Positions 1-42,344 of a stretch of 42,344 nt of DNA are shown here, in pieces. The notes beneath the pieces were generated by a model. That model was not told the DNA's origin and made no database searches. It saw only the letters and a list, made by a program, of their open reading frames with translations. Position 1 is the first letter of the stretch. The number at the start of each line of letters is the position of its first letter. The stretch comes from Gammaproteobacteria bacterium (GTDB taxonomy: Bacteria > Pseudomonadota > Gammaproteobacteria > Ga0077536). Where the stretch lies: contig JAUIFX010000013.1 in NCBI GenBank assembly GCA_030429865.1, positions 1 through 42,344 of the forward strand, written 5' to 3'. The translations under genes were made by a program, and so were the position numbers.

Positions 1-732
1 GGCGTAGCCGGCGGCGCGGAGGTCGGCCTGCAGGTCGCGCAGGTGGCTCTGCATGAGGGGTTTGATCGAAGCATCGATCGCCGTCGACGACGCGCGCCGG
101 TACTCACGCAGGATCGGGTTCAGCGCATGGCTCAGGGTATAGGGTACGCCGGGCAGCAATTCCTCCAGCAACGCGCCGAGACGTTGTTCATGCGCCGGGT
201 TGGCAGTCGCCCACAACAAGGACACCGCGCAAGCCTCGAAACCGCGCTCGCCGAGCGTCGCGATGACCTCGCGCGCCTGCGCCTCGTCCAGCGGCGTGAC
301 GACCTGTCCGCCGGCATCGATGCGCTCGGTAATCTCGAAAGTGTGCCGCCGCGGCACGTAGGGCCGCGGGTAGGGGGTGGAGAAATCGTGCGGGTTGAAC
401 TTGCCGCCCTCGCGCAGCACGAGAATATCGGGAAAGCCGTGCGTGGTGAGGAACGCGGTGCGCGCGATGTTGCCGGTGACGATGGCGTTCGTCGCACGCG
501 TGGTGCCGTAGATGAACAGGTCGGCACGCGCGAGCAACGCCTCGAGCGCCAGGCCGAGACTCGCCGCGGCGCTCTCCAGCGCCGCGGCGAGACCGTGGTA
601 GATGCGCCCCGGCGTGGTCAGTGCCTTGCCGATGGTGAAATGCCCGGCATCGTCGGCGACGACGACGTCGGTGAACGTACCGCCCGTATCGACACTGATC
701 CGCCAACCCCGCGCCTGCCGGTTCGCCGCCAT
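1..732 (-). CDS. Hydantoinase A / 5-oxoprolinase family protein, N-terminal part (runs off window)
   Basis: The reverse strand is open from an ATG at 732 to the window edge, giving 244 codons of an incomplete gene that the ORF track omits because its stop lies outside. The protein starts MAANRQARGW and then shows ISVDTGGTFTDVVV, the signature N-terminus of the HyuA/oxoprolinase family (ASKHA-type fold). GTTRATNAI and RRHTFEITERID are also typical of this family. These enzymes hydrolyse cyclic amides (hydantoins, 5-oxoproline) or carboxylate ketones with ATP, usually with a HyuB partner that would lie outside the window. GAGGA sits 7 nt before the ATG. The gene is divergent from the GntR regulator at 851 and has its own strong promoter. 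The family is clear; the substrate cannot be told from this fragment. Confidence 0.88.
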   Translation of the reverse strand, partial: MAANRQARGWRISVDTGGTFTDVVVADDAGHFTIGKALTTPGRIYHGLAAALESAAASLGLALEALLARADLFIYGTTRATNAIVTGNIARTAFLTTHGFPDILVLREGGKFNPHDFSTPYPRPYVPRRHTFEITERIDAGGQVVTPLDEAQAREVIATLGERGFEACAVSLLWATANPAHEQRLGALLEELLPGVPYTLSHALNPILREYRRASSTAIDASIKPLMQSHLRDLQADLRAAGYA

Positions 733-768
733 CGTCCGTCCTCGCTCGTGACCGCCGCCTCGGGCTCG

Positions 769-798
769 ACTATAGTTAGCTGTGATCACAGATGTCAA
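769..798 (-). promoter_or_regulatory. Sigma-70-type promoter of the hydantoinase gene
   Basis: On the reverse strand TTGACA (798-793, a perfect -35 box) is followed after 18 bp by TATAGT (774-769, one mismatch to TATAAT). The start codon is about 37 bp further on. It is the best promoter I noticed in this GC-rich window. The spacer contains the palindrome listed separately. Function is inferred from sequence only. Confidence 0.65.
780..791. promoter_or_regulatory. Candidate GntR/FCD operator, 12-bp perfect palindrome
   Basis: CTGTGATCACAG is a perfect 12-bp palindrome lying inside the -35/-10 spacer of the hydantoinase promoter and about 60 bp before the GntR regulator gene. GntR/FCD regulators generally bind short palindromes in divergent regions like this one. 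Occupancy would block RNA polymerase directly, so repression of the leftward gene is the simple model. It resembles a CRP half-site pair, but the usual 6-bp spacer between TGTGA and TCACA is absent. Confidence 0.5.
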
Positions 799-850
799 TC
801 AAGCCACCCGGCGGGCACTGGCTGCGCCGTCCGGCTGACGGGAAAGCCAC

Positions 851-1543
851 ATGTCGACGCCCGCTCTCGCCCTGCCGCGCATCGCGCGGGTCACCCTCAA
901 CGAAAAAGCCTACGAGGGCCTGAAACAGGCCTTGCTCGCCGGCCGCCTCGAGCCCGGCAGCACGCTGACGCTGCGCCAGCTCGCCGAGCAGCTCGGCACC
1001 AGCATGATGCCGGTCCGCGAGGCCATCACCCGCCTCTCGGCCGAACAGGCGCTCGCCGTGCTGCCCAACCGTGGCATCGTCGTACCGGAACTCAGCGACG
1101 ACGACGCCGGGGACATCTGGGAGCTGCGCATCAAGCTCGAGGGCGAAGCCTGCGCACGCGCGGCGCGCCACGCCGACCCGGCGCAGGCGCGCCACATCGG
1201 GCAGCTGGCCGCGGCGGTCGAAAGCGCGGCGCGGCGCGCCGACCTGCACGGCGTGCTCGCCGGCAACAGCGACTTCCAGTTCGCCATCTACGAGCTCGCG
1301 GCCAGCCCGGTGATGCTGCAGCTGATCGAGATCCTGCGCATGCGCAGCGTGCCGCACTGCACGGCCGCGATCCGCGTGCTGCTGGCCGAGCGCCCGCCCT
1401 ATTACGCGCGCAGCTGGGCCAACCACGCGGCGATCGTCGCGGCCATCGCGAACGGCGAGCCGAGCGGCGCGCGGCGCGCCAAGCAACGCGACCTGCGCGA
1501 GTTCCGCGCTTTCGTCAACGAAGTACGGAGACGCCCCCGATGA
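851..1543 (+). CDS. GntR family transcriptional regulator, FCD (FadR) subfamily
   Basis: A 230-aa DNA-binding regulator. Residues about 15-80 form the winged helix-turn-helix: YEGLKQALLAGRLEPGSTL, then RQLAEQLGTSMMPVREAITRL, the recognition-helix pattern of GntR proteins. Residues about 90-220 are an all-helical FCD ligand domain, with EGEACARAARH and the HAAIVAAIANGE end helix. FCD members usually respond to organic acids or amino acid-derived metabolites. It is divergent from the hydantoinase gene and its stop overlaps the aminotransferase start (ATGA), so it is translationally coupled to that enzyme. It probably controls both directions through the palindrome at 780-791 and senses an intermediate of the pathway. 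The effector is unknown. Confidence 0.9.
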   Translation: MSTPALALPRIARVTLNEKAYEGLKQALLAGRLEPGSTLTLRQLAEQLGTSMMPVREAITRLSAEQALAVLPNRGIVVPELSDDDAGDIWELRIKLEGEACARAARHADPAQARHIGQLAAAVESAARRADLHGVLAGNSDFQFAIYELAASPVMLQLIEILRMRSVPHCTAAIRVLLAERPPYYARSWANHAAIVAAIANGEPSGARRAKQRDLREFRAFVNEVRRRPR

Positions 1544-2880
1544 ATCTCGAACACAGCACGGCCTGGCGCGAGTACCTCGCGCGCAATCCCCTCTCACGCG
1601 CACACGCCGCGCGTGCCGCCAGGCGCGTGCCCAGCGGCACCTCGCGCTCGCTGCTCCGGCATCCACCCTTCCCGTTCTATGCGCGCGAGGCAAGCGGCGT
1701 GACGAGCATCGACGTCGACGGCAACGAGCGCATCGACTTCCACAACAACTACACCACGCTCATCCACGGCCACGGACACCCGGCCATACTCGAAGCGATT
1801 GCCGACCAGGTCGCACGCGGTACCACGTACTCGGCACCCGGTGCGCAGGAGTACGCGCTGGCCGACCTGCTCGGCGAACGCATCGCGAGCGTCGACCAGG
1901 TCGTGTTCAACAACTCCGGCACCGAAGCGGTGATGCTCGCGCTGCGCATCGCGCGGGCGGTCACCGGGCGCAACCGCATCGGCAAGTTCGAGGGTGGCTA
2001 CCATGGCGCATCGGATTTCGTCATGGTCGGTGGCCACGGTTTGCCGGCGGTCGACGACCCGGTGCGCGTCAGCCAGGGCGCCGCCGACGTCGGCGGTCTG
2101 CCCGATGCGGCGTGCGCGGACGTCGTGCTGATGCGTTACAACGACCCGCAGGCAGTGCGCGAGGCGATTGCCGCCCACGGCGACGCGCTCGCTGCCATCA
2201 TCGTCGAGCCGATCCTCGGTGCCGGCGGCGTGATCCCGGCCACGACGGAGTTCCTGCGCGTGCTGCGCGAGGAAACGGCGCGCGCAGGGATCGTGCTCAT
2301 CTGCGACGAGGTCATCACCCTGCGTCACGCGCTCGGCGGCGCGCAGGGATACTACGGGCTCGAACCCGACCTGACGACCATGGCCAAGACCATCGGCGGC
2401 GGCTTTCCGGTCGGCGCGGTCGGCGGCAAGCGCGAATTCATGCGCTCGCTCGAGGCCGACGGCAGCGTCGCCAACCTCGGCACGTTCAGCGCCAACCCGG
2501 TGACCATGGCGGCCGGCCTTGCCGCCATGGCGCTGCTCGACGAAGCGGCCATCGCGCACCTCGCCCGCCTCGGCGAGCGCGCACGCCGCGGCCTCGCCGC
2601 GACGATCGCCCGCCACGACCTCCCCGCCGGCGTCAGCGGCGCCGGCTCGCTGTTCCAGCTGCACTGGACGCGGGCACCGCTGACCTGCGCGCGCGGCCCC
2701 GCGACGGCTGACGCAACGCGCAACCTGGCGACCTTCCTCGGCCTCGCCAACCGCGGCGTGCAGCTCTCGATGCGCGGCATCGGCGCGCTGTCGACGCCGA
2801 TGCAGGAGCAGCATGTCGACACCCTGGTCGAGGCCTTCGAGGACCTCGTCGGCGAACTGCGCGCAGACGGCCTGGTATGA
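1540..2880 (+). CDS. Class III PLP-dependent aminotransferase (glutamate-1-semialdehyde aminomutase-like)
   Basis: A 446-aa PLP enzyme. Start chosen at the ATG overlapping the regulator stop (ATGA), with GGAG upstream; the ORF track extends it far upstream without support. Visible motifs are DVDGNERIDF near residue 65, NNSGTEAVMLALRIAR (PLP phosphate region), ICDEVITLR (Asp contacting the pyridine ring) and TMAKTIGGGFPVGAVGG, which holds the Schiff-base lysine. Overall it follows the HemL-like branch of class III aminotransferases. Because it is coupled to a GntR regulator and sits beside a hydantoinase, a catabolic amine or amino-acid role is more likely than haem synthesis. The substrate is not predictable. 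Confidence 0.88.
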   Translation: MNLEHSTAWREYLARNPLSRAHAARAARRVPSGTSRSLLRHPPFPFYAREASGVTSIDVDGNERIDFHNNYTTLIHGHGHPAILEAIADQVARGTTYSAPGAQEYALADLLGERIASVDQVVFNNSGTEAVMLALRIARAVTGRNRIGKFEGGYHGASDFVMVGGHGLPAVDDPVRVSQGAADVGGLPDAACADVVLMRYNDPQAVREAIAAHGDALAAIIVEPILGAGGVIPATTEFLRVLREETARAGIVLICDEVITLRHALGGAQGYYGLEPDLTTMAKTIGGGFPVGAVGGKREFMRSLEADGSVANLGTFSANPVTMAAGLAAMALLDEAAIAHLARLGERARRGLAATIARHDLPAGVSGAGSLFQLHWTRAPLTCARGPATADATRNLATFLGLANRGVQLSMRGIGALSTPMQEQHVDTLVEAFEDLVGELRADGLV

Positions 2881-2914
2881 GGCCTGATGTGAGGTCTGGC
2901 GTGAAACCGCGGCC

Positions 2915-3841
2915 TCAGGCCCCGGACGGCCGCGCCGCGGCGGCGCGCAGCCTCCCGAGGCGCTGCGCCTCCGCGCGGTTGACCACGAGCAGCCCGCCGA
3001 CCACGGCGGTGCCGCCGATCAGCAAGGGCAGGTCGGGCATTTCGCCGATGGTGAGCGCGGCAAGCGCGACGCCGAACAGCGGCACGAGGTTGATGTAGAC
3101 CGCGGCATTCATCGGCCCGAGTTCGCGGATTCCCTCGTAGTACCACAGGAAGCCGAGCCCCATCGTCATCACGCCCTGGACGAGCAGTATGCCGACGATC
3201 AGCGGGTCGGCGAGCAGGGCTCGCGTCTGTTCGAGGTAGAGGAACATCCAGGGCACCATCAGCAGCGCACCGGCCAGGCAGGCCCAGGTGGTCACGGCGA
3301 GCGCCGGCAAGCGCTCGAGCAGCGGCCGCGCGATGATCGAATAACATGCCCAGCCGGTAATCGCGACGAGGAACAACAGCTCGCCGTAGCCGAGGCTGCC
3401 ATCGACGAGACTCGTGAACCGCCCGTGGGTGACGACCACCACCGCGCCGACGAAGCTCACCGCGACGCCGGCCACCGCGGCGCGCGCGATGGTGCGGCGG
3501 AAGACCAGGTAGTCGAGCACCATGACGACGACGGGGATGGCGCCGTTGATCACCGCCCCGGTATTGGCCTGCGTGTGCTCTAGCGCTTCGAACAGCAGGA
3601 AGTTGTGCAGGCAGAAGCCGCAGAAGCCGAGCACCAGGAAATGTCCGGCGAGGCGCCCGCTGAGCGGCACGGCGAGCTCGCCACGCCGCCAGGCGATGGT
3701 GCCGAGGAACGCGAACGCGACGAGCGCGCGCAGCGCGACGATTGCCTGCGGCGCCTCGTAGGAAGCGAGCCAGCGTCCCAGCGGGTAGGACGTGGCCCAC
3801 ATCAACCCCATCAGGACGAGCTTCAGGTGAACGTTGAACAT
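2915..3841 (-). CDS. EamA/DMT superfamily transporter
   Basis: A 308-aa integral membrane protein of the drug/metabolite transporter superfamily with about ten hydrophobic segments in two EamA repeats. It starts MFNVHLKLVLMGLMWATSYPLGRWL; the GLMWATSYPLG stretch is a typical EamA opening. The second repeat includes the AVYINLVPLFGVALAALTIGE type segment. The start at 3841 is chosen because the upstream extension in the ORF track is Arg/Ala-rich and not membrane-like. Members export amino acids or small metabolites across the inner membrane. It converges with the aminotransferase gene, leaving only 34 bp between stops. The substrate is unknown. Confidence 0.85.
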   Translation of the reverse strand: MFNVHLKLVLMGLMWATSYPLGRWLASYEAPQAIVALRALVAFAFLGTIAWRRGELAVPLSGRLAGHFLVLGFCGFCLHNFLLFEALEHTQANTGAVINGAIPVVVMVLDYLVFRRTIARAAVAGVAVSFVGAVVVVTHGRFTSLVDGSLGYGELLFLVAITGWACYSIIARPLLERLPALAVTTWACLAGALLMVPWMFLYLEQTRALLADPLIVGILLVQGVMTMGLGFLWYYEGIRELGPMNAAVYINLVPLFGVALAALTIGEMPDLPLLIGGTAVVGGLLVVNRAEAQRLGRLRAAAARPSGA

Positions 3842-4063
3842 GGACGGGCGGGACCTGCGTTCGGGGCCGCGCAGTGTACACAACACGCCATGCCTGCCCC
3901 GGCGCGCCGCCCGGCGTGCAGCGGTGCTTCCCCGGGCGGCGCTTCCCTTACAATGCCGGACGGCGCGGCGACCAACGGCGCGGCACGCGCGGGCGGTGAC
4001 ACCCCCGCGCGGCGCGTTGGCGCGCCGGCCCGCCAACGGTCCACACCACGGGGAGATTCCACG

Positions 4064-4996
4064 ATGACATCACGACACGCCTGCCTCGGCATTCTGCTCG
4101 CCGCCGCGCTCGGCGCCCACGCCGGCGAAGTGCCGGTTTCACCTTACGGTCCCGACGACACCCTGGGCGCCGTCAATCGCCTCAGCCCCGCCGGCGTGGT
4201 CAAGGCCGCGCAACTGGTGAAGACCGGCAAGACCTACCCGCTCGGCGTCGTCACCGGGCCGGATTCGCCAGCCTACCCGCCACGCTATTACAAGATGACC
4301 ATCCTGCAGCTCGACGACGGCGCCGGCGTGCCGGTCGGCGACAACGTCCTGACCGGTAACGACGACCTCATGATCACCTACATGGGCGTGGGCTCGCAGA
4401 TCGACGGCCTCGGTCACGTCGGCATCAACCATCACTATTACAACAACACCCACGTCAAGGATTTCGTCAAGGTGACCGGGCTGACCAAGTTCTCCACCTC
4501 CGACATCCCGCCCATCGTCACGCGCGGCGTACTGCTCGACATCGCTCGCCTCAAGGGCACCGACATCCTCGAGGCTGGCACCGCCATCAACCGCGCCGAG
4601 ATCGATGCCGCGGCCAAGGCCCAGGGTGTGACGATCAACGAAGGCGACGTGGTCCTGTTCCACACCGGCTGGATGAACATCTCCGAGAGCGATCCGGAAC
4701 GCTTCATGAAGGGCGAACCGGGCCTCGGCGTCGAAGGCGCGAAGTATCTCGCCGGCCTGGGCGTCGTCGCGGTCGGCTCGGACAGCTTCGGCGTCGAGGC
4801 CATCCCGTTCGAAACCGAAGGGCAGTTCTTCCCCGTGCACCAGGAGCTGCTCGCGCGTAACGGGGTCTACCTGCTCGAGAACATGGACACCCGCGCACTG
4901 GCGAAGGACGAAGGCTGGGAGTTCCTGTTCGTGCTCGGGCAGCCGCGCTTTGCGGGGTCGGTGCAGGCCATCATCAACCCAGTCGCCATCCGCTGA
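4064..4996 (+). CDS. Secreted cyclase family protein (kynurenine formamidase-like metal hydrolase)
   Basis: A 310-aa protein with a signal peptide (MTSRHACLGILLAAALGAHA, cleavage near residue 20), so it is probably periplasmic. The mature part matches the cyclase family (PF04199-type): DDTLGAVNRLSP at the start, the metal-site region GVGSQIDGLGHVG corresponding to the family HxGTHxDxxxH pattern, INEGDVVLFHTGWM, and VVAVGSDSFGVEA. GGGGAGA lies 8 nt before the ATG at 4064; the longer ORF-track start runs antisense through the transporter gene. Family members hydrolyse formamides, lactone-like or polyketide-derived substrates. In the motif the first His of the usual HxGTH is replaced by Ser (GSQID), so metal binding may differ. 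Confidence 0.83.
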   Translation: MTSRHACLGILLAAALGAHAGEVPVSPYGPDDTLGAVNRLSPAGVVKAAQLVKTGKTYPLGVVTGPDSPAYPPRYYKMTILQLDDGAGVPVGDNVLTGNDDLMITYMGVGSQIDGLGHVGINHHYYNNTHVKDFVKVTGLTKFSTSDIPPIVTRGVLLDIARLKGTDILEAGTAINRAEIDAAAKAQGVTINEGDVVLFHTGWMNISESDPERFMKGEPGLGVEGAKYLAGLGVVAVGSDSFGVEAIPFETEGQFFPVHQELLARNGVYLLENMDTRALAKDEGWEFLFVLGQPRFAGSVQAIINPVAIR

Positions 4997-5047
4997 CGGG
5001 CGGGCGAGAAGCTGCTGCGCTTGGCATCTCGTGTGCGGCCGGTGCTC

Positions 5048-5540
5048 GGAATCCTCGCGGTTACCCCCAACCGCTGCGGTTCCTGCGCGCCGCGAGTGCG
5101 CGACCCCTCTTCGCTCGTGACGCTTCCCGCCACCCCGTCCGACTCCTGGCGCAGCTCGGGTCACGGCAAGCCATGGCGAATCGCCGCATGCCGCGGTTCC
5201 TGCGCGCCGTCCGCACACGACCTGCCGGCGCTCGCGACGCTTCTCGCCCGCCCGTCCGATTCCTGGCGCGGCAGCAGTGCCCGGATTCCTCGCGGTTACC
5301 CCCAACCGCTGCGGTTCCTGCGCGCCGCGAGTGCGCGACCCCTCTTCGCTCGTGACGCTTCCCGCCGCCCCGTCCGACTCCTGGCGCAGCTCGGGTCGCG
5401 GCAAGCCACGGCGAATCACCGCATGCCGCGGTTCCTGCGCGCCGTCCGCACACGACCTGCCGGCGCTCGCGACGCTTCTCGCCCGTCCGTCCGATTCCGG
5501 GCGCGGCAGCAATCCCCGGAATCCTCACGGTTACCTGCGC
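5048..5540. repeat. Non-coding A-B-A-B tandem repeat array, 235-bp period
   Basis: Two complete 235-bp units (markers CGCGGTTACC at 5056 and 5291) are followed by the first bases of a third (CACGGTTACC at 5526). Each unit is itself two diverged half-units: the shared core GCGGTTCCTGCGCGCCG starts at 5076, 5193, 5311 and 5428, spacing 117, 118, 117. From that core the A and B half-units align for 80 bp without a gap, ending in TCCTGGCGC. A-to-A and B-to-B copies are almost identical. Because 235 is not a multiple of three, every long ORF crossing the array changes frame between copies, so it is not coding. It fills the gap between the cyclase and kinase genes. Function unknown; I found no other copy in the window. 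Confidence 0.9.
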
Positions 5541-5567
5541 GCGTGACGGTGCAGCGGGGATGATCTG

Positions 5568-6296
5568 ATGGCGACACGCTGCCGTATCACGGCTTTCGGC
5601 TTCGAGGCCGGGCAAGTCATCGCGGACAAGTACCGCATCGAGGCCCTGCTCGGCGCGGGCTGGGAAGGCGAGGTGTATCGCATCACCGAGCTCGGCACCG
5701 GCATCGAGCGCGCCGCGAAGCTCTTCTTCCCGCACCGCAACCCGCGGAACTCGGCGGCGAAGCGCTATGCGATCAAGCTGCACAAGCTGCGTCACTGCAA
5801 CATCCTCATCCAGTACTACACGCAGGACTTCATCGAGTTCGAGGGGCAACGCATCACGTTGCTGATTTCCGAGTTCGTCGAGGGCGAACTGCTGAGCGCG
5901 ATGCTCGCGCGCCAGCGCGGCGCGGCGCTGCCGGCCTTCGAAGCCTTGCACCTGCTGCACGCACTGGCCTCGGGCATGGCGGAGATCCACATGGCGCGCG
6001 AGTACCACGGCGACCTGCATACCGACAACATCATCGTGCGGCGCTTCGGCCTCGGCTACGAGATCAAGCTGATCGACCTGTTCCACTGGGAAGCGCCACG
6101 GCGCGAGAACATCCACGCCGACGTGTGTGACCTGATCCGCATCTTCTACGACTGCCTCGGCGGCAAACGCCGCTATCGTCATCAGCGCGCCGAGATCAAG
6201 GCCATCATCTGTGGTCTCAAGCGCTCCCTGATCCTCAAGAAATTCCGCACTGCCGGCCAGCTCCGCGACTACCTGGAAACCATCAACTGGCAATGA
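5568..6296 (+). CDS. Divergent protein kinase-fold protein (DLF in place of DFG)
   Basis: A 242-aa compact kinase-like domain, presumably cytoplasmic since no membrane segment is seen. Glycine loop LLGAGWEGEVYRI (residues 28-38), candidate ATP lysine K51 in AAKLFF, catalytic loop HGDLHTDN (147-154) and LIDLF with metal-binding D170. The catalytic Asp (D149) and Asn (N154) are present, so phosphotransfer is plausible, but the usual DFG is DLF and the C-lobe is short. The start at 5568 follows GGGGATGATCTG just after the repeat array. It overlaps the PP2C gene by ATGA, making a coupled kinase-phosphatase pair. Substrate unknown; it could instead be a small-molecule kinase given the HGDLH form of the loop. 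Confidence 0.75.
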   Translation: MATRCRITAFGFEAGQVIADKYRIEALLGAGWEGEVYRITELGTGIERAAKLFFPHRNPRNSAAKRYAIKLHKLRHCNILIQYYTQDFIEFEGQRITLLISEFVEGELLSAMLARQRGAALPAFEALHLLHALASGMAEIHMAREYHGDLHTDNIIVRRFGLGYEIKLIDLFHWEAPRRENIHADVCDLIRIFYDCLGGKRRYRHQRAEIKAIICGLKRSLILKKFRTAGQLRDYLETINWQ

Positions 6297-7126
6297 AGCC
6301 CGTAGCCAACCCTGCCGAGTGCGGCGCGCTGCCGCGCCTGTACAGCGCGATGTCGACGCCGCAAGTCGAGATTTTCGCGACCCCGCGAGCCCAGGTCGCG
6401 GTCTTCACACAGCGCTCGCCGGAGCGCGAGGACGACAACCAGGACGCAGTGCTGGTACTCGAACACGGCAGCGACACGGTCATCGCCGCGGTTGCCGACG
6501 GTGCCGGCGGCTACCCCGATGGCGGCGCCGCGAGTGCGCTGGCCCTGCAGGCACTGGCGCGCGCCTGCGAGGAAGGCCAGGCGCTGCCCGCACGGGCCGC
6601 GATCCTCAACGGCTTCGAAGCCGCGCACGCGGCGATCAAGCGCGCCGGCGGCGGCGCGGCGACGACGCTCGCGGTGATCGAGCTCTGCGGCGCGACGCTG
6701 CGCACCTACCACGCTGGCGACAGCGGCATCGTGGTCTGCGGTCAGCGCGGACGCCTGCGGCTGCAGAGCGTCTCCCACTCGCCGACCGGCTACGCCATCG
6801 AAGCCGGCCTGCTCGATGCCGCGGAGGCCCTCCACCACGAAGACCGGCACATCGTCTCCAACCTGCTCGGCCTCGAGCCGATGTCGGTCGAGATCGGCTC
6901 GCCCGTCACCATGGCCGCGTTCGACACCGCCCTGATCGCGAGCGACGGGCTCTACGACAACCTCTACCTCGCCGAGATCATCGAGGTCATGCGTAAGGGT
7001 GCGCTGACCGGGGCGTGCGCGGCACTGGCCGCGCAGGCACGCTCACGCATGCTGCACACCCGGCCCGGCGAGCCCTGCAAGCCCGACGATCTCAGCGTCG
7101 TGCTCCTGCGCCGCACGCGCGGCTGA
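6293..7126 (+). CDS. PP2C-family Ser/Thr protein phosphatase
   Basis: A 277-aa metal-dependent phosphatase. Family motifs occur in order: REDDNQDA (residues 45-52), VADGAGGYPDGG (68-78), TLRTYHAGDSG (around D143), ASDGLYDN (around D228) and KPDDLSVVLL (around 265). These supply the aspartates that coordinate the two metals. Translation begins within the kinase stop (ATGA), so the two products are made together and probably act in opposition on the same target. A second in-frame ATG at 6350 is an alternative start. Its last 84 bp overlap, tail to tail, the SET-domain gene on the other strand. Confidence 0.88.
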   Translation: MKPVANPAECGALPRLYSAMSTPQVEIFATPRAQVAVFTQRSPEREDDNQDAVLVLEHGSDTVIAAVADGAGGYPDGGAASALALQALARACEEGQALPARAAILNGFEAAHAAIKRAGGGAATTLAVIELCGATLRTYHAGDSGIVVCGQRGRLRLQSVSHSPTGYAIEAGLLDAAEALHHEDRHIVSNLLGLEPMSVEIGSPVTMAAFDTALIASDGLYDNLYLAEIIEVMRKGALTGACAALAAQARSRMLHTRPGEPCKPDDLSVVLLRRTRG

Positions 7127-7639
7127 ACGCCGCGCGCGGCGCCCTGCCCGGGTCAGCAGCCGCGCCGCGACATGCGGCGGGATCGCGCCGGCGGCACGGT
7201 AGCCCGCCATGACGGCCGCCGGGATCTCGTCGTAGTTTCCGATCTCGCCGCGGCAGCTTGCCGCGCCGCACAGGCAACGAAAGCGAAACGGGAACGCCAC
7301 CTGGGTCACGCCGTAATCGAAGCGCAGTTCATCTCCCGCGGCGATATCCTCGAGCGCGACGAGGAACACGCCGCGTGTCGTCACGCGCACGTACGTGTTG
7401 GGTTCGCACGCATGGTTGATCAGGTCGTCCGCGCCGCCCGAGCGTCCGAGATAGAGGCCGTCGCCGATCTGCAGGTAATCGTCATGCGCGCCGGCACGCG
7501 CTGCGGCGTCGATCGCCGGCGCCTCCAGCAACTCGCCGGCGAAGCGCAGAAGGCGCGTACGCGCCGCGACCGGTTGCGCCGCGAACACGCCATGACCACC
7601 ACACGAAGACCGCACCTCGGTGCGCGGATATCGCGCCAT
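7043..7639 (-). CDS. SET domain protein-lysine methyltransferase-like protein
   Basis: A 198-aa protein with the SET fold: GGHGVFAA near the N-terminus (SAM-binding edge), LINHACEPNTYV (matching the NHxCxPN core), GDELRFDYG, and a post-SET-like zinc cluster RCLCGAASCRGEIG. Start chosen at 7639 because GGAGGAA lies 8 nt upstream; the ORF-track start at 7771 adds a non-homologous tail. Such enzymes use S-adenosylmethionine to methylate lysines; bacterial targets are mostly unknown. The basic Arg/Ala-rich C-terminus overlaps the PP2C gene by 84 bp on the opposite strand, so one of the two tails is constrained by the other. Confidence 0.8.
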   Translation of the reverse strand: MARYPRTEVRSSCGGHGVFAAQPVAARTRLLRFAGELLEAPAIDAAARAGAHDDYLQIGDGLYLGRSGGADDLINHACEPNTYVRVTTRGVFLVALEDIAAGDELRFDYGVTQVAFPFRFRCLCGAASCRGEIGNYDEIPAAVMAGYRAAGAIPPHVAARLLTRAGRRARRSAARAAQEHDAEIVGLAGLAGPGVQHA

Positions 7640-7797
7640 CGAGCATTCCTCCAGCCCGCGCCGAATCAAGGGGATTCCGCCGCGGGTGGCCACTCCACCA
7701 AGGCGCGTCGTGCCCGACCTGGGCAAGGAGATCGGGCGACGTTTTATCGGGCATTCCACGGCAAAAAGCAACGGTTTCGTGCATGCGCCGCGTCCCG

Positions 7798-8580
7798 TCA
7801 GATCATCGTGTAACCGCCGTCGACCGCCCAGGCCTGGCCGTTGATGTAGCTGGCCTCGTCAGAGGCGAGGTAGACCGCCAGGCCGGCGACTTCGCGCGGT
7901 TCGATCCAGCGCCCCAGCGGTACGCCCTGGTTCATCCGCGCCGCCAGCTCCCCGGCGCTGACGCCCGTGACCGCGGCGTGGCGCTCCATGAAACCGGTGG
8001 CCATGTCGGTATCGACGATCCATGGGCAGATCGCGTTCACGAGCACGTTGTGCGGCGCCATTTCCAGGCCCAGGCAGCGCGTCAGTCCGACCACCGCGTG
8101 CTTGGAAGCGTTGTAGGCGCTCTGGTTGCGCGAGCCCCACTTGCCGGCGGTGGAGGCGAGATTGATGACGCGCCCCCGGGCACGCCCGATCATGCCGGGC
8201 AGCACCGCTTGCGTGACGTGGAAGACGCTGTAGACATTGCTCTCCATCACCGCGCGAAAGTCCTCGAAACTGTAGTCGGTGAAACGGTTGGGAATGTGGA
8301 TGCCGGCGTTGTTGACGAGGATGTCGAGCGGTGCGACGGCTTCGGCCTGGGCGACCATGTCGCGCACGGCAGCACCGTCGGTGACATCGCAGGGCAAGGC
8401 GGTGACGCTGACGCCGTGGCGTTGCGCAATCGCCTCGGCGGTCTCGCCGAGACGTGCGGCGTCGCGTGCGTTGAGCACGAGCGCGCAGTCCTCGGCGGCG
8501 AAGGCTTCGGCGATGGCGCGCCCGATACCGCGGCTGCCGCCGGTGATGAGGGCGGTCTTGCCGCTCAGTCTTCCTGTCAT
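7798..8580 (-). CDS. SDR family NAD(P)-dependent oxidoreductase
   Basis: A 260-aa classical short-chain dehydrogenase. Rossmann motif TGGSRGIG (residues 13-20), NNAG, catalytic Ser in INLASTAG, and Tyr/Lys in YNASK (Y156, K160). The C-terminus ends in INGQAWAVDGGYTMI, the usual SDR close. The start at 8580 (MTGRLSGK) has GGAGGAA 8 nt upstream and is preferred over the GTG-type start at 8598. The cofactor-choice region after strand 2 (LVLNARDAARL) has an Arg that slightly favours NADP. The substrate is a secondary alcohol or ketone that cannot be named. It is divergent from the GST gene. Confidence 0.92.
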   Translation of the reverse strand: MTGRLSGKTALITGGSRGIGRAIAEAFAAEDCALVLNARDAARLGETAEAIAQRHGVSVTALPCDVTDGAAVRDMVAQAEAVAPLDILVNNAGIHIPNRFTDYSFEDFRAVMESNVYSVFHVTQAVLPGMIGRARGRVINLASTAGKWGSRNQSAYNASKHAVVGLTRCLGLEMAPHNVLVNAICPWIVDTDMATGFMERHAAVTGVSAGELAARMNQGVPLGRWIEPREVAGLAVYLASDEASYINGQAWAVDGGYTMI

Positions 8581-8759
8581 GACGTTTTCCTCCCGCAATG
8601 GTGATGCGCTGGTACGTCGTCACGCGTACGCAGCGCACAGACGCGACGCGTCCCCGTCCGGCAAGCGTACACCGCTCGTCGCGGCACCATGTGCAGCCAG
8701 CGGCAAGCGAATACGGGGATAATGCGGGGCCGCCCCTGACACGAGGTTCCCGCGACATC

Positions 8760-9389
8760 ATGATCACGCTCTACCACTGTGCCGGCGCCCGTTCGATGCG
8801 CAGCCACTGGCTGCTGCACGAACTCGGTCTCGACTTCCGCCTGGTCACGCTGCCCTTCTCGATGGCCAGCCTGCGCACGCCGGCCTACCTGGCCATCTCG
8901 CCGCTCGGGCGCGTGCCCTGCCTGGTCGATGGTGACCTCACCCTGATCGAGTCGGGAGCCATCTGCCAGTACCTGTGCGAGACCTACGACGACGGCCGCT
9001 TGCACCGCCCGCCGGGCCATCCCGAACGCGCCGCCTGGTTGCAGTGGCTGCATTATGCCGAAACCATCGCCGTGCACGCCGCGAGCCTCGTGCAGCAGCG
9101 CGTGTTCATCGCGCCGGCGGACCGCTCGCCGGTCGTGCACAAGCTCGAATCACGGCGTCTCTACAAGGCCCTGGAAGTGATCGCGGCGGAACTCTCGGAC
9201 CGCGACTACCTGCTACCGAGCGGCTTCAGCGCCGTGGATACCGCGGTCGGCTACAGCGTGCACCTCGCGCGCCAACTCATCGATACCGCGCCGCTCGCGG
9301 CCATCGAGGCCTACCATCAACGCCTCGCCGCACGGCCCGCCTTCCAGCGTGCGCTCGACGCCTCACCGCTGGACGACGCACCGGCCTGA
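8760..9389 (+). CDS. Glutathione S-transferase family protein
   Basis: A 209-aa soluble protein with a thioredoxin-like N-domain (MITLYHCAGARSMRSHWLLHELGLDF) and the cis-proline glutathione site SPLGRVPCLVDGD followed by ESGAICQYL. An all-helical C-domain follows with the family N-capping region SAVDTAVGYSVHLAR. Start chosen at the ATG at 8760, where the glutaredoxin-like strand begins; the ORF-track start at 8598 adds an unrelated extension. Probable role is conjugation or reduction with glutathione. The candidate catalytic region near residue 11 has Ser-Met-Arg-Ser, fitting a Ser-type enzyme. It converges with tamB. Confidence 0.88.
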   Translation: MITLYHCAGARSMRSHWLLHELGLDFRLVTLPFSMASLRTPAYLAISPLGRVPCLVDGDLTLIESGAICQYLCETYDDGRLHRPPGHPERAAWLQWLHYAETIAVHAASLVQQRVFIAPADRSPVVHKLESRRLYKALEVIAAELSDRDYLLPSGFSAVDTAVGYSVHLARQLIDTAPLAAIEAYHQRLAARPAFQRALDASPLDDAPA

Positions 9390-9438
9390 GCCCCTGTCAG
9401 AACCCCGCCCGGCCGTCCGCCGGGCGCACACGGCCGCC

Positions 9439-12400
9439 TCACTCGAGCCAGCTGCGCGGGTCGAGCGGATCCTCCGGCAACAGTTCCTCGCGCTCGATCG
9501 AATAGATCAGGTCGGCGCCCTGGCGCACCCCCGATTCCGCTTCCACGCTCCAGCTCGGCGTCAGCTTGTAGTTGAGGAAGAACGACATGAGGCGGTCGAA
9601 CGGGTTGAACTCCGAGCGCACCGACAGCTTGGGCGTCAGGCGCTTGCCGGCGGTGATCGCGGTGTCGCGCGTGGTCTCGCCGGTGTCGATGCCGAACTCG
9701 TCGAGACCGAACGCGTCGCGCACCTGGCTCGTGACCATGGAGGCACGTTCGGCGCCGAGCGACAGCGCCGCACTGGTGATCACCGACGCCTCGCCCGACG
9801 ACGCGCTGTCGAGCCCGTGCCCGGTGACGATCCAGGCGAGTATCTCGGCGTCCGGCATGGGCGGCTCGGAGAACAACTCGAAGCGCGGCGCGCGCACGTT
9901 GCCGCTGACCAGCAGCCCGGCAACGACGTCGACGTCCGGGCGCACCGCGCGCACGTCGAGCTCCGGGCTGTCGATGGGCCCGGCGAAGATCAGGTGTCCG
10001 CGTTCCACCGACAGTTCCTGGCCGTAGGCCTCGTAACGCCCGGTCGCGATGCTGACCCGCCCGCTGCCGCGGCCGATACGGTCGCCGCGCTGCTTGGTCC
10101 AGTGCACGCCTCCGGCGAGACGCGCGTCGAGTCCCGCGGCGTCGATCCGAACCTCGTCGCCGAGCACCAGCTCGACGTCGCCGGTCACCGCGTTGGTGAA
10201 GAAATCGACCGGCGGCGGCACGTCGTCCGCGGGCGCCCCGGCGCCGACGATCACTTCGTCGGGCGAAACGGCGATCGCCGAAGCAGGCAGGGTACCGAGC
10301 GAGATGATGACCCGTGGCAGCGTCAGCTTGCCGCTCAGGTCGGCGTGCCGGGTGCTGAAATCGAGCACGAGATCGGGCGAGACGTCCGCCTCCACGTCGG
10401 GCAGGCGCACCACGCCCAGGTGCTCACCGTGCACGCGCACGCGGCCCGGCCAGTCGGCCTGCGGGTCGAGCGTCATGCGCCCATCGAGTTCGACCGCGTG
10501 CTCGCCGTCACCGAGCGCGCCACGCACCGTCAGCACATTCCCCGCCGCGCTCCGCGCGGCGAGTTCGAGACGGCTGACGCGCATACCGCTCGCGGGCACC
10601 GTAATGGCGCCCTCGCGCAGACGTGCGTCGAGCGCGACCCGCGGCTCAGCCCGCGTGCCGGCCAGCGTTGCCTCGAGCTGCGCCGCACCCCGGGTGCCGG
10701 CGAGCTCCGGCACGAACTCCTCGACCCAGGCCAGCTCGGCGGCGGCAACCCGCAACGAACCGTCGAGCGCCTGCGCGGCGTCGAGACCGTAGCGCAGGGT
10801 CCCGTCGAGCTCGAGCCAGCTGCCGAGATCCGCTTCGACGCGCGCCGCGAGCAGCGCAGGCGACAAGCTCAGCGTACCCCGCGTATCACGCAGCGGCACG
10901 ATTTCCACGCTGCCGTCGGCACGCGCCGCGTGCAAGGCCGCGCCCTCGAGCGCCAGCTGCGCCGTGCCCTCGATGCCGGCGGTGCTCGCCGCGAAACGGG
11001 CGGTGCCGCCGAGCCGCCCACGCGCGCCGATCGTCGTCGGCAGGTAGTCTGCGAATACCGCGAGCGGCAGCGCGGCGAGGCCCAGTTCGGCATCGCCCGC
11101 GCTGCCCGTCCAGCCGTCCAGGGCAAGGCACAGCCGCGCCGCGTCCTGGCCCAGGCAGGCCCGCGCGAGATCGACGCGGCCCTCGGCATAGGCGAATGCG
11201 CTCGGTTCCTGCAGTGTCCAGTCGCCGAGCGGCGTCGCGCCGAGCGAGAGCGTTTCGAGACGGCCGTCCCAGCGCGGCGCCTGCCAGCCACCCTGCGCGA
11301 CGACGACCGCGCTCGGCTCGCCGCCGCCCAGGGACAGCTCGAGCGTATGGTTTCCGAGCGTGCCGTCGAGCCCGACGGCCAGGGTACCGAGTTTGCGCGC
11401 CGCCGCCTCGATCCCGCTCAGCGTCAGGTCGAGATGCTGTGCGCCGGTGCTTGCGAGATCGAGCGCCACCGATCCTTCGAGCGCTGCCACCGACCAGTCG
11501 TCGCGGCGCAAGCCGCGCCCGGCCAGCGCCGCGCTGATACGCGGTGCTGCCAATGCGCCGCCGAACGTCCCGTCGGCGCGCAGCTCACCGGCCAGGCCCG
11601 GCGCAAGCTTGCCGAGGTCGGCCGCGACGAGCTCGAAACGGCCGGCCAGGGCGTCGTCGAGGACACCGCTCGCATCGAGCACGTTGTCGCCCAGCGCGAG
11701 GTGCGCCCGCTCGAGGCTAACGCGCTGCCCCTGCATGGCCAGTGCGAGGTGGCCGGCGACCGTGTGCCCGCGCCAGTTACCGGCGAGTTCGGTGAGATCG
11801 AGTGAGCCGTCGAAGCCGTCGCCGTCACGCGCGGCGAGCGTGAGCGAACCCGTACCGTCAAGCGCCGAATCGAGGTCCGGCGCGAGCCGGGCCAGGTCGA
11901 GCCCGCGCGCGGTGAAACGCAGCGCCGCCGCGGCGCGTGGCACGAAGCGCACCTGCCCTCGAGCCTCCGCCAAGCCACCCAGCAGGCCGACATCGAGACG
12001 CGTGACGGCGAACGCCTCGCGGCCGAGCTCACCGTCGAGCGCGAGGCGCAGGGCCCGATACGTGCATGGCGGCCATCGGCGGCGACGCTGACCTCGAGGG
12101 CATCGAGGGCACCACGCGCGCGGACATCGACCTGCGCGAGCTCGAGGACCTCGGTGCCGCCCGCTGGCAGATTGAGACCGGCAGCCGCGACCGTTGCGTC
12201 GAGCCGGGGCTGCGCCTCCAGCCCGTCGAGCGTGGCGCTGAGCGTGCTCGCGATCGGCGCGGCGGCTTCGTGGTGCAGCACCAGCCGGTCGCCGGCGTAG
12301 TCGAGGCGTCCGCTACCCGTCAGCGCCGACCACGGGCCACGTTCGGCGGTAGCCCGCCACTCGAACGTCACCCCGTAGCTGCCCGCCGCCGCGTCCGCGC

Positions 12401-13382
12401 CGGCCTGCACGCCGGCCGCGACGCCGATCGCGCGCGGCGCCAGGCCGCCGCCCTCGAGGCGGCTGTCGAGGGCGAGATCGAACGCGGCGGCGGTGCCGTG
12501 CAGGCCGAGCAGGCTCGGGCCGAGGCGCAGCGCCGCGTCACCCTCGCCCACGCTCAGCGCGTCCGCTTCCACGGACAGGGCGAAGCGCGGCTCCGCGCCC
12601 ATCGCGTCGATTTCGCCACCGATACGCAGCGGCAGGTAGCCCTCGACTTGTGCATCGAGCCGGAGATCATCGAGCCGCCCGCCGAGCGCGAGCGCGAGCG
12701 AGACCCGCCGCCGTGGCGCGCCCTCGCGCACCCCGTCGAGCGCCGCCACCAGCTTCGGCACCGCGCCGTCGACGAGCTCGAGCGAACCGTCGAGGGTCAC
12801 GCGCTCCTCGCCACGGGTGGCGAGGAGCGCGATGTCGTCGAGCTTCAGGCGCGCGCCGTCCACGGAAGCGGCGAGCGCCAGCGACTCGATCCGACCGGCG
12901 ACACCGTCGACGGTGAGCCCGCGCAGATCGATCTCGCGCACGGCCACGGTCACCGGCAGGGGCGGCAGCAGCGGCGTCGCCAGAGCGCCGGGCGGGCTCG
13001 CCGCCCGCGGTGCCGGCGTCACCGACACGCCGGTGAGCGCGAGCCGCGTGACGAGCAGGCGGCCGCGCCACAAGGCGCGCGGTCGCCAGGCGAACTCGGC
13101 GCGTTCCACGTGCACCTCGGCCGCCGGCAACGACAGCGCGAGGTCGTGCAGCACGAGGCGCCGTGCCAGGCGCCCCTCGAGCGCATCGAAACGCGCGTAG
13201 GGCGCGGCCAGGGGCGCCAGCCAGCCGGCCACCGTGCGCGTGCCGCCGACGCTGCCGGCGAGCCACGCGAGGGCCGCGGCGAGCACCGCGAGCAACACCG
13301 TGCCAAGCAGTACGAGGCGGCGCAGGGCGCGCCGCCAGCGCCGTTTGCGCGGCACCGAACTCTCGGCAGGCGGCGCGCTCAC
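9439..13382 (-). CDS. tamB: TamB, inner-membrane translocation and assembly protein (frameshifted in this sequence)
   Basis: The gene spans two reverse-strand ORFs. The first (from GTG 13382) has an Arg-rich start and one membrane helix (LVLLGTVLLAVLAAALAWLAG), then long beta-rich DUF490-type repeats. The second carries the conserved C-terminus, ending LTPSWSVEAESGVRQGADLIYSIE. They join at about 12060: GRHAR in the first frame continues as YRALRLALDGEL in the second if one base is restored. The joined protein would be about 1,314 aa, close to E. coli TamB (1,259 aa). TamB bridges inner membrane to TamA and is implicated in outer-membrane protein assembly and phospholipid transport. Its GTG overlaps the tamA stop (GTGA), so the pair is an operon. 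The frameshift may be real or a sequencing error. Confidence 0.85.
12057..12066 (-). other. Apparent one-base deletion (frameshift) inside tamB
   Basis: Reverse-strand sequence CATGCACGTATCGG marks the switch: the upstream frame reads H-A-R-I-G and turns into Ser/Arg-rich nonsense, whereas the downstream frame reads Y-R-A-L-R-L-A-L-D-G. A single extra base after GCACG restores a continuous TamB protein. No homopolymer run is present, so the site does not look like a slippery sequence. Confidence 0.75.
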
Positions 13383-15175
13383 AAGTCGGGCCCGATGCGC
13401 AGGTGCAGCCGCACGATGGTGTCGTCGTCGAGCGGGTGCGCGAGGTCGACGCGCGCCGGACCGACCGGCGAGCGCCAGCGCACGCCGGCGCCGACACCGA
13501 CCTTGACGCCGGTACTCGACCCGTCACCACCGAAGGCATTGCCGGCGTCGACGAACACCGCACCACCCCACTTGTCGGTGAAGAACTTCTCGAGTTCGAG
13601 GCTCGCGACCGCAAGGTGCTTGCCGCCGATGATCTTGCCATCGGCGTCCTCGGGGCCAAGGTCCTCGAAGCCGAAACCGCGGATGCTGTTGTCACCGCCG
13701 GCGAAGAAGCGTTCGGTTGGCGGCAATTCGTCGAACTGGTCGATCCAGCTGGTGCCGGCATCGAGACGCGTGAGCAGACGCATGCCGGCGGGCAGGCCGT
13801 AGACCGCGCTGGCGGATACCGCCGCGCGCGCGAAACTGACGTCGGAGACGATCGCGTCGGACGCGCCGCGAACCTCGAACTCGAGCGCCCAGCCGCGCGT
13901 CGGGTAGAGCGGGTCGTTGCTCGTCGTCTTGGCCCAGCGCAGTCCCGGGATCAGCAGGGTGGTCGTACCGCTGTCGCCGCCGACGTCGAAAATCTGGTGG
14001 TTCAAGTCGACGAAGCGCGTCTCCATCCAGCCCCACGGACGGCGCTTGGTCTCGCTCGCGCCGAGGCGGCTCTCGATGGTGTCGAAGCTGTCGAGATCCT
14101 CGCGGCGTACGCCGGCCTGGATGCTCAACCATTCGTCGGCCGGGTGCGCCCGCGGGATCTGGTAGGCGCCCTGCAACCGTTGCTCGATGAGCGAAGCACG
14201 CAGTTCCGCGCTGATGCGGTGACCGTGCCGATTGATGCGCCGGTTGGCGTAATTGATCCGCCCGCGTATACCTTCGTCGGTCGAAGCGCCGAGACCGGCG
14301 GCATACTTGTGCTGCTTGCGTGGCGTCAGCGCGATGTCGATCGGAATCGTTTCGCCCTCGGGCTGGGACAGCAACGGCCGCACTTCGACGCTCTCGAAGT
14401 ACTCGCTCGCCGAGAGCGCCGTGTAGAAGCGCGTGATCAGCGACGAGTTGTAGGGCGCGCCCGGCGCGTAATCGAGAAAACGCCGGATCAGGCTCTCGTT
14501 CAGGCGGTCCGGCTGCTCGTCGATGCGCACCGGCCCGACGCCGTATCGCGGACCGCTGGCGAATACCAGGGTGACGTCGGCCTTGCCGGCTTGCGGGTCG
14601 ACGGCCAGGCGGCTCGTCGTGAAGCGTCCGTCGAGGTAGCCGCGCTCGAGTGCGAGCGTCTCGATGAGGCTCTTGGCCTCGCTGTACCGTGCGTGCGACA
14701 GTCCCGCGCCCGGCGTGAGCGGCAGGTTGGCCAGCGCGCGCTCGAACGCGGCGTCTGTCTCGCCGGGCCCGCTGACGCGCACCTCGACCTCGCGCAGCTG
14801 CACGCGCGGCCCGCGCGTGACGCTGACGACTGCCCGCGGACAGTCACCGCCCGTATCGAGCGCAACGGATACCTCCGACTGGTAATAGCCGAACGCACGC
14901 AGGGCGTCGCGCGTCTCCTCCTCGGCGCGCACGGCCAGCGCGCGCACGTAGGCCGGCGCCGTGTCGCACGGCTTGCTCGCGAGCGACGCGTGCGCGCGGA
15001 CGTTGTCGGCCAGACGCCCTTCCACGCCCTGTACGTCGAGCGCGATCGACGGCCGGGTGGCGCCGTTTGCCGCCGCCTCTTCGCCGTTCTCGCCGAATGG
15101 CCACAGGCTGCACGCCGACAACACGGCGGCGAGCGGCGCCACCAGCACCGCACGCAAGGCGACGGGTATCGGCAT
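13379..15175 (-). CDS. tamA: TamA, BamA/Omp85-family outer-membrane assembly protein (putative lipoprotein form)
   Basis: A 598-aa protein (E. coli TamA is 577). The signal sequence ends in LSAC (C22), a lipobox, followed by an acidic linker. POTRA domains occupy roughly residues 45-270 (for example FGYYQSEVSVAL, RGPRVQLREVEV, LERGYLDGRF). A C-terminal 16-strand Omp85 barrel follows, with the conserved SIRGFGFEDLGP loop and a terminal strand ending VRLHLRIGPDL. The start at 15175 is chosen because the signal peptide begins there; the ORF-track extension to 15943 is antisense to the dioxygenase gene. It works with TamB, whose gene overlaps its stop by 4 bp. A lipid anchor on TamA is unusual outside TamL-type proteins. 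Confidence 0.88.
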   Translation of the reverse strand: MPIPVALRAVLVAPLAAVLSACSLWPFGENGEEAAANGATRPSIALDVQGVEGRLADNVRAHASLASKPCDTAPAYVRALAVRAEEETRDALRAFGYYQSEVSVALDTGGDCPRAVVSVTRGPRVQLREVEVRVSGPGETDAAFERALANLPLTPGAGLSHARYSEAKSLIETLALERGYLDGRFTTSRLAVDPQAGKADVTLVFASGPRYGVGPVRIDEQPDRLNESLIRRFLDYAPGAPYNSSLITRFYTALSASEYFESVEVRPLLSQPEGETIPIDIALTPRKQHKYAAGLGASTDEGIRGRINYANRRINRHGHRISAELRASLIEQRLQGAYQIPRAHPADEWLSIQAGVRREDLDSFDTIESRLGASETKRRPWGWMETRFVDLNHQIFDVGGDSGTTTLLIPGLRWAKTTSNDPLYPTRGWALEFEVRGASDAIVSDVSFARAAVSASAVYGLPAGMRLLTRLDAGTSWIDQFDELPPTERFFAGGDNSIRGFGFEDLGPEDADGKIIGGKHLAVASLELEKFFTDKWGGAVFVDAGNAFGGDGSSTGVKVGVGAGVRWRSPVGPARVDLAHPLDDDTIVRLHLRIGPDL

Positions 15176-15384
15176 CAGGGCCGCGGACTGCCTTGCGATC
15201 GGGTGCGGGCGCGGTGCCGCGGCGGGACGGCGAGCGGAGCGGCGGGGTGGCGCGAATCCGGGTGCGATGATGGCAGGATGGGCAGCATGTGGGTGGTAAT
15301 CGTTATGTGGCCATGTTCCTCCACTCGGGCCGTCTTTGCAAAGCGCGGCCGTGCCGTGCCGGGCGGCGGCTGCGGGCGCGCGGC

Positions 15385-16245
15385 TCAGGCCGCGGGGCGC
15401 TCGCCGGCGATGGTGCTGCGGTACATCAAACGGCGGTGCCCTTCGTAGCCGCCGTCGGCGTAATGCACCACGCAACGGTTGTCCCAGACGACCAGCGTGT
15501 CCGCGTGCCAGCGGTGGCGATGCACGAATTCCGGCCGTGTCATGTGCTTGAAGAGGAATTCGAGCAGGGCCCGGCTCTCGTCGGCACGCATGCCTTCGAT
15601 ACCGATCGTGTAGACGTGGTTGACGAACAGCGATCGGCGTCCCGAGACGGGGTGACGCCGGACGATGGGATGGGTTTCGGTGTTCTCCGCCTCGGGCGAG
15701 ACGATGATGCGCATCGAACGGCTCGCGTCGTCGCGCGCGAACAGGCCGCGCGGTCCGTACGAGGGCGCCGCCGAGTGCACGCCGCGCAGGCCTGCGAGCA
15801 GTTCCTGCATGACGGGCGACAGGCTCGCGTACGCGGCGTAACCGTCGGCGAAGACCGTGTCGCCGCCGATGGGCGGCACCTGCGCGCCGTAGAGCAGCGT
15901 CGCGCTCGGCGGCGTCGCCTGGAAACTCCAGTCGGAATGCCACAGGCTGCCGAAGATCGGCGCCGTCTCATCGGCCTCGCGGCGGACTTCGATGACGTGC
16001 TCGAAGCCGGGCATCGGCTCGACGTAGGGATCGTGACCGAACGGACCGAGCACGCTGCAGAAAGCCTGCAGGCCCGCCGGGTCGAGCCGTTGCCCGGGAA
16101 ACACCAGCACCGGGTGCCGCGCCCACGCGGCGAGCAGTTCGGCGCTGACGGCAGCGTCGAGCGGCCGCGCGAGATCGACGCCGCGCACCCGTGCGACGAA
16201 GGCCTGGGCGGCCGGGCGGACCTCGAGATGGCGGAAATCCGTCAT
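15385..16245 (-). CDS. TauD/TfdA family Fe(II)/2-oxoglutarate dioxygenase
   Basis: A 286-aa dioxygenase, similar in length to E. coli TauD (283). The iron ligands are visible: WHSDWSF gives H103 and D105, and VVHYADGGYEGHRRLMYR supplies the distal His (about 259) and the Arg that binds 2-oxoglutarate. N-terminal features GVDLARPLD and HPVLVFPGQ are typical. TauD enzymes oxidise taurine or other sulfonates to aldehyde and sulfite; TfdA relatives act on aryloxy or other carboxylates. No sulfonate transporter lies nearby, so taurine itself is not supported. Start at 16245 is chosen where family similarity begins. It is divergent from the desaturase gene with 106 bp between. Confidence 0.88.
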   Translation of the reverse strand: MTDFRHLEVRPAAQAFVARVRGVDLARPLDAAVSAELLAAWARHPVLVFPGQRLDPAGLQAFCSVLGPFGHDPYVEPMPGFEHVIEVRREADETAPIFGSLWHSDWSFQATPPSATLLYGAQVPPIGGDTVFADGYAAYASLSPVMQELLAGLRGVHSAAPSYGPRGLFARDDASRSMRIIVSPEAENTETHPIVRRHPVSGRRSLFVNHVYTIGIEGMRADESRALLEFLFKHMTRPEFVHRHRWHADTLVVWDNRCVVHYADGGYEGHRRLMYRSTIAGERPAA

Positions 16246-16351
16246 GCGCGCGCCTCCCTCTGACGGCTCTGATCGACCCCGATTGTACTGCGCCCGTGCC
16301 ACGCCGCACGCAGTGCTATCATCGACCGGAGGTCGCGGCGGAGACACGGTG

Positions 16352-17338
16352 ATGGAGGAAACCTTCGAACAGCGCCCGCTGCTCGATGCGGGCACGCTGC
16401 GGGCGCTGCAGGCGAGGGCCGACCTGCCCTCGGCGCTGCGCCTGGTATTGCACCTCGGTGTTTTTGCCGCGCTGGTCGCCCTCGTCGTGCGCGTCCACGA
16501 TGCGCCCGTTGCCGCGCTCGGCGCGAGCCTGCTGCTCGCGTGGGTGTGGTCGGCCCTGTTCGCGCCGTTCCACGAATGCACGCATCGCACCGCGTTCCGT
16601 TCGCGCCGCGCCAACGCGCTCGGTGCCTGGCTGACGGCAGTGCCGTTCATGATGGCGCCCGCGGTCTATCGCACGTTTCATTTCGAACACCACCGGCACA
16701 CCCAGGACCCGGCACGCGACCCCGAGTTGCTCGACGATCCGCGCTATGCGGCGTGGCCGCCGGGGCCGCGCGGCTGGCTGCAGCTCGCTTCGGGCTGGGG
16801 CCTGCTGATGCTCAAGGTAAGGCCGCTGCTCGGCTTCGCCTGCCAGCAGCGCGTTCACTGGCCGGGCTTCGCGCGCTGGGAGCACCGCATCAGCGACCCT
16901 GCCGAGGTGGTGTGCCAGTCGCGCCTCGTGCTCGCGGCGTGGGTGGCCTTCGTGGTCGCCGCGCTGTCGCTCGTACCGGGCGGCGCATGGCTGCTGTTCG
17001 CCGCCTGGTTCGCACACGTCTTCCAGGCCTTGTGGGTCTCGGCCGAGCACACCGGCCTGCCGCTCGAGGGACCGATCCTCGCCCGCACGCGGACGGTCGA
17101 CAGCAACGCCTTCGTGCGCTTCTGGTTGTGGAACATGAACTACCATGCCGAGCACCACGCCTGGCCGGGCATCCCGTGGCATCGCCTCGCGGACGCACAC
17201 CGTGAAGTCGCCCCGGCACTCGACTCGCACGTGTCGGGCTACGCAGCCCTGCACCGCAACGTGCTCACCGGACGCGCACGCCCGAGTGCCGATCCGGCGC
17301 ACGACATCGCCCCCACCCCCTCGCCCGCCGGCGACTGA
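16352..17338 (+). CDS. Membrane fatty acid desaturase/hydroxylase family protein
   Basis: A 328-aa integral membrane di-iron enzyme. The three histidine boxes are present: HECTH (74-78), HFEHHRH (110-116) and NYHAEHHAW (about 265), with hydrophobic segments around residues 30-75, 90-105 and 190-225. These boxes bind the two irons that activate oxygen to desaturate or hydroxylate acyl chains, carotenoids or similar substrates. GGCGGAGAC lies just before the start; a GTG one codon upstream is an alternative. A cupin gene follows after 14 bp, suggesting a two-gene operon. The substrate is not determined; the short form with an HxxEHHxW third box is closer to the alkane/beta-carotene hydroxylase-like branch than to acyl-ACP desaturases. 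Confidence 0.85.
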   Translation: MEETFEQRPLLDAGTLRALQARADLPSALRLVLHLGVFAALVALVVRVHDAPVAALGASLLLAWVWSALFAPFHECTHRTAFRSRRANALGAWLTAVPFMMAPAVYRTFHFEHHRHTQDPARDPELLDDPRYAAWPPGPRGWLQLASGWGLLMLKVRPLLGFACQQRVHWPGFARWEHRISDPAEVVCQSRLVLAAWVAFVVAALSLVPGGAWLLFAAWFAHVFQALWVSAEHTGLPLEGPILARTRTVDSNAFVRFWLWNMNYHAEHHAWPGIPWHRLADAHREVAPALDSHVSGYAALHRNVLTGRARPSADPAHDIAPTPSPAGD

Positions 17339-17352
17339 AGGAGAGAACCAAC

Positions 17353-17982
17353 ATGGCCTTCGAGGAGAAGATTCCGCGCCGTTACCCGAGCCGCGCCGAG
17401 ATGCAGGCGCGCGTGGCACGTTTCGGTGAACTGAAAGGTTTCGACGGCGGCCTGCCGGACAGCCACATGCCGTCCGCCGAGCGCATCCTCTACAACGTTA
17501 TCGGCTTCCAGCCGCCGCCCGGCGAAGCCGGCGCGGTGACGTCACCGGTCGGTGCACGCGCAGCCCGCATGTCGTCGATCAAGATCACCGAGGGCTTCAA
17601 TCTCGGTTACTGCGAAGCGCTGCCCGGCAAGGGCCCGATGATGCACAACCACGACACCAACGAAACCTTCATCGCGATACGCGGCCGCTGGCGCGCGAGC
17701 TGGGAAGCGGAGGACGGCAGCGTCGAACATGCCGACCTCGATCCGCTCGACGTGATCTCCTTTCCACCCGGGGTGATTCGCCGCTTCGAGAACGTCACCG
17801 AAGGCCAGCCCGACGTCTACGGCGTGCTCATGTTCGTCATTGCCGGCGACGCACCGGCCGCCGAGTTCAGCGCCGCGGCGATGGGCGAGATCGCGGCCGC
17901 CGGCCTGCTCGACGCCGCCGAGGGCGGCGATGACAGCTGGGTCCGGCCGCGCAACGACCCACGCAGCTGGCCGACGCGCTGA
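17353..17982 (+). CDS. Cupin domain protein
   Basis: A 209-aa protein with a central cupin fold. The first cupin motif is seen as MMHNHDTNETFIAIRG (metal ligands H, H, E), and the second region is SFPPGVIRRFENV, where Arg replaces the usual His. AAGGAGAG sits 7 nt before the ATG, a strong ribosome site. It follows the desaturase gene by 14 bp and is probably co-transcribed. Such proteins can be metal-dependent oxygenases, isomerases or sensors; with one motif-2 His missing, the catalytic type is uncertain. A short Pro/Arg-rich tail (VRPRNDPRSW) closes the protein. Confidence 0.8.
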   Translation: MAFEEKIPRRYPSRAEMQARVARFGELKGFDGGLPDSHMPSAERILYNVIGFQPPPGEAGAVTSPVGARAARMSSIKITEGFNLGYCEALPGKGPMMHNHDTNETFIAIRGRWRASWEAEDGSVEHADLDPLDVISFPPGVIRRFENVTEGQPDVYGVLMFVIAGDAPAAEFSAAAMGEIAAAGLLDAAEGGDDSWVRPRNDPRSWPTR

Positions 17983-18090
17983 GCTCCGGCCACGGCCCGC
18001 CGCGCCGCGGCAGGATGCCCCGGCGCGGCCCAGCGGCTATGCTGTGCCGCCGTCCTGCACGAGCGCCCGCGCCGCCCCTGCCCTGCCCAC

Positions 18091-20295
18091 ATGCTGCTAA
18101 CGCCGGTAACCCAGGACCTCGTACTGATCGGCGGGGGGCACGCCCACGTCGAGGTGCTGCGGCGCTTCGGCATGCAGCCGGAAGCGGGCCTGCGCATCAC
18201 GCTCATCAGTCGCGACGTGCACACGCCCTACTCCGGCATGCTGCCCGGTCTCGTCGCCGGCCACTACGACTTCGACGAGACCCATATCGACCTCGCACCG
18301 CTGGCGCGTTTCGCCGGTGCCCGGCTCTACCATGACGAGGTCATCGGACTCGACCTGCTGACCCGCCGGGTACTGTGCCGCGGGCGCCCGCCGGTCAGCT
18401 ACGACCTGCTCAGCATCGACTGCGGTGCGACGCCGTCGCTGGCCGTACCGGGCGCGCCGGCCCATGCCGTACCGGTCAAACCGGTGAGCAGTTTCAGTGC
18501 ACGCTGGGAAGCCTTGTGCGCCCGCGTTCAGCGCGATGACGCACCGCTCGCGATCGGCGTGGTCGGCGGCGGTGCCGGCGGCGTCGAACTGCTGATGGCG
18601 GTCCGCCACGGTCTCGCCCGCCTGCCCGGCGTCGACCTCGCGCGCCTGTCCTTCCAGCTCGTCACGAGCGGTGACGACATCCTGCCCGGGCACCCGCCGC
18701 GCGCACGGCGGCTCTATCGCCGCGCGCTCGACGCGGCGGGCATCGCGCTCGCCACCGGCTTCACCGTCAGCGCGGTCGAACCCGGCGCGGTGCGCGCTGC
18801 CGACGGCCGCCGTATCGCGCTCGACGAGATCCTCTGGGTGACCCAGGCCGCGGCGCCGCACTGGCCGCGCGATGCCGGGCTCGCCTGCGACGAGGACGGC
18901 TTCATCCGTGTCGATGCCTGCCTGCAATCGGTCTCCGCCCCGGGCGTGTTCGCCGCCGGCGACGTCGCCGCGGTCGAACCCTACCCGCGTCCCAAGGCCG
19001 GCGTGTTCGCGGTGCGCCAGGGACCGCCGCTGGCTGCCAACCTGCGCCGCGCGGCCCGCGACGAGGCGCTCGTGCCGTTCCGCCCGCAACGGCGATTCCT
19101 CAGCCTGGTCTCGACCGGTGCGCGCCACGCCGTGGCCTCGCGCGGGCCGTTCGCCTGCGCCGGACGCTGGGTGTGGCGCTGGAAGGATCACATCGACCGC
19201 CGCTTCATGCAGCGCTACCGCGACCTGCCGGCGATGGGCGACGATACCGCCGGCACGGGCGGCGACGCTGCGGCCGAGGCCATGCGCTGCGGCGGCTGCG
19301 GCGCCAAGATCGGCGCCGAGGTGCTGCGTGAATCGCTCGCCGCTGTCGCGCCCGGCGCGCGCGCGGACGTCGTCATCGGCCTCGGCGAGCCCGACGACGC
19401 CGCCGTCGTCGCGCTGCCGCCCGGCCGTCTCGCCGTGCATACCGTCGACGGCTTTCGCAGCTTCGTCGACGATCCGTGGACGCTCGGGCGCGTCGCCGCC
19501 AACCACGCCCTGAACGACGTCTACGCCATGGGCGCGACCCCGCAGACGGCCCTGGCCCTGGTGACGTTGCCGTTCGCCGACAATGCGCGCATGCAGGACG
19601 ACCTCGTGCAGCTCTTGCGTGGCGCGGGCGAGGTCTTCAGCGGCGCGGATGTCGCGCTGGTCGGCGGGCATACCGGCGAAGGCGCCGAGCTTGCCGTCGG
19701 CTTCGCGATCAACGGACACGTTGCCGCCGACGCGCTGGTGCGCAAGCGGGGCGCATCACCCGGCGACGCCCTGGTCCTGACCCGCGCGCTCGGCAGCGGC
19801 GTGCTGTTTGCCGCGGCGATGCGCGGCGCCGCGCGGGCGCGCTGGATCGGCGCCGTGCTCGAGACCATGTGCCAGGGGCAGGCGGCAGCTGCCGCCTGCC
19901 TCGTCGCGCACGGCGCGCATGCGATGACCGACGTCACCGGCTTCGGCCTGGTCGGGCACCTGCACGAAATGCTGGAGGGCCGCGGCGCGACGCTCGCGCT
20001 CGGCAGCCTGCCGCTCTACGCCGGCGCGGAAGCGCTGGTCCTGGCCGATGTGCACAGCACGCTGCACGCGGAGAACCGCCGTGCGCACCGGCACGTCGAG
20101 CCGCGCCACGGCGCGGACATGGCGGCGCGTTACGAACTCGCGTTCGATCCGCAGACGGCCGGCGGCCTGCTCGCCGCGCTGCCCGCCGAGCGCGCCGCGC
20201 ACTGCGTCGCCGAGCTGCACCGTGCGGGTTACGCGGAGAGCACCGTCATCGGCCATGTCGGCGACGGTGACGGGCCGATCGTCACCGTCGCTTGA
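18091..20295 (+). CDS. selD: Selenide, water dikinase SelD fused to an NADH dehydrogenase-like flavoprotein domain
   Basis: A 734-aa two-domain protein. Residues about 8-375 are an FAD/NAD(P) oxidoreductase: LVLIGGGHAHVEVLRRF, the second Rossmann motif GVVGGGAGGVELL, and GVFAAGDVAAVEP. Residues about 395-734 are SelD: RCGGCGAKIG (active-site Cys about 403 and Lys 406; Cys, not selenocysteine), ALNDVYAMGATP, LVGGHTGEGAEL, DVTGFGLVGHL and FDPQTAGGLL. SelD makes selenophosphate from selenide and ATP, the donor for selenocysteine on tRNA-Sec. The flavin domain may deliver reduced selenium. It converges on the selenoprotein gene, only 16 bp apart. The start lacks a clear ribosome site, so nearby alternatives remain possible. 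Confidence 0.93.
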   Translation: MLLTPVTQDLVLIGGGHAHVEVLRRFGMQPEAGLRITLISRDVHTPYSGMLPGLVAGHYDFDETHIDLAPLARFAGARLYHDEVIGLDLLTRRVLCRGRPPVSYDLLSIDCGATPSLAVPGAPAHAVPVKPVSSFSARWEALCARVQRDDAPLAIGVVGGGAGGVELLMAVRHGLARLPGVDLARLSFQLVTSGDDILPGHPPRARRLYRRALDAAGIALATGFTVSAVEPGAVRAADGRRIALDEILWVTQAAAPHWPRDAGLACDEDGFIRVDACLQSVSAPGVFAAGDVAAVEPYPRPKAGVFAVRQGPPLAANLRRAARDEALVPFRPQRRFLSLVSTGARHAVASRGPFACAGRWVWRWKDHIDRRFMQRYRDLPAMGDDTAGTGGDAAAEAMRCGGCGAKIGAEVLRESLAAVAPGARADVVIGLGEPDDAAVVALPPGRLAVHTVDGFRSFVDDPWTLGRVAANHALNDVYAMGATPQTALALVTLPFADNARMQDDLVQLLRGAGEVFSGADVALVGGHTGEGAELAVGFAINGHVAADALVRKRGASPGDALVLTRALGSGVLFAAAMRGAARARWIGAVLETMCQGQAAAAACLVAHGAHAMTDVTGFGLVGHLHEMLEGRGATLALGSLPLYAGAEALVLADVHSTLHAENRRAHRHVEPRHGADMAARYELAFDPQTAGGLLAALPAERAAHCVAELHRAGYAESTVIGHVGDGDGPIVTVA

Positions 20296-20311
20296 GGGGA
20301 CACCGACGGCC

Positions 20312-20959
20312 TCAACGGGCCGCGTCGAGCACCTCGAGCATGGCCGCCGGCTCGGGCCGCACGGTGTAGTCGGGATCGACCTCGACCGCGCGCACGATCC
20401 CGTCGCTGCCGGCGATCACGCGCCCGGGCATCGGCAGGGTCCACGAGTCCTCGCCGTTGCACGCCGGCAGATCGATGCCGAACGACAGGTAGATGTCGCG
20501 GATGTCGTCGGGTACGCGGAAGCGCAGTCCGAGCTTTTCCGCGTAGGCGTTACCCGGGTCGCTCAGGATGTCGAATTCGAGTGCATGCCGCTCGACCATG
20601 GCCGCACTGTGCTCGGGCAGCTGGGGCGTCAGCGCAACCAGGGTGGCGCCGCGTTCGGCGAACTCGTCGATGATGTCCTGCAGAGCATACAGCTCCACGT
20701 TGCAGTAGGGTCACCAGTGTCCGCGAAAGACGGTCAGCACTACCGCGCCGCGCTGCAACAGGTCCTCGGAACGAATGACCTTGCCGTGCTGGTTCGCCAG
20801 CGCGAAAGCAGGCAGCCGCGCGCCCGGCTGAATGACACCGTCCATGATGCCCGACGCACGCAGCGCGTTGGTCGCGGCGGTCATCTTCTCGAGCTTCTCG
20901 GCCGGGATGCGCTTGACCGCGCCTTCTTTGATCGCTTCGAGTTTCTGTTTTAGCGACAC
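20312..20959 (-). CDS. Selenoprotein: peroxiredoxin/thioredoxin-like (AhpC/TSA) protein with in-frame UGA as Sec83
   Basis: The ORF track breaks this gene into 20711-21274 and 20312-20698, but the two pieces are in one frame, separated by a TGA at 20713-20711. Read as selenocysteine the junction is VVLTVFRGHW-U-PYCNVELYAL, exactly the place of the redox Cys in AhpC/TSA-like proteins (normally RGxWCPYC). The product is 215 aa with U83 and C86. It starts at GTG 20959, with GAGGAG 6 nt upstream. Helical N-terminus, then a thioredoxin fold (residues about 45-210). A SECIS-like hairpin follows the UGA. The gene ends with a second TGA (20314-20312), read as stop. It lies beside selC, selB, selA and selD. 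Likely a thiol/selenol peroxidase or reductase; the partner is unknown. Confidence 0.92.
20678..20705 (-). promoter_or_regulatory. Putative bacterial SECIS hairpin of the selenoprotein mRNA
   Basis: The mRNA just after the UGA reads CUGCA-ACGUG-GAGC-UGUAU-GCUC-UGCAG: a 5-bp lower stem (CUGCA/UGCAG), a 5-nt bulge on the 5' side, and a 4-bp upper stem GAGC/GCUC (5 bp if an outer G-U pair is counted) capped by loop UGUAU. The loop has G in its second position and begins 19 nt after the UGA, within the range usual for bacterial SECIS elements recognised by SelB. It is inside the coding region, as expected in bacteria. The fold was derived by eye. Confidence 0.7.
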
Positions 20960-21098
20960 GTCGTACTCCTCAACGCTGGTACGTGCACCGATTGTAGCGC
21001 CTTGCGCGGCGCTCTCCGCACGGCACCGCGGCGCGGGGTGGGAAATCCCACCGTGGTGCGTCCGCGGCGGCCGGGCGCACGCGCATCCCGGCTGTATC

Positions 21099-21194
21099 TG
21101 GCGAAAGAGGCAGGAGTCGAACCTGCCAGACGACCCTGCGGCCGTCTCACCGGTTTTGAAGACCGGGCGCCCCACCGGGTGGCGATGCTCTTCC
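21099..21194 (-). tRNA. selC: tRNA-Sec (anticodon TCA)
   Basis: A 96-nt tRNA gene on the reverse strand, from GGAAGAG to an encoded CCA end. The anticodon arm CCGGT-CTTCAAA-ACCGG carries TCA at 21159-21157. A long variable arm AGACGGCC-GCAG-GGTCGTCT pairs for 8 bp, typical of tRNA-Sec. The T arm is GCAGG-TTCGACT-CCTGC, with a strong D stem around CGCC/GGCG. It decodes UGA after SerRS charging and SelA conversion, delivered by SelB. With CCA as anchor only 7 acceptor pairs (GGAAGAG/CTCTTTC, including a G-U) precede the 5-bp T stem, one fewer than the usual 8/5. It lies between the serine hydrolase and selenoprotein genes on the same strand. Confidence 0.95.
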
Positions 21195-21254
21195 GCCGTC
21201 CATGCTACAAGGCCCGGCGGCGGGTTGCCACACGCAGTGCCCGCCGCACGCGGA

Positions 21255-22493
21255 TCATTCCAGCCACGCGCCACTCGCGTTCGAGCGGTAACCGAGCGAA
21301 CGGTAGGCGGCGTCGACCAGGGCCTGTCCGCGGTCGTTCAACAGGATACCGGTGCCCATGCGGTTCATCGCGTAGCCGAAGCTCATGCCGCAGGCCGGAT
21401 CGGCAAAGCCGAGCGAACCGCCCGCGCCGACGTGGCCGAACGCCGGTTCGGACAGGATCACGCTCGAGTTCACCGTGTTCGGCGTACGGCGGTTGTCGGT
21501 GCTCTTCATGTAGCCGAGCGCGAAGCGGCTCGGCACGAGCAGGGTGGCGTCGTCGTGCGAGGCCATCGACACGCGCCCCATGCGCGCGAGCGTGTCCGCA
21601 CCGACCAGCGTCACCCCGCCGAGACTGCCGCCGTTGGCGAGCGGCGCATAGAGGCCGGCCAGGCTGCGCGCGTTGGCCACGCCGTTGGCCGAACCGACCT
21701 CGGCCTGGTGGCACTCGGGCGTGTTCGGGTCGAGCAGCAGGAAGTCGCGCATGAACAGCTGCGTCGGGTTCTCCTCGGCGCCGAGCGCCGCCTGTACGAA
21801 GCGCGTCGCGAGCCACGGCTCGTCGGGCTCCGCGGGCAGCATCGGCGAGATGCGCGGCTCGACCGCGGCCGGCGCGCCGATCCAGAAATCGAGGCCGAGC
21901 GGACGCGCCACCTCCTCGTCGAAGAATCGCCCCAGGCGCCGTCCCGATGCGCGATGGACCAGCTCGCCGACCGTCCACGCCATGGTGATCGCGTGGTAGC
22001 CGCCACGCGTGCCGGGGGCCCAGAAAGCCGGCTCCGCGGCGACGCGCGCGACCATCTGCGCGTAGTCGTAGAAGCCACCGGGTGCGACGGGACCGCGCAG
22101 GTGCGGCACGCCGACGCTGTGGTCCAGCGTCATCTTGACGCGCGCCGCTTCCTTGCCGCCGGCGCCGAACTCCGGCCAGTAATCGGTAACGAGCGCGTCG
22201 AGATCGAGCAGGCCGCGATCGGCAAGCATGTGCGCGCACAATGCCATCGCACCCTTGGTCGAGGAAAACACGGTACACAAGGTGTCCTGTTCCCAGTCGG
22301 CCCCGTCGCGCGTCACGCGGCCACCCCACAGGTCGACCACCGCCCGTCCCTCGAGGGTGATGGCACAGCTCGCGCCGACTTCGTCGCGCGCCTGGAAGTT
22401 CTCGACGAAGGCCTCGGCGACCTCGCTGAACCGGCTGTCCACGCGGCCACTGATGCGCCCTGCCGACGTGACGACGTCGATCTGTTGGTCCAT
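21255..22493 (-). CDS. Serine hydrolase, beta-lactamase/esterase EstB-like family
   Basis: A 412-aa protein of the class C beta-lactamase/penicillin-binding-protein-like hydrolases. It shows the nucleophile motif SSTK (S77, K80) in TVFSSTKGAMAL, LDHSVGVPHLRG, a possible second-motif Tyr in GGYHAITMAW, and FGHVGAGGSLGFADP where the third KTG-like motif lies. No signal peptide is evident, so it is probably cytoplasmic and an esterase or peptidase rather than an antibiotic-resistance enzyme. GGAGGGGAG precedes the ATG at 22493. It sits within the sel cluster, 28 bp after selB and 60 bp before selC on the same strand, so it is likely co-transcribed with both. No known link of this family to selenium is recalled. 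Confidence 0.87.
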   Translation of the reverse strand: MDQQIDVVTSAGRISGRVDSRFSEVAEAFVENFQARDEVGASCAITLEGRAVVDLWGGRVTRDGADWEQDTLCTVFSSTKGAMALCAHMLADRGLLDLDALVTDYWPEFGAGGKEAARVKMTLDHSVGVPHLRGPVAPGGFYDYAQMVARVAAEPAFWAPGTRGGYHAITMAWTVGELVHRASGRRLGRFFDEEVARPLGLDFWIGAPAAVEPRISPMLPAEPDEPWLATRFVQAALGAEENPTQLFMRDFLLLDPNTPECHQAEVGSANGVANARSLAGLYAPLANGGSLGGVTLVGADTLARMGRVSMASHDDATLLVPSRFALGYMKSTDNRRTPNTVNSSVILSEPAFGHVGAGGSLGFADPACGMSFGYAMNRMGTGILLNDRGQALVDAAYRSLGYRSNASGAWLE

Positions 22494-22521
22494 GCTTTCT
22501 CCCCTCCGTTGTACGGGCGCC

Positions 22522-24429
22522 CTAGGCGCCTTGCCTGATCACTTTGCGGACCTGCCCGTCGCGGCGGGTCAGTCCAACCCTGTCGAAATACTCCAGCACC
22601 TCGACCACCGCGTTGCGGCCGATACCCGCGCGGTCGCGGAAATCCGCGACGGAGAACGTGCCCCCGGGGCACGTGCGCGCGAGCTCGTGCACGATGGCCT
22701 CGAAATGCGCCATCGACGCGGGCAGGAAATAGCGCCGCGGGCTCACGCGCACGACGTCGCCGGCCTGGGCCGCGCGCGCCAGGAACGCTTCCAGCGGCTT
22801 GAGTTCCAGCCGCAGCGGTTCGAGCATGTCGTGGACGACCGGCGCCTTGTGATCGGGCACGTCGAGCAGGCGGCGCACGCGCCGCCACAACGCATCGTCG
22901 CCCCTGGCACGCTGCGCGGCGTGGCCCGGCAGGCGCAGCAGGCCACCGTGGCGCTCGACCAGGCCACGCGCGAGCACGCGCTCGATGACGAGGTCGCGCA
23001 GCGCCGCGCGCAGACGCTCGGGCAGTGCGCTGCCGAGCTCGGCCGGCGTCACGCCGGCACGCTCCACGTGCGCGGCGTGGCATCGTTCGAGGGCCGGCAC
23101 GATCATCGCCTCGAGCGCCGCGAGCCGCTGCGGCGCGAAGCCGAGCACGCGGTCGCCGTGTTCGACAACCACGATCGCGGCCTGCGCGAGCAAGGCTTCG
23201 TATTCGGCCGGACCGAGGTTGAAACTCGCGGCAAAGCGCGCGAGCTCGAGTCCGTCGGGCTCGGCGGCGAGCAGCGCCGCGAGCGCCGCCTCGGCGCCGC
23301 CGGCCTGCATGGCCGCGAGCCAGGCCAGGCGCCGCGTGCGGTTGCGCCCGCGCACACGGGGCTGCGGATCGATGACCGTACCTCCGCCGAGCGTGCGGCG
23401 CGCCGACTGGTCGCGCAGCACGAAGCGGTCACCGTGCACCGCGTGCAGGGGGTGGTCGAGCTGCACCTGTACCAGTCCCTCGGCGCCCGCTTCGATGGCA
23501 CGGCCATCGATGGTGACCAGGCGCGCAGTGACATCGGCGGCGCCGAGGTGCACGTGCACCGGCGTGCGGTTGGCCAGCGCGCGCGCCTCGCTCGCGAGCA
23601 CCCGCACGCAGGCATCGAGGCGGCGCGTCGCGAAGGCGCAGCCCGCAGCCGTGATCCAGTCGCCGCGCGCCGGTTCGGCATCGCGCAGGGCGCTGCCGGC
23701 GAGATTCAGTGCGCACCGTTCGCCGGCCCGGGCCACGGCGGCCTCGCGATTCTGCGCGTGGATGCCGCGCACCCGCAGCGCGCCCCCCTCAGGCAGGAGG
23801 AAGACCTCGTCCTCGAGCGCGGCCTGGCCGCTGAATACCGTGCCGGTGACGACGCGTCCGGCGCCTTTGAGCACGAAGCTGCGATCGACGGCGAGGCGGA
23901 AGTTGCCGCCGGCCGGCCGCGGCGGCAGGCTCGCGGCGAGTTCGAGCAGCGCCGCGCGCAGGGTCTCGATGCCTTCGCCGGTGACGGCCGAGACCGGTAC
24001 CAGCGCACTGCCAGCGAGCGGTGTCGCGGCAAACAGCTCGCGGCACTCGGCGGAGACCGCGGCAAGCCGCGCCGCGTCGACACGGTCGATCTTGGTCAGC
24101 GCGATGACCCCGCGCGTCGCGCCGAGCAGGTCGAGGATCGCGAGATGTTCCGCGGTCTGTGGCATCGGGCCGTCGTCGGCGGCGATGATGAACAGCACGA
24201 CGTCGATTCCGCTCACCCCGGCGACCATGGTGCGGATGAAACGTTCGTGCCCCGGCACGTCGACGAAGCCGGTCACCCGGCCATCGCCCAGGTCGCGATA
24301 GGCGAAACCGAGGTCGATGGTCAACCCGCGTGCTTTCTCTTCGGGCAGTCGATCGGTATCGACGCCGGTCAGCGCCTTGACCAGCAGCGTCTTGCCGTGG
24401 TCGACGTGGCCGGCCGTCGCGACGATCAT
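22522..24429 (-). CDS. selB: Selenocysteine-specific elongation factor SelB
   Basis: A 635-aa translational GTPase (E. coli SelB is 614 aa). G1 motif GHVDHGKT (residues 7-14), switch region [14 protein letters not shown]3 DVPGHE and G4 TKID are followed by EF-Tu-like beta-barrel domains ([10 protein letters not shown]). The C-terminal half has winged-helix repeats for SECIS RNA binding, ending in [34 protein letters not shown]. It carries Sec-tRNA-Sec to ribosomes paused at UGA next to a SECIS hairpin. The start ATG at 24429 overlaps the selA stop (ATGA); the ORF-track start at 24675 lies inside selA and is rejected. The downstream hydrolase is 28 bp away. Confidence 0.96.
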
Positions 24430-25859
24430 GGCGACGGCTCCGCGGAAGCGAATTGCGCGAGCTGCGCACGGAACGCCTGCGCGTCCTCCAGGCAGCGCAG
24501 GTCGAACAGCAGCGCCCCGTCGCTGACCCGGCCGACCACCGGCAACGGCAGCTCGCGGAAGCGCGCCGCGAGCCGCTCCGGGGCACGTCCCCCGCCTTTG
24601 AGCGGGCGCAGCGCGAGGCCCGCGCTGGGCAATTGCTCGACCGGCAAGGCGCCACTGCCAATCTGGCTCAGGCAATCGATCACGCTGACGGTGGCGATGC
24701 CTTGCAGCGCGTCAGCCAGTGCCGGGCGCAGCTGCTCGGCGAGCGCGCGAATGTCCGCCCGCGGTCGCGTCAACAGGCGCAGCGTCGGCAAGCGTTCGCA
24801 TACGCGCGCCGGGTCGGCATACAAGCGCAGCACCGCGCCGAGCGCGGCGAGCGTCAGCTTGTCTACGCGCAGCGCACGCTTCATGGGATTGCGCCGCACG
24901 CGTGCTACCAGCGCCGCACTCCCGGCGATGATGCCGCACTGCGGCCCACCGAGCAGCTTGTCGCCGCTGAACGTGACGAGGTCGGCGCCGGCGGCGAGGG
25001 TCTCGGCCACCGTCTGCTCGCGGGGCAGGCCGTAGCGTGCGAGATCGAGCAGCGTGCCGCTGCCGAGATCGACCACGCACGGCAGTCCCGCGTCGTGGGC
25101 GATACGTGCCAGTTCCTGCTCGGGCACGGCGGCGGTAAAGCCGCTGACGACGTAGTTGCTCGTATGCACTTTCATCAGCGCCGCCGTGCGTGGCGTGATG
25201 GCTTCGACGAAATCGCGCGCGTGCGTGCGGTTGGTCGTACCGACTTCGACGAGCCTCGCACCGGCGCGCGACATCACTTCGGGGATGCGGAACGAACCGC
25301 CGATCTCGACCAGCTCGCCACGCGAGACGGGCACCTCGCGGCGGCGCGCGAGGGTGTTGAGCACGAGCAGCACGGCAGCCGCGTTGTTGTTCACCACCGT
25401 GGCCGCCTCGGCGCCGCTGAGCCGGCAGATCCAATCCTCGACGAGCGCGTCGCGCTCGCCGCGCCGGCCGCGTGCGAGGTCGAACTCCAGGTTGCTCGCA
25501 CCCGCGGCGACTGCGCTCATCGCCGCGATCGCTTCCGGCGGCAGCGGCGCGCGGCCGAGGTTGGTGTGCAGCACCGTCCCGGTGAGGTTGAGTACCGGGA
25601 CCAGTGTTGGCGTCAGCAGTGCCGCGAGGCGCTGCGCGGCGCGCTCGACCAGGGCCGCGCCTCCGGCAGTCGCGGCCGCACCGTCCCCGCGCTCGACGAG
25701 ACTCGCCCGCGCATCGGCAGCCACCTCGCGAAATACCTCGGTGACCAGCGCCCGCCCGTAGGCGTCGACCAGCGTCAGGCCGCCGGGGGTACGCAGCAGC
25801 GCGTCGATCGACGGCACGCGCGCGGGCGGCTCGCGATGCGGCCCGGGCGGCGCACTCAC
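24426..25859 (-). CDS. selA: L-seryl-tRNA(Sec) selenium transferase SelA
   Basis: A 477-aa PLP enzyme (E. coli SelA is 463 aa) that converts Ser-tRNA-Sec to Sec-tRNA-Sec with selenophosphate. Highly conserved blocks are visible: [74 protein letters not shown] and the PLP lysine in [11 protein letters not shown] (K301), then [18 protein letters not shown] and [11 protein letters not shown]. The N-terminal helical domain ([14 protein letters not shown]) is present. The GTG at 25859 is a best guess; no clear ribosome site is seen and another GTG lies 9 nt upstream. It is the first gene of the leftward sel cluster and overlaps selB by 4 bp. Confidence 0.95.
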
Positions 25860-26306
25860 GGCGCGCACGCGCGCCGGCCTGGCGCGGAGCCTGGCAGTCC
25901 CATGTGTGATGCTCTCATGACTACGGCTGATGATCGGGGCCGCGGGGGCTCTGGTGCCGTACGGCCCGGGATGGCGCAAGCGTACCAGATCGCCGCGCGC
26001 CCCCGGCGCATGGCCGGGCGCTGGAGGCCGGCACGGTTCGTGTTTCGCCGCGCGCGTCCGCGCGCACCGGACAGACGGCGGCGAATGGCCTCGCCCATCG
26101 ATTTTTTCGATATGCTCTCGACATCAACCGATGCGTCAAAAGGGATATTGCAGCATGCATTCGGCCGGTCGACCGGCACAGCGCAGGCCAAGCCGCTGCG
26201 CCACGCCGGCAAGGACAGCATCGTCATCGCGGCCGGTCGAACGCAGCGGCATCCGGCGCGGCGCCAACACACGCGGTCGCACGCGGCGCGGCCTGCCGGC
26301 GGCGCG
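25860..26306. other. Divergent intergenic region between selA and the response regulator
   Basis: About 450 bp with no supported gene; reading frames here are Arg/Ala-rich extensions of the flanking ORFs. It should hold the promoters for the leftward sel cluster and the rightward signalling pair. A relatively AT-rich patch around 26100-26160 (GATTTTTTCGATATG, AAAAGGGATATTGC) is the most likely promoter area, but I cannot assign -35/-10 boxes with confidence. Confidence 0.5.
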
Positions 26307-28043
26307 ATGAGGATGCGCACGCAGCCGACCACCGGGGCGCCGCGCGTGCTCATCGTCGAAGACGAATCGATCATCGCGCTCGAACTCGGCGAGAGCCTGC
26401 GCGAACTCGGTTACGAAGTCGTCGGAATCGCGCACAACGCCGCGGCCGCGGTCGCCCGCGCGCGCGAACTGCGGCCCGATGTCGTGCTGATGGACATCAT
26501 GCTCGAAGGCGACGAGGACGGCATCGCCGCGGCCGCCGCACTCGGAGAGCACGGTGAGATCCCGGTGATCTTCTGCAGCGCCTACAGCGATGCCGGGACC
26601 CTGCGCCGGGCCACTGCGAGCGGCGCACACGCCTTCATCACCAAGCCCTATCGACCCGACCAGGTGCGCGCGCTCGTCGAGACGACCCTCGCGAAAGCGC
26701 GCCTGGAACGCGAGATCCGTGATTCGGAACGCTGGTTCAGCGCCGCCATGCGTTGTTGCGGCGATGCCGTCATCGCGACCGATGCGCAAGCCCGCATCCG
26801 CTTCGTCAACGCGGCTGCCGAACGCCTGCTGGGCATGGCTCTCGCCGAAGCACGCGAACGCCCCGTCGAGACCGTGATGAAGCTGCTCGGGCCGGGTGGC
26901 AGCGAGGTAAGTCCGCACCCGGTCCGCGAGGTGCTCGCACACCCGGCGGCGCCGGCACGCGACACCGGCGCGGCCACGCTCGAGGTCGACGGCGCGCGCG
27001 TGCCGGTCGAGGACAGCATCGCCGCGATCCTGGGCGACGACGACACGCTGCTCGGTGCCGTGCTGGTGCTGCGCGACGTCAGCGAACGGCAGCGGCTGGA
27101 GCAGGCGCTCGACGCCAGTGCGCGGCGCTATCGCACCGCGTTCGAGCACGCGCTGGCGGGCGTCGTGCTGTTGCAGGTCGACGGGAGCATCGAGGACGCC
27201 AACCCCGCGCTGTACACGCTGCTCGGCCACGATCCGGGCACTCTGCATGGGCAACCGGTCGCCCAGTTGCTCGACGTCGCCGAACGCGAACGCGAGCGGC
27301 GGCTGCGTCAGCGTCTCCACGCCACGGACAGTGACGGTTTCGAGGCCGAGTTCCGCTTCGTGCGTCGCGACGGTCGCCCCCTCTGGGTCCTGTCGAGCAC
27401 TGCGCTGCTGCGCGACGGCGCAGGGCTGCCCGCCGGCTATTTCATGCAGGTCATCGATATCGATCGGCGCAAGCAGGTCGAAGCCGAGCTCGAGCGCCTC
27501 GCCCATTTCGATGCCGTCACCGGGCTCGTCAATCGTCACGGCCTGCAGCTCGAACTCGAACGTTCGGCCAACGTCGCGCGGCGGCATGCGAGCCGTTTCG
27601 CGCTGCTCTACATCGACCTGGATCACTTCAAGCCGGTCAACGACACCCTCGGCCATGACGCCGGCGACGAGGTTCTCGTCGAGGTTGCGCGACGCCTGCT
27701 GGCCGTCGCCCGTACCACCGACGTCGTCGCCCGGCCGGGCGGTGACGAGTTCGTCCTGCTCGTCAACGACCTGCGGCGCGCCGCCGACGTGGTGCCGGTG
27801 AGCGAGAAGATCCGCACCGCGATCGCCGCACCGCTTCGCGTGCGCGGTCAGCTCTTCGACATCACCGCGAGCATCGGCGTGAGCGTGTTTCCGGACGACA
27901 CCGAGATCACCACCGAGTTGATGCGTCATGCCGACCAGGCGCTCTACCGGGCGAAGGCCAGCGGCCGCGACGCGACGGCGTTCCACCAGGCGGATGTTGT
28001 TGCGCGCGACACGCGTCGCGACTCCCGCCCACTCGACGGCTGA
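26307..28043 (+). CDS. Response regulator with two PAS domains and a GGDEF diguanylate cyclase
   Basis: A 578-aa cytoplasmic signalling protein. REC domain residues 13-130: acidic pocket VEDES, phospho-acceptor D63 in VLMDIML, K113 in ITKPY. Two PAS domains follow: about 138-265 (DAVIATDAQARIRFVNAAAERLLGM) and 270-390 (AGVVLLQVDGSIEDANPALYTLLG). The GGDEF domain fills about 400-560, with the active site GGDEF at 478-482 and the inhibitory I-site RTTD five residues before it, so c-di-GMP synthesis with product feedback is likely. There is no EAL domain. The ATG at 26307 is used; a second ATG two codons on is possible. The sensor kinase gene follows after 24 bp and probably phosphorylates D63. 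Confidence 0.92.
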   Translation: MRMRTQPTTGAPRVLIVEDESIIALELGESLRELGYEVVGIAHNAAAAVARARELRPDVVLMDIMLEGDEDGIAAAAALGEHGEIPVIFCSAYSDAGTLRRATASGAHAFITKPYRPDQVRALVETTLAKARLEREIRDSERWFSAAMRCCGDAVIATDAQARIRFVNAAAERLLGMALAEARERPVETVMKLLGPGGSEVSPHPVREVLAHPAAPARDTGAATLEVDGARVPVEDSIAAILGDDDTLLGAVLVLRDVSERQRLEQALDASARRYRTAFEHALAGVVLLQVDGSIEDANPALYTLLGHDPGTLHGQPVAQLLDVAERERERRLRQRLHATDSDGFEAEFRFVRRDGRPLWVLSSTALLRDGAGLPAGYFMQVIDIDRRKQVEAELERLAHFDAVTGLVNRHGLQLELERSANVARRHASRFALLYIDLDHFKPVNDTLGHDAGDEVLVEVARRLLAVARTTDVVARPGGDEFVLLVNDLRRAADVVPVSEKIRTAIAAPLRVRGQLFDITASIGVSVFPDDTEITTELMRHADQALYRAKASGRDATAFHQADVVARDTRRDSRPLDG

Positions 28044-28067
28044 AGCAGAAAGCGTCACGCTCTGCCG

Positions 28068-30233
28068 ATGCGCCTGTCAGTCCAGATCACCCTGGTGACG
28101 ACCGCGGTCGCCCTGTTCACCACGATCACCGCGGGGATCGTCGCGTATCGTGGGGCGCATGCAAGCGCCGTCGATCGCGCCCTGGCAGCCGCCGAAGCAC
28201 GCGGGCGCCTCGTCGCACAGCAGTTCGAGACGCGGTTGCGCACCCTGCGCGCCGACGCCATCTCGCTGCGCGAAGGCGCTGCCGTCCGCGCCATGCTCGC
28301 CACGCCATCCATGCCATCCACGCCGGCCGGCGGCGGCTGGCCGGACCGTCTCGCGCGCGACTTCGCCGCGCACCTGCAGGCATCACCGGCCTACCGGCGT
28401 ATCCGCCTGCTGGACGAGCACGGGCACGAACGGCTGGGCCTCGATCGCGACACCGCCGGCACGCCGCGGCGCCGCCCGGCAAGCGGCATCGTGGACGCCC
28501 GGGCGCAGCGCCATGTCGCCGCCGGCGAACTCGACGACGGCCGCGTGCACCTCTCCGCGCTTCTGGCCGAAACGGATCCCCGCGCGGAAGCAGCGCTGCC
28601 CGTGCCGCTGCTGCGAGCCGCCACCGCGGTCCGCGCAAGCGACGGTGCGCTGGCCGGCGTCCTCGTCATCGACGACGACCTGCGGCCGCTCGCCGCACGC
28701 CTCGCGGTACTCGACGAGCTGCCCTTCGACCTGACGATTACCGACGCGGACGGCCGCTGCCTGCTGGTGCCGTCGGACTTCGACGAGGCCGCCGCCTCGC
28801 TCGGCTGCGCGGGCCGCGGGAGCGCCGGGCCCGCGCTCGACGCCGCCGCCGACGGACGCACGACGTGGCAAGACGCCGCTGGCGTCGTGCGCTACCTCGC
28901 GGTCGCGCGCGCCGACGTCGGCAGCGGTCCACCGTTGATGATCGTGCAGCAAGCCGACCGCGCGACGCTCGTCGGCGGTGCCAGCGGGCTGACCCGGGCG
29001 ATCCTGCGCAGCGCGGCCGTCATCGTGCTCTTCGCGGTAGCGATCGGCATGCTGCTGGCGCGCTCGGTGGTACGTCCGCTCGAGAGAATGTCGCGCGCAG
29101 TGGCCGGTTTCGCCGGCCGCGGGCGTCTCGAGGCGCCCGCCGGCGGCAGCACCGAGATCGTGCACCTCGGCCGCGCCTTCGAGCAGATGGCGCGCGAGAT
29201 CGACCAGCGTACCGGCCAGCTCGAACGCGACGAGCGGCGCTTCCGCCAGCTCGTCGAACACTCACCGGTCGGCACGCTCGTGGTGGACGGCGATGGTCGC
29301 ATCGTGCTCACCAACAGCCGCGCGGAAACCCTGTTCGGCTACGCGCCGGGAGCGCTGCTCGGCGAGCCCGTCGATCGCCTCGTGCCGAACGACCAGCGCG
29401 AGGCTCACCCGGCCCTGCGCCGTGCTTACGCGGCGCGGCCGACGCCGCGCCCGATGGGTGGCGAGCGCGAGCTGTACGCGCAACGCCGGGACGGCAGCAC
29501 CTTCCCCGTCGAGGTCGCACTCAACCCGCTCGCCGAAGGTGACGGCGCGCACATCGTCGCCTCGATCGTCGACATCACCGAGCGCAAGGCCGCGGCCGAC
29601 TTCATGCACGGCGCACTGCGGGAAAAGGAAGTGCTGCTACGCGAGATCTACCACCGCGTGAAGAACAACCTGCAGACGCTCAGTTCGCTGATCGCACTGC
29701 AACAGCGGCGCGCGCCACCCGGGTTGCCGCGCGAGCTGCTGCGCGACAGCGGCGCGCGCATCCACGCGATGGCGCTCGCCCACGAGATGCTGCATCGCTC
29801 GGACGCCGTCGAAGACGTCGACTTCGCCGCCTACGCGCGCGAACTGTTGCGGCACATCGAAACCGTACACGGCGTCGATGCCGCGCGCATCGAGATCGTC
29901 TGCCACAGCGAACCGTTGCGCCTCGACGTCGACCGCGCGATTCCGCTCGGCCTGATCCTCAACGAGCTCGTCGTCAACAGCCTCAAGCACGCCTTTCCCG
30001 GGTCACGCCGCGGGCGTATCGCGGTAACCCTCGGCCATGATGCCGGGCACGCGTCGCTGACGGTGAGCGACGACGGTATCGGCTGCGACGTCGATCTCGA
30101 GCCCGGCGCCGAACACCTCGGCCGGACGCTGGTGCGCAGCCTGGTCGAGCAACTGGGCGCCGAGCTTCACATGAGCGGCGACGCCGGCACCTCGGTCACC
30201 GTGCGTGTGCCGCTCGAGCCCCGGCCGTCCTAG
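28068..30233 (+). CDS. Membrane sensor histidine kinase, HisKA_2 type (sensor-HAMP-PAS)
   Basis: A 721-aa inner-membrane kinase. TM1 is at residues about 6-28 (ITLVTTAVALFTTITAGIVAY); a periplasmic domain of about 280 residues follows with cache-like features (RIRLLDEHGHERLG). TM2 is near 313-331 (AVIVLFAVAIGMLLA), followed by HAMP (VVRPLERMSRAVAGF), a PAS domain (about 395-505), and the HisKA_2 dimerisation helix REIYHRVKNNLQTLSSLIALQQ with phospho-acceptor H529. The ATPase N box is LILNELVVNSLKHAF and the G region is SDDGIGCD. HisKA_2 kinases often signal to unusual response regulators; the REC-PAS-PAS-GGDEF protein just upstream is the obvious partner. Its stop overlaps the converging crotonase stop by 3 bp. 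Confidence 0.92.
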   Translation: MRLSVQITLVTTAVALFTTITAGIVAYRGAHASAVDRALAAAEARGRLVAQQFETRLRTLRADAISLREGAAVRAMLATPSMPSTPAGGGWPDRLARDFAAHLQASPAYRRIRLLDEHGHERLGLDRDTAGTPRRRPASGIVDARAQRHVAAGELDDGRVHLSALLAETDPRAEAALPVPLLRAATAVRASDGALAGVLVIDDDLRPLAARLAVLDELPFDLTITDADGRCLLVPSDFDEAAASLGCAGRGSAGPALDAAADGRTTWQDAAGVVRYLAVARADVGSGPPLMIVQQADRATLVGGASGLTRAILRSAAVIVLFAVAIGMLLARSVVRPLERMSRAVAGFAGRGRLEAPAGGSTEIVHLGRAFEQMAREIDQRTGQLERDERRFRQLVEHSPVGTLVVDGDGRIVLTNSRAETLFGYAPGALLGEPVDRLVPNDQREAHPALRRAYAARPTPRPMGGERELYAQRRDGSTFPVEVALNPLAEGDGAHIVASIVDITERKAAADFMHGALREKEVLLREIYHRVKNNLQTLSSLIALQQRRAPPGLPRELLRDSGARIHAMALAHEMLHRSDAVEDVDFAAYARELLRHIETVHGVDAARIEIVCHSEPLRLDVDRAIPLGLILNELVVNSLKHAFPGSRRGRIAVTLGHDAGHASLTVSDDGIGCDVDLEPGAEHLGRTLVRSLVEQLGAELHMSGDAGTSVTVRVPLEPRPS

Positions 30234-31006
30234 CGCCCGGTGAACACCGGCGCGCGCTTCTCGACGAATGCGCGCATGGCCTCTTTCGAATCCTCGGTCT
30301 TGCCGAGTTCGCCGGTCATGCTCTGCTCGAAGCGGTAACCGTCGCGCAGGCTCATCTGCTCGATCTGGTTGAGCGCATGCTTGGCGAGCTTCGAGGCAAT
30401 CGGGCTCTTGCCGGCGATTTCCCGCGCGATGGCGAGCGCTTCGTCGAGGAGCTGCTCGGGCGCGGTGCACGCTTCGACCACGCCGAGCCGGTAGAGCTCG
30501 GGGCCGAATACGCGCAGTCCCGTCAGCATCATGCGGCGCAGGCGCGAATGCCCGAACAGGCGTTGCGCGTGGCGGCCGCCGCCGAGCAGGCCGACGTTGA
30601 TCTCCGGCAGACCCAGGCAACCGGTCTCGCTCGCGAGCAGGATGTCGCACGACGCCGCCAGCGCCAGCCCGCCACCGAGAGCCGGGCCGTTGATCGCGGC
30701 GATGACCGGCTTCTGGCACTCCATGATGCTGTGGTAGGCCTCGCGTGCCCGGCGCGAGTTCTGCCAGTGATCGCCGGCCTCGCGTGCCTTGCCGACACGC
30801 TCCTTGATGTCGGCTCCGGCACAGAAGCACTTGCCCTCACCGGTCAGTACGGCAACGCGGATGTCGTCGCGGTCACTGATGGTGTCGAAGGTCCAGGCGA
30901 CCTCCTCGAGCAGGCGCTGGCTGTGCGCGTTGACGGGCGGGTTGGCGAGCTGGACGAGGGCAACGTGGTCCTCGACCAACGCGAGCTTGACGACTTCGGG
31001 GGTCAC
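30230..31006 (-). CDS. Enoyl-CoA hydratase/isomerase (crotonase) family protein
   Basis: A 258-aa crotonase, standard length. FCAGADIKE supplies the CoA-thioester oxyanion-hole region, and AAINGPALGGGLALAASCD with GLPEINVGLLGGG forms the active site. In hydratases two glutamates act. The second (LPEI) is present, but the first, in the GGGCEL-type motif, is Ala here (GGGLALAA), so ordinary hydratase activity is doubtful and isomerase, thioesterase or C-C cleavage chemistry is possible. The GTG start at 31006 has GGAG about 10 nt upstream; the ORF-track start at 31390 is rejected. It is divergent from the fused acyl-CoA dehydrogenase gene, suggesting a shared acyl-CoA pathway. Confidence 0.88.
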   Translation of the reverse strand: MTPEVVKLALVEDHVALVQLANPPVNAHSQRLLEEVAWTFDTISDRDDIRVAVLTGEGKCFCAGADIKERVGKAREAGDHWQNSRRAREAYHSIMECQKPVIAAINGPALGGGLALAASCDILLASETGCLGLPEINVGLLGGGRHAQRLFGHSRLRRMMLTGLRVFGPELYRLGVVEACTAPEQLLDEALAIAREIAGKSPIASKLAKHALNQIEQMSLRDGYRFEQSMTGELGKTEDSKEAMRAFVEKRAPVFTGR

Positions 31007-31148
31007 TGTGCGCGTACTCCGGCTGGATGAATGAATGCGAACGGCCAGTGTACGGAATCGCGACACGGCACCGAAAGGCGCCGGGCGGGCGCACGGCCCC
31101 GTGGCCGTTGCAGGTAAACTGTCGGGATCCCGCCTCCGGAGAGCCCTC

Positions 31149-33485
31149 ATGTCCCAGACCGCCCCCGCCCCCGCCGCGATGGAGACCGACCTCGAAACCA
31201 TCGAGATGCTCGCCGCCAGCGCGGCCGACTTCTGCACCCGCTCGCTCGACGTCACCCGTCTGCGTGCCCTGCGCAACGAGGGCGTCGCGCACGACGCCAA
31301 CCTGTGGCGCGAGATGTGCGAGCTCGGCTGGGGCGCGATCGTCGTGCCGGAGGCTGCCGGCGGCCTGCACCTCGGCGCGCAGGCGGTCAACGCGGTGTGC
31401 CGCGAACTCGGCCGCGTCGTCGCGCCCGAACCGATGCTCGAATGCGGCGTCGCCGTCAGCGCCCTGCTGGCTCAGATCGACGGCACTGACGAGCTGCTCG
31501 CGGCGGTCAGCAGCGGCACGCTGCGCCTCGGCGCGGCGCTCGCCGAGGACGGCGAGCTGGCCGGCGGCGCCACGCGCTTCGGCGCCGCCCGCGCCGACGA
31601 TGGCTACCGGCTCAGCGGTGCGCTGCGCCAGGTGCCGCTCGGCGCGACGGCCGATGGCTGGTTGGTGCCGGCCACGCTGGACGGCGAGGCGGCCCTGTTC
31701 CATCTCGTCCCGGGCATGTCCGGGCTCGACGTCGACGTGCTCCCGCAGGCTGACGGCAGCAGTCATGCCACGCTCAGCTGCGACGCGCTGGTGGTTGGCG
31801 CGACCGCCTTGCTCGGACGCGGAGCGGCGGTCGAGAACGCGCTCGGCTACGCGCGCGAACTCGCGCGCCTGGCGACCAGCGCCTACCTGCTGGGGCTTGC
31901 CGAGCGCCTGTTCGACATCACCCTCGACTACCTCAAGACGCGCCAGCAGTTCGGCCGCCCGATCGGCAGCTTCCAGGCCCTGCAGCATCGCGCGGTCGAT
32001 CTCTACATCCAGAAAATCATGGCCGCGGCCGTCGTCGAGGAAGCCGCGCGCACCTTCGACAGCGCCGCCAGCGCCGGCGCCCGCGCGCGCGCGGCGAGCC
32101 GTGCCAAGCATCGCGCCACCGAAGCGGCGCTGCTGATCGCGCGCCAGGCAGTCCAGCTGCACGGCGGCATCGGTTATACCGACGAGTGCGACGTCGGGCT
32201 GTTTCTCAACCGTGCGCTGACTCTGGCCGCGCGCCACGGCAACGCGAGTTTTCATGCCCGGCGCCTGGCCCGGCTGGTGCGCGGCGAGGAAGGCGACGCC
32301 GAAGCTGCCGCCCGGCCGCTGCCCGCGGCGCCCGCCAACGGCGAGTGGGACAGCATCTCCGACGAGGATTTCCGCCGCATCGTGCGCGACTTCTTCGAGC
32401 GCGAATATCCGGCCGAGCTGCGCTACCCGTCGGCGCGCCTGCGCTGGGCGGAGATCCGCGACTGGTACCTGACACTCTCGCGCCAGGGCTGGGTGGCGCC
32501 GGCCTGGCCGGCCGCCCACGGCGGCATGGGGCTGTCGCCGTCGAAGCTGCTCATCTACATCGAGGAACAGGAGCGCTGGGGTGTCGGCCGTGCGCCGGAC
32601 ATGGGTATCCAGATGGTCGGCCCGCTGCTGATCCGTCACGGCACCGAGGCGCAGCGCGCGCGCTACCTGCCCAAGATCCTCTCCGGCGAGAACGTCTGGT
32701 GCCAGGGCTACTCGGAACCCAACGCGGGCTCGGACCTCGCGAGCCTGCGCACCGAGGCGGTGCGAGACGGCGACGAGTTCGTCATCAACGGGCAGAAGAC
32801 CTGGACCACGCTGGCCCAGGACGCGACCCACATGTTCTGTCTCGCCCGTACGTCGAAGGAAGGCAAGCCCCAGCAGGGCATCAGTTTCTTCCTCATCGAT
32901 TTCGCGCAGCCCGGCGTGACGATCCGCCCGATCCGCAACATCGCCGGGCACGAGGAGTTCTGCGAGGTGTTCCTCGACAACGTGCGCGTGCCGGCCGACT
33001 GCCTGGTCGGCGAGCTGAACCAGGGCTGGACCATCGCCAAGGCCCTGCTCGGTTTCGAGCGCATCTTCATCGGCAGCCCCAAGCAATCGCAATACTGCCT
33101 GCAGCGGCTCGAGGTGCTGGCGGCAGCGGCCGGGCTGCTCGAGGACGCGGCCTTCACCGATCGCCTGACCCGGCTCGAGCTCGACGTGCTCGACCTCGAG
33201 ACCACCTACCAGCGCTTCGCCGACATCGTGCGCCGCGGCGAACCCCTCGGCCCGGACGTCTCGCTGCTCAAGATATGGGGCACCGAGACCTTCTCGCGCC
33301 TGTCCGAGCTGATGGTCGAGGCGGCCGGCGCCGACGGCGCGACGCTCGGCCGCCTGGCCTTCGGCGACAGCGCGGTCGACGTGCTGAGCCAGTTCTACAA
33401 CGCCCGCCCGGCGACCATTTACGGCGGCTCGAACGAAATCCAGCGCAACATCATCGCCAAGAACGTGCTCCGGCTGCCCGGCTGA
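31149..33485 (+). CDS. Fused tandem acyl-CoA dehydrogenase (two ACAD domains in one chain)
   Basis: A 778-aa protein made of two complete acyl-CoA dehydrogenase modules. Domain 1 (residues about 15-380) opens LWREMCELGWGAIVVPEAAGG and closes with ARQAVQLHGGIGYTDECDVGLFLNRA. Domain 2 (about 400-778) has YLTLSRQGWVAPAWPAAHGG, WCQGYSEPNAGSDLASL, QKTWTTLAQDATHMFCLART and ATIYGGSNEIQRNIIAKNVL. These two types usually come as separate adjacent genes forming heteromeric FAD enzymes that oxidise bulky acyl-CoAs such as steroid side chains; here they are fused through a charged linker (RGEEGDAEAAARPL). GGAGAG lies before the ATG at 31149. Substrate not determined. It is divergent from the crotonase gene. 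Confidence 0.9.
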   Translation: MSQTAPAPAAMETDLETIEMLAASAADFCTRSLDVTRLRALRNEGVAHDANLWREMCELGWGAIVVPEAAGGLHLGAQAVNAVCRELGRVVAPEPMLECGVAVSALLAQIDGTDELLAAVSSGTLRLGAALAEDGELAGGATRFGAARADDGYRLSGALRQVPLGATADGWLVPATLDGEAALFHLVPGMSGLDVDVLPQADGSSHATLSCDALVVGATALLGRGAAVENALGYARELARLATSAYLLGLAERLFDITLDYLKTRQQFGRPIGSFQALQHRAVDLYIQKIMAAAVVEEAARTFDSAASAGARARAASRAKHRATEAALLIARQAVQLHGGIGYTDECDVGLFLNRALTLAARHGNASFHARRLARLVRGEEGDAEAAARPLPAAPANGEWDSISDEDFRRIVRDFFEREYPAELRYPSARLRWAEIRDWYLTLSRQGWVAPAWPAAHGGMGLSPSKLLIYIEEQERWGVGRAPDMGIQMVGPLLIRHGTEAQRARYLPKILSGENVWCQGYSEPNAGSDLASLRTEAVRDGDEFVINGQKTWTTLAQDATHMFCLARTSKEGKPQQGISFFLIDFAQPGVTIRPIRNIAGHEEFCEVFLDNVRVPADCLVGELNQGWTIAKALLGFERIFIGSPKQSQYCLQRLEVLAAAAGLLEDAAFTDRLTRLELDVLDLETTYQRFADIVRRGEPLGPDVSLLKIWGTETFSRLSELMVEAAGADGATLGRLAFGDSAVDVLSQFYNARPATIYGGSNEIQRNIIAKNVLRLPG

Positions 33486-33616
33486 GCAGCGCCCTGCGCC
33501 CGCGCCGCCGGCGTCCGCCCCGGCGGCCAAACCGGCACGGCGTTTCATCTGTCCGCAACACGCAAGGGGTGTAAGATACGGGGCTCGGTCAACCAGGAAT
33601 CGCTTACGGGGGGAAC

Positions 33617-34486
33617 GTGTCCGAAATCCAATTCGCCACACCACAAACGGTCAAGGAAGCCGTCAAATGCCTGGCCGGCGCCAAGGGCAAGGCCAGGGTA
33701 CTCGCCGGAGGCACCGACCTGCTCGTACAACTGCGCGCAGGCTTCGTGCGTCCCGGCCTCATCGTCGACATCAAGCACATCCCCGAGCTGCGCAAGGTCA
33801 AGCGCGAGGACGGCGGATTCCGCATCGGCGCCGCCGTCTCGGGCGCCGAACTCGGCGCCAACGCCGCGGTCAAGAAGGCCTGGCCGGGCGTCGTCGAAGG
33901 CCTCGAGCTGATCGGCTCGACGCAGATCCAGGGCCGCGCCTCGCTCGGCGGCAACCTGTGCAACGGCTCACCCGCGGCCGACAGCGTGCCGGCCCTGATC
34001 GCGGCCGCTGCGACCTGCCACATCGCCGGCCCCAAGGGCACGCGCGAGGCCAAGGTCGAGGACATCGTCAGCGGTCCGGGCAAAACGACCCTGAAGCCGG
34101 GCGAATTCGTCGTCAGCTTCTTCCTGCCCAAGCGTCCCAAGCGTTCGGGCGACGCCTACCTGCGGCTCATTCCGCGGACCGAGATGGACATCGCCGTGGT
34201 CGGCGCCGGCGTCAGCCTGGCGCTGGATTCGAAAGGCGTCTGTACCGAGGCGCGTGTCGCCCTCGGCGCCGTCGCGCCCAAGGCCGTGCTGGTCAAGGCG
34301 GCCGGTAAAGCCCTCGTCGGCACCAAGGTCGACGACGCCGCGCTCGAAGCGATGGCGGCAGCCTGTCGCGACGCCTGCAAGCCGATCGACGACAAGCGCG
34401 GCACCGTCGCGTACCGCACCAAGGTGGCCGGGGTTCTCGCCCAGCGCGCCGCCCGCATCGCGCTCGCGCGCGCCACCGGAGAATGA
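33617..34486 (+). CDS. Molybdenum hydroxylase FAD subunit (CoxM-like)
   Basis: A 289-aa medium subunit of a xanthine dehydrogenase-family enzyme. The FAD-binding signature AGGTDLLVQLRAGFVRPGLIVDIKHIPEL is followed by GSTQIQGRASLGGNLCNGSPAADSVPAL, which binds the pyrophosphate. A C-terminal CO-dehydrogenase-flavoprotein domain ends YRTKVAGVLAQRAARIAL. The GTG at 33617 is chosen for the GGGGGGAAC ribosome site. It is the first gene of a FAD, Fe-S, Mo subunit operon in the CoxMSL order, 10 bp before the next gene. It carries electrons from the Fe-S clusters to the outside acceptor. Confidence 0.92.
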   Translation: MSEIQFATPQTVKEAVKCLAGAKGKARVLAGGTDLLVQLRAGFVRPGLIVDIKHIPELRKVKREDGGFRIGAAVSGAELGANAAVKKAWPGVVEGLELIGSTQIQGRASLGGNLCNGSPAADSVPALIAAAATCHIAGPKGTREAKVEDIVSGPGKTTLKPGEFVVSFFLPKRPKRSGDAYLRLIPRTEMDIAVVGAGVSLALDSKGVCTEARVALGAVAPKAVLVKAAGKALVGTKVDDAALEAMAAACRDACKPIDDKRGTVAYRTKVAGVLAQRAARIALARATGE

Positions 34487-34496
34487 GGCAAGCACG

Positions 34497-34973
34497 ATGG
34501 CCAAACACCACGTCACCACCACCATCAACGGCGACCCGGCCGAATTCCTCTGCGAGACGCAGCAGACCCTGCTCGACTGCCTGCGTGACGAACTCGGCCT
34601 GACCGGCAGCAAGGAAGGCTGCGCATCCGGCGACTGCGGCGCCTGCAGCGTGATGCTCGACGGGCGCCTCGTGTGCGCCTGCCTCGTGCTCGGCGTGGAA
34701 GCCGAGGGCGCCACGATCGAGACCATCGAGGGCGTCGCCCAGGGCGACGAACTGCACCCGCTGCAGAAGCACTTCCTCGAGGACGCCGCGCTGCAGTGCG
34801 GCGTGTGCACGCCGGGCTTCATCGTCGCGGCCAAGGCGCTGCTCGAACACAACCCCGACCCCACCGAGACCGAGGCCCGCTACTGGTTGGCGGGCAACCT
34901 GTGCCGCTGCACCGGTTACGACAAGATCATCAAGGCCGTGATGAATGCCGCGGCCGAAATGCGAGGAGCATGA
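34497..34973 (+). CDS. Molybdenum hydroxylase 2Fe-2S subunit (CoxS-like)
   Basis: A 158-aa small subunit with both iron-sulfur clusters. The plant-ferredoxin-type cluster is ligated by [22 protein letters not shown] (residues about 41-62); the second by [17 protein letters not shown] and [15 protein letters not shown] near the C-terminus. It passes electrons from the molybdenum site to the FAD subunit. The ATG at 34497 starts [16 protein letters not shown]; the ORF-track extension to 34254 lies in the FAD gene and is rejected. The Mo-subunit gene begins 3 bp after its stop. Confidence 0.94.
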
Positions 34974-34976
34974 GCC

Positions 34977-37265
34977 ATGGGTAACGAAGAAGATATCGGC
35001 AAGATCATCGATTACAGCGGGCGCGAGTTCCAGTACATCGGCAAGCGCACCATCCGCCCCGACGGCGTCGACAAGGTCACCGGCCGCGCCAACTTCGGCG
35101 CCGACTTCACCGTCAACGGCATGATCCACGGCCGCGTCGTGCGCAGCCCGCACGCGCACGCGAAGATCAAGAAAATCAATGTCGACAAGGCGCTCAAGCT
35201 CGACGGCGTGAAAGCCGTGATCACGGGCAAGGACTTCCCCGAGATCGACATCAACGACAAGGCCGTGGGCGAAGTCGTGGTCAGCTACTACGACATGGCG
35301 CACAACATCATCGCGCGCGACAAGGTGTACTACGACGGTCACGCCGTCGCCGCGGTCGCCGCGACCACGCCGGACATCGCCGAGAAGGCGGCCAAGCTGA
35401 TCGAGGTCGAGTACGACGTCCTCAAGCCCGTGATGACGGCCGCCCAGGCGATGAAGAAGAACGCCCCCGTGCTGCACAAGCACATCCACACGGCGGGCGT
35501 CGAACCCGCGCCCGAGAAGCCGTCCAACGTCGCCAGCCGCACCGAGTTCAAGCTCGGCGACCCGGCGGCGGGCTTCGCCGACGCCGATGTCATCGTCGAG
35601 CGCGAGTTCTCGACGCAGACCGTGCACCAGGGCTACATCGAGCCGCACGCCTGCTGCGCGAGCATTTCCGCCGATGGCAACACCAACATCTGGTGCTCGA
35701 GCCAGGGCCAGTTCATGGTCCGCGCCTACACGGCCAAGATCTGCGGCATGGAAACCTCCAAGGTCAAGGTCATTCCGGCCGAGATCGGCGGCGGCTTCGG
35801 CGGCAAGACGGTCGTCTACCTCGAGCCGCTCGCGGTGATGCTGGCGAAGAAGGCCGGCCGCCCGGTCAAGATGGTGATGACCCGCGACGAAGTGCTGCGC
35901 GCCACCGGTCCGACCTCGGGCGGTACCGCGCGGGCCAGGATCGGCGCGAAGAAGGACGGCACCATCGTTGCCGGTGAACTCGAACTGGTCTACGAGGCCG
36001 GCGCCTATCCCGGTTCCCCGGTAGCACTCGGCTGCATGACCGGCTTTGCGCCCTACGACATCAAGAACGTCTCCTGCGTCGGCTGGGACGTTCTCGTCAA
36101 CCGGCCCAAGGCTGCCGCCTACCGCGCGCCCGGCGCGCCGGTCGCCGCCTTCGGTGTCGAATGCACGCTCGACGTGCTGGCCGAAGAGCTCGGCATGTGC
36201 CCGCTCGAACTGCGCATGAAGAACGCCGCGGTGGAAGGCACGCAGGCGCCCTACGGCGTCAAGTTCAACCGCATCGGCTACAAGGAAACCCTGGAAGCGG
36301 CCAAGGCACACCCGCACTGGAGTGCCCCGCTAGGCCCCAACCAGGGCCGCGGCATTGCCTCCGGCTTCTGGTTCAACATCGGCGGTACTTCGAGCGCCGA
36401 GGTCATGGTCAACGAGGACGGTACCGTCATCGTCGCCACCGGCAACCCGGACATCGGCGGCTCGCGCGCCTCCATGGCACTGATGGCGGCCGAGGTGCTC
36501 GGCATCGACGTCGCGCGCATCAAGCCGCTCGTCGCCGACACCGAGTCGGTGCCGTTCTCGATGCTGACCGGCGGCTCGCGCGTCACCTTCGCGACCGGCA
36601 AGGCGGTCATCGAGGCGGCCCAGGACGCGGTCAACGATCTCAAGCGCCGCGCGGCCAAGATCTGGGACGTCGACGTCGACCAGGTCGAATGGGAGAACGG
36701 CCAGGCGGTGTGCATCGAGTCGACCCAGCACAAGCCGCTCAGCATCGCGGCCATCGCGGCCAAGGCCGACAAGACCGGCGGCGCGATCAGCGGGCGCGCC
36801 AACATCAACGCAACCGGCGCGGGCCCGGGCTTCGGCACGCATATCTGCGACGTCGAAGTCGACCCGGAGACCGGGTACGTCACGGTGCTGCGCTACACCG
36901 CCATCCAGGATGTCGGCAAGGCCATCCATCCGAGCTACGTCGAGGGCCAGCTGCAGGGCGGTGCCGTGCAGGGTATCGGCTGGGCGCTCAACGAGGAGTA
37001 CGTCTACAGCGAGGACGGGCGCCTGCTGAACACCGGCTTCCTCGATTACCGCATGCCGGTGGCGTCGGACCTGCCGATGATCGACACCGTCGTCGTCGAG
37101 GTGCCCAACCCCGGGCATCCCTACGGCGTGCGCGGCGTCGGCGAGACGCCCATCGTGCCGCCGCTAGCGGCAGTGGCCAACGCCGTGTCGCATGCCATCG
37201 GCAAGCGTGTCACGGACCTGCCGCTGTCGCCGCCGCGCCTGCTCGCGGTCATCGACGGCAAGTAG
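34977..37265 (+). CDS. Molybdenum hydroxylase large (molybdopterin-binding) subunit (CoxL-like)
   Basis: A 762-aa catalytic subunit of the xanthine dehydrogenase/aldehyde oxidase family. Motifs are [11 protein letters not shown] and RSPHAHAKI near the start, [10 protein letters not shown] (cofactor contact), the active-site loop [14 protein letters not shown], and [11 protein letters not shown] with the conserved catalytic Glu. The loop is AYRAPG rather than the AYxCSFR of true CO dehydrogenase, so CO oxidation is not supported. Other substrates, such as aromatic or N-heterocyclic compounds or aldehydes, are possible. AGGAG precedes the ATG. With the adjacent CoxM- and CoxS-like subunits it forms a three-subunit cytoplasmic enzyme. 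A MoaD-like gene follows after 19 bp. Confidence 0.92.
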
Positions 37266-37284
37266 GACTGCACGAGGTTCCGCC

Positions 37285-37533
37285 GTGGCGAAGGTCGTCC
37301 TGCCGCTCGAGGTAGCGCGCGCCTTCGCCGACGGCGAGACCGATCACGCGGTCGAGGCGCGCGACGTGCGCGCCCTCGTCCGCGCACTCGAGGAGCGCTT
37401 CCCCGGCATTGCCGAACGCCTCAGCCGCGGCACCGCGGTGGCCGTCGACGGCGAAATCTACCAGGACTGGTTCCTCGAGGAAGTCCGCCCGGACAGCGAG
37501 GTGCGCTTCCTGCCGGCCATCGAGGGCGGCTGA
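37285..37533 (+). CDS. MoaD/ThiS family sulfur-carrier-like protein
   Basis: An 82-aa ubiquitin-fold protein ending FLPAIEGG; the C-terminal Gly-Gly is where MoaD and ThiS are adenylated and thiocarboxylated. MoaD supplies sulfur for the molybdopterin dithiolene. The GTG start at 37285 has GAGG about 7 nt upstream; the ORF-track start at 37192 lies inside the Mo subunit. Its place directly after the molybdenum hydroxylase large subunit suggests a dedicated sulfur carrier for that enzyme's cofactor. No E1-like or MoaE gene is in the window, so it must use partners encoded elsewhere. Confidence 0.8.
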   Translation: MAKVVLPLEVARAFADGETDHAVEARDVRALVRALEERFPGIAERLSRGTAVAVDGEIYQDWFLEEVRPDSEVRFLPAIEGG

Positions 37534-37553
37534 GCAAACCGGCGGCCAGCACC

Positions 37554-37760
37554 ATGGCACGCGCGCTGATCGCCGCCGGCATCGGGCTCCTCGCGCTCGG
37601 CCTGCTGCTGCATTACGCGCCGTGGACGCTCAACTGGTTCGGGCGCCTGCCAGGCGACATCCGCATCGAGTCGGGCCGCACGCGGGTGTTCGTGCCGCTG
37701 ACCTCGATGCTCGTCGTCAGCGTCGTCGTGAGCCTGCTGCTCTACCTGTTCCGGCGCTGA
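37554..37760 (+). CDS. DUF2905 family small membrane protein
   Basis: A 68-aa protein with two hydrophobic helices (IAAGIGLLALGLLLHY and SMLVVSVVVSLLLYLF) separated by NWFGRLPGDIRIE, the conserved DUF2905 centre. It is probably an inner-membrane hairpin with both ends on one side. Function is unknown for the family. It follows the MoaD-like gene by 20 bp and may be the last gene of that operon, though this small family is widespread and the link may be accidental. Confidence 0.82.
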   Translation: MARALIAAGIGLLALGLLLHYAPWTLNWFGRLPGDIRIESGRTRVFVPLTSMLVVSVVVSLLLYLFRR

Positions 37761-37820
37761 CCTGCGGCGCGCGGCGCGCCGTGATGACGGCCGCGGCGGC
37801 CGCCGAAGACATCGACCGCC

Positions 37821-38249
37821 TCAACCGCTGCGGCTGACCACGGCGGCCGTCGCGATGAGTTCGTCGAGCAGGGCCAGGCTAGCGCGCGCCGGCCAGGCGA
37901 AGGGATCGAGCACGGCCTTCTCGCCATACTTGAGCAGCAGGGACGGATTCACCCGCGCGGCATTGACATAGCCCATGGTCCAGCCGCCGAAACGGCGCTC
38001 GTCGATCTCCGAGTAGCTCAACAGACGTACCTGCTCGTGGCGATCGTCGCGCACGATCGCGTTGTAGAGCTCGCAGACCTCGTCACGTCCCCCCTCGAGG
38101 ACCTGCATGAACAGCCGGTCGTGGTAGACGAGGATCCCGGTGATGCCGCGTGCCGGGTTGCCTTTCAATGACTGCGCGAGGATCGCGTCGATGACGCTGG
38201 TGCTGAGTGGCGCGGCCGGACGGCTCGCGTAGAGGAGTCGGACGAGCAT
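37821..38249 (-). CDS. BLUF domain blue-light photoreceptor
   Basis: A 142-aa single-domain protein of the FAD-binding BLUF family. Residues that define the photocycle are present: Y7 in RLLYASR, N31 in GNPARGITGIL, Q49 in LFMQVLEGG, and W90 in RRFGGWTMGY; HEQVRLL is also typical. Blue light changes hydrogen bonding between flavin, Tyr and Gln. There is no output domain, so it must act by binding another protein. It starts 2 bp after the folE stop on the same strand, so it is almost certainly co-transcribed with folE and may depend on its translation. The short C-terminal helix (LALLDELIATAAVV) could be the contact surface. Confidence 0.92.
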   Translation of the reverse strand: MLVRLLYASRPAAPLSTSVIDAILAQSLKGNPARGITGILVYHDRLFMQVLEGGRDEVCELYNAIVRDDRHEQVRLLSYSEIDERRFGGWTMGYVNAARVNPSLLLKYGEKAVLDPFAWPARASLALLDELIATAAVVSRSG

Positions 38250-38251
38250 GT

Positions 38252-38965
38252 TCAGCGCTTCAAATCGATGAGGGAGAGAAACTCACGGCGCAAGGCCGCA
38301 TCCTTGAGGAACGAGCCGCGCATGACGCTGTTGACCATCTTCGTCGCGGTGTCCTTCACGCCGCGCCAGTGCATGCAGTAGTGGTCGGCCTCGAACACCA
38401 CGGCGAGCCCGTCCGGACTGACCTTGCCCATCAGCAGGTCGGCGAGCTGGATGATCGCCTCCTCCTGGATCTGCGGCCGGCTCATGACCCAATCGGCCAG
38501 CCGGTTGTACTTCGACAGTCCGATCAGGTTCGAATGTTCGTTCGGCATCAGGCCGACCCACAGGCGGCCGATGATGGGGCACAGGTGGTGACTGCAGGTG
38601 CTGCGCACCGTGATGGGCCCGACGATCATCAGCTCGTTGAGCCGCTCGACGTTCGGGAACTCGGTGACCGGCGGCGCCGGCGCATAACGGCCGCGGAACA
38701 CTTCGGTCAGGAACATCTTGGCCACGCGGCGCGCCGTTTCCTGCGTGTTGTGGTCGCTGTCGGTATCGATCACCAGGCTCTCGAGCACGTCGCGCATGCG
38801 CGCCTCGACTTCGTCGAGCATCTGTTCGAGTTCGCCGTCGGCAATGAACTCGGCGATGTTGTCGTTGGCATGGAAACGCTGGCCGGCATCGAGGATGCGC
38901 TCGCGGATACGACGCGAAACCGGCATCGTGCTGCCCTGTTCCGGAGGGTTCGCGGGATCGTTCAT
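38252..38965 (-). CDS. folE: GTP cyclohydrolase I
   Basis: A 237-aa type I (FolE) enzyme that converts GTP to 7,8-dihydroneopterin triphosphate, the first step toward folate and other pterins. Zinc ligands are in TCSHHLCPIIG (Cys, His) and in HYCMHWRGV (Cys); GLSKYNRLADW and the VKDTATKMVNSVMRG region are conserved. Start is uncertain: ATGs at 38989, 38965 and 38926 all fit because the first 20-30 residues are poorly conserved; 38965 is a middle choice. The BLUF gene follows after 2 bp. It lies divergent from nothing nearby, with about 250 bp upstream to the VOC gene, room for a promoter. Confidence 0.93.
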   Translation of the reverse strand: MNDPANPPEQGSTMPVSRRIRERILDAGQRFHANDNIAEFIADGELEQMLDEVEARMRDVLESLVIDTDSDHNTQETARRVAKMFLTEVFRGRYAPAPPVTEFPNVERLNELMIVGPITVRSTCSHHLCPIIGRLWVGLMPNEHSNLIGLSKYNRLADWVMSRPQIQEEAIIQLADLLMGKVSPDGLAVVFEADHYCMHWRGVKDTATKMVNSVMRGSFLKDAALRREFLSLIDLKR

Positions 38966-39219
38966 GGGGGCTGCGGTCTCGTCGTGCATGGCGGAGCAGT
39001 CGCCGCCATCGCGGCCTGCTGGCGGCATGAGTGCCGCGCGGCCAGACAGTGTACGGCGCGGCGTGCGAAATTCAAACGTACCCGCAACAGGGACATTCCG
39101 CGCCAGCGTCGCGCAGGCGCCGTCGCAGCGGCGCGAACCCGCGAAGCCGGCGGCTCGCGCCCGTGGCGGCGCGGGCGCGCGGAGGCCTCGCGCCGCGCCT
39201 CCGGCCAGGCGCGAAGCGT

Positions 39220-39585
39220 TCACGCGAGCGGACGTGCGAAACTGAGCTCGTTGCCATCGGGGTCGCGCAGATGGAAATAGCGCTCGCCCCAGGCGGCATC
39301 CGACGGTGCCATCTCGGGGCTGAAACCGGCGTCTCGCGCGCGTGCGTACATCGCGTCGACGTCGCTGACGTAGAGGATGACGCGCCCCCAAAGGGTCGCC
39401 GGGACGCGGCCGCGCGCCACGTTGATGTAGCCAACGCCGGCGCGAAAGCTCGTGAACGGCGCTTCGGCGCCCCCGTAGACGGGCTCGAAGCCGAGCGCCT
39501 CGTAGAACGCGACGGCGCGCGCCATGTCCGCGGTGAAGAACGTGACCGCGCTGATGCCTTCGATGGTGACCGCCTCATCCGTCAT
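39220..39585 (-). CDS. Glyoxalase/bleomycin-resistance (VOC) superfamily protein
   Basis: A 121-aa protein with the paired beta-alpha-beta-beta-beta modules of the vicinal-oxygen-chelate fold: ISAVTFFTADMARAVAFYEALGFEPVYGG opens module 1, and VILYVSDVDAMYARARDAGFSPEM with YFHLRDPDGNELSFARP closes module 2, where Glu is the usual metal ligand. Such proteins are metal-dependent isomerases, dioxygenases or drug-binding proteins; the specific activity cannot be told. Start at 39585 (MTDEAVTIEG) is supported by GGAGCAGGG upstream and is preferred to the ORF-track start at 39657. Confidence 0.85.
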   Translation of the reverse strand: MTDEAVTIEGISAVTFFTADMARAVAFYEALGFEPVYGGAEAPFTSFRAGVGYINVARGRVPATLWGRVILYVSDVDAMYARARDAGFSPEMAPSDAAWGERYFHLRDPDGNELSFARPLA

Positions 39586-39771
39586 CGCCCTGCTCCGCGC
39601 CAGCTCCTGGCGTACAGCTTGCGCGAGCGCCCCGCGGCCTGCAAACGCCACGGACACCCTGTACGGTCAGGCCACACGCGCGCGGTTTATTTGTCGCCGT
39701 GAAAGCGACATCATCGAGGCGCTGCGGCCATGCGCCGCGCCGCAATCCGACAATCGAGGAGAGGTTCCATC

Positions 39772-40569
39772 ATGCCCCACATCACGCGCAAAGGCGTCAA
39801 GGTCTACTACGAAAGCTTTGGCAGCGGCCCCGCCATCGTCTTCCTGCACCCCTGGAGCACCAATCGCTTCATCTGGACGTTCCAGCTGATGCACTTCGCC
39901 CGCAGCCACCGCTGCATCGCCGTCGACCACCGTGGACATGGTCAGTCGGACAAGCCCGAAGGCGGTTACGCCATTCCCGAGATGGCCGCCGACGTGGCTG
40001 CCATCCTCGACGATGCCGGCGTCGACCGCGCGATCCTCGTCGGCAATTCGATCGGCGGCATGGTCGCGATGCAGACCAGCCTCGACTACCCGGAGCGCGT
40101 CGTCGGCAACCTGATCCTCTCGAGCGCGACCAACATGGCGGCATCGGCGCCGCCGGAAATGGCGGAGGCGATGCAGACCGACTGGCGCGGCATGTTCAGC
40201 GGCCTGCTCGACGCCGCCGTCTCCGCCAGGTCCAAGGCCACGCGGCCGGAAATCGGCGCCTACATGGAAGGCTGCTTCCGCGTCGAGAGCAATTTCACCG
40301 AAGGCGTGTTCTTCACCAGCGCGGCCGACCCGGGCGGCGTGTTCAACTGGAACATCTCCGACCGCCTCAAGGACATCACCCAGCCGACCCTGATCCTGGC
40401 CGGCGAGGAGGACGGCGCGACCACCGTCGAGCACAACCAGTTCCTGGCCGACAACATCCCCGGCGCGGAGATCAAGATTTTCAAGGACGTGGGGCACTTC
40501 CTGCAGCTCGAGCAGCCGATGACGTTCAACGAGGAGCTGAGCGCCTTCGTCGCCCGGGTGACGCCCTGA
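39772..40569 (+). CDS. Alpha/beta hydrolase
   Basis: A 265-aa alpha/beta-hydrolase. HPWSTNRFIW forms the oxyanion-hole loop after strand 3, VDHRGHGQSDKP is the common loop, GNSIGG holds nucleophile S93, AGEEDGATTVEHN provides the acidic residue and VGHFLQLEQP the catalytic His (about 246). Family members are esterases, C-C hydrolases, haloperoxidases or epoxide-type hydrolases; the spacing fits a 3-oxoadipate enol-lactonase/haloperoxidase-like group. CGAGGAGAGG lies just before the ATG at 39772. A terminator-like hairpin follows the stop within 7 bp. Confidence 0.9.
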   Translation: MPHITRKGVKVYYESFGSGPAIVFLHPWSTNRFIWTFQLMHFARSHRCIAVDHRGHGQSDKPEGGYAIPEMAADVAAILDDAGVDRAILVGNSIGGMVAMQTSLDYPERVVGNLILSSATNMAASAPPEMAEAMQTDWRGMFSGLLDAAVSARSKATRPEIGAYMEGCFRVESNFTEGVFFTSAADPGGVFNWNISDRLKDITQPTLILAGEEDGATTVEHNQFLADNIPGAEIKIFKDVGHFLQLEQPMTFNEELSAFVARVTP

Positions 40570-40575
40570 ATCCGC

Positions 40576-40606
40576 GGCACGGTCGCCGCTGGCCGGCGGC
40601 CGTGCC
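40576..40606 (+). terminator. Hairpin after the alpha/beta hydrolase gene (terminator-like, no U tract)
   Basis: GGCACGGTCGCCG - CTGGC - CGGCGGCCGTGCC forms a 13-bp stem with one T-G wobble and a 5-nt loop, beginning 6 bp after the stop codon. No run of T follows, so it may stabilise the mRNA end or assist Rho-dependent termination rather than act alone. Confidence 0.5.
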
Positions 40607-40640
40607 TGACCTCGATCAAGCCGTTTCGGGCCGCGACTCT

Positions 40641-40668
40641 GTCACAATGACGTCACATTCCTGACGTC
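40641..40668. promoter_or_regulatory. Candidate regulatory site, repeated GTCACA and TGACGTC elements
   Basis: GTCACAATGACGTCACATTCCTGACGTC contains GTCACA twice 11 bp apart (one helical turn) and TGACGTC twice 14 bp apart, including the perfect palindrome TGACGTCA (40648-40655). It lies 11 bp before the start of the 88-aa gene and would overlap its promoter or 5' leader. Pattern seen directly; binding protein unknown. Confidence 0.35.
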
Positions 40669-40678
40669 CCGGGAGGCG

Positions 40679-40945
40679 ATGATGATCTCGCTACGCGATT
40701 GCATGGAGTATCTTCACCTGACGAACGAAGAGATCGACGCGATTGCGGAGCACGAGCACGTGCCGCCGATCATCGCCGCCGAGCTCGGCGCCTACCTGAC
40801 CGCGAACGAAGCCGGCGAGCGCATGCTCAAGCGCATGATCCTCGACGACATCATGCACGCGGCCGACCACGGTGACATTGCCCGCGTCGAGCAGCTCACC
40901 CAGGTCCTCAAGCACTTCATCGCCACCCACCCGGATCTGGATTGA
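40679..40945 (+). CDS. Small helical protein of unknown function
   Basis: An 88-aa acidic, all-helical protein (MMISLRDCMEYLHLTNEEIDAIAEHEHVPPIIAAELG). The GGGAGG ribosome site directly before tandem ATG codons supports it as real. No membrane segment or signal peptide. The AIAEHEHVP and MILDDIMHAADHGD stretches are reminiscent of a small conserved proteobacterial family whose name I cannot give; no catalytic motif is evident beyond several His/Asp/Glu residues. It precedes the ion channel gene by 58 bp and may share its transcript. Confidence 0.75.
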   Translation: MMISLRDCMEYLHLTNEEIDAIAEHEHVPPIIAAELGAYLTANEAGERMLKRMILDDIMHAADHGDIARVEQLTQVLKHFIATHPDLD

Positions 40946-41003
40946 ACGCGGGCTCCGCCCTCGATGGCCGTGCGGCCGGCGACGACATGGGGATGTCGCC
41001 ACC

Positions 41004-41807
41004 GTGAGTGAAGACATCGCGCGGCCGCGTCGCGACGCCGCACCACTGTTCGCGCGAATCGACCGCCTCTACCACGGACACGATGCGCCGGCGCAGCGTT
41101 TCCGCTGGGGGCTGTTGTTGTTCGATGTCGTCTGCATTCTTTATTTCGTCGTTGCGTCATTCCTGCACCATGTCGACGATCTGCACATCATCGAGGAACT
41201 CATCGGCATCCTCTACCTCGCCGAGTGGTCGGCGCGCTGCTACATCGCCCGCGGACGCCTGCGCTTCGTATTCAACCCGGTCGGACTCGCCGACCTCGTC
41301 GTCATCTGCTCACTGCTCGCGCCTAGCCTCACCGAGAACTTCCTTTTCCTGAGAGTGATCCGCGCCCTGCGCCTGCTGCGCTCCTACCATGTCATCCGCG
41401 AGCTTCGCGAGCATTCGCGTTTCGTGCGCAGGCACGAAGACATCATCTTCAGCGTGGTCAATCTGCTCATCTTCATCTTCGTGATGACCGCCTTCGTCTA
41501 CGTCCTGCAGATTGGCCGCAACCCGGCGATCAGGGAGTACGTCGATGCGCTCTACTTCACCATCACGGCGCTGACGACGACGGGTTTCGGCGACATCACG
41601 CTGATCGGCACGAGCGGCCGCATCCTCGCCGTGCTCATCATGATCTTCGGCATCTCTCTGTTCCTGCGCCTCATCCAGACGATTTTCCGCCCGGAGAAGG
41701 TACGCTTCGAGTGCCCGGCCTGCGGGCTCGTACGGCACGACAACGACGCCGTTCACTGCAAGCACTGCGGCGCGCTGCTGCACATCCAGACCGAGGGCAG
41801 CATCTGA
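41004..41807 (+). CDS. Voltage-gated-type potassium channel with C-terminal zinc ribbon
   Basis: A 267-aa six-transmembrane channel subunit. S1 to S3 lie at about 35-55, 63-82 and 94-108. S4 is LFLRVIRALRLLRSYHVI with Arg at every third position (117, 120, 123, 126). S5 is at 148-169, the pore helix EYVDALYFTITAL, selectivity filter TTTGFGD (191-197) and S6 at 206-226. GFG predicts K+ selectivity. After S6 a short tail has CPAC (237-240) and CKHC (252-255), a rubredoxin-like zinc ribbon facing the cytoplasm. The GTG at 41004 is the best in-frame start, though its ribosome site is weak. A metal- or redox-sensing gate is an inference. Confidence 0.88.
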   Translation: MSEDIARPRRDAAPLFARIDRLYHGHDAPAQRFRWGLLLFDVVCILYFVVASFLHHVDDLHIIEELIGILYLAEWSARCYIARGRLRFVFNPVGLADLVVICSLLAPSLTENFLFLRVIRALRLLRSYHVIRELREHSRFVRRHEDIIFSVVNLLIFIFVMTAFVYVLQIGRNPAIREYVDALYFTITALTTTGFGDITLIGTSGRILAVLIMIFGISLFLRLIQTIFRPEKVRFECPACGLVRHDNDAVHCKHCGALLHIQTEGSI

Positions 41808-41855
41808 GGCAGCATGCCGTCCGCACCGGCGGTGCGTGCGGCCCGCCGCCGCAGC

Positions 41856-42335
41856 TCACGGCTGCATTGGCCCGTCGCATACGTGGGTCGCGCCGTCGGG
41901 CATGCCGCCGTCGGCGATGATCCCGGCCAGCGACGGCATCATCCCGCGCATCATCTCGCCGCATTTCGCGAGTTCGGCGATCTCCGGCGAAGCGGCCATG
42001 CGCCGTCCGTAGTCGATGGCACGCGCCTGGGCGGCGTCGCGCTCACCGCTGGCACACAGCGCCTGGATCTCGCGGGCGAGCGCCTCCCCTTCGTGCTGCA
42101 TCTGCCCGAGCGCATCCTGGTCGACGTTCTGCAGGCAGGCCTGCATGCGCGCGGCATGTGCCTGGAGCTGCTCGAGCTGCGCCGGATCGGGCATCGGCAT
42201 GTTCTGCTGCATCTGGCGCGCCTGTTCCATCAGGCGGCGCATCTCTTCCTCGCTCGGCGCCTGGGCGGGACTGACGGATGCCGCCGCGCCGAGCACGACG
42301 GCGACGAGGGAAACCAGGGCGAGACGATTCATCAT
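41856..42335 (-). CDS. Exported Met/Gln-rich protein of unknown function
   Basis: A 159-aa protein with a signal peptide (MMNRLALVSLVAVVLGAAASVSPAQA, cleavage near residue 26) and therefore probably periplasmic. The mature part is helical, rich in Met and Gln (LMEQARQMQQNMPMPDP) and has four Cys, in MQACLQN, ALCASGE, AKCGEMM and THVCDGP, which could form two disulfides. No family is recognised with certainty. Met clusters sometimes bind copper, but no metal gene is adjacent. A second ATG one codon downstream is an alternative start. It converges on the K+ channel gene, 48 bp away. Confidence 0.72.
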   Translation of the reverse strand: MMNRLALVSLVAVVLGAAASVSPAQAPSEEEMRRLMEQARQMQQNMPMPDPAQLEQLQAHAARMQACLQNVDQDALGQMQHEGEALAREIQALCASGERDAAQARAIDYGRRMAASPEIAELAKCGEMMRGMMPSLAGIIADGGMPDGATHVCDGPMQP

Positions 42336-42344
42336 GCAAGACTC

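Follow-up and report, generated by a model that had tools for sequence, protein, structure and literature searches.

The window analysed here, the whole 42,344-nucleotide stretch of a contig from a gammaproteobacterial genome, carries on its minus strand a folE gene (38252-38965; 237 aa) for a GTP cyclohydrolase I of a divergent clade, recognised by PF01227 (E=8e-42) and PDB alignments, and behind it a gene (37821-38249, minus strand; 142 aa) for a stand-alone PixD-like BLUF photoreceptor (PF04940, E=3.8e-29). The initial annotation had placed the BLUF gene two bases downstream of folE, and the open reading frames bear this out: the folE stop and the BLUF ATG are separated by 2 nt (38250-38251, minus strand), a gap that, compared with the junctions of relatives, is among the shortest of the usual ones (median 8 nt in one set, 5 nt in another). 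Such a junction implies co-transcription; folE and BLUF would thus share one transcript, and the BLUF gene probably lacks a promoter of its own. Alignment by eye of the sequences upstream of folE, whose start at 38965 is the conserved one, pointed to a candidate sigma70-like promoter of the putative unit (39048-39075, minus strand), with TTGAAT (39075-39070) and TACACT (39053-39048) set 16 nt apart, a spacing identical in the relatives G014 and G020 in the same comparison; the candidate scored under threshold in a consensus scan. No other PF01227 gene was found in the genome, from which PF02649 (folE2) is absent, and therefore this folE is probably the sole entry into folate synthesis (genome completeness 95.7%). 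Two further BLUF genes lie elsewhere in the genome. No light genes surround the pair in the window: its neighbours there encode a glyoxalase, a hydrolase, an ion channel and a molybdenum hydroxylase set. The molybdenum hydroxylase-type set (33617-37265) adjoins the pair on the opposite strand and comprises FAD-binding-like, 2Fe-2S-like and molybdopterin-binding subunits, and the ion-channel protein (Ion_trans/Ion_trans_2; 40872-41807) bears a zinc-ribbon-like segment at its C-terminus.

The window FolE holds the zinc and substrate motifs CSHH, GLSK, PQIQE and HYC and, scoring far above the PF01227 cut-off, qualifies as a GTP cyclohydrolase I, the nearest solved fold being that of decameric GTP cyclohydrolase I. 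Among 278 relatives it belongs to a clade of its own, with 67-79% identity within the clade and about 30-44% to other FolEs. It misses the NCBIfam folE equivalog TIGR00063 (146.3 bits vs 181.6 required); being under this cut-off though encoded by the only PF01227 gene of its genome, it suggests that annotation pipelines may under-call the clade. Pterin demand via phenylalanine hydroxylase was discarded for the window genome, which has no PF00351, as was the demand of a classical photolyase for an antenna. The antenna-cofactor variant of the initial annotation is therefore weak here, the only FAD_binding_7 match of the genome being a DPRP-type photolyase-like protein. The DPRP-type class uses a ribolumazine antenna.

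The BLUF protein comprises a BLUF domain (residues 2-93), its single Pfam domain, followed by C-terminal helices with a conserved output region (residues 96-140). The photocycle residues Y7, S9, N31, Q49, W90 and M92, which had already been noticed at the outset, are indeed all there, and they are 99-100% conserved in 85 homologues. The nearest solved sequence is PixD, and the AF2 model (pLDDT 86.8, pTM 0.83) matched PixD structures 1X0P and 2HFN in Foldseek with TM-scores of 0.88-0.92, so that the window BLUF shares with PixD (Slr1694, TePixD) its length class, fold, photocycle residues and C-terminal output helices. To our knowledge, short BLUF proteins are widespread and a partner is known for few of them. 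In the folE-linked BLUFs the tail is conserved nearly as well as the core (61% vs 65%), whereas in other BLUFs it is far more variable (12% vs 38%); with core identity matched at 0.5-0.6, tail conservation was still 0.58 in folE-linked proteins as against 0.29 in the others, in a comparison whose control has only 13 pairs. Such a conserved output surface suggests a single conserved partner. The PixD crystal shows two stacked pentamers, with signalling via the C-terminal helices (PMC5899715), and by analogy the window BLUF may assemble into pentameric rings. The likeness does not extend to the partner: that of PixD is the response regulator-like PixE, which serves phototaxis (PMC5899715), whereas the window BLUF is linked to a metabolic enzyme gene and no PixE gene was seen alongside; the pair has no response-regulator gene next to it in the window, and none recurs among its neighbours.

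A survey of folE-BLUF adjacency, as proposed with the initial annotation, revealed that the arrangement is not peculiar to the window, so that the refuting condition set there, adjacency in this one place, does not hold. Among the 278 relatives the FolE clade occurs in 8 genomes, in 7 of which BLUF adjoins FolE. In named genomes, scanned by BLUF alignment for the best 80 of more than 560 relatives, most loci are from Betaproteobacteria and some from MAGs that bear an alpha- or gammaproteobacterial label, and a FolE of the clade lies directly upstream of BLUF, at a gap of 2-76 nt, in all 78 testable loci, the other two being cut by a contig end. Cultured carriers include Vogesella, Chitinimonas, Caldimonas, Aquabacterium, Sphaerotilus and Cupriavidus metallidurans CH34, the last with its pair on megaplasmid NC_007974.2 (BLUF at 558041-558454, folE at 558484-559191). 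The pair is likewise adjacent in 127 of the 143 genomes of family f107 (that of G141) with FolE matches listed. Of 379 genomes sampled across the phylum, 18 have the FolE clade and 12 of these have it paired with BLUF, and in this sample BLUFs of at least 54% identity all sit next to folE, weaker ones never. One exception to strict pairing is the draft genome G352, in which BLUF lies on one contig and a partial match to FolE on another. The flanks are far less constant: all of the 86 loci compared have BLUF, and FolE is missing only from contig-cut ones, but the next commonest neighbour, an EamA transporter, reaches just 21/86 and every other at most 16. FolE and BLUF distances covary (Mantel r 0.61; permutation maximum 0.15). 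Because the pair is kept in hundreds of genomes, its adjacency is not a matter of chance. Gene order thus gives solid grounds for regarding folE-BLUF as a conserved module, co-oriented, near-overlapping and kept across many families while the flanks change; as judged from these surveys, it is present in hundreds of species, mostly betaproteobacterial.

The BLUF gene has been lost behind folE about 11 times by parsimony, and the persistence of FolE in these lineages indicates that BLUF is dispensable. In BLUF-less genomes the position behind folE has closed up, and no substitute photoreceptor was seen there. On the other side, BLUFs of the folE-linked subfamily are practically never found away from folE, so that, in terms of gene content, the dependence is one-sided: folE persists alone, BLUF practically never does without folE. 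A FolE subclade of 12 members (L157, L163, L165, L167, L169-L172, L187 and L191-L193) was never seen with BLUF; it includes second folE copies and copies from LitR-type clusters, and 4 of its members keep the E143-H144 motif.

The initial annotation had also raised direct control of FolE by the BLUF protein, an idea to which FolE residues with BLUF-dependent constraint lend indirect support. On a tree of 203 BLUF-linked and 12 BLUF-lost FolEs, with 11 losses by parsimony, the strongest excess of changes on BLUF-less branches fell at E143 (7 of 14 changes), K221 (7/15) and H144 (7/19), against an expected 7.6%, as counted by simple parsimony on only 12 lost sequences, with 7 changes per site, from lineages that evolve faster overall. 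In 2000 draws of a matched null, in which linked tips were matched to the lost set for substitution number as far as possible (somewhat fewer in the null, 268 vs 346), a best site this extreme was met in 0.15% (P 0.0015) and a second-best site this extreme in none (0/2000). All three residues are nearly invariant as long as BLUF is there and drift once it is lost: E143 is kept in 197 of the 203 linked FolEs vs 4 of the 12 lost ones, and H144 in 185/203 vs 3/12. The locus L174 combines an aberrant BLUF (37% identity) with changed FolE residues (QS at the 143/144 motif). Within the sequential antiparallel sheet of FolE, the 141-146 loop and residue 221 should share one end of the barrel. K221 aligns with E236 of human GCH1, the residue after R235; within the stimulatory complex R235 forms a hydrogen bond to GFRP, and its mutation abolishes stimulation by GFRP and phenylalanine (PMC7750480). 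The constraint on these FolE residues thus depends on BLUF, as direct control would predict, whereas their co-change with BLUF is not significant: no FolE-BLUF residue pair survived correction for multiple testing, and only weak, non-significant hints linked A135 and L114 of the BLUF tail with FolE K221. A model of the read-through FolE-BLUF fusion (TGA as Trp; L150, 20 rows) reached a mean pLDDT of 57, with the FolE part mostly below 50, and gave no usable interface.

Several relatives place the pair, or its folE, in surroundings related to light. A MerR gene with B12-binding domains (LitR/CarH-like) is divergent from folE-BLUF in L080, along with CFA synthase and DUF2878; in L085 and L087 the gene directly upstream of the pair encodes a B12-less MerR, and L087 also has a DPRP photolyase in the cluster; DUF3429, lipocalin and amine-oxidase-like flavoprotein genes are near it in L088, and the L082 pair likewise sits in a light-type neighbourhood. 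BLUF-less folE genes of the clade keep similar company: in Burkholderia anthina with MerR, photolyase, CFA synthase, lipocalin, DUF2256 and DUF2878, in G734 inside a LitR-type light cluster, and on a Caballeronia plasmid (L191:8968-10696) where a MerR gene overlaps the folE start and, at a distance of about 8 kb, a photoactive yellow protein is encoded. LitR/CarH light clusters (photolyase, CFA synthase, lipocalin, DUF2878) thus embed some folE-BLUF pairs and several BLUF-less clade folE genes, whereas the window pair and most others stand alone outside them; the LitR/MerR-photolyase-CFA synthase neighbourhood seen in several relatives is absent around the window pair. A precedent is found in Pseudomonas mendocina, where a different folE operon, folM-folE-folX, is light-inducible via a short LOV protein and a class II LitR (PMC9758184), so that a blue-light photoreceptor gene is again near a light-induced GTP cyclohydrolase I (PMC9758184). 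There, however, the LOV protein works through a MerR regulator on transcription, whereas folE-BLUF mostly lacks a regulator gene and has BLUF directly behind folE. Taken together, this cluster context and the light-inducible folE of P. mendocina make a light role of folE-BLUF likely. The proposal in the initial annotation that light sensing is tied to pterin supply is well supported by the conservation of the pair and by the LitR/photolyase clusters that hold several pairs and BLUF-less clade FolEs.

How BLUF could act on FolE is suggested by the animal enzyme. The GCH1 decamer has D5 symmetry and carries as caps a pair of pentameric GFRP rings that set its activity (PMC7750480), and since a PixD-like ring and this decamer share fivefold symmetry, direct docking is favoured. 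We propose that the BLUF protein, PixD-like and without an output domain, signals to FolE through its C-terminal helices, that a fivefold BLUF ring binds the FolE decamer at the face of matching symmetry, the counterpart of the GFRP docking face in animals, and that blue light, by altering this contact, would alter the flow from GTP to dihydroneopterin triphosphate and hence to folates and other pterins. The position of the BLUF-dependent K221 beside the GFRP-contact residue R235 fits this scheme; GFRP itself differs in that it is not a BLUF protein and senses phenylalanine and BH4 instead of light, and BLUF docking is hypothetical. Direct contact between the two proteins is plausible from the sequence evidence. 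To the reading as a whole, namely that the two form a light-response pair and that a PixD-like BLUF ring, docked in a GFRP-like manner on the FolE decamer, tunes pterin synthesis, we give nearly an even chance. Its more specific form, BLUF as a light-switched allosteric subunit of FolE whose ring caps the decamer at the GFRP-type face, giving light control of the only pterin/folate entry enzyme in non-phototrophic proteobacteria, we put forward tentatively, as possible and somewhat doubtful. A raised pterin supply for photo-oxidative repair would be the likelier sign of the light effect, because photolyase-like and LitR genes keep company with the pair.

A serious rival, which we hold to be rather unlikely, is that both proteins belong to a shared regulon serving the light or photo-oxidative stress response and that BLUF acts, without touching FolE, on some other, unlinked partner. 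The pairs inside LitR-type clusters and the BLUF-less clade folE genes in such clusters are what a shared regulon would produce, and co-transcription alone would explain the tight junction. It accounts less readily for a BLUF gene that stays behind folE where the light cluster and all other neighbours are gone and is practically never elsewhere, or for candidate FolE surface residues that drift after BLUF loss. An improbable alternative is a transcriptional loop in which BLUF controls a regulator driving folE (e.g. a MerR of the class II LitR type), on the model of short LOV and PmlR2 in P. mendocina. The B12-less MerR gene upstream of the pair in L085 and L087 and the precedents of short LOV/PmlR2 and BluF/BluR (PMC9758184) would suit such a loop, but most pairs have no MerR gene nearby, and the L085-type MerR has no match in the window genome (G000) or its sister G001.

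Mere historical linkage, an old insertion of BLUF behind a housekeeping folE that was kept only for steady expression, seems very improbable. It would agree with folE being the only PF01227 gene found in the window genome and with its plausible sigma70-like promoter; against it stand the independent chromosomal contexts of the pair, its recurrence as a unit in G721, a genome from a different class, and the BLUF-dependent constraint in FolE.

PixD-type BLUFs, FolE, GFRP and LitR clusters are already known, whereas no description of the folE-BLUF pair was found in the open-licence library searched. Since gene order points to one partner in hundreds of species, among them the culturable C. metallidurans CH34, the question can be put to a direct test. 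Were FolE under the control of BLUF, the supply of folates and pterins would be set by blue light in many heterotrophs, vitamin-cofactor production would be light-controlled in bacteria that do not photosynthesise, and the pair would represent a bacterial counterpart of the GCH1-GFRP complex and a ready-made optogenetic enzyme switch.

Related loci provided two further observations. A related BLUF gene of 139 aa that is not linked to folE (L184:4093-6376; G377) lies directly upstream of moaA, for a GTP-consuming step of molybdenum cofactor synthesis, which is followed by mobA-like and moeA-like genes, a second case of BLUF beside a GTP-derived pterin cofactor pathway. In G437 (L179:4980-7470), a BLUF gene (37% identity) is flanked by a glutathione-peroxidase-like gene on one side and a classical photolyase gene on the other, and a lipocalin gene is close by.
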